A DNA stretch of 64,000 bases, taken from the NCBI RefSeq assembly GCF_036711975.1, contig NC_091972.1, forward strand, positions 6,267,001 to 6,331,000, in the 5' to 3' direction. This stretch comes from Onthophagus taurus (Eukaryota; Arthropoda; Insecta; Coleoptera; Scarabaeidae). Of the stretch, positions 1 through 64,000 are shown one piece after another. Every line of letters starts with the position of its first letter. Within the stretch, counting starts at the first letter, position 1. The position numbers and the translations under genes were made by a program. The notes below the pieces were generated by a model that was given only the letters and a program-made list of their open reading frames with translations, was not told where the DNA came from and ran no database searches.

Positions 1-105
1 TCAATAAAAAAGAATTTTAGAATTGAATAAAAACAATTTATTCCATAAAGTCTTTATTAGAAAATGCAATTAAAATTATTGAAGTAATTAAGAAATTTAT
101 AGTAT

Positions 106-504
106 TTATATAATTCTATTAAATAAGTGTTTCAGTATTAGAAAGTTTACTTTTTGACAAAATCTAGAAATTAAATTAATTAAATTCAAGATATGAGTTT
201 TTTCTCTAACTACAAAATGTCTTCCTATAGATGTAAAGATCGGATACGGATAATATTTATAGTCAGTTGATAAATTAACAAAAAGTTTACCTTTATTTAA
301 TAAGTAATAGAAAAAAGCTTGGTGGCGATTTAATCGGTGAATAATAGATTCGTCTATGTCAAATGATAAGAATTGAGTCATTTTCCTGTTGTGATACCCT
401 TTTCTGATATAATCTTGGTAATTGGAGGTTTGAAATTTGGACTTTAACTCATTGACCGTTAAAACATGTGTTAAAACTCTAAAGGTAATTTTAATTTGGT
501 ACAA
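106..504 (-). CDS. unrecognised 132-codon open frame
   Basis: An open frame of 132 codons, long for DNA this AT-rich. The product is basic and rich in Asn, Leu, Ile and Tyr. I recognise no domain, signal peptide or catalytic motif. There is no convincing host-gene context: the next 11 kb hold only repeats. It could be an exon of a gene lying to the left of the window, a piece of a mobile element, or a chance frame. It is listed because of its length only. Confidence 0.2.
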   Translation of the reverse strand: MYQIKITFRVLTHVLTVNELKSKFQTSNYQDYIRKGYHNRKMTQFLSFDIDESIIHRLNRHQAFFYYLLNKGKLFVNLSTDYKYYPYPIFTSIGRHFVVREKTHILNLINLISRFCQKVNFLILKHLFNRII

Positions 505-1973
505 AACAAGTTTGTAATAAATGATTAATCACCAATTGAATTTTTTGGCAAACTATTTTGGTTACTATTCGATCGTTATCATGGATTAAAACGATTTCAA
601 AACTTGTTTACTATTTAAACATTTGTTTTAAAATTTTTCTAGATATATTTAAGAAAGCCTTTTACGTGAAATAAAATAAAACTCTCATATTCTCTCTTGT
701 TGAATAAGCTTTGTGGTCGATTCTAGAGCACGATTTACATTAAATGGACGAGTTGGCTCTAGGCTTCAACTTGATTAGCATTCCATTAGCATTTTGTTTC
801 ATATAAATTCAAAGTTATTGAACTTTATGCTAGATAACTTTTTTTTTACAACCACTTTTAATTTTTTCAATCAAGATAATTTCATTTTGAATAAAGTTGC
901 ATCATTAGAGTATATATTAATAACGTTTGATTTTCGATTATGTTTTTGAATTAATAATAATTAATTCGTCTTTTTTTATGAAGGTAAAGTGCGCAACTTT
1001 GTTCGTAGAATAAATGAAAAGGACCAATTGTTTAAATTAAAAAGTGACGGAAGCAAAACCTTGGCCCCAAAAAATAAAAAATATTGTGAGCTGTTCTCCG
1101 AATGAGATTAAAAGGACCAGTTTCGATTAATTAGACCTAGAATTATAATTTGATGAAAATTTTGTAACAGCCAATTTATTTTTTTTATAATGATTTAACA
1201 ATACTTTGTTATTTAAAATTGTAAATTTTCTAAATTGTTTAGGAGCGCATAAAAATATTATTCATAATCCATCTGTCGAGAAAAATATTTGTTTTGTGAT
1301 GGCAAAAACATTTGTTGTTTTGTTGAATTGTAAATAAGAATTTTTCCAAAAGTATTTGAGATATCCAAAAAGTGTTTTTATCATTAAACTTATTTTGATA
1401 AATTTATCAAAACAACAAAATTTCTTATTTTTACTCCCATTTAGTTGTATTAATTAAAATGAATCTATTTAAAAAAATTTATGTTGATTGTTTATTTATA
1501 AAAGTTGATCAATTCTAAAAAGATTATTATCTGTAGTTACATTTCCTCCTTTTGAAAACTATTCGTACTTTTTCTACGATTTGCGGAACTAATTTTCCGG
1601 TGATTGAATACCCGTTCTTCAATTTTTGTTTTACTTTTTCCCCTTTCACATTAATTAAGAATCGAACGACCGCAAAAGAAAATTTTCGTACCCAATATGG
1701 CTTCGACAAATGACGCGATTTATTCTTAAATTAAGCACAGAACACGCGTTCTTCATATAACACACAATAAACCCAAGAAAAGCAATCTCGGTAACATTTT
1801 TATTACTCTGTTCTTATACATTTAATGGGTAACTGTATCAAACAACTTTCTCTTTTTGATTAAGAAAAAAGGAAACTTTATCGATTATTTTTTTTATATT
1901 TACTATCTTTTAAAACATAAAGATTCGTTTAAAACATCAAACTTTTCCACTCGATACGATCATTATATTTGCA
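505..1973. other. AT-rich intergenic DNA, nothing recognised
   Basis: Very AT-rich sequence with many homopolymer runs. A 60-codon basic frame on the minus strand (1527-1709) sits in a slightly GC-richer patch, but it has no recognisable motif and no gene structure around it. No RNA gene or repeat unit was seen. Confidence 0.4.
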
Positions 1974-2971
1974 GATAGCGGAATATTAAATACACCACTA
2001 GAAAGGTTGATCTTTCCTGCATCTGAAACAAGGTTTTGTCTCTCCCACTCAATTCCGATTCTTACCTCCAAGCTGATAAACTCCAGAGATCTGAGCAACC
2101 TTCTGGAAGACTGCAGTAAATAATCCCATTGGAAGAGATAGTCAGTACCGATAAGAGCGAAGAAATGGCGCTCCCAAAAGGGGGTTTAGCAATGGGCCAC
2201 ATTTTGAAACTGTACACGAATGAGGACTAAATAAACTGTAGGTATAGTAGTCTTTGCTAAATGGTGAGATGCTATCGCTGATGATATGCTGTACGCTGGA
2301 AAGAAGACAGACCCGAAGAAATTGGGTGTGGCTGATTTTAGCAATTGGAAAACTTATACAACTCATTCCCAAGAAATGACATCGAAACAATAATCGAGGA
2401 TATGAACGTGAAGATCAGAAAGGAGTTGGATTAGGTGCTCCAAATGGAGCGAATGTATTAAGTAGTGGATAGAGTATTTCTTCAGCCCGTTTGATATAAA
2501 GAGGACATAAAATTACAAATTTGTTGAGATGATTTGATATATATTAGGTCAATTTGGCAAATGTATTTCATTTCACCTCGTATTAGCTTTACTACAATGC
2601 CTTATAACGCAAGTAATAATGAATATCTTGTGAACCTGCAGGAACTCCAGCAACAAGCTTTTTTACACTTTTTATGGTCATAAACTCGAGGTTACATGGA
2701 AGTGTGCTAAAAGCAAGATGGACATGCAGATGTATAGGGTTATTTATTAGGTGAGCTTTTTAGTCAATGCCAACAGATATTGACAGAACAAAACCATGAT
2801 TTAAATATGTAGTCTAAATTAATAAATTATCTGCACAAGTCCTTCAAGTTTGATAATTTTGAAGTGTATTCGCTACACGCTACATTAATATAAATATATC
2901 GACAAGACAAAACCGGCTTTAGATGGAGGAAAGATAACGCTTTGTAGTGGTGTATTTAATATTCTGCTATC
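1974..2971. mobile_element. ~1-kb element with ~70-bp terminal inverted repeats
   Basis: The left end (from 1974, starting GATAGCGGAATATTAAATAC) is matched in inverted orientation by the right end (2971 running back to about 2901). The two arms agree over about 70 bases with scattered differences, including shared ACACCACTA and GGTTTTGTCT blocks. The ~860-bp interior has no long open frame. This is the structure of a decayed or non-autonomous DNA transposon. I cannot assign a superfamily, and I see no clear target-site duplication. Confidence 0.65.
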
Positions 2972-5195
2972 TTCGAAGACAATGAAAATATCGGCAAGTA
3001 GGTGGAAAGACAATGATAATAATTCGAATGTTTAAAACAAAAAAAAAACCAAATACATGATCATTTCTCGATTGATTTTAAAGATACCCTTCTTGTTAGG
3101 AAAAATTAAAACAATATTTTATATAAAAAATGAATATTTTAATTTTAAATAAATTTAAGTATAACATAAAAGATGGATATGCTCCAACAATCCGGAACAA
3201 TTTAACCAAGAAGAAGATTCGCTCGGTGAATTTTTTCAATCGCCATCATACAGTTATAGAGAACAGAAATAGCTCTCTCGGTGAATGCATAACGGTTTAT
3301 ACCTTCTACAGAGACTTTAATCTCTTCTAACTATCCTTAAAGACAACTTTTGTTAATTTTAATTCGAGGTTAAAATGTTTAAATAAATTATAAAAATTAT
3401 TCTTATACGTTCTTTCAATTACGCACATATCTTTTTGTTATTGTTGTTTATGTTTTATTCTCCACCTTGATAATTAAAAAAAAAGTTATTATTTATTTAT
3501 ATAGGTAAATCTAGAAATGAACGGAAGGATCTTGACATTGATTTCGGACCTATTCAGGACAAACTTCCTTTTCACATGACTGAACACAAGGTTCCCGCAT
3601 GTCTGCACCAGCTTTAACCTTGTTTTTGAAAAAGCTGGAGGAATCGTGCTGTCTTAATGCCAATAAGGAAGTAACATTAAGCGATTTGGGTCAATATCAA
3701 TCGGCTTATTTAAAAACTTTAAAAAGATTGTTTGAATTTATTTTGTTGTAAAATACAAGAAGGAACCAAAATAAAATCTTAAATTTATTTTATTGTTATT
3801 AAATCGTAACTATTTTACCTCGATTAGAAAATCGTAAATACTTTTTTTAATTATTGTTACTTAAAAGGTTTATTAATTTAATTACTATTAAATTAAGTAT
3901 TTGAATAATAAAATTTTCCTATACAAACAATTTTATGCAGTTTATCATTTACAAAATACCACTTAAACGTTTAGTCTATGTTGACATTTTAAAGTGTAAA
4001 TTAGATTTATTAGGTACACGTGTATCTAAAACGAGATTATAATTTTCAAAAACTTGGGATGTGGTAATTTTTTTACCTTTTACAATAGGCCAAAAGATTA
4101 AAACGTTAAGGAATTACCCAATATAAACGACGCATATAAAATTTAAGTTTGCAAAATCCGACATAATCTTATTACTATATTTAATTTTTAATTATTATTT
4201 GATAAAATCTGACGCAATTAAAATCGAAACTTAAATCTACCCTAATGACTCATATAGTGATAAAACTGTGAAGTAAAAAGACATTTTCTTTTTATTTCAA
4301 TTTTTTTATTACTATAAAGGTTTTGAAATTGCGTAAAGTTTATCTCGACCTAGTCAAAATTTCCCTCCGGGCATTTAATCGGATCCGGGCACATGAACTA
4401 CTTCTAAACTACGAATTACGTAAGAAAGTTAAAGAGTTTTAAAAATTCTCTTTTCATATGCCACTGGGTCACGTGGGGAATTATGTTTATGGGAATTTAT
4501 ATGTCTTTTTGGGTGTGACAAACTCGTAACTGTAACCGTTAGGTAATTTACGAGAAAAATTAAATTTTGTTTTAACTTTTAATTTGAAAAATTACAAAAA
4601 TATTTGTTTTAGAGAAGTGTACTACCAAGTTATTGTTGTTACTTGGGTTGTATAAGCCAAGAACTTTAAGTTTAAACTTTTCCACTTCATTTTTCGTACA
4701 GTTATACCTTTTTGCTTCTTACTCAAGATACTCTATGATCTTAATGTTAGCTTAATTTACGGTATGCGACTTATTGTGGCACGGCTGCGGCTGAGAAAGT
4801 TTGTAGTGTGTTGAACCGTACAGCAAGTATTCTATTTATAAAGCTTGCCTTGCAACTATATCTAAAAAACTCTGTAAAGAACTTAACCCAATGGACCTTG
4901 TCATTGTAATACTTTCAGCGTCTTCTCTGACAACTGACAAAATTGTAAAAGGAACCCTAATCGTAGAGAAAGAGAACATCCTTGCTATGGACGAGCACCA
5001 TCCCAGTGTTATAACGTGACGAATATCCACACTTTTAATAATTCGCAACAGCGGGGAACATGGAAAACACTGAACATACAGTAGCATATGATGGAAAGTT
5101 CTCTGGTAAAGAAATATGTATAAAAAAGAGGAGTGTGTTGATCATATTCAGAAAACGATGGTGACCAGATTGGGAAAGCTCAAGGAAAATTTTAG
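2972..5195. other. intergenic DNA, no supported gene
   Basis: Mostly AT-rich. A moderately GC-rich patch at 3505-3700 follows a splice-acceptor-like stretch and reads open for about 37 codons before a stop; I do not recognise it. A second patch at 4836-5087 carries an 83-codon minus-strand frame without a recognisable domain. Both may be remnants of mobile elements. Confidence 0.35.
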
Positions 5196-5345
5196 AAAAA
5201 TACCAAATTGAACTGCCCTGCTATGGCAGAATTGGTTTGATCTGACTACAATCAAGCAATTGCAAAAACATTAGAAAAATACCAAATTGAACTGCCCTAA
5301 TGGCTATGGCAGAATTGGTTTAATTCGACCACAATCAAGTAAACT
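5196..5345. repeat. two-copy tandem repeat, ~78-bp unit
   Basis: A block starting AAATACCAAATTGAACTGCC occurs at about 5201 and again about 78 bases later, with the shared continuation GCTATGGCAGAATTGG and ACAATCAAG. The copies differ by a short insertion (AATG) and a few substitutions. It looks like a local tandem duplication. No coding content. Confidence 0.75.
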
Positions 5346-6889
5346 TTAGCTAATCACTAATAATTGGCCGATTTATACCCACAGTTATTAAAAACTAATA
5401 ACTCTTTAAACATATTTAATAATTAAAGTTTATTTTATTTAATTAACTTTTTACTAGATATTTTCTTCATAATTATATCTAGCAACTCATCGCATTGCAA
5501 TTCAAGCCGTCAACTAGAAGGGACGAAAGCAGAAAGGGGGAAAGTAGTCCAAGTTAACTTAAAAAAAATTTCTCTATTTTTACAACTTTCAAGAAATTGA
5601 CATTGCAAATCAAAATAAAACGATCTGAACAATAGAACAGATCGTTCTGAAACGATTTATGTTACTTTCTTCTAGTTTCAAATTCTAATTTTACGTCAAC
5701 CAAGAGATCTCGTCGTAATAACTTTTCATTTGTAAAATGGAAACGTAAAATGTTATAGTTATAAATAGAAATAAGAAAATAACTTAAAATACTTGCAAAT
5801 CTGCGCTAGTAATATCTAAGCGGCATTAACACAACCTTGTCTTGAAAATCCAATAAAAATTCTGAAACATATAACAACATTTATACATATAACTATTTTT
5901 TTTAAATGTTAATACATTTAGCTTCCCACCAATCGTTTTAATAGAAATCGAGGTTTAAAAATGTTGGAACGCGCGACGACATTGATAAATATTGACAATT
6001 ACGAGCGACAATAATGTAAATTAGCGCGATCGCGTACTTTACAAGGTCTAGAAAACGAGGGGCGATAAGTAAAAGAATTAATTAATTCCTAACCTCGTTC
6101 AATTCTTCGATTCTATACCAGATGTTGCTCTACAGCTATTAATTCATCTTCCCACCAATATCATTCCAATACCAGAAGAGTTTTAATGTAATTCACAGTA
6201 GCATTATGCTAAATAATTTAAATGCAACGGGATAATAGGATCTTATTTCTTTGGGAAATTTTTGTGTTCGCATAATTTATAAAATAGCTAATTTTATATA
6301 AAATAACCAGTAATTTTCCAATCTACATTCTCAATGGTATAAGTACGCAAGTGAAAACGGTTTTCTTCAAGAATGCATGCATAGTAACCATGCATGGAAT
6401 CGTTTTGCATGCGAGAAATTAGAAAACGTTCTCTACCTCTTTCATTATAAAGAAAATTTTTCTCCCTAAAGACATTTATAATAATATTGTGATAAAAGAT
6501 TTTCTAAGCACACAAAAATTGGAACTCATTCATGAGAAATTGCACCCATTGAAAAAATACTGTTCATTGTCATTGTCAATAACAATTTATAACATTCAAA
6601 CACCAAGGAACCTTACACTATAATGAACCTATTAAAGTACATAGTAAGATTTATTACACGATGACGATGTTTTATGCGAAAAACCGGCAACAACGTTCAT
6701 TTAGAGACTGTGCTAATACCGTTACGCCCACTCTTAACTGCTTTTAAGTTCACCAGACCGTGAAGAAGTTCGAGGACTGCATTCATTACGTGACCATCCA
6801 GACTTTTACTTCAATTTTAAGTTAACTTTTTTTAGTTAATAAATTTAATTTGATACGGTAATAATTATACAAATCCATTGGTTAAAATT
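5346..6889. other. intergenic DNA with a CpG-rich patch
   Basis: No gene seen. At 5960-6065 there is a locally CpG-rich patch including GCGCGATCGCG. At 6370-6415 there is a cluster of the palindromes ATGCATGC, CCATGCATGG and GCATGC within about 45 bases. Both could be regulatory, but there is no neighbouring gene start within several kilobases to attach them to. Confidence 0.3.
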
Positions 6890-8170
6890 GTTAAAAACAT
6901 TTCATATTATGATTTATAAATTTGCCATTTCCTGGAAATTTCAATAATATTACCATATAGTTTTTATATTATATCATAAACTAGAATCTTTAAGGTTCAA
7001 TTTAACATATATATCATATTATGATACTTAAAAATACAGTCGATAGGATTTTGTGAAGATTTCACATTTATTATAATTATAAATTTGCCAATTTCTTTTT
7101 TCCTGGAAATTTCAACAATATTATCATATACTTTTTATATCATATCATAAACTAAAATCTTTAAGCTACAATTTAATATATATATCACATCATAATTCTT
7201 AAAACTGCAGTCGTTATGATTTTTTGAAAATTTCGTAGTAATTTTGATTTATAAATTTGACAATTTCTTCTTTAATAATCTTTTCCCGGAAATCACAATA
7301 ATATTATCTTATAATTTTTATATCATATTATAAACTAGAATCTTTAAGCTGCAATTTAATATACATATCACATCATAATTCTTAAAACTACAATCGTTAT
7401 AATTTTTTGAAAATTTCGTATTATTTTTGATTTATAAAGTTGACAATTTCTTCTTTAATAATTTTTTCCCGGAAATTTCAATAATATTATCTTATAATTT
7501 TTATATCACATCATAAACTTGAATCTTTACGCTGCAATTTAATATACATATCACATCATAATTCTTAAAACTATAGTCGTTATGATTTTTTGAAAGTTTC
7601 GTATTATTTTTGATTTATAAATTTGACAATTTCTTCTTCAATAATCTTTTCCCGAAAATTTCAATAATATTATCTTATAATTTTTATATCATATCATAAA
7701 TTAGAATCTTTAAGCTACAATTTAATATACATATCACATCACAATTCTTAAAACTATAGTAGTTATGATTTTTTGAAAATTTCGTATTATTTTTGATTTA
7801 TAAATTTGAGAATGTCTTCTTTAATAATCTTTTCCCGGAAATTTCAATAATATTATCTTATAGTTTTTATATCATATCATAAACTAGCATTTCTAAGCTA
7901 CAATTTAACATACATATCATATTATGATTCTTAAAAATACAGTCGATATGATTTTTTGAAAATTTCGTATTTTTTTCTGATTTATAAATTTGATAATTTC
8001 TTCTTTAGTAATTTATTCCTGAAAATTTCATTAATATTATTTTATAATTTTTATATCATACCATAAACTAGAATCTTTAAAAATACAATCGATATGATTT
8101 CTTGAAAATTTAATATTTTTTTGTGATTTATAAATTTAACAATTTCTTCTTTAATGATCTTTTCCATCAT
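6890..8170. repeat. tandem array, ~182-bp unit, about 7 copies
   Basis: A unit carrying the landmarks TTTCCCGGAAATTTCAATAA, then TTTATATCATATCATAAACT, then a block ending GTCGTTATGATTTTTTGAAA recurs. The CCTGG/CCCGG landmark falls near 6930, 7101, 7286, 7468, 7652, 7833 and 8017, so the spacing is 171-185 bases, most often 181-185. The last unit is shortened. The array is extremely AT-rich, has no open frame, and looks like satellite DNA or an expanded minisatellite. Copies differ by a few percent, so it is not a recent perfect expansion. Confidence 0.88.
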
Positions 8171-8849
8171 CAATAAATGTAAAGAATCTATACTCAAGCG
8201 GAGTTGAGTATAAATTGCATTCTCTATCAAAATCTTGAAATCTTTTAATTTTTTTTGTCTGATGATGTGTTACAACATCGAAAGTAAATTGTAAAGTGGG
8301 GATTATACCGTTTCAATATTCGACAAGAAGCAGAACTGCGTGTTCTTGACCTCAAAATTGGTTAACCGCAAATTATTCTCAATTTATTTTTATTATTTTT
8401 TTTCCTTAATCCGAACCCGTTTTGCATACATGATTTAGTTTATCTTTTTTGTTGCTTCTTTTCATTCTGATTCTTTTTGAAAAGAACACTGGTAAAGTTC
8501 TCTTATTATTTTTTTTAATAATTTTGTTTGTGACCTTTCAAAATTGACGATTTAATCACAACCGAGAGAATATGATGGTTGTATTTTTTTTTTGTTAAAG
8601 TTTTCTCGGTCGTTTACCGAATATGTACTCGTGGCATTGTATCGATGGTCACCGTGTAACCTTATTACCGGATATCCTTCCTTTTGACCCAGAATCAGTA
8701 CACAAACAAAAAAAATAAAATAACGCGACAAACGACGCAAATGTACTCTATAAATACAATCACAACCTTATAATTTTCCCATAAAGTAAATCATTTCAAT
8801 TCAATCATCATTAGCATCATTCTTTTCTCAATAGTTTTTTAAATTCACT
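8171..8849. other. intergenic DNA, no supported gene
   Basis: AT-rich with T-runs. A 62-codon minus-strand frame (8552-8740) has a hydrophobic start but no gene structure and is treated as chance. No other feature seen. Confidence 0.35.
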
Positions 8850-9030
8850 ACAAAAATATACAATAATCTAGTGGTGAATAATAATTAAAAGTCGTGCGTC
8901 TCTTAAGACGGCTAAATCCGAATGACTAAATCCTAGTGATAGTGCTAATGCAAAACTAGAACTAACACTAGACCTAGAACTAGAAAGTTTCGGGTTTAGC
9001 CGCACATCTCTCAAGACGGCTTAAGTTACC
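8850..9030. repeat. one unit of the dispersed palindromic CTAGAACTAGA repeat
   Basis: Contains the hallmark pieces of a repeat family also found at 27236-27617 and 39600-40290: a GTCTCTTAAGACGG block, CTAAATCCGAATG, a run of ACTAGAACTAACACTAG words, and GTTTCGGGTTTAGCCGC. The two sides are largely reverse complements, so the unit can fold into a long hairpin. It is preceded by AAAAATATACAATAATCTAG, which also occurs (with small changes) near 39700 and 63850. Confidence 0.7.
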
Positions 9031-10249
9031 TTTTTTTAAATTTCTTTTATTATTATTAACGTTAATTAGTTATTTAATCACGACTTAATTAAATTTACAA
9101 TGGAAAAGTTATATTTGCAAATGAATATCCATTTAAGGTTATAACAAAAATTATTGACGTTTATGGAAGATTGTTGGTTGAAAATTTATAAAGAACGATT
9201 ACGGTTATAAAATATCAATACAGTACATCATAATAATTAAATTGCGCTTGCCGTTAAATCGGGTCAAGATTATCGAGTATATTTACAATTCAACTCAAGA
9301 ATATTTTCGGCCCCTTCTTCTTCTCTCCTTCTTCTTTCCTTTTTCTTCTTTTTCAAACTAAAGCTGCCTTACTACATTTGAGGACGAGTAAATGTCAGAA
9401 CTATTAATTTCGATTCGTGCCCATGATTTATGACCCAGTTTTCATCTGGTTTGCTTACCATTAAATTGTATTTAATAAACAATATCGATATAAATAATTA
9501 ATATTAACAAAATACTTTGGAGTGCTCCAAAAATGGTTATGTTTCAATAATATATCTATATGCCTTCGAGATTTCTTTTCATTTTGACGTATTTATTGAT
9601 CATTTAAAGTTCTTAACATTTTACAAGAATGTTAAATCAATCAATTCCAAATAGAATGGGTTGGTTGAGTTATTATAAAAAGGTGTTTGCTCGGTCGGTG
9701 GTTATCGTTACTTTTTGGCCTCAATCTTAAAGAGACGTTGGAATGTGGAACGGGAATAAATCTGAATTTCCTAAGATAGACAAATGGCTAGAATAACAAC
9801 GGAGTATTTCACCCATATAAGCCAAATGTAAATAAGCATCAAATTTTTTAAGGTAAAACAAGACTCAAAATAAAAACAAATCGTAAAAATATAGATCTAG
9901 TTTCAAGAAACAATCACTTTTAAAACGATTTTATCTAGATTTTTTTTAAAATAATCGTGTTTGGGTTGGATCAGCAACGCAGATTACATATTTTTTAACA
10001 TTCATCTATTCTGTTATTGATATTATTTGTAATACTTTAAAATATTAAAGTTTATCGACATGTTTTTAGTTCAACCCGGCGTTTATTGCATAATGCCTTC
10101 TGTGTAGTAACATATTAAACTATGATAAGAGTCTAAAAAAGTAAAAACTACTTTGTCAAGTGGGATATGGGGGATATACATCAACTTGTTGACATTTACA
10201 GTTACCGAATGGATTTCTAATACCTCTCCTACTTAGAAAAATATAAAAT
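9031..10249. other. intergenic DNA, no supported gene
   Basis: No recognisable gene. A pyrimidine tract (CTTCTTCTTCTCTCC type) lies at about 9315-9357. Otherwise plain AT-rich sequence. Confidence 0.35.
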
Positions 10250-10650
10250 CGATTCAAGTCAGGAAAGCCAGTAAAATCGCAGGCTGCTTAAATATTTTAT
10301 TGAGGAACAAAGATCTACATATTAACACAAAATTAAGAATATATAAGATCATGACCTGTACGGGCGAGACTATACCTGACACATCTAAAACGTATATTGG
10401 AAACAGCAGAAATGAAGATTCTACTTCATAGCACCACCGGTAAAACTCTATACGACAGAGAAAGAAGCGAAGACATAAGAACATTATGTGGAGTGGAAAA
10501 TATCAACATTGGAACAAAAAATGGAATGCACACATAGAAAGAATGGGATAAGATGGACTAGGTAAACGAAAAAGGTGGAGCGACAAATTGCGCACAGAAT
10601 AGACTCATCATTAACGAAGAACAGGCTTTAAGTTTGAGTGAAGAAAGAAG
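10250..10650 (+). mobile_element. 3' end of a non-LTR reverse-transcriptase ORF, decayed
   Basis: With frameshifts and stops allowed, the plus strand reads peptides typical of the C-terminal tail of insect endonuclease/reverse transcriptases: a KLRIYKIMT stretch, then an ETIPDTSKT stretch, then EWNAHIERMG-like and KRKRWSDKLRTE-like segments. The order matches that tail (thumb region, then the basic R/K-rich end). No intact frame remains, so this is a dead 5'-truncated copy. Confidence 0.65.
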
Positions 10651-11619
10651 AAGAATTTCCATATATTCAATAAAAATAAAATTGTATACGTTATTCTGCA
10701 AATAAAACATCGTCCTCCACCTTTACCATATTCAATCACTTCGGTGGTAAAAGGATTTTAATTCGTTCTCAGCACGAAGTAAACTGACATAATTTCATGT
10801 AATGCGTACAACTTTTAACTCGGCCTATCTCTATTTTAAAGATTTCGAAACGTTTGTAAACAATTTAACAACAGTGTAGTTACACCTTTATGACTAATAA
10901 CATTTAAAATAAAAATTCCATCATCGGACAGAAACATTTTAATCTCTTAATTGTTCTAATTGTGAATTAGTTTTAATTAAATGTAATTGGAGTAAATTAA
11001 GCTGAGTGAATAAAGTAAATTATCTGGCGTGGAGTGAGTCTCTTTTTCTCTCTCTTGGGAATTAAAACTGTATCAAGGGTTTTTGGTGGAAAGAAACGAA
11101 GGTCTTGCTGATTTGTTTGTCGGTCGACGATGTCGTCTCTTGCGGTTGGTCTCCTTGATCTCGTTGTTATCTGAGAGGCTCGGCAAGTCACAATTTTGAG
11201 CAGACAGACTGTCACCTCGTTTTCTTGACCCAACAACGCCCGTTCTCGCCCAACAACATAATTTTTATTAAGGAGGGGCTATCTAGTACTTAAAAAAAAG
11301 TTTACAAAAATTAATTTATTAAAAAAAAAAAATCGTAACTATATTAATCTATATCTAATTAAAAGAAACACATTAGGATTAAAAGTAACCTTAATAGTAT
11401 CTTGCAATTACATTAATGATTTTAATGATGATTAATATACATCATTTAATAAACAATCTTAATTAATTTCTAATTAATATGTGTTAATGAATCATTTTGT
11501 AAAAACACATTTGAATTATTGTAATGTTGTAAGCTTTTATTTTCAAAAGAATTTTCAAATTTCTTAAATTAGGGATGTGGTGATATTATGAATAAATATC
11601 TGGGAAAGTGACGTTTTTT
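10651..11619. other. region upstream of tRNA-Sec
   Basis: No protein gene seen. A GC-richer block at 11030-11260 contains a 79-codon minus-strand frame and two copies of CCCAACAAC, but no recognisable domain; it may be a transposon remnant. Just before the tRNA, AATAAATAT at 11590-11598 lies about 22-30 bases upstream of the mature 5' end. That is where animal selenocysteine tRNA genes carry a TATA element for pol III transcription. Confidence 0.35.
11590..11598 (+). promoter_or_regulatory. TATA-like element of the tRNA-Sec gene
   Basis: AATAAATAT, centred about 26 bases before the tRNA 5' end. Animal tRNA-Sec genes are known to use an upstream (type 3-like) pol III promoter with a TATA box and a proximal sequence element rather than relying only on internal boxes. 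I could not confidently place the proximal sequence element. Assignment rests on position and base composition. Confidence 0.45.
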
Positions 11620-11706
11620 GCCCAACTGACCTCTAGTGGTCTAGGGTGTAGGCTTCAAACCTACAGTCGATTGACGTCGAAGTGGTTCGATTCCACCTGT
11701 TGGGCG
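11620..11706 (+). tRNA. tRNA-Sec (anticodon TCA)
   Basis: An 87-nt selenocysteine tRNA that decodes UGA as selenocysteine together with a SECIS element and the eEFSec factor. The ends GCCCAAC and GTTGGGC pair. A six-base anticodon stem TGTAGG/CCTACA closes the loop CTTCAAA with TCA at 11655-11657. A long variable arm can pair TCGA with TCGA, and the T arm contains GGTTCGATTCC. Length, the CTAGTGGTCTAGGGT D region and the GGCTTCAAACC core are the signature of eukaryotic tRNA-Sec rather than a suppressor tRNA. No CCA is encoded. A T-run for pol III termination follows near 11731. The copy shows no obvious damage. Confidence 0.95.
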
Positions 11707-11721
11707 GCACCACCGTATTTC

Positions 11722-11740
11722 AAAAAAAAATTTTTTAATT
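11722..11740 (+). terminator. pol III terminator T-run after tRNA-Sec
   Basis: A run of six T residues follows an A-run about 25 bases past the tRNA 3' end. Runs of four or more T on the coding strand end pol III transcription. Confidence 0.6.
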
Positions 11741-12042
11741 TTATTATTTTATTTATTAATAAATAAATTAATATAAACAATTAACATTTGAAATAAATTT
11801 TGGTTTTTTTATTAATAAAAAATTGTTTTAATTACAAATTTTATTAATAATCAGTTCCAAATCAGCGCCATCTATCGAGAATGATAATTAAGTTGAAAAA
11901 AAAAACTTTCTTGCTTTTTTTGCTGATTTTATTCAAATTGTAATCGTATCTCAATTTTGTCTCAAAAAATTTAAGCATATTACTAGAAGAATGTCCCCGA
12001 ATTTTTATTCGTTACTTTATGTAAGTGCATGTTTTTTTTTAT

Positions 12043-12106
12043 AACTGACATCTAGTGGTGTTTCGATTTAAAATTGTTAAAACGTTTCGATTCCACCTGT
12101 TAAGCG
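12043..12106 (+). pseudogene. broken second copy of tRNA-Sec
   Basis: Matches the intact gene 400 bases upstream over the D region (AACTGACATCTAGTGGTG) and the T arm plus 3' end (GTTTCGATTCCACCTGTTAA, then GCGG). The anticodon arm has been replaced by unrelated AT-rich bases and the GGCTTCAAACC core is gone, so it cannot work as a tRNA-Sec. The similarity continues into the 3' flank (GGCGCCAC..TATTTC) and a T-run precedes both copies. The copy therefore arose by duplication of a genomic segment, not by reverse transcription of the RNA. Confidence 0.8.
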
Positions 12107-12488
12107 GCGCCACTATATTTCTAACCTAAAGTTTTAACTTTTATCTTAAATTACTCACAACCTTATCAGTTTTCGCTTTAATTTCCGTATTAACTGATTT
12201 TCATTGAACATTGCGTATTACAAAAAACAATTTCAGTTGTTTAACATTAAAGTTTTCGTTTGAAATTCAAATTGATCTGTGACGTTTCAGTCGTGATCCA
12301 ACCATCAATCAGAAGACTACGCAATTCGCAATTTTAATAGAAGAATCGGGGGGAGTCCTCTCTTTTCCCTTCGTTTGTGTTATGTATCAAAAACATGTCT
12401 GACGTAGCGGCGTAATGTTTGTTACATTGATACTAATGGATGGACGAGGACCTGAAGCGAGGATTCTTCCGATGCGCTCAACAGATAA
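12107..12488 (+). promoter_or_regulatory. 5' flank and probable 5' UTR of PXK
   Basis: No other gene is seen between the tRNA pseudogene and the PXK start codon, so transcription of PXK should begin here. No clear TATA box or initiator could be fixed. The last ~100 bases are more GC-rich than the surroundings, as expected for a 5' UTR. Confidence 0.4.
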
Positions 12489-15400
12489 ATGGCGATATTC
12501 GAGAAACGAACCGCGAATAAGGTACTGATAGATGATACCGAAAGTCTTTCCTGCGTAATTGAAAATTGGTTTAACACCAATGGTCACACGGTAAGAAATT
12601 ATTTTTACATATCCCCACTTTATTTTCTTCAATTGGTGTGTTTTTTTTTTGTTATAGGAGTTTGTAATTAGGGTACAAAGGGGCCCATTTTCTGATAAAA
12701 CTTGGCGCGTCCAAAAACGTTACAATGACTTTGTTAAATTGCATTCAGCACTTCAAACATCCGGTATTCATTTACCGTTACCACCTAAGAAAATTGTCGG
12801 AAACATGGACCCGAAATTTATTGCAGAAAGACAACAAGCTTTACAAAAGTACCTAAATATTATAGTCATGAACCCAATACTTGTATCATCGTTACCAGCT
12901 CGATCTTTTATTGATCCTGCTAATTATTGTCAACCTTTTAGAGGTTAGATAAATATTTATTTATATACATGAATTGATAATACTTAATTATGATTATTTT
13001 ATCTTTTAAGAAATTGCATTACAACATGTTTCGCTTGCATTAAGAGGCGAGGTCGGTTGGGAAGTTGTCTCACCATTAACAGAAATTGGTTGGCGCCTTC
13101 GTAAACATTATTATCATGTACGATGTAAAAATATACAATCTAAGGAGGAATTATGGGCTGGTTGGATTGATTATGGTCCTGATAAACACTTAGATGATAA
13201 AGATATGCATGCCATATTTAAAAGTATTAGTCAAATACAAGTATGAAACAAAATAAATCATAAAAAAAACATTTATACCATTTTAACAAATTTTTTTTAG
13301 CATCCATATATTTATCCAATAGAAATGTGCCTGTGTACAGATGTGGGGGCTTTAGTAATCCGAACTAGTCATAAAAATGGATCATTAAGAGACGTTTTAT
13401 ATGGTGTTAAACCAAAACAGTCATTTATGAAAAAATATGGTAACCCAAAAGGGCATAAACCGTTAGAAATATCGCAAATCGCCTTGTATGGGCGTCAAAT
13501 ACTTGAAGCATTAAAATTTTTAAATGAAAAAGGTTTACCTTACGGCCACTTACACACCGGTAACATAATAATTGATAACGATCGCGTTAAATTGCTTGAT
13601 ATTGAAAATGGGATTATCGGTGTACCAAGTTTTTATCGCCCTTATTTTATGCAACACAAAAAAATTCATTCGTTACAAGCGATTGACGTTTATTGTTTTG
13701 GACATACTTTGTATGAAATGACTTTCGGATCCCCGCTACATGAAAGCGTTGTTGAACATCTTCCGGGAGAGTGTAATCCAATTTTAAGATCAGTTCTCGA
13801 ATCAATTTTATCGCCAGAAGCTTGCAAATCGGGAATTCCAACTATTGATGATCTTCTAAAACACGCTTTTTTTGCTAATATCAAACCCACAATGATGTTA
13901 TCAAGTGATAAAATACACTTGAAAATACCAACTTCGACAAAAGAACAAATCAAAAAGATTATTATCATGGTTGAAGATCGATTGAAGGATGAACAAAAAA
14001 TGGTTCGTAGTCAGAAACGATTGGTTAAAGTTCAAGAAATGATGAGTTCTGAAGAAGAAAAGAAGAAACAAAGATCAAAAATGGTAATTTTGGTTTTATT
14101 TATGTTGAAATAATGCGTGATCGCTTTATAAATTTTGTATTTTATTTATTACAAAAACAGTACAAAAGCGTAACATAGAAAATAATCTACGGAACTATTT
14201 TCTGTTACGTTTTTGTACTCTTTGCAACTCTAAAAAAAAAATTATTAAAAATTGAACGCATGTGGCGCCATCTGTTGGGGATATTTTAAAATCATTCAGC
14301 TAAGAACCAAACCACTAGAATACAGTTGGATTTTTTTTTGGGTATATAATATAAAAGCCCTAACCCTCAACTAACGTTCCGACTGATAAACGAGATTTTC
14401 GTTTTCATCCCTCTAAAAATATAAAACTTCTCAGAATAGACAGGCTCAAACTATTGAAAATTGTTTGGTGTCTGTCCACTTTTATCACAGAACACTGTTT
14501 CTGTAAGTCCCGGCATAAATTTAATCACTAAAACTAGAGACAAGAAAATAATCTAGAGTTTGATTTTGTACTTTTAAACTGGTTTTTATTTTATATAGAA
14601 TTTAAGTCTAACCAGTTTCGGCCCTTGACCAACTTCAGAGACTCTACAAATAGATTAACATCTCTCATCATGTTAAAAAGGATCACATATCAAAGTCGAA
14701 ATCAGATTATTAGTTACTAATTTACAAAATTAAAGTTTAAAAAGTTGTAAAATGAAAGTAAGGACGAAGTGTTACAAGTTTACAGGTTAAAATTTAAGAA
14801 CGCTCTTTTTTAACAAAAGAAATATTAAGAAACTTGGGAAAAATTCAAGAATCATGTGGCTTAAAAATCGACGATTTTTTTTAATCAATGTGAAATGACT
14901 CAAAAAACACGTTAAAAATAAAAAGAAAGTGCTGAAAAGTGACTAACACTAGATTAACTTCAGTTATAACAAGTTTTATATGATAACTAACTTCAAGTTT
15001 AAAATGTCAACCTCAATTTTGACACATTAAAAATCCTATAAAATGAGTACAAACACGACATATTTATCTTCAATTTTAATGAAGTTATGGTCAACTTCCG
15101 GTTAAGAATGTCAACATCAATTTTGCCATATTTGTAATCGTCGTGAAAAATCCTTTAAAATGAGTTCAAACAAGATACGTTTAATTCCAATATTACTCGA
15201 GATATAAGAACTTCCGGTTTGAAATGTCAATGTCATTTTGACATATTCTTAATTTTTATAAACTGTCTTAATAGACTGCCTAAGTCTGACGTCACAGAGA
15301 TGGGAGATACTGACTCGCCAAAATAGGTATAAGTCGCCAAAAAATGTCATTTGAAATGTCGTCACTTTGTTTATTTTATTTTAACACTAATGAAAAATTG

Positions 15401-17559
15401 TATATGGTGATTTACCGTTAGCAACGAAAATGTTAGGAGTCGGTATAAGCTCCGCCCATCTCTATGACGTCAAGACTTAGGTTGTCTATATTTGTCACAA
15501 AAACACAAATATAATAAAAAATTAAGGTTGGTATTAATATTTAAAAATTAATATAAATATTTAATGTTTTTTATTCTAACTTTCTTGTTTTTTGAGATAA
15601 GTGCGTCATCTTTGGACTCATTTTAAAGGTTTTTTAATGAAAATGACAAATATGTCAAAATTGACGTTGACGATTCAAATCGGAAGTGATTGTATTTCTA
15701 TTAATATTAAAGTTAAATTTGTCGAGTTTGGACTCATTTTAAAGGATTTTTTTATGAAGTATGTCGAAATTAAACGTTGAAAGTTCGAACTTTTAGGTTT
15801 TTTGAGATAAATACGTTAAGTTTGGACTCACTTTAAAGGTTATTTTATTAAGATTACGAATATAATAATAAAATTAACCTTGACATTAACAACTGAAAGT
15901 TTTTGTCACGACTAAACCTGAATGTTTCTAGTTCTCGTTTTAGTTCAACAAAATATACATATACAATTTTATACAAGGTGATTCAGATAAGAAACGACAC
16001 AGAGCAGGGACATGTAGAGGACAATAAATTAATATGATTTAACGTAAGTTACCTCTATACTAAGTTGTATACCTGAAGAGTTATAGGCATTCAAAGTTGG
16101 CTCTTAAATTTTCAAAAAAGTTCAATATCTTCGTAATACATTAAGCCAAAAAAACCAAATTTGATATACGTTATAAGTGTACCAAGGATATTAATTGGTA
16201 GCAAATTGAACTGAATTGAATCATTTCAAAGGGTTGCTGAAGGGTGATGGTCTCCTAAATTATTACCTTATTTCATGTGGAAATTAGTTCTAAAACCTTT
16301 TTTACTCTTATTTTTTAAAAAACTTTGGAGACGTCACTGTCGTTTCACACACAGTTGGTTGAAATATAAATCAAGAAAAGGTGCATGAGCGAGATGCCAC
16401 GAGAAGAAGAAATCCGAATAATGCACGTTTGTGTCTTCTTTAATCTTACGCGAAAAGTTTTTATAGATGGGATTTTGAATTTTAATATTAATTATTGCAA
16501 AAATAAAACAATTTTAGGATCTGAAAATGTTACCAATCCTTCTATTTTTACATAGTTTACCGATTTTTTGAAAGACGGTTTTTCTATTTGATTGAGGGTA
16601 ACAGCCCCATTTTATTTTACTCGAATTTACTTGATGGGTTGTATTTCCACTATTGCTTCTTCTACACGACTTTTATTAACAATAAACTAACCTCACAAAG
16701 GTTCTCACAGGCTCTGTTAAGTCCCTCTGTTGATAAAATTACCCCAAATTTCCCTTCTTTTTTTTTCTCGTGATACTCTGAACAGTCGACCTTCTTACTG
16801 CTTCCTGATTAAAGGGAATCAGGAAGCAGTGTTTTTTTTACAAGAAGAAAGGGCTTCTTGTAAAAAAGAACATTTGACTTTTGGTCACAATTTGTAATTT
16901 CTTCATCTATTAATTTGAACAAGCTTATTATTTTACTTTTTAAATACTCTACCGTCTGATCCTCTGCTTTTAAAACATTAACCAAATCTCCAATATAACT
17001 TAATGAATTTGGTAGTGTTCGCAACATGTAATTAATTTCTTCTTTTTCTGTTACTTTTACACCCACAGGTTTTAATGAATTTACCGATTTTTCAAATTCC
17101 AGCCAACAAATTAATTAATTAATAAGTTAATTGAGGCTATATTTGTTTTGTTTTTGTAGAAACAAGAGCATAAATTAGCAAAAGAGAAAATGAGACAAAA
17201 AACTATTGAGGAAAACGAAAAAGTAAATGGGGCGTCTGGTTCAGGTAGTGATAGAGCTGAAAGTGTTAATAGTACGAGTACAAATACTTCAATTGGGACT
17301 TCAACACCACCATCAGTATCAGGTAAAAAAATATTTAGATCCAATAAAATTTGAAAAATTAATGATAAACGGATATTTTTTAGGTGTTACATCCGCTTCA
17401 GCACCTTTGCCTCCGCCCCCTCCACCGCCTCCGAATGGTATTTCAACACTTCCGGTTGTTACAACAAATGGAAATTCGCAACCTGATGATAGATCAGCAC
17501 TTTTAACGTCTATTTGTGGTTTCAATAAGTCATCGTTACGTAAAACCAAAGTGAAATAA
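12489..17559 (+). CDS. PXK: PX domain-containing pseudokinase PXK (MONaKA)
   Basis: Six coding exons: 12489-12590, 12658-12943, 13011-13240, 13301-14083, 17160-17322 and 17384-17559, all GT..AG, giving 579 aa, close to the usual length of animal PXK. Residues ~20-125 form a PX phosphoinositide-binding domain, with a basic RVQKRYNDF segment and a proline loop LPLPPKK. Residues ~207-370 form a kinase fold. The catalytic loop reads GHLHTGN instead of HRDxxxN and the DFG motif reads DIEN, so it should be a pseudokinase. A charged coiled-coil-like stretch, a proline run after residue 528 and a C-terminal WH2-like segment (RSALLTSICGF) follow. PXK proteins act on endosomes in receptor trafficking and bind Na,K-ATPase. 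The start is the first ATG in frame ahead of the PX domain. Intron 4 (3.1 kb) carries repeats and a Copia fragment. Confidence 0.95.
14980..15890. repeat. fold-back repeat cluster in PXK intron 4
   Basis: The left part (14980-15260) repeats the words AAATGAGTNCAAAC, AACTTCCGGTT and ATTTTGACAT about three times. The right part (15590-15880) carries the same words in the opposite orientation (GGACTCATTTTAAAGG three times). The whole block could fold back on itself. Between the arms lies a separate inverted-repeat element (15268-15490). Confidence 0.65.
15268..15490. mobile_element. ~220-bp MITE-like element
   Basis: The left end AGACTGCCTAAGTCTGACGT, continuing CACAGAGATGGG, is matched by the reverse complement of the right end (CCCATCTCTATGACGTCAAG, continuing ACTTAGGTTGTCT). 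The two termini agree over about 38 bases with a few mismatches. There is no coding capacity. It sits exactly between the fold-back arms, so it may be the core of that larger element or a nested insertion. Confidence 0.65.
16800..17100 (-). mobile_element. Copia-type Gag fragment in PXK intron 4
   Basis: On the minus strand an 85-codon frame (17066-16809) reads GVKVTEKEEINYMLRTLP, then SYIGDLVNVL, then TVEYLKSKI. This order is typical of the UBN2-type Gag region of Copia retrotransposons. No protease, integrase, RT or LTR is seen nearby, so it is a short dead fragment. It lies just upstream of the PXK exon 5 acceptor. Confidence 0.65.
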
Positions 17560-17890
17560 AACGATTATGCGAAAAAAGTTTGTTCGAAAAGTTTGAAAAC
17601 GAAAAGGAGCATTTTATTTGGTTTTGTAATATTAAAATTTTTAAAAAAATGGTGAAAATATAGTATTGTGATATGTAAAATATATATACCTGAATGTAAA
17701 TGGAAGTAACATTTGAATCTGCGAATTGATTGAGATTTTTGTGTAAAGTACGTTTTATATTTATAACTATTGATTCAAAAATTGTTTTTATTTTATTGGT
17801 ACGTTTTATTTTGATGGATCAAATTTGTTTTATTTATATTTTTTTAATAAGGTTTTGTTAAAGATTGTAATAAAGAAAGAAAATATTACT
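17560..17890 (+). other. 3' UTR of PXK with AATAAA signal
   Basis: AT-rich sequence after the PXK stop codon. A canonical AATAAA at 17869-17874 is the likely polyadenylation signal, giving a 3' UTR of about 330 bases. No other gene is seen here. Confidence 0.6.
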
Positions 17891-18799
17891 GATGGCCCAT
17901 TAAAATGAAAAAATTAATATTAGTGTTTGCACAAAGAAAATGAAATAATCTTTATTAGATTTTACAATCTGTTTCAGAAAGATATTTGAAAAAAGTATTT
18001 AGGTAATATAAAATTAAGCTGTTTCCTAACCTTTTAATCCTAATAATGTTTTTAAATAGGTTCAATTAAAAAAGAAGTTTAAAATTTGACACAAGTAAAG
18101 TTAGAATTAAAAGAAGTTTTTCTTAATTGAACTTACATCTTACAATTAGTAAATGGCTAATTAAGCGATTGTTATTGATAGATCAATAATGAATTTTTTA
18201 ATTGTAATGAACCTGTTTAAGCTTTAATTAATGTGGAGATAACTATATAATATATAACAATCAATATATCATGGCAAGTTTAAAAAAAAATCTTGTATTA
18301 TAAAAATTAAATCCCCTTTTTTATGAGTTATTTTCTAAAATTTGCGTTTTAATATGTTTAATTACAACTTTTAAATTATCCGTGCCATTTACGAAGAAAT
18401 ATTTTTCTAATTAAAACGAAGATCATTTTTGTTTTGAAGAGACGTATTAAACATATTAAAAAATAAAAACATAAATTATTGTATTTTATTCTTTTTTTAG
18501 ATATTCTGTGATTATACTATCGTATTTATCTCTATTAATAATACTGTATAACTTAATAATATATTTTAGCGGTGCATATTAAACAAAAAGAAATTTTAAC
18601 CAAGGGTCCACAGTTTAGCGTTTTGTAGTAAAACGTAGAAATATATTTCGCAAAAAAAATTTGACAAAATTGTGCCAATCGTATCTAAATGTCTTTATTA
18701 TTGGAATTTAATTTGTTGTATTAAAAGAGAACATGTATAAAAAACGTAAATTAATATATTCTATGTATATCATAAAAGAAATTTTATTTAACATATCTA
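17891..18799. other. intergenic DNA between PXK and lingerer
   Basis: AT-rich, no supported gene or RNA. The convergent genes PXK and lingerer end on either side of this stretch and the retrotransposon debris that follows. Confidence 0.4.
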
Positions 18800-19080
18800 T
18801 AAACATTTTTATTGCCATCTGCTTCCCACAATTCCCTTTATGTCATCAATCCATCCGTACTGCGATTTGTTATTTTTGGCCTTCAGCAAGCACATCACCC
18901 TCGCAGTCCACTTCAGCTCCGCGTCTGGTGTTATTATGTCCATAACGCCAGTTCTCACAATCAGTCAGATATCCTCATTTCTGATTCTATCCTTTAAGCT
19001 GATACCAAGCATAACTTGCTCTTGTGCTCTCTGTATGGTATTCAATTGGTTTGAACTGTTCTTACAGAGTAGAGATATAG
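18800..19080 (-). mobile_element. C-terminal reverse-transcriptase fragment, non-LTR
   Basis: Minus strand, with frameshifts, reads NTIQRAQEQVMLGISLKDRI, then RNEDI, then an AELKWTARVMCL stretch and WIDDIKGIVGSRWQ. This is the usual order at the end of insect non-LTR reverse transcriptases (QRAMERAMLGISLRDR.. then RWTDDI..AG..W). It is dead: several stops and frame changes. Confidence 0.75.
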
Positions 19081-19084
19081 GGAA

Positions 19085-19500
19085 CGTACCCAACAATTCA
19101 GGCACTGCAGAGAACCATGATCTCTTCAAACAAAGACATTGAGGGTAATGAAAAGGCGAATAAGCTGGCTCCCCAACCGGTTTGTGGACTACAAAAAAGC
19201 TACCTGAATCAAGTAATTTGGGAGGCCTCAAAGATTGCCAAAGAACTTCCAGGTCAACAGACAAGCGAAGAATATGATAACTCCGTCGCAAAACTCCCTC
19301 AGCAAAGGGGATCTAAGGTTGCTCTCAGGCTTCCTGATCGTTCCTGCGCCCCTAAAATACCACCTTTTTCATATTGGACAAGCTGAGGATCAAACTTGTC
19401 GACTTTGCAATGACGAGACAAAGTTCGCCTGACACCTATCGACATAAATGAACACGACCTTGGAATAATAGTAAGTTCATCAAGGACCTACATTCGCCCT
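19085..19500 (+). mobile_element. RNase H and tail of a Jockey-like non-LTR element
   Basis: Plus strand reads NKDIEGNEKANKLA, the end of the RNase H domain (the H-KDI-GNE-AD motif region). Further on, in another frame, it reads LKYHLFHIGQAEDQTCRLCN, the Cys-containing tail found after RNase H in these elements. A frameshift separates the two parts and stops follow. It abuts the opposite-strand fragment ending near 19080, so two unrelated pieces meet here. Confidence 0.7.
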
Positions 19501-19664
19501 CAGCCCGGCAGCAACAATAATAATAAAGAGGGAACCTAACTAACTGTAATACTTCGTTAATGTCCTGATTCTGGGCAATGATTATCATATTCATTTTCCA
19601 CTTATAGTGAATTTTTTATGCTTTTAACTAATTATTCAATATGATAAAAAAATATGCTACTTAA

Positions 19665-19815
19665 AGCCAAGTTGCCAACCACTGGATTAGATAAATATAT
19701 TGCCCAGGTGTAGATAAAAAATTATGATCAAATAAAGACATAATTAAAATAATACCAGTAGATTAACTTTTATTCTTTTTGATCATATGTAAGACAGTCA
19801 TCGTATCATCATCCT
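19665..19815 (-). ncRNA. possible decayed box C/D snoRNA copy
   Basis: GTCATCGTATCATCAT at 19797-19812 is identical over 16 bases to the box C end of the snoRNA candidate at 25310-25448. About 125 bases away lies GTTGCCAAC, resembling the conserved 3' part of that candidate, but no CTGA box D is in place. It may be a relic copy or coincidence. Confidence 0.25.
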
Positions 19816-21362
19816 TTCTTATCTTCCTATTAATATAATTACAAAATACGAAAAAACACAGTACACAAAAAATTAAGTGTTAGATTTATCCATATGTATT
19901 TCATAATATTGTTAAGTTAGCGAATACAAAAACTGAAAAAAAAACTACACATATACATAGTGGTTTCGATCTTATTTTTTTACTTTTCTTATCTTTTTTG
20001 TCTCAGTTTCTCTCTACACAAATGGATATTTATACATAGCATAGGTACACAAAGATAATTTAGTTTTTATATTTAATAATAAACCTAGCTAAAATGATGC
20101 TCATGATGGGGCTCTTTTTGTTAATTATAATTTTTTGAGGATAAAAAGTCAGCGTTTGAACACACCGCGGTCCTTAACGTACCGTCTTACGAGGAACAAT
20201 CACACAACTTAAATCCTTAACCCCCATAATAACAGAGCTCATATACATTTTTTTTTAAATGTTTAATTTTTTTTAACTTTTTTCATTTAAACTATATAAA
20301 CCTACGGCATAATGCAAGGCGGATCTAGGTACAGTGTGTGTGTTTGTGTATTTAGTACAAAATCCAAATACAGCAGATATTTACATTTTTTTTGTTTTTA
20401 AAGATAAGTTTAGTTTAATGTGGAACCACAGCGAAAAATCATTAAATAAACGAAACACATTTAATAATAATAATTAGAGAACGGCCCGGAAAAAGAAATC
20501 AATTGACAGACTATTGTTATTTTTTTTACAATTTTTACCGATGCCAATCACTTCGCGTCAAAATTAATAATCATCATTAAAATTAAATGTAAATTCTTTT
20601 AAATAAAAAAACGAAATTGATCTTTTTTAAATTACATGTTAAAAAACTGGCCTAAGACAATATTGAAGGTTTTTACAGGTTTTTCTATATTTTTAATGCA
20701 ATTTAATTGCACCGCCTCATTGCACAGATTAAACACATGCGTATTACATAAAAATTAATAAATACAAAAATTATCCCTCAACGTAATGGGAAAAAAGTAA
20801 AAATTCTTTTTAATGAATTTACAAAAGTACCTAACACTAAATATAAATACACTGAAAAAAATTCACTAGTAAGAATCAGTTTAAACAAATTAACTTGGAC
20901 AAAGGGAACTGAGGGTTATTTGATGTTAAACGCGATTTTATACAAAAGAGCAACACATGAAATCTCAAAAAAACCTGTAAAAATATGCATTATGATGTCG
21001 ATTACCCCACATTTTGTATAAAATCAACGCCGCGTCATAACCATCAAATAAAATTAATAATAATATATTTAATAATTATTTTTTTGTTGAACATACCATC
21101 GATTTATCCTATAAAAATAGACAATACATAATTTATGATTTGAAAAAAAAATAATTTAGCAATGCAATGCAAATACTATAAAATATATATTATCTAAGTA
21201 ATTATTAATAAAAATAATAAACAAAAGTAATTCAAGGCAGAAGTTTGAACGAATTCCATCTTTTTTTGATAAATTTAAATTTAATTTCCGAAGTGATCGG
21301 CCATCAGTTTTTAGTTTCACTTCTCATTATTTGACCCCTTTCCTTTTTCATCAGACTGCAAC
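19750..21362 (-). other. probable 3' UTR of lingerer
   Basis: No coding frame of interest on either strand for 1.6 kb after the lingerer stop codon. A minus-strand AATAAA at 19769-19774 is a candidate polyadenylation signal; other sites may be used. A Pumilio-type motif TGTAAATA occurs on the minus strand at 20378-20385 and a TGTATATG at about 20239-20246. The 3' end cannot be fixed without transcripts. Confidence 0.45.
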
Positions 21363-24300
21363 TTAAGGTTGGGTCCAATAAGCGGTATTTCCATACTTAT
21401 TTCCACCCGACTTTGCTTGGTTTGATGCTTGAGAACGTTGACCACTTGTATTTCCAGAATCCTAAAATACAAACAAACACTTGTAAAAAATCTTTATTCA
21501 AACCACAAACCAATAAAATAATAAAACAATCATTCATACAAAAGAACATACAAAAACAAAGAAAAAAATAACATATTTTTTTGTTCAATTTCAAAAATTA
21601 ATTGACAAATATCACATGCACAGTCATATCATTAAATCATAAATTATATTAACAATTTAGTTATTATTTTTTTGGTGTAGCAACTAATTTGTATTTCCGT
21701 GTATTGCAAAGCTAAGCTATTGCAAGCTAAAACTACGTGCAAAAAAAAACAAACAAACAATAATATTGAAAGCTGTAGATAGTGAAAGAAAGAAGTGTGT
21801 GAGACTTACCATGCGTCGGCCTTGCTGCCGCACATCCATCTACAAGCAAAACAAAACCTCGATAACCAAACAAGAAGAAAAAAAAACATGCTCGACACGG
21901 GTTGTCAAGTGAGAGCAATTTATTGTTACTTAAAAGTTAATTATTAAAAAGTGCTTTTGATTGATTGATGATAATTAATTTTATAAAAACACCTAAAAAA
22001 AAATGTTAAGAGTTAGGAAGAAATACTAGTACTCTTGTTACGTAGGAAGTGGTGGAAAAGAAGGAAATAAAAAATCTAAAAGCAATAAATTAAGTTTACG
22101 AGGACACATAAAAAAATCATGTAAAATAAAATTACGGAGAATCTAATTAAATACAATAAGAAAAAAATTAAGATTAATTAGTTAATCATAATACAAAAAA
22201 TGCTTCAATTTAAATGGGGAGTGACACAAAATTTCCAAATTTTAACTAAAAACTTTTCTAAAGCTCTGACTAACTGTGCTATTATAGTGTATCAAATTGC
22301 GCTCGCTGCAGTGATTAGAAACATAGGAAAGAAGAATCCGCAAATGTATGGAAAAGTTTACCTGGGATTTATTGATTTGAAAAAAGAGTTTGATATGGTA
22401 TTGAAATAAAAACTATGGGGATTATTATGAGAAAGAGGTATTAATGAAAAGTCACGACAAAAAAAAATCTTACACAAGGCAGAGTTTTGAGTCCAACCTT
22501 ATTCATAACATATATAGAATATGTAAAATGGGGTAAGTAAAAAAATATACAACCTGTCAAAGTTCTAGACGGAACATTCGTGGATAGCGTGGTTATTATA
22601 ACTAGAGGCAAAAAAGAATTAAATGAAAGTTTAAATAAATAGAATGAGACTACAAAAGAATTTGGAATGAAGATGAAGTCATGGTGATTGGTAGTAATGA
22701 AAGGTTGAAAATAGTAATTGGTGGAACAAATATTTCAAATACCTGGAGATTAAAATAGACAACCCGGGAAGTCAAGGAAAAGAAATAAATACAAAAATAT
22801 GAAAGACGCTGATAATGTAGTACGATATGAATATGATATTTATCAACAAAAACAGAAATATAGAAGGCTATAGAGATGTAATACCTGTGAAGAGTAAAGA
22901 GTGTAACGAGAAAGACAAGATTATGAATGATAGCATAAGGAAAGAGGTTTTGTAGAAAAAGACAGCTCAGTTGGTGGAGACATCTACAGAGACTGCAAGA
23001 TCTAGAGGGGTGAAACGCATATTCTTCTTCTTCTCTTCTTTCTCTAACCCTAATTTATACCTTACGGTGTTGGGTCCATCTTTTATACATCTTCCTATCT
23101 CTGGCCATAGTTCGTACTTTGGCTTCATTCTTTTTGCAACCATCTTCTCAATCGCTCTCTCCCATTGGCGTCTTGGTCTACCTCGCTTTCGCTTTCCTTC
23201 TGGCCTCATGTTGGACATTTTCTTCACAACTTAGTTGTTTTCCTCTATTTCCTGTACCAGGGGTTTAAGGTTAGTTCTTCACTGATGTTCTTGTTCCATA
23301 CCCTATCTTTAATGGTTTTCCCCAATATCTTGGGTAGGTACTTTATCTCTGCTGCTGTTATTTTCTATTTGTGCTTATTCAACATCGTAAAAGTTTCTGA
23401 TCCATAATTAAGTGTGGGTATACAGATGATTTTATATAATTATATTTTTGCATCAGTGTTCAGTTCCTTCTTGCCTACAAAACTGTTATATATTTGATAG
23501 TAGACCGCACTTGCTTTTGCTGTTCTGTTGCGTATTTCTATTTCCTGATCTATGTTTCTATCCTTACTTATTATGGTTCCAAGATATTTTTACATCAATA
23601 TCTCCCGTTTCTTCTTCTTTTGTGATGTGTAGGATCTTACTTTTGTTCTTGTTATTACCATTTAACCCTTTCTTGTAAGTAGATATTCCATATTTGGATG
23701 TACATCTACTGTGCCTGACATTAGTGCAACATCGTATGTAAGGGGTAAACAAAACGAGTATGGTTGCCAAAAAAGCAGGGGAGTGGGAAGAGAGGAAGAC
23801 CGCGAAACACTTGGAATAAGGTAATAAACAAGATAATCACCAAAAGAGAAAAAACTATACAGGAAGACGACGGATTAGCAAGAAATAAGAAATTCGTACA
23901 TGGCCAAAGATCATCGGACAACATTTAATTGTGTAAACGAGATGACACTCCAGGGTACAAATGATATACAATACGAATCATAAGTAATACGAATGATACC
24001 TCTACATGTCCACATTTGATAATGATATTGATATTAAAGCTGATCAAGCCAACCCAACTCATTTTAATAACTTAAGAAAGACAATGGAGAAACACAAAAG
24101 TTGAACTGAAATGCAGAAAGTCCATAACTTAGCTACAAATGAAACCACTTGCTGTAAATGGAACGAATAAGTCTCTGGTAGAGGAGGAAATCAGATTGCT
24201 TCTTGTTTATATCAGCACTCAGCCTGTTCCAAAAAGGACCTTATGAAAATTCTTTCCCTATTGATATGCACATTCGACCTTTTTACGAAAGATTTTATTG

Positions 24301-27300
24301 GCAGCGGATGTTGATGAGCAATTAAATAAGTTGATACCTAAATCATTATTTTATAACACACAGCTATCTCGACTTATCCTAAACCGTACCTTAATCTAAA
24401 ATTGTGAATATTCGGATAAGTCGCTCAAAATACACTTGAGATACACTTAATTTAACAGAAACTTAATTTTTTCGAAATAGAAAAATAATTCAATTTCGTA
24501 CTTTTGATTAATTCCATTGAAAAGTGAAAATAACATATCGTAATTTAAGTATTGAACGTTTTTTAAATATTTATGTACTTAAACAGTAATTTTTACATGA
24601 TCTTCAACAAATAATGTGATTTTATGTTTCGATCGTAAACTTAAAAGAAAGTTTAAATAATTATCTAACCATGCAACTAATTATATAAAAAGAAAAAAAT
24701 TAACGTAAGTTAATAATTCAAACATCAAGCAAAACTAAACATGCGTAAGTGTAAGATAAAAAGAAAGAAAATAAATGTTTATCAAAGAAATACTAATAAA
24801 TAAAATAAAAATCTGTTGTAAACATGAAAAAATGAAATAAAACGAAACAAAAACGACATATGCATGTGATATGTAATAATTAGCGTAAAACTTAAACAAA
24901 AATAAAAAAATAAACAGAATTACCCTCATAAAAATTAATATTAACCATTAATATTTAATGTTGTTTTACACTAATAATTTAATTTTGCACTTTTGTGTAG
25001 ACTTAGAAATATGAAAACAAAAAAATTTATATACATATTCTTCTTCTTACCTGATGTAATTGTTGATGCATCAATTGAGTCGAATGGTGTTGCTGATGCG
25101 GAGGCATCGTAGGAATATACATTTGAGGGGCGTACCCCGAACCGCTTGGCGCTAATCCCGCATTCTGACTACCATGTAACGTTCCGGAAAACGGGGGTGG
25201 AGTTCCAGAATGAAATCCTTGCTTATCATATGACTGCAACGTTCAGAAAAATAAAGTTTATAGAATTGAAGAAATTTATGTATATAAAATTTTAATTTTT
25301 TAATTAGAAATTAATCAGATTGCCAAAAATAATCTTAACCATCGATCAGAACAAACAACTTGAAATGTTACACAAAAAAGACTTTTGCATAACAAAAATT
25401 GATGAACTTAATCGATTTTTCATTCTCGTCATCGTATCATCATTAAAAAATAAATACAAATTTATTTTAATATGTTGTTAAAACAAATCAATCAATTCAT
25501 TTCAAATTACTTACGTTTACTTTACCAATAGCTGTATGTGATTTATTATACATAGCCGAGAGATCATTCCCTGTGGTTCCTGTAGATGACGCGTTAGCAC
25601 CACTCCCTTTCGTCTGACCCTGTGTATTACCAACGTAACCGCCTTTTGTGTAATCTTGCGATTGACTTAAAGTATCATACGCGGAACCATAACCGCTACC
25701 GTATGGTTTAGCGTATTGCGTGTTATTACTTGAACCATGCGCATTTGTCGCAGTTGGAATTTGCTATTAAAAACAATAAAATTAAAAAACTATAAAGATG
25801 GATTTAATATTAAACATATACAATAAGCTCTACTTTTTTGAACGGCGATATTATGGTTCAAAAATAGGCAGGACAGCGTTGATATTTCTTAAATTCAAAC
25901 ACCATTTAATTACAGTACTAATACATACTGTGAAAATGGTCTCCATACTATTTCGCATAAAAATATTGGAGCATAGCGAGAATTTCATACAGTGTGTCCG
26001 TAAAGTAACGGATATAGACGATAAAATCATTATAAACGGTTTATGGAAAAAACCCTGAAACGGGTCTAAAGATTTAAATTTTTTGCAATTGTTTGGTATA
26101 GATTTTAAATTTCTTCCGCCATTTTTAAGCGAGTTATGACATCATCGGTATTTTTTTTCAAATGGCAATCCCCAATTTTTATTATAGAATATGAAAGAAG
26201 ATTTTTTTCTGAATCTAGTACATTCAATATTAACATTGCTTACATAAGAAAATTTTCGAGAAAAATTACTTTAAAGTATAACTACTTCAGATTTGTTGAC
26301 ATGAGGAAAATAGCAGTAGCCATGAGTAACTATGGTAACCAATTATTTTAAACAATTTCCACAAGTGTCAAAAACTGATTTAGTAAGTAGTTGACCTCTT
26401 TAATACAACATATCCTGATCACCAACTCATTAGCCAAAGTATGGTGAGCCTAGCTGTGACTAAATTTAAACAGCATGGCCATCTCTCGAAGTCTGGCCTA
26501 CTAAATGTTTCAAGGGAAGTTCAACAAATCGTGGTTTTGGCTGGGCAAGAAAACCCTCATGTTACTGCAAGGAGTGTATTGGGTCTAATTTGGACATTAG
26601 TAAATCAACGGTTCATAAAATTTTAAAACCCGCAAAATATCATTCCCATCGTAGTTTTTGCAACAATGACGAAGACTTTGTCAAAAACATAATTTTTTCG
26701 ACGAAATGACATTTAGATTGAGTGAATAAGTAAATAGACAAAGTTGTCGGTATTGCGCTAACCAAAATCCCAATTAGCCAAGAAAGGCGCACACCCAATA
26801 TCCGCAAAGGATTTGAAGAAACCTTAACTGGAAAGAGATGTTAAAATTTTTTCGAAGCGATGTCCTTCCTTCCATTACGATAATGATGGCGCGCCACCAC
26901 ACTTCAAGAAGCTTCACTAAATCAGTTTTTGACACTCACGGAATTGTTTAAAATAAGTGGTTACCATAGTTACTGATGGCTACTGCTATTTTTATTATTA
27001 CACAAATTTGAAGTAATTAAACTTTAAAGTAATTTTTCCCGAAAATTTTCTTATGTAACCAATATTAATATTGACCGTACCAGATTCAGAAAAAAATCCT
27101 CTTTCATATTCCGTAATAAAAATGGGGGATTGCCATTTGAAAAAAATATCGATGACGTCATAACTCGTTTAAAAATGGCGGATAGAATTTGAAATCTACA
27201 CCAAAAAATTGCAAAAAATTTAAGTCTTTAGACCCGAGCTGTCGCGTTTCGGGTTTAGCCATACGTCTCTCAAGACGGCAAAACCCGAATGATTCAAGTT

Positions 27301-30300
27301 CTAGGTCTTGTGTTAGTTCTAGTTTTGCACTAGCACTATCACTAGAACTAACACTAGATTTAGAACTAGAAACGTTCGGATTTAGCCTCATATCTCTTAA
27401 GATGGCTAAATCCGAATGTTTCTAGTTGTAGGTCTAGTGTTTTAGTAGTAGTTCCAGCACTAAAACTATCATTACTAATCCGAATGTTTCTAGTTCTAGG
27501 TCTAATGATAGTTTTAGTGCTGGAACTACTACTAAAACACTAGACCTACAACTAGAAACATTCGGGTTTAGCCGTCTTTAAAGACGTATGGCTAAACCCG
27601 AAACGCGACAGCTCGAGGTTAATGTTAACCTGTTGCCATAAAATTTATGGCACGCTCATGTTATAAAATCGAGGACCGATCGAAAATGAAGTACGTTAAA
27701 AATGAAAAATAAATATATTCATACCCCATAAACAGCTCCAAATTGATAACTTTGCATCGGACTATAAGGTGCGGCAAAGAAATAAGTCTGCGGTGTTTGG
27801 GCTAGTATTGGTTGTCCGCCTTGGTGTCCTTGGGTCAGCGTGCTTGTTTGCTGGGAGAGCGTCGACGGCACTGGACTGGCGTTGTTATCACCGCGGGTGA
27901 ATCGAGCGTCCGACATAGTGTACGTCGAGAGTGGCTGGTCCCGTACAGCAGTCATCGTCGTCGGCGTCTGGTAACTCATTTCATAGAAGGGGGTCGTCTG
28001 AATGCACAAACGAACACGTCACTCAACCAACATAACGATCAACCCGCGCTAATAATGGCGCTAACGGGGAGGTTTACGGGAACGGAGGTAATAAGCAAGT
28101 TTATTGTGCAAAATAGAGAGGACACAAAATCTTCAATTATTTTAATATTTAACTTTTTCATTATTGTACAAAAAAAATTAGGAAATATTCGCGGATTGAA
28201 CAAACAAAAATAGGATTCTTTAACACTTTTACACTATAATGTAAAATTATTATTTACAAACAAAATTAAAATATTTCCAAATTGGCTTATCTTACAAAAA
28301 AAACAACCATATTGTAATTATTACATTGCCGCTTTTTTATGTTATCTTAATTTTGTGTGCAAAAGGGTTAAAAAGGTTGATTGGATTTTTTTAAAGCGGA
28401 CATTAATCAATTTTTTGAAAATTGTTGTTATTAATATTAAACTGATTATGCAAAACATTTAATGATCATTTCATTATCTAATTTGCTGATTGTTATTAAT
28501 TATTTTAAAAAAATAAAACATGTCTTGTGAGTGAAGTGAGTTTGTACATGTAAATGATAATTAACACACAAAACTCTCAAAATTCAGTTGAACGATATCC
28601 ACACATTTGAATATTGGACAACCAAAGTCTACTGATTTTTTTCATTAATTGAAACCTGTTCGTTAAGATTAACGTTACATAATGAGAAATAAAAAGGAAA
28701 TTGAACCGAATTTAACGAACAAGTAACAAATGTTGTTAGAAACTCAAAGAAAGGACAAAACAATGAAATCAAAAGTTACAAAAAAAAGCCAAGCAAACAG
28801 TATTAAAAGCAAATGGGGATGCATACCATGTGTGGTAACCTGTGTGGAAGCAACTGCATATCTTCATAGGTGTAAATTGGCGGCTGGAAGTATGGAATTC
28901 CTTGACTCATTAAGTAAGGTGTGCTCATAACAGGTGGTGCTACTCCAGGTGGAATACTCGACACAACACCACTAGAGTTCTTTGCTATGAAAAAAAAAAT
29001 CGAAACATCGGTTTAAAAAAACGCAACTAATTATTATTTTTATTTTACCTAATGTTGTTGTTTTTGTTGTTGTCGCCGTAGTTTGCGTTAAAGACAACGT
29101 CGTCGTAGATGTACTAACACTTGTCGTAGACGTGGTACTAGTAGCGACAGTTGTTGCACTGTCATATGTATTGTCTTTAACCAATTTATGATTGCTATTC
29201 GAACTGTAGCTGTTGTATTGAGGTGACGTCGTAGCATTTCCATAATTTGAACTGTTTGTTAAACCTATTACGAGAAATAATTTAGCTATAAATTACGTGT
29301 TAGGGTATTAGAGAGAGATGGGAAAACAACTGAATAACTTTTTAAAAACAACTCATAGTGCAACTTAAACAAAAGTGTAAAAGAACCTAGTAATGGGTAA
29401 GTGCAGAATATAGATTATGATTCCTAATTGAATTATAGTGTTGTTTATAAGAGTAGCATTAACAATACAATTTGATATCTAGATCTTTAATGATTTAACT
29501 TATTTTAAAACTATATTCTTAATTCTTTCGCTTTTGAAAGCTAATAAAAACACATTAGAAAAGAGAAAATAATTTTTTTTCTTTCCGCGAGATGTAAACA
29601 TACGCTTGCGCACTAATCAGTTGATGCGAGTTTAGAACTTCTGTCATCCACAATGTGCGTCTGCGCCTGTTCTTTCATATGATTAATATCGATTCGAAAT
29701 ATCTATTGATATATTTCTATCGTCTTAGATCGAAACATTGGTAATTTTCTACTGAACTTGCTACATTTCAATTCTTTTAAATGTTTTGCGACCTAAGTCA
29801 CTATGCATTTCGTGAAGAAACTACAATGAAAACAGACGTAAAATGACTAAGCGAAATGGACGTTCATGAGATGAGGTTATTTTTACGTCAACTTAAGAAA
29901 TGTAAGTTTTAAGAATTATATTAACTACAAAATTAGTTTTTTATCGAAAATTTATAGGGATTGCTCTTCTAAATCAACGAACTTGAAACATGGATGAAAG
30001 CTATAACCTAAAAACTCTATAATCTTATATTAAACTTATAAATGGAACTGATTGGGGCCTTAATTTATCGTCGTAACAATCATATCTTATTTCTTAGCTT
30101 AGAAAGGCACATATTGATGAGTATTTAATTTTATTATATGGAAGTGATTAGGAAGAAAAATATATTCTATGATAACATAAAAGAAGCTACCAGGATAGTT
30201 ATGCTGTTGAATAAAATGGGTTGACAAAGTTGTCTTCTTACACAAAAAGAAACAAGTTACTTTGAAAATAATCTCTTTTGGAGAAGTTGGTATGTGGTAT

Positions 30301-33300
30301 CAAAACTTAAGGATGTTTAAAACCTTGTAGTAAAAATCTAACTTATAAGTGGAAAAACGTTTCTAGGAAATTCTCGTTTATAATAGTGAATTTCTAATTC
30401 CCTACACCAAAATATATAATAAAAATCAGATCTGTATAACTCAATTAAAACCAGGTGAGTTTTTTATTGCTGTTGAATAAAATTGGATAACAAAGTTGTC
30501 TTCTTACACAAAAAAATAATCACTTTTGGAGAAGTTGATATCTGGTATCAAAAACTTAAGGATGTTTAAAACCTTTTAGTAAAATTTATAAGTGGAATAA
30601 TAGTGAAATTTATAATTCCCTATACCAAAATATTTAATAAATATCAGATCTGTATAACTCAATTGAAACCAGGTGAGTTGTTTATTATAAAAGCTCCTAA
30701 ATTATTTATTGTTTTAGATAATTCTTCATACCAAGGCTAAATATATCTTATAAGTCAATCAAAAGAGTTTATGCTCCTCAATCACAATAATCATTCTGAG
30801 TATAACACTCGTTTTAATAAATTTGGTTTCACTACGTTTACTTGAGTCATACAAAATTCTAAGAATAATCTCTTTTATTAAGGGTAGCTAAAATAAGGCG
30901 AAGAAATTTTGTTTTGTAGCATTCATTAATGGTAGAAATGAATCTCTTTATTCAAAATTTACATATATTGGCGTTTGAAACGGCTCCTATACGGCTTCAT
31001 GAATTTCCTACCTACAAATTGAAAAACAATAATATACACATTTTTATAAATTGTTGATTTTATAAGTTAGTTTTTGATTTAGATAATTTCAGTGTCCTAT
31101 AAAAAACTAGATCTTTATAAATCAATTAAAGTTTTTGTGCCTTAACTACAATGCTCATCCAGAAGTATTCGTTTAAATAAACAAAAGTGTATTATTTTAG
31201 CAAATATTGTTTACCAATTTTAATATACCTATGAAACGATAATTATTTATTTCGCGACTTTTTCATTATAAATTATTACATATTTTTTTGCAGAAACAAA
31301 ATTGTTTATACTAGTAAAATGAGTACAAATGTTGTTTTGATATGTTATTTTTAATGTATGGGTTACCAATACACGTTTTTCTTTAAAAGTAAATTTTTTT
31401 CGAATGACTAAGTATAAAAGGCGATTTTCTGCATTTTCCAGCGTTAATTATATAAAAATTATGTATAAAAGTTTTCCCCTTTAATAAAATATAAAAATTT
31501 TCTTATTATTTTTTCTCTTACCACTGTTTGAACCGTAAACCGATTGATTAGCATTTTGAGAGTATGTCTGATTATTTGTTGGATACGAGCTGGCTTGCGT
31601 TATTGATGGTGGAAACGTCGCCACGCTATAATTCGATTGATACGAACTGGCCGACGTATTGTTTTGATAAGCGTTACTGGCCGGCGCGTTATATGATGAA
31701 CCAGTATTGCTACTGACGTAATTATTTGGTTGGCTCGACCCGTATGAACTTGTCGTCTATAACAGAAAAAAAAAACGATTTAATATACTTATAAAATAAA
31801 TTTAAACTAACCTATTTAAAAAAAAGAAAAATCAGATTGCCAAAAATAATCTTCACCAAAAAGACTCATTTTGTATTTCTCATAAACCAGCAAAAAACTT
31901 ACTTAGAATATGATAGTTTACAACAAATCTAAATGGTATCATTCTCGTCATCGACTCATCATTTTTAATTTATGTAATACTTTTTTTCATTGAGTGAATT
32001 AAATATAAACATTAACATTACCTGTGTGCTACTATAACTGGGTGCATTATAATTTTGTGATTGATAAGAACTCGATTTGGGTTGATAGGAATTATACGTG
32101 GACGACTGAGAGTAAGAATGGGATTCCGATGGTTTATTAATCTCCATTGACGCTGCCGTACCCGCCGAAGTCGTACTTCCAGTCATATTAGATCTTGTCG
32201 CCGTACTGTAACTTGTTGTTATATGTTCAGAGGTTTGTGGAATGTTATCGTTACTAGTAAGCTACAAATATTAAAAACATTAATAACTAATCTTAATTAT
32301 CTGTTAGTTTAAGAATTTCAATTTCTACTTATTTTAACTTACACTCTGCGTAAGGGACGAACTAATACTGCTTTGAGCGTTTGTCTTCTGTTGGGTCGCG
32401 TATGATTCCATTGTTTGCGTTTGGTTAGTCGTGCTGAGATCAATGTTTGAGCTGGACGAATTTGTCACGTCCATCGAAGCACTATTCGACGAATTAAACT
32501 TCGCATCGGAAACGGCATCAAATGATATCCCATCCGAAATTAAATCCATAGCACCAAACTGAACATCCAGCAGCCCTATACTTTTCAGATCTCCCGGCAT
32601 TTCTACAGCACTCGAAGGTATCTAACAAACAAAACAACAATTTATAAAATTGATGTTAAGACCACTTTACAGTTCGCAAGTTTCATTGCTGGCAAGAAAT
32701 ATTGCGGTAATTTATCTTGCACGCATGCGCAAATGCTGTGTTCTTTTTGGTATACTTGCACTTGCAGATGATATATATGGACATATATTTCTTGCACTTG
32801 CACTGAAAGTATGGTGAGTTTTTTTAGTTACTTTTTATGTTGTCAACTGTAAAATATAACGACATAACGTGTTTTGTTGGTTTGTTTGTGTACATGTGCT
32901 TCAATCTTTCAAAAAATATGTGTTGGCAGCATTGATTGCAACTGAAATATTGCAGTTAAAAGTTGCCAAATATAAAGCCAATAACTGCATGCAAGAAAAA
33001 TTGCTTCCTGTAAAGTGCCCTTTACTTACAGAAAAATCACATTATTAACAAAAATACCAAAAGAGTACCGATTTAGAATAAATTTCATTTTCATAGTATT
33101 TAGATTAAACTTACTTTTGATGGTGGTGGTACTCGAGCTCGTTGAGTTTTGGTCCTAATCGGTTGTTGCGTTGGTTGGTTTTCAGGCACCGTCCCATAAT
33201 TTGTACTAACGGGATTATACGTGCTTGCGTAAGCGTTCGAATGAGCGTTACCGTATTGATTCGCCGAGTACTGTTGAGTTCCCTGAGCGGTAGCGCCCCC

Positions 33301-36300
33301 GTATGTTTGGTTTTGGAGGTGAGTACTTTTCATGTCAGCATTTTGCTGCGTCAATTGGTTCAAGTACTGGGTCTGGGCGGCGTTCAATGTACCAACCATA
33401 GGAATAGGACTTTGAGATGGCGGTAATTGACCCTGTTGCTGCATCGTCATTTGGGTTCGTTCGTCTAAAAGTGGAGGAGATCGTGAATCTTCCGGTGACT
33501 CTTTAGGTGGGTCAGGCTGAATACTTGGTGTAAAGACTTTGGTGTCCGCGAGACTTCCGGTGTATTCTTCAGTTGACCATTCGTCAATATGTCCTTCATC
33601 CCAATTTTCTGTATGATTTGCAACAGTATTGTTATCCCAAGTGCTTGGGTTATTATCCCAAGTATCTATTGGACGATTATTAAAGTTCCGATTGGTCCGA
33701 GGTGGATATCTGCTTCCCACACGACTTCCACCACGTCCTCTACCCGGCCCTCCCCTTGTTGGACCACCAGATCTTCCTCGTCGATCGCCTCTATTATCAG
33801 TCCTATTACCACCTTCGAGATTACGTTCGTTTTCCGCCTTTTCTCTACCTCGCCAAAGACGGCTGTCGTTATGCCTATGATGACGCGGAGGTCCACCACT
33901 TTTATTGCGAGGCTTCTCCTTGTCATTGTGACCCTGATCGTTCCAATCTTCACCAGCCGCATCCGCGTTCTCTGTCTTACTGCTAGCCGGTTGTTTGCTC
34001 TTCTTCTTTTTGACCATTATGCCACCCCATTCGTCGTCCAGTAGCATATTCATTGCCGCGTGCATATCATTGTCGCATTCATGCAACGCCATGCACACGT
34101 CTTCTTCCGTTTTTTGTGTAAACTCCATTACCTGTTTTACCTTGTCGCGCATCGTGGGGTCTTCAGATTTTGAGCGAGCGCTATCGCCACCACCTCCGCC
34201 TTGCTGTTTTTCATTAGTACCTTTCCCTATTAAAAAAATCATCACTTTTACTTCTTTTCATAAACAAAAATTAATCTTTCATAAATGAAGTAATATATAT
34301 TTACACAAACATTTTAGATTAAAGAAGCATCATATCAAGCACGATTTGATGGGTAGATAAGATTTATTAAGAAATCGTAGTTATTATGTAACTGCAATAA
34401 TAATGTTGTTTACATTTGATTAGTTTTATTTTTTATTTTAATTTCGTTGAAGGAAATAGATTCTAGAACCACCTTCACATAATATTTGATGTTACCGTCG
34501 TCATGAAACGCACCCAGACGAGATTAATTTCTTAACGAAGGGCTCAATGCAAAAATATATTCATTATTTAGATAAAAGAAGCGTAAATAAGCTTTTTGAT
34601 GAGTTCAATGTGGGTAAACAGATTTAATTAAAGCAAAGGTTAAAATTCGTTTGATTTTGTTGGCAAGTTGACGTATGTGTTTTGTGCTGAGTCTAACAAA
34701 GAATGGCTTGGAAAGCACATTTGAGACTATAAACATATACCGCTGAATGTACTCATTCATGGGCCTACCCTATATCATACATCTCCTAAAATGGCATCCC
34801 AAAAAATAATATCACTTATTGATGCTGGAAAAATGGCTTGAACAGTGGCAAGTAAAAATAAATCCGAATAAGTCCGCTGATATCACATTTACTCTAAAAA
34901 AAGGGAATCTGTCCTACTGTTACATTAAATAATGCTCCATTACCTATTCAAAATGAAGCTGGGAATTTACCTGGATCATCACCTAACCTGGAAAAAACAT
35001 ATTTGGACTCCAACTAGGACTGTTATACAGGAAAATGTACTGGTTGATGAATAAACTTACAACTCAGCCTAGACAATAAGTTACTTATATATACTGCCAT
35101 ACTGAAATCCGTTTGGGAATATGGCACCGCTAGCGAATCAAACATTTTACAGCTGCAGCGATTTCAGTCTCAAATTCCTTGGCAGATATGTAACGCACCT
35201 TGGTTTGTACCTAATTAGATCTTTCATCAAGACAAATTTTGCAAATGCTGCAAAATCATCCAAACCGACTTGCAAAAAATCTTTTGCACCAGGCAACTAT
35301 TAAAAGATTGAAGCAAAAGGACCTACCAGAACAATGCATGGCGGAAAAAAGAACATACCTATATATCTTTCTTTTGCTGTACTATATAAAAATGTTATTG
35401 TTTGTCATAACGATGCATTAATATGGTTTTCGTTTGGACCTATTATTGAGCGGCTTCCTACTGTGTTATTATTCTTTTTTTGTATTGTTAAACATTCTGT
35501 TTATTGTTGTTGTATGCGATAGATTGCAGCCTTTTAAAGTTTTAACTGTTCCACATATACTGCATGGAAGAGAACTCTTTAAAGAATTCAAGATGATTTT
35601 AAATATCTTAAAATGATCTTTAGAAATAAAACGTTTTGAAGTAATTGTTGATAGTATTCAAGTAGGTAATAATCAATTTCAGAGTTTTTTGATTTGAAAA
35701 AGTACTGAGGTTGGGGAATAACTTGAGTTGGAGTCTATCTATGAGCGCTAACATTTACATTTAAATATACTGATGTATTAAATAGTTAATATTAATAATA
35801 TGACTTAAAAATATTTTGATGGTTATATCCCAAATTTTACTGTATTATAAACATGATGATGAGATAAGCAAATAAATAAAATGCGTTATCATCAAATAAA
35901 CAACAAAATTCTTATTATGTTTCTATATAGCCCAATAGATAAGAAAATTTATAAACAAATCCATCTGCATTAAAAAATAAAGTGTATTGGGGATTTTCTT
36001 GGCCACAATACATTCTCTTATTCCTTCTTGAAATTAAATACGCTGGTAATCACTGGTAATTCAAGAAAAACGTGATTAATTGTTTGAAAGATAACAAAAT
36101 TCCATTACCTTCAATGTTTAATAACCTTGGTTCTAGGAATTTCTAATGTTCAACCAATAAAAATGAATCATTTGATAAATTAAGAGTTCAATGTATTTCA
36201 AAAATTCTTTTGTTCAATTTTTTTTAATACCAAATCTTAACTATAATAATATTAATAGTAAGCTTTAATGATGAATCAAAAAGATTCTATGAAAAATAAC

Positions 36301-36798
36301 GTAATAGTTATCAGTTGTTTCAACTAAAATCGTCCAAAAAAAACTATGACAAATGTAATCAGAAAAGTTTTAGATGAGTCATTATTTTTTTTAAATAAAA
36401 AATTAAATGTTAATGAACTAGTTTGTAGTGGATATAATCCACTTAGTTCCAATTTAGGATTTCACAAAAATAAGATTAAGTTTTGACAACAGAAATGAAC
36501 TTTAAAAAAAATTTATGGTGGAATTCATTAAATAAGGCTAGACACACACATAAATATATTAAGTTTAAATGTAAAAATCTATCAACTCGATTTTTCACCT
36601 ACATTAAACTTAATACAGTTATCCATCGACTAAAATATTGGCAGACTAAAAATTGACTGTGTGCCTAGCCTGAATATTTATTAATAAAAATAACCTGGAA
36701 ATAAATAACTCACCTGTGTCACCTTTTTCATTCTTGTGTGATTTATCAGCCTTAGGCCCTTTACCACCTTTTGAGGTGGTTCGATTGCTCGAACTCAT
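21363..36798 (-). CDS. lig: lingerer (UBAP2/UBAP2L family), 12 coding exons
   Basis: Coding exons: 36798-36714, 34226-33115, 32621-32343, 32261-32022, 31756-31522, 29264-29049, 28984-28827, 27997-27725, 25763-25515, 25233-25051, 21839-21810, 21461-21363. The total gives 1,052 aa with phases matching at every junction. A UBA domain (~55-95, VKQVMEFTQKTEEDVCMAL) is followed by an Arg/Gly-rich RGG region, the UBAP2/Lingerer signature IPSSAVEMPGDL at ~400, long Ser/Gln/Tyr-rich low-complexity stretches, PYFQPPIYTYEDMQLL, and LSQSQDYTKGGYVG. The protein binds RNA and stress-granule partners; fly lingerer acts with FMR1 and Caprin in growth control and mating. Exon 8 (28984-28827) has two possible donors 13 bases apart; only the distal one (after ATG, GTATGC) keeps frame. 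Start: the first ATG of exon 2 after an acceptor at 36836-36837. Confidence 0.95.
21810..21839 (-). CDS. lig: 30-nt microexon of lingerer
   Basis: Exactly ten codons (MDVRQQGRRM) flanked by TTGTAG and GTAAGT, phase 0 on both sides. Skipping it would therefore remove ten residues without a frameshift. It lies 3.2 kb from the upstream exon and 0.35 kb from the last exon. The basic RQQGRR peptide makes a plausible optional insert before the C-terminal Gln/Asn-rich tail. Confidence 0.8.
22200..22960 (+). mobile_element. decayed non-LTR reverse transcriptase (in a lingerer intron)
   Basis: The plus strand opens with MYGKVYLGFIDLKKEFDMV, the palm-motif A segment of reverse transcriptase (usual form YVAFVDLEKAFD), with the key Asp present. 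Later in other frames come KLWGLL and ERGINEK pieces, and EIKIDNPGSQGKEI, resembling the KYLGS..DG..EEI segment. Many stops and frameshifts; no intact ORF. Confidence 0.7.
22967..23740 (-). mobile_element. second RT fragment, opposite strand
   Basis: Minus strand from about 23740: a SKILHITKEEETGD segment (cysteine-poor thumb region), LKPLVQEIEENN, then MKKMSNMRPEGKRKRGRPRR with WERAIEKM. This is the C-terminal basic tail (GKRKRGRPRRRW) of insect non-LTR reverse transcriptases. It is placed tail-to-tail against the plus-strand copy at 22200-22960. Confidence 0.7.
23755..23940 (+). mobile_element. third RT C-terminal tail fragment
   Basis: The plus strand reads LPKKQGSGKRGRPRNTWNKV, then INKIITKREK and ARNKKFVHGQ, again the basic GRPR..W tail of a non-LTR reverse transcriptase. 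A short relic with no other element features. Confidence 0.55.
25310..25448 (-). ncRNA. box C/D snoRNA candidate in lingerer intron (exons 9/10 side)
   Basis: On the lingerer sense strand: box C ATGATGA at 25443-25437, box D CTGA at 25318-25315, about 129 bases box to box. AT-rich flanks (TTTTTTAA before box C, TTAATT after box D) can form the terminal stem. The 5' part CGATGACGAGAATGA and the 3' part AAGATTATTTTTGGCAAT, next to box D, recur almost unchanged in another lingerer intron (31827-31967), while the middle differs. An internal CTGA near 25345 could be box D'. Two loci of the same host sharing only the functional ends strongly suggests paralogous snoRNAs. The rRNA target is not identified. 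Confidence 0.72.
26061..27236 (+). mobile_element. IS630/mariner-related element with ~320-bp inverted repeats
   Basis: The left arm (26061-26386) and right arm (27236-26917) are reverse complements over about 320 bases, with perhaps 10-15% differences. Shared landmarks include GCCATTTTTAA, GAGTTATGAC and CAAAAACTGATTTAG. The ~530-bp interior reads on the plus strand TKFKQHGHLSKSG, AGQENPHVTARSV, NQRFIKF, and later pieces resembling the helix-turn-helix and DDE parts of the DUF4817-type transposases common in insects. The transposase is internally deleted and full of stops. The right end is cut off by the palindromic repeat at 27236. Confidence 0.8.
27236..27617. repeat. ~380-bp palindromic element
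   Basis: Begins GAGCTGTCGCGTTTCGGGTT and ends with its exact reverse complement at 27617. The interior is a nest of smaller palindromes built from CTAGTTCTAGGTCTAGTG, ACTAGAACTAACACTAG and CGGGTTTAGCC-type words. It belongs to the same family as 8850-9030 and 39600-40290. It is inserted at the end of the IS630-like element, which gives a relative age: it came later. No coding capacity. Confidence 0.82.
30202..30690. repeat. two-copy direct tandem repeat, ~265/220 bp
   Basis: TGCTGTTGAATAAAAT, GACAAAGTTGTCTTCTTACA, TTAAGGATGTTTAAAACCTT and CAGATCTGTATAACTCAATT occur in the same order twice, starting near 30202 and 30468. The second copy is shorter through small deletions. It lies in the lingerer intron between 31521 and 29265. 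No coding content. Confidence 0.8.
31827..31967 (-). ncRNA. box C/D snoRNA candidate in lingerer intron (exons 5/6 side)
   Basis: On the lingerer sense strand: box C ATGATGA at 31962-31956, box D CTGA at 31835-31832, with AAAAA/TTTTT flanks for a terminal stem. It shares CGATGACGAGAATGA next to box C and AAGATTATTTTTGGCAAT next to box D with the candidate at 25310-25448. The element sits in a short intron (32021-31757) about 65 bases upstream of the next exon. A position close to the 3' splice site is typical for intron-encoded C/D snoRNAs. The target is unknown. Confidence 0.72.
32655..33030. mobile_element. possible MITE in lingerer intron
   Basis: The left end contains CACTTTACAG followed by GCAAG and TGCACGCATGC words. 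The right end contains the inverted CTGTAAAGTG preceded by GCATGCAAGAAAAATTGC. The interior is rich in CTTGCACTTGCA. The arrangement suggests a short inverted-repeat element of ~375 bp without coding capacity. The termini are short, so the limits are approximate. Confidence 0.45.
34760..35340 (+). mobile_element. Jockey-clade reverse-transcriptase fragment in lingerer intron 2
   Basis: The plus strand, across frameshifts, reads EKWLEQWQVKINPNKSADIT, then FTLKK, LNNAPLPIQNEA, HLDHHLTWKKHI, RKMYWLMNKL, TAILKSVWEYGTAS, ILQLQRFQSQIPWQICNAPW and QATIKRLKQKD. This is the order of the RT thumb and post-RT region of Jockey elements (W..KINP.KS.. then YLG..LD..L.W..H). 5'-truncated and broken, oriented opposite to lingerer. 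Confidence 0.82.
36535..36673. mobile_element. ~138-bp MITE with AGGCTAGNCACACA ends
   Basis: The left end AAGGCTAGACACACAC and the right end GTGTGCCTAGCCT are inverted copies. The interior also folds (ATTAAGTTTAAATGT against ACATTAAACTTAAT). A related partial copy lies at 42411-42505. It sits in lingerer intron 2 just before exon 2. Confidence 0.7.
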
Positions 36799-36835
36799 TT
36801 TTACAGTATGTACAGTATTAGTATTTACAAGTCTT

Positions 36836-37821
36836 CTGAAAAAAAAGAAAATAATTAAATATATTAGATATGACTCATTAACATAATAAAAGTTGTGAGT
36901 TTAGGTAGAGAAAGAATATTACTCAATCCCTTCAACCTATTACTTAACATGTGAAAGTTGGATTTGGTTAAAAGCATAAAAATATGGTTAATAAAGCGAT
37001 TTACTCAGGGAAAATTAATAAAAAGGATTCATATGAAATACTCTTTTTGACGAATTGTTATTGTACTAACTGTGGGTACAAGTACAAAAGAATTAGGATT
37101 ATTTTCAACAAAACCGTACTGTCAATTAAGGTTTATTCGTTTCGTTTCGATTATTTTAATAAAAATCGCGTTCAACAACGTAAAGGGATACGCAAAAAAC
37201 GAAGTATTTATTTAAATATCCTGATCACCATGTGGAGGGACGCCATTTCAAAGAGACTTACAAGGTAGACTATTGACATCCCGAGTGAAAAACGGTACAA
37301 AATTTTGATATGAACGGGATTCGTCTTTGCAAAATTATTATTGTAAATGTTAACACTGAAACGAAACGATTATAACCGAGACACCTTTAACTCACAACTC
37401 GCGCCGCAATAAGTAGACAGGAAATAAAAACGCAGAACTGATTTACCATACCTGAAAAGCCGAGAAACACAACGCAGCTAGCTATCGGTCACGTGACCTT
37501 CCCGCAAAATGGCCTCCGAGCGCGTTCTCAGGGGCGCCAAACGTTACCGATAGAGCAACGATTTAAACTTGATATACTGAAACCGCTTATTTTTAGAAAC
37601 AAAAATATCGTTTGTACAACAACATTAACACGTTTTTTTAAAATAAGTTTACGCTACGGGGTTTTCTTTTAAATTAAACTATTTCGTTAAACGTCAACTT
37701 AATTTCAAAAAATAAGTCAATGTCAAATCGTTATAGCGATCTACTTTATCGACTTGCTAAGAAGAAAAAAGCGAACATAACCTATATTTATACTTTTTTT
37801 TGAGGTATAATTGATTAAAAA
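36836..37821. promoter_or_regulatory. bidirectional promoter, lingerer / mRpS16
   Basis: The first ATGs of lingerer (36798, minus) and mRpS16 (37822, plus) are about 1 kb apart and divergent. A non-coding lingerer exon probably ends at 37452 (CTTTTCAG then GTATGG on the minus strand) and joins exon 2 at 36835. Within the GC-richer core (37450-37560) lie a palindromic E-box TCACGTGA (37489-37496) and CAAAATGGCCTCCGAG, resembling the ATGGC-type motif frequent at housekeeping starts. No TATA box is evident. One core may drive both genes. Confidence 0.6.
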
Positions 37822-38359
37822 ATGTTTCCTGCAAGCGGAACCGGAAGATTTTCTAAATATTCTTCAAAAATTATTCGATTTACACGTAAAGGTTGTACAA
37901 ATCGTCCTTTTTTTCATATAGTTGTGACCGAAGTAGGTTCATATTTAAATAAGTAGTCATAAAAAATTAAATCGAGATATTTCTTAGAAAAGGCGACGCC
38001 AACAAGATGCCGTTATTGAACAATTAGGTACTTATGATCCATTACCAAATCAGCACGGTGAAAAATTAGTTTCACTTAATTTGGAACGAATCAGTTATTG
38101 GATGGGACATGGGTCCAATGTTTCAAAACCAGTTAGTCAATTATTAGGTATAAAATTGTTAAAGTTTACTTTGTTATCAATTTTTATCGATTAATATTTA
38201 GGTTTATCTGGATTTTTACCAATACATCCTATAAGTTACATGACTGCATGGAGAAATCGAGAATTAACTGAAAAACAAGAATTAGAGAGGTTAGAAACCG
38301 AGAGAAAAGCAGCTGAAAAGGAAACTGAAAAAGAAATTAAAGAAGAAACTCAAGCATAG
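37822..38359 (+). CDS. mRpS16: mitochondrial small ribosomal subunit protein bS16m
   Basis: Three exons: 37822-37932, 37988-38147 and 38202-38359, giving 142 aa, normal for this family. The S16 core reads [20 protein letters not shown], then [35 protein letters not shown] and [13 protein letters not shown]. It ends in an acidic/basic Glu- and Lys-rich tail. The protein is imported into mitochondria and is part of the 28S subunit, helping to hold the body of the 12S rRNA together. The N-terminus before the S16 core is short, so any targeting information is within the first ~20 residues. It is divergent from lingerer. An AATAAA at 38411-38416 is the probable polyadenylation signal. Confidence 0.95.
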
Positions 38360-39130
38360 ATAATTTTATTTTAGTTAATTCTTAGTTACTTTAAATTGTT
38401 TTTTTATTGTAATAAACAATTAGTTGAACTTTAATTTGGAACATAAATTATCTCTTAACTCCTATAAAAACGTCTTGGCATAGAAATTATTATAATTTCA
38501 ATAATTTTATTAAAACTGGTGTAAGAAAAATAGAAAGGAAAGTTAAATTCAGTTCAGTTTATTTATTAAGTTTTAAAATATAATGTGTATAGTTTTTTTT
38601 TGGTTTAATTGTTTCCAATACAATCTTTTCACAAAATAAGCTTTTTTCGTATATCATCGAAATTGTATATCTTAGAGAAAAAGCTAATTTAAATATAACA
38701 CGTTTCTAATCTCACTACGTATAATATGAAGCTAAAATTGTTTAAGATAGTGTATTTAAAAAAAAGTAAGATTGAAAAATATAATCACAAAATTTGATTT
38801 AAAACATTCTTCGAAAAGTATATAAGATAAGTGCTATATAAGTGCATTACAAGTGATTTACTTCATTTTTAAGCAATAAATAACTAAACTAACCAATTTA
38901 ATAATGAAATAAAAGCGAAATACAGTTAACATGACCACAGAAAATTACTTATAACGAAACGATTTTAACCTAAAACTACCTGTAAAAACGACAACAACCC
39001 ATCTTCCAACGTGAACCTTAACGCTAATACGGAACAGTAATTAACACTAAAAAAAGAGTAATAAAAAAAATCGAACGCGTCATCTTGGTATTTATTATTT
39101 TTTGGTGAAATGGTTTGATGTGTGAGGTTT
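38360..39130. other. 3' UTRs of mRpS16 (+) and the REEP gene (-)
   Basis: No coding sequence. The two genes are convergent here. The mRpS16 transcript should end shortly after 38416. The REEP 3' UTR may run from 39130 to about 38560, where TTTATTT on the plus strand offers a minus-strand AATAAA. Confidence 0.45.
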
Positions 39131-42100
39131 TTAATCCTTTTTGTCAAAAGCTTGTTTCGCTGAAACATAAATTTAATTATTAAATACAATGGTATAAAAT
39201 TCCCGTTAAGATTTATTTTAATATTAATAAAGAGGTATACAAGAATTTTTTTATATAAACATGACTTAAACGGGTTACAGGAAATTACAAACGGGATTTT
39301 AGGTAAAATCTTGTCATTTTGTGGAAAGTTGGGAAAATTTAAAACAAGGCGGGTTACAAACATCACCAGAAGGAGCTAAAACAACCCAACTATTTAAATT
39401 TATTTGATAAAATTAAATATACAGTTTGATTTTAGTTGTCATAGCAAATATCTTGATTATTGTTGAAGATATGATTAAAAGTTTTACCAGGAATTTCATA
39501 TAACTCGTAATATATGAATGTAGTAACCTATATAAATGCAACATAGCTTAATAGTACAGGGTAGTTTTGCAAAGGAAAAGTTTTGTTTAGAAAAGGTGAC
39601 GTCCTTATAATAACTCTGAGTTTCCGTCTTATGAGACGCATTGCTAAACCTGAATGATTCTAGCTATTGGTCTAGTGTCAGTTCTACTTTTAGTTCAATA
39701 AAAATATACAACAATCTAGCGCTGCATAACAATTAAAACTAGAACTAACACTAGTCCTAGAACTAGAAAGTTTCGAGAAAACCCGGATGATTCTAGTTCT
39801 AGATACAGTGTTACTTCTACTTTTACACTTGCACTATCACTAGAACTAACATTAGACTTAGAAATAGAAACATTCTTGTTTAGCTGTGTGTCTCATAAGA
39901 CAGCTAAACCCGAATGATTCTAGTTCTAGGTATAGCGTTAGCTCTACTTTGACACTAGCACTGTTACTATGTAAAATTAACACTATACCTAGAACTAGAA
40001 TCATTTGGGTTTAGCTGCACGTCTCTAAAGACAGCAAAACCCGAATGATTCTAGTTCTAGGTATAGTATTAGTTCTAATTTTACACTTGCACTGTCACTA
40101 GAACTAACATTTGAACTAGAAGCATTTGGGTTTAGCCGCACGTCTCTAAAGACGGTTAAACCCGAATGATTCTAGTTCTTGGTTTAGCGTCGAACAACAA
40201 TTAAAACTAGAACTAACATTAGATCTAGAACTGAAAAGTTTCGGGTTTAGCCGCGAGTCTCTAAAGACGGCTAAAACTGAAATCTTACGCCTTCTTTTGT
40301 CAAACAGCGGAAACTTATTTGTACTTCCTGTTTGGAATACTATATTAAGCTTAAATAATAGAGTATTAAGTGTGAAGTAACTTTCCTTCTATAACATTTT
40401 GTCGTATCTCCAACAATATTAAAAATATCTGTGGTGACAAAACAAAATCAAACACACTGTATATGTTTTTCGACATACCTTTATCCAAAAGTTGATCCAC
40501 AGCAGCGTGATGTTTTAAAAAGTACGGTCTAACGATTCTATTGTATAAAATAATAGATCCGTTAAATTCAGTTGGAATCATTAACCAAACCATCACACTA
40601 CACTGCAATAAGAAATTTAAATTTTAAATAAAATCTTAGTATAAAACAATATACTCGAATTACCTTTGCCAACCAATAAAGTGGAAACCAGCCAACAATT
40701 GTGTCGGCAAAAAATTCCAAAATGGAAAAGAAAGCGAAAATAACCCAATAGGTAAGCCACTTTGTGTCGTCATCTTTATTGTGGGATTCTATGGCGTGTA
40801 TCGAAACATAGGCAGGATAAATGAAACCGATACAATTACAAACCAATTGGGCAGCAAAACCAAAAATTAACCAAATTGTTGTGATCCCCACTGCGGCTGT
40901 TAAAATTAAAACGATTAAACATTTCGATGAAACGACCATTTTGTGATGTTTAAAACAAAATTAAATGAAAATTAACGGTTTAATACGGATTCTTAGAAAT
41001 AAATGTGATAAAACGGGTGAGGTGGATTAAGATTAAATCATAAATAAAATAATCTGAGAAATAATTACAGTTTATGTTGATTACACAATTTCTGTAAAGG
41101 TAAAAAACTATTTAAGAATGATACTTTTAAAGTAATGAAGCGGATAGAAAATAAAATTAAGTTCAAATTATCAATTTTGTTTAATCCTTCGTACACAAAA
41201 ATGTTCATATTAACGCAGGCTTTTACGAAATTGTTATTAGAAATAAAACTAGCAACTTCCGGGTTATGCCGTGCATCTATTATTATTCAGAAATAAGTTC
41301 AACAGTCAAAACCGGTGGAAAGTTCAGAATGGAACAATCGTGGTTTTACGATTTAGGTTATTAGTTTTGTTCGTTTGCGTGTAACGTGCGTAGAAATGGC
41401 TTCAAAAGTGATAAAGAAACAGATGGTTATGTCAATGGAGAAAATGGAAACAGTGAGTTGATTAGATAAAGAAAAGTTGAAATCGGGAAACCACAAGCGG
41501 CAAAAATAGTTAAAGATAAAGAAAATATTCGAATGAAATGACAGTCTGGAGTCGGTGCGGGGTTCAAAAATCGACAAATTCTGTTTTGAATGGTTTGTGA
41601 AAACTAGAAATCAAAATGTTGCTCTAGCAGGACCATTTGTAAAGAAAAAAGTAAAAGAAATTCCAGAAATATTGGGATGGGGAGTAAGTTACAAATGTGG
41701 CGTTTTAGAAATAATGTTAAAAAATATTACTCCTAAAGATTTACTGGCTATCTAGAAATCAAACAAAAAAGTTTCAATTTTCAATTATATTATCGCGATT
41801 TAATAGTAAGTTACTTATTATCAAAAATGGATTTCGCAAGGATCATATAAAAATCTATAGATATATTAGAGAGCTTGTACTTTATTAAATCTACGTGGCA
41901 GAAGGTAACAGAGACTATTAGAAATTGTTTTAACAAAACTTGATTTCCGATGGATCAAGGTAGTTCAACTGACAATGACGATGTTGAAGATAATTTGCCA
42001 CTTGCGAGACTAGCTGATTTGCGTAAATGTCGTAAAGAACTGGTGATAGATAATGTAAAAACAGCAAAAAAATATTTAACTGTTGACCAAAACGTCGATA

Positions 42101-43194
42101 CAGAAAATAAGGACTTGGAATTTTCGGTAGAGACAGAAAATGTTGAAATTGAGGGAAAAGAGGATGAGGAGATGTATTGTATGTATAAAGAAGCATTAAA
42201 TGTAATTTCCAATCTAAAATCACTCGTTATTCGAGAATGATAATACATATGTGTAGCCTTTTCTCATAAACATCTCTGGTAAGTGGACAAAAATAATGAA
42301 ATCGTCACTGTCCGCTTATTAAAGCTTTTACTGTATAACTTATTTGTATAAATAGTTGTTAGAGTCATTCATACATACTTGTTACCCTTTGGAAGATTTT
42401 TATGCCTAAGGCTAGGCACACACAATTGATTTTCAGTCAGCCATTAGTTTATTCGATGAACATAAATATTATTAAGTTTAAATGTAAAAATCGAATTGAT
42501 CTGCAGTTTTTAATAAATAAAGAAATATATTTGCAAAAACATTTTTATTTAAAGTAAAATACTTTGTAATTTTATTAATAGATGGAACTGATGTATCTAC
42601 TTAATTGTCAAATGATTCACTCACCAGACAAATGAAATTGGGTTTTTAAGAAAATCAACTGAAATTTATGTTTTATGCAAGATATATAACATTTCCTGCA
42701 TATAAATTTGTGTTATTAACTTAAACCCTAAAAGGATATGACTTCTCAGAAACATGTTTTCAAAAATAATTCCTTTACATCAAAATTGTATTGATTTATT
42801 CTAATTTCTTATCTTAATGCATTAGCCGGTATAAATCAATAAAGATATCAACCAAATTTAGCAAAAAAAAACAGAGATAAATTCTAAATTTTTTCTGATA
42901 TATATATACATAATAATATAAAGGTTAATTTTAAGTCGTCGTAATAACTAAAAATATATGTGACGAGATATAAAAGTAATTGTATTAAAAAGTTAAACAA
43001 CCAAATACCTGCTTTCAATGGGGAAAAAAGCGATTGATTCAAAAGACATTGCATAAAAACTTACCGACGAAAATATACATGCGGTCAACACCAGTTTTGC
43101 TCTCCATCATGTCCAAAAGAAAGGTCCAGGGTTTGCTCCCGTCACGAAGGGATTTATTTAAACTGTCCTTAATTTCGACGATTTTTGCTGCCAT
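39131..43194 (-). CDS. ReepB: REEP5/6-type receptor expression-enhancing protein (DP1/Yop1 family)
   Basis: Four exons: 43194-43065, 40896-40664, 40602-40479 and 39159-39131, giving 171 aa (REEP5-type proteins are ~175-190). Exon 1 supplies the N-terminus ending ESKTGVDRMYIFV. Exon 2 continues AAVGITTIWLIFGFAAQLVC, then NCIGFIYPAYVSIHAIES, DDTKWLTYWVIFAFFSILEF and WFPLYWLAK. Exon 3 gives LMIPTEFNGSIILYNRIVRP, and exon 4 a short AKQAFDKKD tail. Two hairpin membrane segments of the TB2/DP1/HVA22 domain are visible (~45-80 and ~95-130). These proteins bend ER tubules. The ATG at 40939 lies in intron sequence upstream of a clean acceptor and is not the main start. Intron 1 (2.2 kb) holds a dead Tigger-like element. 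The symbol is by closest fly homologue. Confidence 0.92.
39600..40290. repeat. palindromic CTAGAACTAGA repeat array, ~130-bp units, about 5 copies
   Basis: Alternating hairpin-forming blocks: CTAAACCCGAATGATTCTAG, TTCTAGGTATAG, a centre near CACTTGCACTGTCACTAG, the inverted arm AACTAACATTAGA..CTAGAA, CATTTGGGTTTAGCCGCACG and TCTCTAAAGACGG. The TCT(A/T)AAGACGG block recurs five to six times. Each unit is itself nearly palindromic with two dyad centres. It lies between exons 3 and 4 of the REEP gene. Same family as 8850-9030 and 27236-27617. Confidence 0.82.
41303..42333 (+). mobile_element. decayed Tigger/pogo (Jerky-like) transposon in REEP intron 1
   Basis: The plus strand reads MASKVIKKQMVMSMEKMETV at 41397, then FCFEWFVKTRNQNVALAGPF with VKKKVKEI (the CENP-B-like DNA-binding helices; usual form L..WF...R..G.P.SGP....KA). 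After a deletion comes an acidic C-terminal frame 41950-42240 starting MDQGSSTDNDDVEDNLPLAR. The catalytic DDE core is missing. Ends CAGTCAAAACC (41303) and the inverted TTTTACTG (to 42333) fit pogo-type termini only weakly. Confidence 0.65.
42411..42505. mobile_element. partial copy of the AGGCTAGNCACACA MITE
   Basis: AAGGCTAGGCACACAC, then AATATTATTAAGTTTAAATG and TAAAAATCGA match the left part of the MITE at 36535-36673 with a short extra insert. The right terminus is missing. Confidence 0.6.
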
Positions 43195-43638
43195 ATTTTT
43201 TTTGAAAATATTAACGTTTTTGACGTGACCTTAAGAAACAAAAGCGGCTTCGTATCAAGGCAGCAGATGCTTTACGGATTTAAGGTTAGATAACAAATTG
43301 AAGGATTGCAACATAAAATTTTTATTCAAGAAAATCCCCAAGTCGGATACAATTTAAAATCGATTTTCTTTTAATATAAATATAATTTAATAAATTATTT
43401 AGAACCAAATCAATTATTTGGAACAATCCAAACATAACATTAAATGAACACATTAAATTTTTACCTTTTTTAAAAATTGCGTAATAAATCAATATCACAA
43501 AGGTTGGCAACATTGAACTTTAATACCGTGCTCCATATTTGTTGGTTACCTAATAAGATCCTCAGGGTAAATGTAAGAAAATTTGTTTTAATTTAATCAA
43601 TTTAAATTAGATTTAAACTTAATAATCTTATTTTTAGA
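43195..43638. promoter_or_regulatory. bidirectional promoter, REEP gene / COX8
   Basis: 445 bases separate the divergent start codons. COX8 has an acceptor right before its ATG (TTTTTAG at 43631-43637) and a likely donor in CAGGGTAAATG near 43565, so its first exon is non-coding and transcription starts around 43500-43550. The REEP transcript must start within about 100 bases of 43194. No TATA box is evident. Confidence 0.5.
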
Positions 43639-43827
43639 ATGTTGGCTTTAAGTAACGCAGTCAGGTTTGCGCCTCAAATTAGGCAAATGAGTGCCATCCC
43701 AACCAAACCCTTGGTTAGAATATCTTTTACCGAGAAATTGGTTCATGCGGCTATCATGACTACTGGATATTGTGCTATTCCTGCGTGGGTACTTTACCAT
43801 CTTCGTTCATACAGAGGATTAGAATAA
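43639..43827 (+). CDS. COX8: cytochrome c oxidase subunit 8
   Basis: 62 aa in a single coding exon. Residues 1-~23 are basic, with Ser/Ala, and look like a cleavable mitochondrial targeting peptide (LSNAVRFAPQIRQMSA). The mature part holds one membrane helix (~35-55) and ends IPAWVLYHLRSYRGLE, which corresponds to the conserved PAWVL.H...Y signature at the end of animal COX8. The protein is a small nuclear-encoded subunit spanning the inner mitochondrial membrane in complex IV. A non-coding first exon is likely. AATAAA at 43892-43897 is the probable polyadenylation signal. Confidence 0.9.
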   Translation: MLALSNAVRFAPQIRQMSAIPTKPLVRISFTEKLVHAAIMTTGYCAIPAWVLYHLRSYRGLE

Positions 43828-44623
43828 TTATTCAAATATTTTGGTTATGTAGAAAATGTGGTAGCATAAGAATATATTAATTATTAAAACTTAATAAACA
43901 GTTTTTCATTTAACCCTTATCTTATAAGATACATATATTGAATTGCTTGATGCTTCAAAATTTATATATTTGAAATAAAACTTCAAATTAATAATATAAA
44001 AGAGATTTTATTAACAGTCTTTTTAAAGAAATCAAAAATCGTTTTTTTTTTCTTTTTTTTTAAACATCTGCATTTTAACACAGTTTTTTTCTGAAGAAAA
44101 TAGGGAGAATTGTACAAGAAAACGCACCATGAACTATACAGAGCAAATAGAATTATTAAAAAAGAAAAATAAACCATTAACTTACGTTTCTACCCTGCTA
44201 CAACTTACAAATGTTACAATGAACTGTTTTTTTGTTTAACTGCATACTGAGAAAATCTCATTTATTCAAATATGAACACAGAAAAAATAACGAGTAATGC
44301 CAAAAAATACTGAAAAAATGCAGCGGGACAAATGTACAAAGTGCCACACACGCGAGGGGGCTTTCGCGATACCATCGAGAAGCTTAAAATTTAAGACGGA
44401 TGAAGTCCTTTTTTTTCTTATTATTTAAGTAATCAATGAATTGTTTTATACCATCATGAGTACACATTTACTATTAATCGTTTAGCCCTAGTAAAAAAAA
44501 ATGATAGGGTAAGATGTGGAGTCAACACAATGGGGGCCAAAAACGATTCTTATCTTTTCTTTAAGCACATAGTGAAAAGAGAACACTTAGAGATTGGTCG
44601 TAATTAGAAAAAATCGGTGCCCG
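43828..44623. other. 3' UTRs of COX8 (+) and puffyeye (-)
   Basis: The two genes converge. COX8 should end soon after 43897. On the minus strand a TTTATT at about 44258-44265 provides an AATAAA for puffyeye, giving a 3' UTR of ~360 bases. No other gene seen. Confidence 0.5.
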
Positions 44624-47600
44624 TTAGGAGCTTATACCTCGTCTCTCATAAACGACCACCAACAAATCGTTTAACGCCGAATTTAATAACCTCAAATTAT
44701 CTAGTGTTGTTGGTTCAGAAGCAACTTTTTGATCCTCACTACTTTCCTCACTACAAGTTGTATTTTGTGTTTCAGAATCACTTTCATTTTTTTCTTCATG
44801 GCTCGTTTCTGGGTTTGCGTCATCAGCTGATCGTGATGTACTTGGTTTTGGAGTATTGTCGTTTGATTCTTCTTCACCATCATTAGTAGATCCCATTATT
44901 GTTGTTTCTAATTCAAAAATTATTTAAAAATGGTATATTTTAAAAACGATTATGCAATTACCTGTTTGTGGTTGTAATTTGTTGAGCTCAGTTTTTACTT
45001 TTATTTCTAATTGTGCTATTGTTAACCACAAAACATTGGGTACATCTGTATCGGGACTGCTATAAACTAAAGTTAAAGCTCGTAAATCGCCTGCGATTCT
45101 TCTTGCCATTTTCTTTATATCCCACGTATTCATTTGCTCACTTAAAACGAGCACGGTATTATCAAACATAGTTAGGGTTTGTTCTGACAGAACATGGGCG
45201 GAAATCTAAATAAATTGAATAAGACGAATTTTGATAAATTTTTCTAACTAATATTTACCTTTGGGAAAAACGCTCTAATGAATTGATAAATAACGTCTAT
45301 CGTTAAGGCCATACGTTCATCCAACAAAACCGAATCAACATAATCAACAAAATAATTACAAGATGTCAGCAATGAAATAAATTTTCTATCCATATTCTAA
45401 AAAAATGATAAAGACGGTTTAGATGGGGATTTTTAAATTTTAATTTGTTTTGATAATTACCTCTAACCACAATTTTGGGAAAAATGTGGAATGTAGAGGG
45501 ACGGCTTCAAATCCCACCATGGCGGATAAAGTTATTAGTTGTTCCGATAAAGCGTCCGCGTTAATCGCCACACGACACAAAGTATCTATAAATTCGTGGT
45601 ATGGTTTGTAAAATTTATCTAATGCTTCGTCATATTCAGGATCAACACCCTGCAACAAAATATATATTAAAGCAAAAATTATTAAAATATATTTATAATA
45701 ATAACTATTAAAAACTTTAAAGCTCACTTTAGCAAATGTTATAGTGTGAACTTAGAACAATTTACACTTAATAATTGCGGATAAACGGAAAAATATTACC
45801 CTGCTTTGTTCAAGTTGATTTTGAGGAACTGTCATTTGAACCATAGGCCTTAAAGGTCTAGCAACACCTTTTCCAGTTATGCTAGGTAAGGGATGGCCCC
45901 TTCTTGGAAAATACGGCCCCAATGGAACAGCGTCTTGACTGTCTTGAAATGCTGAATGGCAGTGGGATAATAATGGAACCAATATGTTTAGCGCTTCAAC
46001 CGGCATTACAAGTAAAAATTCTTTTAATGTTTCTAAAACAAAAAAAAACAAAGATTGATACTTGGTCTAATTGTTAACCCTTTAATGCATCTGTTTTTTA
46101 AAGTAAAGCAATGATGAAAAATCCTTTAAAATATGCCCAAACATTTAACTTAGAAAGCAATAAAATAAAAGCATAAAAACTTTGTATGCACTTATTCTAA
46201 ACGATTTTTCATTTCAATGAAAACCACAATTAATCTGAAATATCTGCATTAAAAGGTAAAAACAAATGTCATTTAAAAAAAACAGACCTATACAACACAT
46301 TCGCAAATCTGGAGGATTATACGTATTCAATAATGATGCTAGTTTTTTAATAACTTCAACCCAATCTTTACACGCAAGTAAAATTCCTCGGGAATCTTTC
46401 GGTTCCCTAAATAATCGAACGCAACGGATTAAATCTAAAAGTATTAATAAAACCTCTTGTAATTCAGCTGATACATGACATGCCGTTGCTTCATGCAGCA
46501 TTATATGAAGATTTTGAAAAGCCTAAAAATAAAAATGTATAAATTAATCCAACATAGAAATAATTAAAAAAAATTTTACATCACAAACAATTTGTAATCC
46601 TCCATTATAAACGACGTAAAGTCTATCGTCGTTACAATCAACTAAAATCCTTAAAGCAGATATTAAGGTCGACCAACTCGTTCTACCATCTAAACACTGA
46701 AGATAAGTGGTTAAAGTGTTCCTTCGAAAGGAACAAATTTCCCTTTGTTCAATATCGGACGCTTCCGGATGTTTCATTACCATCAATTGCATCAGTTTGA
46801 ATAATTCCTCGACAGCCGCCGAATACTGGGTCGGATGTGGTGTGATGTTTTTAAACGCCCATTGTAAATTTTGATGATTCGCTAAATGACGTGTAAAAAT
46901 CCTCGATTGTTGACACATCATTCGTAATAAACCATAATACGCTGGTAACATCGTACGGTTATACATTACAATTTCTTGATCATCATGGTCAGCTCTAACA
47001 CAAATTTTTATTTTTATCATAAAATTTTTGAGTAAAATCAATTTGAACTTACAGAATGTAATTGAATGCTATATTTTTTGTAATGTGAGCATTTTGAAGC
47101 ATTATTTGTACATTTTCTGGGCAATCTGTACATGCATGGTTCCAAAAAGCTAATAATGCTTGTTTATTGTGATGTGCTGGAACGGCTGGTTCAGAAAGTT
47201 TTGGATGGAATAAATGCCATAGTTGCATTAAATATTGTCCAAACTAAAAAATGAATTATTTAATAATTTTGTTAATGAAAAATTTTTCACCAACCATTAA
47301 TTTTTCAGTCCTTGATATACAACAATACATCATCAACGTAAAATAAGTTGTTAATTTCATTGTGCCATGATGTTGCATGTCTGTGTAATGTTTAGCTGGA
47401 CCAAGAAGTCTTAATAAAGCGGTGTAAACTTGATGAAGAACTACTTGAGCCTCCCCAGTTAATTGGGCTTCTCTGTGTAAACGGTGAGTTGCACGAAAAC
47501 CAAGTCGAAATTGTGTACTAGGAACTAGGGATACTAATAAAAATCCAGCAGCTATAAAAAAAATGTGTTAATAAAGATTATAAGCATAAATACGAAATAT

Positions 47601-50600
47601 TACCGCTTCTAACTCTTTGATTAGCATGGCCTAATAAAAAATGTTCAACCCAAGTATCCAAAGATGATAGAACCCATTGATGTACTAATCGACTTTTGGT
47701 GACTTGTAATGCCAACCAATCTAATGCTGAGTAAGGACAACATTCGGCAGCTTCCCAAACTCTTTGTAAAACAAGTTGAGTGAAACATGGTAAACCAGAA
47801 GGACCTGCAGAGTTTTGACTTCCGCCTTCAGTGAGTAAAGTAAGTAGTTTAAAAAATGGTTGGCAAGACTAAAAATTAAAAAAAGAATGTTTTTTTTTAT
47901 CCAATATGAAATAGTTAATTTTTTACATCTGCATTTCTACTAATCGCTTGAGATAGCATTGCAATAATTGATGTGGCTAAACGTTCATTTCCTCGACATA
48001 GAGAATGAATTAAATTTCTTGTTTGTTGGAGATTGATGTTGTCTTTTATTTGTTGGTATAAAAATGGGAAACCCTTATAAAAAATCGTATTAGTATTAAT
48101 CTCGATTATCTTGGACTTTTTTTACCTTTCCACCAGCTACCGCGTTATAATCTTTAATACTAAGTTTTAATCTCAAATCTGTATCACGACTTTTTTCTAC
48201 TAATGATGCTATTAAAGTAATCATTTTATCTAAAGAAGCTGGTTTATATTTATCAGTTGGTAAAGCTACAACTTCTTCTTCTTCTTCACCTTCACTTACA
48301 TCAACCTAAAGTAACAAAAATAAAATGTATATAAGTTACATGTTAAAAGTAGTAAAAAAAAACTTACAAAATCATGTACTTTATGCCCTAAATAAAAATC
48401 AATCATTGTATGAATTGTACCAATCATCAATAAAAATTTTGATTCTTCTTCACCCATCCTACTAAATTCATACAAAAATCCAAAATATTCTGTTAAATGT
48501 TTTAAGTGAGCTTTAGCACCATGTTCCATCTAAAAAATTAATTTATTGTTTTTTTTTTTAAGTAAAAGACAAAGTTAGTAGTCAAGAGGTTTGAGAGGAA
48601 CTGGTGATCTAGTCTGACCAATCATGGATAGAAACCAAAGAACTGGCGATGGAGAACAGCGAATGGAACAAATTTGTTCATATGTATAGAAACAGTAAAA
48701 AAACACTGAGAAGTATAAACTGAATTTGATTATATACATATCTTACCAATGAAAGTAAAGTTTTAACAAATTTTGTTACACAAGAAGCATTTCCAATTTT
48801 AGTTGGATCAACGTTATATCGATCATCATCAGCTCCACCATCATGTCGATGATTACTATCATCAACAGCTAAATATAAAGATGAATGAGTAGGTCTAAAA
48901 AAAAGATATAATTAAAAGAAAATTTGTTTTTGTTGTAATTTTTACTTTAATCGTTGTATAACATGAATACACAGCCTTTGAAACATTTGTCTAACCATTT
49001 GGTTAGGACATTTTAATAAAACCTGAACTGGCCACCATGTATCTTGCGCCATATGTTCCAAAAACCAAACGCAAGCTTCCTGACAAGCGTTAAATTGTTT
49101 TGTAACTAATTCTACCCATTGTACCATAGTTGGCTAAAGAAAATTAAAATTAGATTTTTCGTATTGAAATTATTTTTGTCTAATGAACCTTTTCTTTAGC
49201 GTGTATGAACGTTTCGATAAAAAACGATGTTGATAATCGTGCTGCGCTTTGTGTTATATCGGGTTGAATTGGCATTATTGTTTGTGGTATATATCCACAG
49301 ATTTGCCACATAAAACTAAAATATTTTGTCTGTTTTGATATTATAACTAATTTAGAAATGAAACTTACTTGAAATAAGTGTGTTCAAAAATATTTTTATC
49401 TTGAATGAAATGCATATTATCCTGCCAAATCCAATCTTCTAATTCTTTACTTAATTCAAACGTCATCGACGGTGTTGGTGAAGCTGGCCTTGGTGAAGAA
49501 TTCGCGGAAGTTTCCGCTGAAGATTCTAAAGTTGTTGATGGGTATTCAGTGTTATCCGCATTTATAGGACAACGTTCATAAAATAACATATATGCACTAT
49601 TAGTTTTTTCAAAACTGAAGTCCATAAATTTATCTGTAACACTATCGTAAGTTTTACTAGTCATTTCACCACCAAAACATTCCGCAGCAATTTGATTTGG
49701 ATCAAATGGTTTTACTTCAGCGTCGTTAAATAAAAACCATTTATCTCGAGCACCCGCTGTACGATCCTTTATAAAACTATAATAATGTCCACCATCTGCA
49801 GTTCCCGTATGAACTGTAACACCAATCAAATCATATTCGTATTGTTCTTCTTCTTCTTCATTTGTTTTTAAACGTTCTTCTTGGTAATGCTGTGGCATTA
49901 AATATTTTTCAACGTAACTAGCCATGCTTAAACGTAATGGAAACGAAAAATGTGTGTTTACTTTTTCTTTTAACATTGTGAGCATGTTAAAAGTATATCT
50001 CATTGTGTTAAAACATAAAATATGGGGTAATTTTTTAAAACAAGCTCGCTTTTCGGCCCGAACTTTTTTTCCACATTGACTACAAGTGTACATGTTGTCA
50101 CCTTCCAAGGTATCTTTCACAGTTACTTCGTCCAGTGATTCGTAAAGATTTCGCATATCAGCCACTTGACAACGAACCGTATAAAATTCTTCTAAAGTAC
50201 GACTAACATGATCACAGTCCTAAAAAATGTTTTTTTTATTTTTTCGTGGGGGTTTATTTTGTGTTAAAACTTACTAAAGAAACAACATTATTACTAAGTA
50301 CGCCGCAAAATAAATCTTTAACGACCGTTTTCAAAGCTGGTGTCATCTCTTCTAATTTACTTACGAGATCTATAAAAAATTCGGCCATATCTTTTTGTTC
50401 TGCTGTATTTAATGGTTGATGATCCATTGTATATACTTTACAAAAACTTCTTGGATTGTACGCTTTTCTTTCACTTTCCTATTGATTATTACACAAATTT
50501 TTTTGTGACTATTATTAAAAACATTTACTTACCAATAAATATGCAAACATTCTTTGTAATTCCTTTAATGTCAACTCATGTTTTGAATGTTCCGTATTTG

Positions 50601-53600
50601 CTGCTAAAATAGAAGCCCTAGCTTGTGGCATCATATACAAATGTTGCATACAAGACGCCATATAACAAGTAGCACCCAAATTCGTTAATCCAACGTATCC
50701 ACAATCGGATCTACCGTCTTCATGGGGCCAATAATCCCAAGGGTACGGAGAATTAGGTCCTGGTTGATGCTGTTTCAACAATTTTTCATGTAACATATTG
50801 TAATTTTCCGGTGCCCCTTTAACCAATTCGACCAAAAGATCGAAAGCGGCCGTTCTGGATCGCGCAGATTTACATTTCGGAACATGTCTCAATTTTGGAC
50901 TTGGTAAAGCAAAAAGAAACTCGAAAACTTCACAAAGTAGTTCTTGACCTTGTTTGCTCGTTTGAAACGGTGGTTTTTGTTTAACTAGATTTGTTAGTAA
51001 ATTTAAAAGGCCGATGAGACCATCATCGTCTACAGTTCGATGTCTCGTTTCTAAGAAATCCCTTGAGAGGACTGATTGAGATATACGCGAGGTGAGGCCG
51101 TTAACATCGATGATTGAATTTTGGGGATCTTCAATACTTTCTAAAAAAAATCCTAAATTATTAAAACTAAAAATGATTTGATTTCAAAATTTACCCTTAA
51201 TGAAATCATCAGGTAGACTGTCAACCAATCGTGAAACTAACCAAAAATAATCTCTACAAGCTGGTCCATAAGGTTCTTTACCATCTTCAGGAACTTCAAG
51301 TTTTTGAGGTCTCATCCCTTCAGCTTTTTCCATGTATAGCAACAATTGAGATAACATTGGAGCAACTAAAGTATTATCGAAAGAATCTCCTTGCGAAGAA
51401 ACACCAAGACACAATTTGTAAAGTGCCGAACAAACTTCTCTCCGTACAGAGGGTTCTGGGTCTTCCAAAACTAATCGTTGAAGCCAAATCGAAAATTTCG
51501 GAGTTTGAAATAAACCTTGTCGAGCTTCTTCACTACAATGTAACCAAGAAACTAATAAAGACATTGCGTAATGTACAACTTGCGCTCTTCCCCAAAATCC
51601 AGTTTTATAATGGTTTGGATCTCTTGGTAATGAAATTTCTTCTAAAATACTTGTTAATTGTGGCATTACAGTTTTAACATTCATCATGTTTTGCATTGCT
51701 TCATTTAGGCCGGGAATTATCATTTTATCTGACCTACTTGGTCTTGATGATTCTAAAGGTGGATCTACACCTAATTGCCACATTAACTTTAATAAAGAAG
51801 CGAGACAATCTTGTTGCCATTCGCTTCCGTCATCACCAACACGTTGTAAAACACCAGACATGAAAATATCAAAAAAATGACGTAATCCACCGTGTTGAAT
51901 GAATATTCGACTCCAATCTTCTTGGATATCATTAATTTTAGGACCATGTAACTTAACACTCAAGCTTTCAACAATGTATAAAGAATACATTAATTTTTGG
52001 GGACTTGATGGATCTAATAATTCGGTTAATGGTGTGTCAAGATTTTTAAATCCCCGTAAAAGTGTAGGGCTTGTAGGTAATAAACTGAGTATTTCCCAAA
52101 CTCTTCTACTTAAAACTTGTGCTTTCGTATGTGGAATATTGTGCCCTCCTTTTACAGAAGCTTTCATGGCACTTAATGTCCTCATTAAGCTAAATAATTG
52201 CTCAAAATAAGTTGGTTCTAATAATAAAAGGGTTGGTATTGATTCTCTGGGTGGTGGGGGGTGTAGTGATGGTGAATCCATACATTCTCTTTTTTTTAAG
52301 TTGCGAGAAACCCCCATCGATATATACACCATCTGAAATGATATATTAATTATGTGTGTTAAAAAAATTAAGGACTAAAAAGAGAAATTACCTGACTATC
52401 TTTAAGTCCCATTTCCCCTAATGTTTTTTCATCACAATCTGTGGTTAATTCTTGTCCTTGAGTGATTATTCTAACAGGATTGTGCTGAAGGACTATTGAC
52501 GTTGGTGTTTTCGTTTCGCCTTCGGTATTTTTTAACCTACATAAATCTTCCCACCATTTTACAATTTCCGCTCGAAGGTCAGCCACATAATCAGAACTTA
52601 ATAAGTCCAAAACGCATCGTTCCGACATTCCAGCTGGTTGGACAACCAATCTAATTGGTGTACATGAACGTTCCGTGGGGGTTACAACATGACTACTTAC
52701 ACCTTGACCTTCCAAAGCCCATCTACGTAAATGATACGCATATCTAAAAAAAATTTTTTGAGATTAAGAAATATTGAGGATAAAAATAACTTACCTTCTT
52801 CTAAATGTTTCCATATGGGTTTTTAATAAAAGTAAAGCTCTTTGAATACACAATAAAGGAGCATCTTCCTCTCCTACACCATCAGCACTTGCTAAATCTT
52901 TCGTGGCTGCTTCTAAATGTGTCATACATTGCCAAACAAATTGTTTCTCATGCTTTAAATTTTGTCCCATATAATAACTATTAAGGTATTGAATTGCCGC
53001 CATGCTTACATCTATTTAAAAGATAATAAAATAGAAAATTTAATAATATATAATTAGTTATACAGTAAATGTCTCATAATTCCTTCAATTTAATGAAATC
53101 ACCTGTATTTGCTGCTCTTAAAGCAATTTTCCACATATGATCCATCCCAATCACATAACCATCCTGTCCATGGGCATCCATATTAGCTGTGGCAATTCTT
53201 GCTAAATTACATAATTGTTGAAATAGACTCAAACAAGTCATGCTAAAATTTTCCGGTGCTAAACTAGGTAAATGGATCAGATATAAACGTTTAAGCGCTT
53301 CAATTCCTAATGCGTGTAAATCACTGCTTTTCGCTTGAGATAATAACCAACTAAAAAGTTCGTCAGCACATTCAGAATCGTGTGCTAAACATTGCCATAA
53401 CGTATCTACTTGTTCTAATGTTAATCTAAAAAATATATATAAAATGAATAATTTCATTAAAAAAATTTAAGTGAACCCAACTTACTTAAAAGTATTTGGG
53501 GATACTAACGGTGAAAATACAGCTGACAGAAAATGCAATCGAACTTGAACTTGCATAATGTGCGTATATAATGGTAAAGCTTTTGTTTTATCTGTTGTGT

Positions 53601-56600
53601 AAGTTCTTAAATTATTGAAAAAATGGGACATCATAGAATGTTGTCTTTCGGCCCATTGAGTCACGTGATGCATATCAACGCCGCGAAATTGTTGAAATGA
53701 TGTTAATAATTTTGGGAGTAATCTTAATGAAACGATTACAGTCCTTAAAAAAATTATAAAAATATATAAAAAAATAAATCAAACATTTTAAAACTTACAT
53801 ATTATTAGCTAAATTATGTAAACATCCTTCAATAAATTTCATACGAATTACTCTATCGGTATTATAACATAAAAGATTACATAGAGCCTTTTCTGCTTCA
53901 AGTGCAAGCCCTTCACCGAGTAAACCAATTTTATTATCCTGTAATAAATCCCATAATAACGTATTTCCCGGTTGGCAAACGTTATCAACTTTAAAACAAG
54001 CGGATAATTTTGGATCAACGCGAACTGGAGATTTTTCTGGAGAAGATTGATTCCCAAAATTGTGCAAATTCATTTGAGCATGTTCCAATTGGGCAAGTTC
54101 CTCTTCGCAAACAGAATCTTCGCCATCAAAATCAGCCATATTTTTTTCTGATTTATTACTCATCCTTGAGGAGTAACTTCCATCAGCTTCACCTTCTGCT
54201 TCTGCCTCCTCACCACTTAACAATTCCAAAATATGACTATAAACTCATACGGTTGGTGGATTTGGATCACTTTAAATATTAGATTTAAATAATTACCTTG
54301 CACCGGTCCGTGGGGCGATCGCCAAAAACGAATTGGCACATTCCGGTTCACGAACTTCCATCGAAACATCTTTACCTAATTCACTGGATGATGAACTTTC
54401 CTCTAAATAAGCTGCCTCTTTTAAATTGGCCTCAACCAAACTGTTAACGTTCGTTGGGATAATTAATGCCGCAGCGGCCTCTTTAATTGCTGCCGCTCTT
54501 TTTAATTCTTGTTCGCTATCGTCAACCTCAACATCACTTAATGCACTTATTCCTGGCATATTTGGAGCGGCGCGTTTTGATTTTTTACTTTTTGTCCGAG
54601 TTTTACGCAACACTTTTCGACGTTTTCGGAACTTTGTTGATTCCTCTCCCATTGCTTCTTCTTGCGAACTACTTGAACCTATCGTTTCGACACCATCGGG
54701 CATATCACCGGAATTATTGGGTTTCTTTTTTCCAGTAAACATTTGCAGTTTTTCTGTTAAACTTCTTACACCTATTGATGTTGATGGTTCTTTCGCTGTA
54801 TCCTTACTTATATCTGAAACTAAAAAATGTTAAAAGTCATCAAAATTGGATAAATTTAGATCTAGAAACACGATATGCAATAATGCATTGTTACTTGACG
54901 AGTGCGATAAAAGTCTCCACATTATGTTACAATGAATCATTTTATGATTTCTTGGTATACGTTCGTTGTTGGAACTTTTTTTTAGAGAAATAGAGATAAG
55001 GAGGAAGAGATAGAGAAGTCTTTTTATGGTGTTATAATAGACTTTTTAATTTAAATAATTACCTTCGCAAGTAGCTTGTTTTCTTGCAACTTTACAAGGT
55101 GTTGGGCCTTCACTACTATCAATAACGATGTGTTCTTCAATTTCTTCGTCGATTTCAACACCATCAATATCTTCACTTTCAGATTTATGACTTTCCGATT
55201 GAGCTGAAGTTTCAGCCTTATTGAAAGTAAAAAATAAAATTATAAAAGAAACAATTTAATTAGATATAAAAATCCAAGAAAATTATTTAATTTTTTTTTT
55301 CAGTTTGCATGCAATTTTTTTAAATTAAATTATTGTTATTATTATAAATGAAAAACTGCATTTTGTTAATACACACGCACACTTTGCGACAAGACAGAAA
55401 AAAAGTGGGGGAACAAAACGGTACCAGAAATAAAAAAAAAAATAAGCAAACACTGCGTTTTTTTAAGACGAAATGTACCTGATGCAGTGAAAGCAGTGAG
55501 GGCGAAACTGCAATACAAACCAGTCGTCCGCGAACCTGCAAATAATTATTAACCTGTCAAATTGTTGGGCTGTCCAAATTGGAGAGATTTACTACCAAGG
55601 GGTAATCGAAAAACATATAAACAAAAATAATGTTGTTGAAAGGTTAAAAATTATTGTGCAAATAATAAAATTTTACATACAAAAATAATTATTAAAGAAG
55701 TACAAGAAAATATTAAGCAAAAATCACCATTTCATTTCCATTCAAAAAAAATTCTTCACTTTTATTCAAAAAATATGTCAAAAATAACTTACGTGTTCTT
55801 CTTCAGAATTACTAGCATCCAAACTAACACTATTTTCAGATGAACTGGGACATTTATGCAAAGGAATACCAGCTTGACTTGCTGCTAACCCAATTAAACC
55901 CGCTTCAGATCCAGCACCACCTCGAGTCCAAATAAATTTAATTAAAGCTGACGCCAAAAATAAAGTCTAAAATTTCAAATTTGATTTTAAAATATATTAA
56001 TAATCCATTATAATCTTATTAAAGACCTGTTCTGTATGTTCTTTTGGTTCTAGCTTCACCAACAAACTGTACAAATGTAATGCAGGCGGTGCCGATAAAT
56101 GCTTTACCAATCCCGGAAGTAAATCATGTACCGGTCTTGCGCAGTGTTTGAGTTGAGCCGCCGCCCAGATTATATCCATATGTTCACAAGTTATTCTCCC
56201 CTCCATCGCCAAGAAATTTAATATTATATGACTTTGTTTTATAACCTTAAAAAAAATTGTTTAGACATAACAAAGATAAACTTTAGTAAAGCTTTTGTAT
56301 TCACTTCAACATGTAAGTTAGGTCCAAATATATGAGAAATAATATTATTACTAATCAACCAATCTGCCATGTTTCTTGGAGCCGATTCAGCTTCAGGAAG
56401 TGCCTCACCAACACATAATTCGGCAAGAACACCAATTTGGTTATTAATTTGAGTAATTCCAGCTAAACGCATCGTTAAGGTGCTTGATGTAAAGTATTTA
56501 AATGCTAAATCTAAGCCATCTAAATCGAATGCCATCGGGGTATCTAAAGGATCTTTTATAGCGTTCCACATAAAATCTACACAGAACATTTTAAAAAGTA

Positions 56601-59600
56601 AATTATGATTGTAAACAATTTATGAAAATTATTAACTTACCTGCCATGCTTTTTATAGTGGGTGTTCTTAAATCTTGATCGGAAAGTTTACACATATAAC
56701 GCAATACGCAAGAACGTAAGGGTACCAAAAGAGAGACCATACTTTTAAAATTCATCCACAATTTTAAATTACAAACTAAAATAAAATTATTATAAGTGAT
56801 TAAAAGAATACTACGTACAAAAATCAAAAGAATGCGATAATAATGAATCATCATTTTTAATATCTTTAGAGTTAAATTTCTATTTAAATCGTTTTCGTTT
56901 GCTTTTTAATAGTGATTGATTGTTGCGACATAAAATGAACAAACATATAAATTTGAGATTGGGGCTTTAATTAGGTTACATTTCAAGATTTTAATAAAAT
57001 TCATCTGATTGAAACATTTTGCTGGATAAGGAACATAATAGTTTTCAGTCGTAACCACGCCGTGGACGAGTGAGCATCAAGATTTTGTATAGTAATGGGC
57101 ACTATCGAATAATGCGATAGTTGCCAAGTATTCGAATAATTTGATATCAAGAAATTTATTCGAATGTTTGAATAAGTATCATATATTTGTTGATTTCTAA
57201 AACAAATTACCACGCAAACGGACAACTTAAATAAAAATATCGAAAGTAAGCTTACTCATTCAGCTATACGACAAGAATCACTATTCATTGTATGACTACA
57301 GGCTATAAAATATTTATTTGAAATATCGGTAAGTATGTACAAGATGGGGCAGAATGGACCTTTTTGAAAGGAGAATAACTCAGCTGTTGTTTAATTGACA
57401 AAAAGTTTATTTATGAAGAAGAAAAATTTAGATGTTGCCATTTAACAATAAAAAAGTGAAATTATGTTTTGAAGATAATGTCAGGCAGATAACGCCCGTT
57501 TTCTGCAATGCACTTTCTCACACAGGTCGATGTCAATTTCCCTAACTTGTGCTGTGATAGCTTGTTTCAATTCTTGCAGATTTATCCACGTAGACCTTCG
57601 CGTTTAGGTGTCCACATAAAAAATAATCAGGAGCTGTGAGATCAGGGGAACGAGAGGGCCACGACACATCACCGAAACGGGAAATTACTTGACCAGGGAA
57701 AACGCGACTCATAACTTTCATTGAGGCTCTGGGTGTATGTGCTTGTTACAAGCAAACATTTCTTGTGTTAATTCTCCGTCGACGCAATTCTGGGATCAAA
57801 AAGTTTTCCAACATGAAAACATATAGCTCGGAGGTTATAGTTACAGCAGCCCCTTGAGCATCTTCGAAAAAATAAGGTCCAATCAATCCAAGATGACTTA
57901 CAGCACACCAAACGGTGACTGTCTCAATGTGAAGTGGGCGTTAATGCACTTCATTATGGTTTTTTGCTGCCCAATATCGGAAGTTCTGTTTGTTAACAGA
58001 ACAATTCAAATGAAAATGAACCATCTGTCATTATTATTACTGTTTCATCAGCAAAAATCATTTCAATTTTTTCAGCGAATTGCTGGCGTTGTGCAAAATC
58101 TCCTTCTTTCAGTTAAGAAATATAATAAGAAATATATAAGATAAGCTTATTATTAAGGGGTGAAAGCGAAGGCCTTGGTGTAAAATTCTGCGAAGTATTC
58201 GACTACTCATTCGGAGTGCTGCAGCTTTTGAGTCATTGCTGATGCCGTCGTTCTAAAATTCTGTACCCATCTGTCGATTGTGTCACGTTTCAGAACTGAA
58301 CCGTTACGACCAATATTGAAGCGTTGGCGAAAGCGCCTCTGTACGACAATAACAGACTCGTCCGATTTTAGATATTCCTCAACTGTGAACGCACGATGTT
58401 CTGTTGTCCAGATAACCATTGTTACTTACAAAAGGGTGACGTTAGTCGTGACACCTTAGCTAATTAATTAATTAATCAATTTAATTTATTTTCAGAACTT
58501 ATTTAAATAAGTACACTTTACTTTTTGATTGTTAAATGGTAAAACCTAAACTATCATTTTTTTATAAATAAACCTTTTTTCAATTAAACCCCACCTTGTA
58601 TATACACGTGTTGTATATCATTTTAAACATAGTATTTATGTCTAGAAAACTATTAAAAACAAATTGTTTGAATGAATGAATTTATTCGAATAAATCATTC
58701 ATTTACTAATTATTCAATAGTCAAATTAGTAGAGGCTTTATTTTGAAATAGTGATCAGTAGGGCAACCAAAAATGTGCAAATGTATATTTTTTTTTTCAT
58801 GCGCTCTATAAAAGAATGGACTAGACAGAAATTTGTTTCAGCAAATGCATATTTTCAATATTTTATTTATATATTTAAGTTTCAAGTGATTAGAAAAGAG
58901 TAAATAGGAGTAAATTTATTTAAAATTGTAGTAGTAGTACAAATTGGAAATTATTGTAGAATTATGCCGTAATAAAGTCGTCCAGGTCAGAAAAACTATC
59001 CTAATGTGTGAGTGAAGTTTTTGCAAAGTGTGCAACAAATCTGTTTCAGCCAAGAAAATATTGTCGGTAAAATAGCATCTAGCAAATATAAACACATAGA
59101 ACTGGAGAAAAGAAATAATGAGAAGAAAACTACTTTGGCTTTTTTGCTGAAGTTCCACATCCAAATCAAAAGATGTTCAATTTGCAGAAGATCTATGTAG
59201 TGCACTAATTTCCGTTGATATACCTCTATATAAAATGCGCAACAAAAAATTAGTATCGTTCCTAAAATCACACACAGACTATGAAGTACCATTGGAAAGT
59301 ACACTTTGCACAAAATATTTTAAGGAACTTTACAAAAATACCATAGACCACATACAGAAATGTATCAACGATCGCTTCTTGAGAATTTCAATCGATGAAA
59401 CAATAGATCCAACAGGAAGATATGTGGCAAATGTCATTATTGGTATTTTGGATCAGATGAGTTGACCCCTAAACGATTATTTTTGTTAAATATATATAGC
59501 AGTGCTTGATAAAGCGAATCATAGCACTATTGCAAGACTTTTCTATGATTCTATTAAAATTTTGTGTGAAACTTTCAACAGAGACATGATTTTACTCTTT

Positions 59601-61326
59601 ATCAAATGCTGCTCCCTACATGGTAAAAGCAGCTCAGGCCATACAAATGTTTTATCCAAAAGTGACACACTTAACTTGTCTTGCACATGGATTTCATCAA
59701 GTTGGAAATGTGTTTGATGCATTAGACGAAGAGGACGATGTGTCAATGAAAATTTCAAAAAAAGAACCTACTAAATGATAATACAACAAAATCAGACTTG
59801 ATTTTTATTGCATCAAATTATGACTTCCTTAAAGCAACAATAAAAACATTAGAAATATAGGGGCTTCTGCTTTCTACTCAGGTTGATATAGTGACACAAG
59901 CTCAGGGCATAATTAATGGCATAAACAATGAAGCTGCAAACTTAGTAAAGAATAAAATGGGTATGGTTATTTAAAAAAATCATGGTTTTTCAATAACAGT
60001 AAATACATTGTTAGTGAAGCACTAGCATTTAAATTTGCACTATAACTTCAGTGGAAACAAAGTAAAACAAAGTTTTTCAATGTATAAAAATATTTTACAA
60101 CCAGACAGACAAAGTTTTTGATAATTTAAGTGATATGTTTGTCATTTACTGTAATCAAAATTTAAGCTAAATCTGTTTCTGTTCTATTTCCAATTTCTTT
60201 GTATTTTCTTCAATATTTCCTAATACTCTTTTAGTTTTTTAAGTGGAACTAACAAAAAATATTTCATGTATGACCTACAATACCTACAGATCTAAAAGAT
60301 ATCCATATTTTAATATTTAATTTCAATTTTTTATAGAGCATAGTTTCATACTTAAACATATTTTGATTTTTATAGAACATTTTTTTAAGCGCTTAAATTA
60401 ACATTTTTGGAGCATATTTTTAGTTGCCCTAGTAATCAGTAAACATGACTTATTCTAACCTATCTTTTAAACTTACCGACTGAGATCATGGCATGAGCTG
60501 TTGAAACAGGTAATTCCTCGGGTGTTAAATGTGTGAAACAAGCCGTCATAGCATGCAACCCTCCTGTTTTACAAAATAAACTCACATTTCTCAATAAATA
60601 AATTGGTATTTCCGAATCGTGTAAATCACAAAATAAATTTAAAGTTTGCATTTCTTGTTGGGTAAGTTCATCCAGTTTGGCTTGTATGGTATGTTTAAAA
60701 GCGACGTACAACGGAAAGTTCAATAAAAATATTTTTGTAACCAATATTAATAATTTATCCCGTTCCGAGATCTTATGTTCTCTTTCTTCTTTTTCTTTGG
60801 AAGATTCTTCTTTTTCCCCGATTTTCTTGTTCTCATTTTTGTGTTCAACATGGGATTCGCTAAGTTCTTTTAACTGACACACAACCAAGTATATAATACC
60901 TTGAGTGACGAGACTAAATCGTTCGAGGTTTTTCGGGTCTCGATAACAACACATGCACTGCCTCGAGGGCCATGTGTGCGAATAGTTTAATACAGTGGTG
61001 ACATCGTGTTTTGATAAGTTTGGCAATTCATTGCTGTCCCTGCTTATTTGACTTTCGTCTGAAATAAAAGAAGCAGAAAAAAAATTGGGACATCTATTGT
61101 TAATGACAAGAAAAAAAGGATATAAAATTAATTTTTGTTTAGAAAAAAAAAAAAAAAAAACAAGGGAATCTCAACAATAGGTTATTTGATTACTGTGATT
61201 TTGCGATTGCGGTTTTAACTTTCATTCTGGGGTTTTAAATCTGTTGGCTAGTTTTGATTTTTTCTAAGAGATGATTTACTTACACGAAACGAGCAATTGG
61301 AGAAACTCCGAACATGCATCGCACAT
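44624..61326 (-). CDS. puf: puffyeye / USP34 ubiquitin carboxyl-terminal hydrolase, 33 coding exons
   Basis: Exons (high to low): 61326-61284, 61058-60477, 56775-56641, 56576-56305, 56245-56027, 55966-55793, 55216-55063, 54819-54297, 54236-53799, 53743-53486, 53425-53103, 53011-52795, 52743-52392, 52330-51195, 51136-50533, 50478-50275, 50219-49369, 49315-49189, 49133-48946, 48894-48747, 48529-48368, 48305-48126, 48073-47927, 47868-47604, 47551-47295, 47243-47053, 46994-46580, 46522-46288, 46032-45800, 45649-45461, 45396-45259, 45205-44962, 44907-44624. Sum 9,888 nt, 3,295 aa; vertebrate USP34 is ~3,500. The N-terminal half is armadillo-like helical sequence with an acidic/Ser-rich insert (~430-830). 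The USP core spans ~1750-2080, with Cys1766 and His2023. The C-terminal half is helical, with a disordered tail. It removes ubiquitin; the fly protein stabilises Myc and the vertebrate one acts in Wnt/axin signalling. Start chosen because MCDACSEF matches the family N-terminus. Confidence 0.96.
49369..51136 (-). CDS. puf: USP catalytic domain exons of puffyeye (exons 15-17)
   Basis: Exon 15 (51136-50533) carries the Cys box [15 protein letters not shown], with the nucleophile TGT at 50667-50665. Exon 16 (50478-50275) continues [18 protein letters not shown] with EQKDMAEFF. Exon 17 (50219-49369) carries [20 protein letters not shown], the His box [13 protein letters not shown] (His at 49787-49785) and the Asp in WFLFNDAEV. 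All three residues of the cysteine-protease triad are present, so the enzyme should be active. Exon 15 must start at the second of two nearby AGs (after AGAAAG); the upstream AG would bring in a TGA at once. Confidence 0.95.
55479..55535 (-). CDS. puf: possible 57-nt cassette exon of puffyeye
   Basis: In the intron between exons 6 and 7, a 19-codon stretch ([19 protein letters not shown]) has a good acceptor (AATTATTTGCAG) and a donor CAG then GTACAT. It is open, phase 0 on both sides, and the surrounding junction is also phase 0, so it can be included without a frameshift. It falls in the variable Ser/acidic linker of USP34. Against it: I recognise no conservation, and short open stretches with splice-like ends occur by chance. 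Confidence 0.35.
57334..58604 (-). mobile_element. IS630/mariner-related transposon, decayed, in puffyeye intron 2
   Basis: Termini TATGTACAAGATGGGG (57334-57349) and the inverted CCCCACCTTGTATATA (58589-58604) bound a 1.27-kb element. The minus strand starts at 58419 with [20 protein letters not shown], then [14 protein letters not shown] (helix-turn-helix of the DUF4817 type). It goes on through broken frames with FADETV, the first catalytic Asp region, and ends with [20 protein letters not shown] and [10 protein letters not shown], typical for the end of these transposases. Many frameshifts and stops; inactive. Same orientation as the host gene. Confidence 0.85.
58759..60431 (+). mobile_element. 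hAT-superfamily transposon with target duplication, decayed
   Basis: Inverted ends TAGGGCAACCAAAAATGTGC (58759) and GCATATTTTTAGTTGCCCTA (60431) are flanked by GTGATCAG (58751-58758) and GTAATCAG (60432-60439), an 8-bp duplication with one mismatch, as expected for hAT. The plus strand reads SLLENFN and [20 protein letters not shown], then hydrophobic stretches and [15 protein letters not shown] (the CxxH-type hAT motif region), then [20 protein letters not shown]. Frameshifts and stops break the transposase. It lies in puffyeye intron 2 in antisense orientation. Confidence 0.82.
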
Positions 61327-61796
61327 TTTATGTTAATATTCGATTAGGTGGCCACAACGAATTTATCATTAAGTCATGTCAATTAATTAAACTTTTTATT
61401 CTGAACTTGAGTACGCGGTGTTATTGTCGCACGTACATTATGGAAATTAGATGGAAATCATTTGATGACAAATATCCACCATTTTGAGTCAATGTTTTTA
61501 GAAAATAGAATACTGTCAAAACACCTAATTTATGAAACGTAAACATAAACACTGAAAATCTAAAAGAAAACAATTTTAAAATACATCGGAAACTTTTAAA
61601 ATCAACAATTCAATTTTATAAATTATCGTTTTTTCATTTTATTTATTTTATTATCCGTTTTGAAATATTTAAATTAAATATTACAATTTAGGGAAACGGT
61701 TATTATTATAGACAACCCAACATACACTTTTGTCTATTAATCATAAAGTCTCATAGATGTCACCACACTTTTTTTATTAATTTTTTACTTTTTGGA
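61327..61796. promoter_or_regulatory. 5' flank of puffyeye
   Basis: No other gene. Transcription of puffyeye should start within this stretch; the 5' UTR and any non-coding exon cannot be fixed. The sequence is AT-rich, with no clear TATA box or initiator. Confidence 0.35.
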
Positions 61797-62225
61797 ATAT
61801 ACAGCAAAACCTCGATATAGAGGACTAACACGGGGAAGAAGTGTCCGTTATATCATTTTATTGCCCTCAATGTCTCTGTGACCTGGAACCCACCATAGAG
61901 TAACATCCGGTAACATCATTACTCCTAGTGATTTCTCTCAAGTTGCTGGTGCACTCTCTGATTAGTGCAGAGTCACACGTATAGGCCTGAATTGCCTTTA
62001 GGGCGGCCCGACTGTCTATGAAAATGTTTATGTTATTTTTCTGTCCTTTTTCTAAGTTCAAAACTGGAATATACAGTAAAACCGTGATACAGAGGACTAA
62101 TACGGAGAAAGGAGTGTCCATTATATCATTTCATTGCCATTAATGTCTCTGTGGCCTGGAACCCACCATAAAGTGCCAACATCATTGCCCCTAGTGAGTT
62201 CTCTCAGATTATACTAATGCCCATA
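61797..62225 (-). mobile_element. duplicated RNase H fragment of a Jockey-like element with pogo-like ends
   Basis: Two direct copies (61797-~62000 and 62071-~62225) each begin with CAG(C/T)AAAACC(T/G)(C/T)GATA..GAGGAC, a pogo/Tigger-like terminus. They run into ATTGCC..AATGTCTCTGTG and CCTGGAACCCACCATA. On the minus strand the latter part reads TLWWVPGHRDI.GN, and further up NINIFIDSRAALKAIQAY. These are RNase H segments of a non-LTR element, with the DSRAALKA motif. A fragment containing both pieces was tandemly duplicated. Confidence 0.72.
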
Positions 62226-62261
62226 CCTACTCTGGATCCAACTGTGTTTGAAGCATCGGTT

Positions 62262-63068
62262 TTCTTTTGAACCCAAATTATAGCGTGAAGAAACTCCAAT
62301 TATAGCGTGAAGGAATGTTAGGATGGGTCAGTTTTGTTTTGAAACCTTAATTATAGCGTGAAGGAATGTCGGTTTTCTTTTGAACCCCAATTATAGCGTG
62401 AAGAAACTCCAATTATAGCGTGAAGGAATGTCGGTTTTCTTTTGAACCCAATTATAGCGTGAAGAAAGTCCAATTATAGCGTGAAGGAATGTTAGGATAG
62501 GTTAGTTTTGTTTTGAAACCCTAATTATAGCGTGAAGTAATGTCGGTTTTCTTTTGAACCCAATTATAGCATGAAGAAAGTCCAATTATAGCGTGAAGGA
62601 ATGTTAGGATAGGTTAGTTTTGTTTTGAACCCCTAATTATAGCATGAAGGAATGTCGGTCTTCTTTTGAACCCAAATTATAGCGTGAAAAAACTACAATT
62701 ATAGCGTGAAGGAATGTTAGGATAGGTCAGTTTTGTTTTGAACCCCTAATTATAGCATGAAGGAATGTCGGTCTTCTTTTGAACCCAAATTATAGCGTGA
62801 AGAAACTCCAATTATAGTGTGAAGGAATGTTAGGATAGGTCAGTTTTGTTTTGAACCCTTAATTATAGCATGAAGGAATGTCGGTCTTCTTTTGAACCCC
62901 AATTATAGCGTGAAGAAACGCCAATTATAGCGTGAAGAAATGTTAGGATAGGTCAGTTTTGTTTTGAACCCCTTATTATAGCATGAAGGAATGTCGGTTT
63001 TCTTTTGAACCCCAATTATAGCGTGAAGAAATGTTAGGATAGGTCAGTTTTGTTTTGAAATCTTAATT
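62262..63068. repeat. tandem array, ~112-bp unit, about 7 copies
   Basis: TCGGT(T/C)TTCTTTTGAACCC recurs at about 62262, 62369, 62430, 62542, 62653, 62767, 62880 and 62993; most spacings are 111-114 bases. Within each unit AATTATAGCGTGAAG appears two or three times and GTTAGGATAGGTCAGTTTTG once, so the unit itself grew from a shorter ~25-bp word. No coding capacity. It separates two pieces of the Jockey-like element. Confidence 0.88.
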
Positions 63069-63835
63069 GAAACCCCAGTGAACCTTCGTGGTTTAAGACC
63101 TCACTTGCTCCCAAGGAGCATGCGACAGATCTGGTTAGCCATAATGGCTTTTTTCCTCACCTTGACTATGTGGGAGTTCCAGTTTAATTTACTGTCTAGT
63201 ATTACCCATACGTATTTGACGTCTGTTTTGAGGTTAATAGTTGTTGTTAATTGTAGCTTTCTTCTCCGAGTGAAAGGGACTATTTCGACTTTGTTTGGAT
63301 TCGAACTGTAATCTATACCATTTGATCGTCGACGGATGTATGTCTTTTGCGTATAGAGCTTTCTTGATGGATTCGTAGAAGGTGTTATCTAAAGCACCCT
63401 TTATGTTTATAAAAGCACATAAGGCTATCTCTTTGGCTGCAATTGTCTCCTCTAAAATGCTTGTCAATGCATGAAGAGCAGTAATTATTGATTTTGCTTT
63501 CTGATAAGCATGTTGACTTGGATGGAGTGGATTAGTGACAAGCTCTCCATTCCTAAGGTATTGGTCAATTACCTTTTCCATCCATTTGAGGAGAAATGAA
63601 GTTAGGCTAATTAGTCTGTATGCCTTGGTATCGGCGTTTAAACGCCTACGACCTTTAGGTGTAAAAACCACCTTTAGGTGTAAAGACCACCTTTAGGTTC
63701 CTACATAGTGTAGGTATACTATAGCTGAAACTATAGCTTGTTGTATATAAAGATATTATTACTGGGAGCAGGTCTTCTATGCCTTTTTGCAGAAAAATAG
63801 GTAGAATTTGATCCCCTCCAGGTGATTTTAAGTAG
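63063..63835 (-). mobile_element. reverse-transcriptase fragment of a Jockey-like element
   Basis: Minus strand from ~63830: KSPGGDQILPIFLQKGIEDL, then VVFTPKGRRRLNADTKAYRL with ISLTSFLLKWMEKVIDQYLR (RT fingers), LHPSQHAYQKAKS and EIALCAFINIKGALDNTFYE, the palm-A region; the usual F.DI.GAFD has become FINIKGALD. After an internal deletion comes KYVWVILDSKLNWNSHI with RMLLGSK (thumb, usual YLGV.LD..L.W..H). The catalytic YxDD segment is deleted. Dead element; it probably belongs with the RNase H piece at 61797-62225. Confidence 0.85.
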
Positions 63836-64000
63836 TTCTACTTTTAGTTCAATAAAAGTATACAACAACCTAGCAAAGAAGAATAAGTAAAACTACAACT
63901 AATACAAATTATTGAGGTTTTACTGCACTTGAATGTAAATAGGTGTATCACTAAATGCAAAATTACCACATTATGAAAACAGCAACTATAAATTAATAGT
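63836..64000. other. right edge, relic of the dispersed repeat tail
   Basis: AGTTCTACTTTTAGTTCAAT followed by AAAAGTATACAACAACCTAG matches, with small changes, the segment at 39685-39720 inside the palindromic repeat array and the lead-in at about 8855. No gene seen. Confidence 0.45.

Follow-up and report, generated by a model that had tools for sequence, protein, structure and literature searches.

A complete tRNA-Sec gene in the window

The window (the whole 64-kb stretch of Onthophagus taurus DNA that was analysed) contains a complete tRNA-Sec gene (Table 1). It is the only tRNA gene that ARAGORN found in the window, called as tRNA-SeC with anticodon TCA, and RF01852 (tRNA-Sec) was the sole Rfam match when both strands were scanned at the Rfam gathering thresholds: the match covers 11620–11705 with 75.7 bits (E = 9.7e-14; cut-off 47 bits), and the alignment spans the full model (1–91) end to end. 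According to the RF01852 structure line, the molecule has a 9-bp acceptor stem with a single U-U mismatch, a D arm made of a 6-bp stem and a 4-nt loop, a 6-bp anticodon stem (UGUAGG/CCUACA) carrying the loop CUUCAAA, a 5-bp variable arm and a 4-bp T stem. The base at the discriminator position is the G73 expected of the family, the role of which in tRNA-Sec we take from the available part of PMC5330540. The gene thus combines a score above the Rfam cut-off with TCA, the acceptor, T and D stems and a long variable arm. The original prediction had read here an intact tRNA-Sec with TCA, a six-pair anticodon stem and a long variable arm, and had proposed holding a covariance-model score against the tRNA-Sec cut-off; both the ARAGORN call and the Rfam score bear it out.

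Table 1. Positions of the tRNA-Sec gene, its flanking features and two partner loci (positions without a contig label refer to the window)
Feature	Position	Strand	Basis or description
Upstream stretch (-41 to -22), candidate part of a type 3 (snRNA-type) Pol III promoter	11579..11598	+	Sequence comparison
tRNA-Sec gene, anticodon TCA, discriminator G at 11706	11620..11706	+	ARAGORN; Rfam RF01852
T6 (TTTTTT), 25 nt past tRNA-Sec	11731..11736	+	Sequence
Downstream gene: PX-domain frame 12658-12948, kinase-like frame 13301-14113	12658..14113	+	Pfam
SepSecS locus	C3:25678230-25684167	minus	Gene model of five exons, 680 aa
SPS2 locus	C8:959227-960564	minus	In-frame UGA

A genome-wide search with RF01852 (290,825,966 bases in 33 contigs; 53 of 8624 first-look candidates scored) gave ten matches at E <= 0.001: the window gene at 75.7 bits, a runner-up at 47.1 and eight more at 40.4–43.8. 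Eight of these loci were excised, and ARAGORN called the window gene tRNA-SeC and the other seven tRNA-Ser. As the model evidently also matches tRNA-Ser genes, one could suppose that the window gene is itself a tRNA-Ser-like or suppressor tRNA. The seven tRNA-Ser loci, however, score 43.4–47.1 bits (the runner-up among them) against 75.7, and the 6-bp D stem, 4-nt D loop, 9-bp acceptor stem and TCA are features of tRNA-Sec (for the D arm, according to the text of PMC5330540 at hand), which makes a tRNA other than tRNA-Sec extremely improbable.

Flanking elements and neighbouring genes

Upstream of the gene, 16 of the 20 bases at -41 to -22 are identical to -42 to -23 of a U6 gene, the genome's one strong copy and the single U6 gene compared; only 1 of 400 shuffled pairs reached 16/20. 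This stretch closes with a TATA-like ATAAATA at -28 to -22. The tRNA-Sec genes of vertebrates have an external, snRNA-type promoter, and the U6-like stretch fits such an arrangement, suggesting that RNA polymerase III probably uses snRNA-type elements upstream of the beetle gene to transcribe it. The accessible text of PMC4671959 also mentions U6 genes alongside those for selenocysteine tRNA, in connection with a factor restricted to vertebrates. The T-run that had been noted as a terminator is present downstream (Table 1) and is likely the Pol III terminator.

The next gene downstream, which we take to be PXK-like, lies outside the selenocysteine system. Its PX frame scores 62.3 bits, while its kinase-like frame falls under the cut-off of Pkinase (27.1 vs 31.7 bits) and over that of PK_Tyr_Ser-Thr (25.2 vs 23.1). 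Pfam was run on seven further frames of the window, and six gave matches: PX, kinase-like, GIP1_N (sub-threshold; presumably a lingerer-like gene), ubiquitin hydrolase, a reverse transcriptase fragment and TB2/DP1. To our knowledge none of these six is related to selenium. The reverse transcriptase fragment (63234-63692, minus strand; RVT_1 28.6 bits, cut-off 29.6) probably represents the remains of a retroelement.

Partner genes of the selenocysteine pathway

tRNA-Sec is charged with serine by seryl-tRNA synthetase, the serine is phosphorylated by PSTK, and SepSecS converts the phosphoserine to selenocysteine using selenophosphate from SPS2; eEFSec and SBP2 then bring selenocysteine to the UGA codons of SECIS-bearing mRNAs. 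That the window gene would be transcribed, charged and used in this way we infer from the genes. All five machinery genes sought, namely PSTK, SepSecS, eEFSec, SBP2 (one exon) and SPS2, were located, just as the original prediction had suggested checking. The machinery genes sit on other large contigs (C1, C3, C6 and C8), and the window itself lies at 6.27–6.33 Mb of a 40.8-Mb contig of the same assembly. Both facts speak against a contaminating contig that would have brought in the tRNA of another eukaryote; nothing was found in favour of that explanation, and we give it almost no weight.

PSTK was found at a single place, as one frame of about 250 aa. Its two best NCBIfam families are both PSTK, with scores under the curated cut-offs (96.2 vs 382.35 and 103 vs 290.5 bits); this PSTK is diverged. 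For eEFSec, the fourth-domain model PF21131 gave 76.6 bits (cut-off 27), and the best two of 216 PDB matches to the GTPase frame are eEFSec chains (E = 4.1e-47). One of nine L7Ae places reads as the RNA-binding region of SBP2; this single exon is weakly scored (21.8 bits, or 22.3 with its neighbours; cut-off 22.1) and shares 44% identity over 43 residues with a piece of human SBP2.

Two SPS loci are present, SPS1 with Arg at the Sec position and SPS2 with TGA there. The SPS2 model (four exons, 368 aa) is interrupted by no stop except the TGA at residue 29, and matches TIGR00476 with 232.8 bits (cut-off 125). A UGA at this position is shared with the SPS1-UGA readthrough genes of Hymenoptera and some Paraneoptera, which, in the part of PMC4561486 available to us, carry a GGG-UG[C/U] hexanucleotide that insect SPS2 genes do not have. 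The beetle differs from them in that its UGA is followed by GGC TGT and the hexanucleotide is absent, in that a separate SPS1-Arg exists, and in that a SECIS candidate lies 3' of the gene (see below). Taken together, these three differences lead us to read the UGA gene as SPS2. Contig C8 (21.07 Mb) carries SPS2; according to the available text of PMC10942260 the X chromosome is Scaffold 8, so SPS2 would be X-linked if contig and scaffold numbering agree.

A SepSecS locus predicted to encode two diverged copies in one chain

All five matches of the SepSecS genome search fall in one locus. A second search placed four of six matches in the same locus, the other two (18.4 and 18.5 bits) being under the cut-off of 21.1. 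Within the locus, 484 codons form a single open frame, and phmmer against PDB 4zdl, which we take to be human SepSecS, splits this frame into four parts that form two pairs. Frame residues 5-93 and 206-257 correspond to human 43-131 and 282-333; then 276-321 and 331-482 correspond to human 12-57 and 118-269. The match of piece 276-321 is weak in phmmer (5.2 bits), and tblastn gives the same piece E = 1.7e-4. Judged by these alignments, the order of the frame is copy 1 followed by copy 2 of SepSecS.

The complete predicted chain of 680 aa is encoded by five exons with GT-AG introns, the last exon lying about 3.7 kb downstream beyond repeats. As its start we took the closest ATG in frame, on the far side of what we presume to be a short intron, and a further exon upstream is possible. 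The model scores 570.9 bits with TIGR03531 (cut-off 224.85) and 414.9 bits with PF05889, above the curated cut-off; residues 337-674 align to 117-460 of 3hl2 and residues 3-104 to 34-132.

The two copies retain different motifs. Copy 1 has kept GEREGR, the motif that surrounds human Arg313 (Tyr-Pro-Gly-Arg) and the phosphate loop (human Gly96-Lys107, the P-loop in the part of PMC10164584 at hand), where 8 of 12 residues are identical; it lacks the Thr-Gly motif, and Asn replaces the PLP lysine, Lys284. Conversely, copy 2 has kept the Thr-Gly motif and the PLP lysine, lacks human 58-117 and hence the whole phosphate loop, and places Lys opposite human Arg313 in the alignment. The usual build of SepSecS, in which one catalytic domain holds loop and PLP lysine together, is therefore not that of the predicted chain. 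Unlike human SepSecS, the product of our gene model for the sole SepSecS locus detected carries two diverged copies within a single predicted chain.

Aligned along the catalytic domain, copies 1 and 2 give a local score of 79 (300 shuffles: mean 38.8, best 68). Their low identity suggests that the duplication is old. Within the frame, the middle 696 nt remain open in 0 of 1000 shuffles (mean 19 stops), and their base composition shows a codon-like periodicity, for which 2.1 kb at the start of the locus excerpt served as control. An open frame with such periodicity after an old duplication is not expected of a decaying gene. We also considered that the middle of the frame might be an intron that is open by chance; this was ruled out by its SepSecS-homologous stretches, by the periodicity and by the shuffles. 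An extra splice form that joins the first part straight to copy 2 is possible.

In a small literature search we found no published mention of a SepSecS duplication in insects, including in the accessible part of PMC11602143. The fusion may be spread more widely, or may already be on record in sequence databases.

Selenoprotein genes and candidate SECIS elements

The search for selenoprotein genes covered SelK, SelH/SelW (through Rdx) and SPS. Two genes have an in-frame UGA at the Sec position, SPS2 and SelK. At its default threshold the Pfam SelK model found nothing in the genome, the best E value lying just above the threshold. At E <= 10 it gave four places, of which the best (27.5 bits, above the cut-off) is the SelK gene and the other three (16.2–17.6 bits) are all below the cut-off. 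Assembled from four exons, SelK has 94 aa and scores 80.2 bits with PF10961; its UGA is at residue 92, third from the end, within the C-terminus Gly-Gly-Gly-Sec-Ala-Arg. The Rdx model (PF10262) gave one locus, which we read by eye as SelT and which is a Cys form.

Candidate SECIS elements lie 3' of both genes. Downstream of SPS2, the fold of a 96-nt stretch has an energy of -25.6 kcal/mol (z = -3.97), which 0 of 200 shuffles equalled; by eye, ATGA faces TGAT across the helix and AAA lies in the apical loop. The SelK candidate spans 124 nt with a fold of -32.4 (z = -2.86) that 2 of 200 shuffles matched, and by eye we recognise in it a UGAC/CGAG quartet and an AAA preceding a small apical helix; the fold of its inner 101 nt is no better than that of shuffles (z = 0.46). 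A SECIS pattern scan placed its clear best site 3' of SPS2 with score 19, which 1 of 122 window segments of equal length also reached (four reached 18), and missed the SelK element described from its fold. Rfam SECIS_1 found nothing in the SPS2 region at E <= 10, and nothing genome-wide at E <= 1 in a search that scored 150 of 5914 candidates and was the only one to cover SelK. Between the SelK stop codon and the candidate (about 1207-1118 of the SelK locus excerpt, minus strand) there are also a 10-bp hairpin and a very long, A+T-rich hairpin of about 25 bp.

The tRNA-Sec gene as part of a probably working system

The assembly contains the tRNA gene, its partner genes, and SPS2 and SelK with their in-frame UGAs; by these genomic signs the tRNA is probably functional. 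We put at about 95% the probability that this is the single functional tRNA-Sec gene of O. taurus and that the beetle makes selenoproteins. The original prediction had called selenoprotein synthesis probable, and the five machinery genes together with the UGAs of SPS2 and SelK agree with it.

Many insect lineages have lost the trait (the available parts of PMC5330540, PMC4561486 and PMC2500217), PSTK is diverged and SepSecS has an unusual build, all of which would suit a relic tRNA in a species that lost its selenoproteins recently. Arguing the other way, SepSecS, SPS2 and SelK, each modelled exon by exon, have open frames, GT-AG sites and a terminal stop; the UGAs of SPS2 and SelK fall at Sec positions; and the tRNA scores far above the cut-off. 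We regard a relic as very unlikely. The second option of the original prediction, a trait lost only recently, is not supported, as the three models contain neither an unexplained stop nor a broken splice site.

A possible mode of action of the predicted fused SepSecS

In PLP enzymes of fold-type I the active site lies between two subunits; in aspartate aminotransferase, for example, one subunit provides the lysine site and the other subunit contributes residues 70 and 292. We tentatively propose, at somewhat less than even odds, that the predicted SepSecS chain arose by tandem duplication and complementary loss, forms a one-chain pseudo-dimer with a single composite active site, and runs selenocysteine synthesis in the beetle. 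Copy 1 would supply the phosphate loop and the Tyr-Pro-Gly-Arg motif, and copy 2 the PLP lysine and the Thr-Gly motif. Were the loop and Arg313 turned towards the lysine of the neighbour, the two half sites could make one good site, so that one chain would hold a single composite site instead of two equal ones. The fusion would then fix in one chain a half-of-sites asymmetry that in the human enzyme is seen only on tRNA binding. According to those parts of PMC10164584 and PMC11602143 at hand, human SepSecS is a dimer of dimers that binds up to two tRNAs and in which one dimer is non-catalytic, which suggests that a build with fewer sites is tolerable. Should the proposal hold, the locus would be a natural experiment on which residues of two subunits form one active site. 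It would further imply that the trait can persist on a rebuilt core enzyme in a Sec-using animal that has very few selenoproteins.

Relation to published work

The tRNA-Sec, SPS2, SelK and complete machinery of O. taurus were reported in 2017 (PMC5330540, in its available part, using Secmarker). The tRNA-Sec finding, as well as the conclusion on selenoproteins that the original prediction had drawn, is thus already known. The Secmarker tRNA-Sec is presumably the same molecule; added here are its chromosome-scale position, its flanks and its partner genes. The same portion of PMC5330540 reports SPS2 from Nicrophorus vespilloides and infers separate losses of Sec in Cucujiformia, Agrilus and Priacma. 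A tRNA-Sec gene on a chromosome-scale assembly supports what has been published on beetles, namely that selenocysteine was retained in some of them and lost in Tribolium and its relatives, and therefore that loss in beetles occurred more than once.

Finally, five contig starts of the assembly (C1, C2, C5, C8 and C11) carry (TTGGG)n telomere arrays and not the usual insect (TTAGG)n; 33 contig starts were read, of which three were only N and two mostly N. The motif (TTGGG)n has been reported from beetles and from O. taurus database entries (accessible text of PMC8233369), and also from a lacewing, a damselfly and a bee (PMC12564400, likewise in part).
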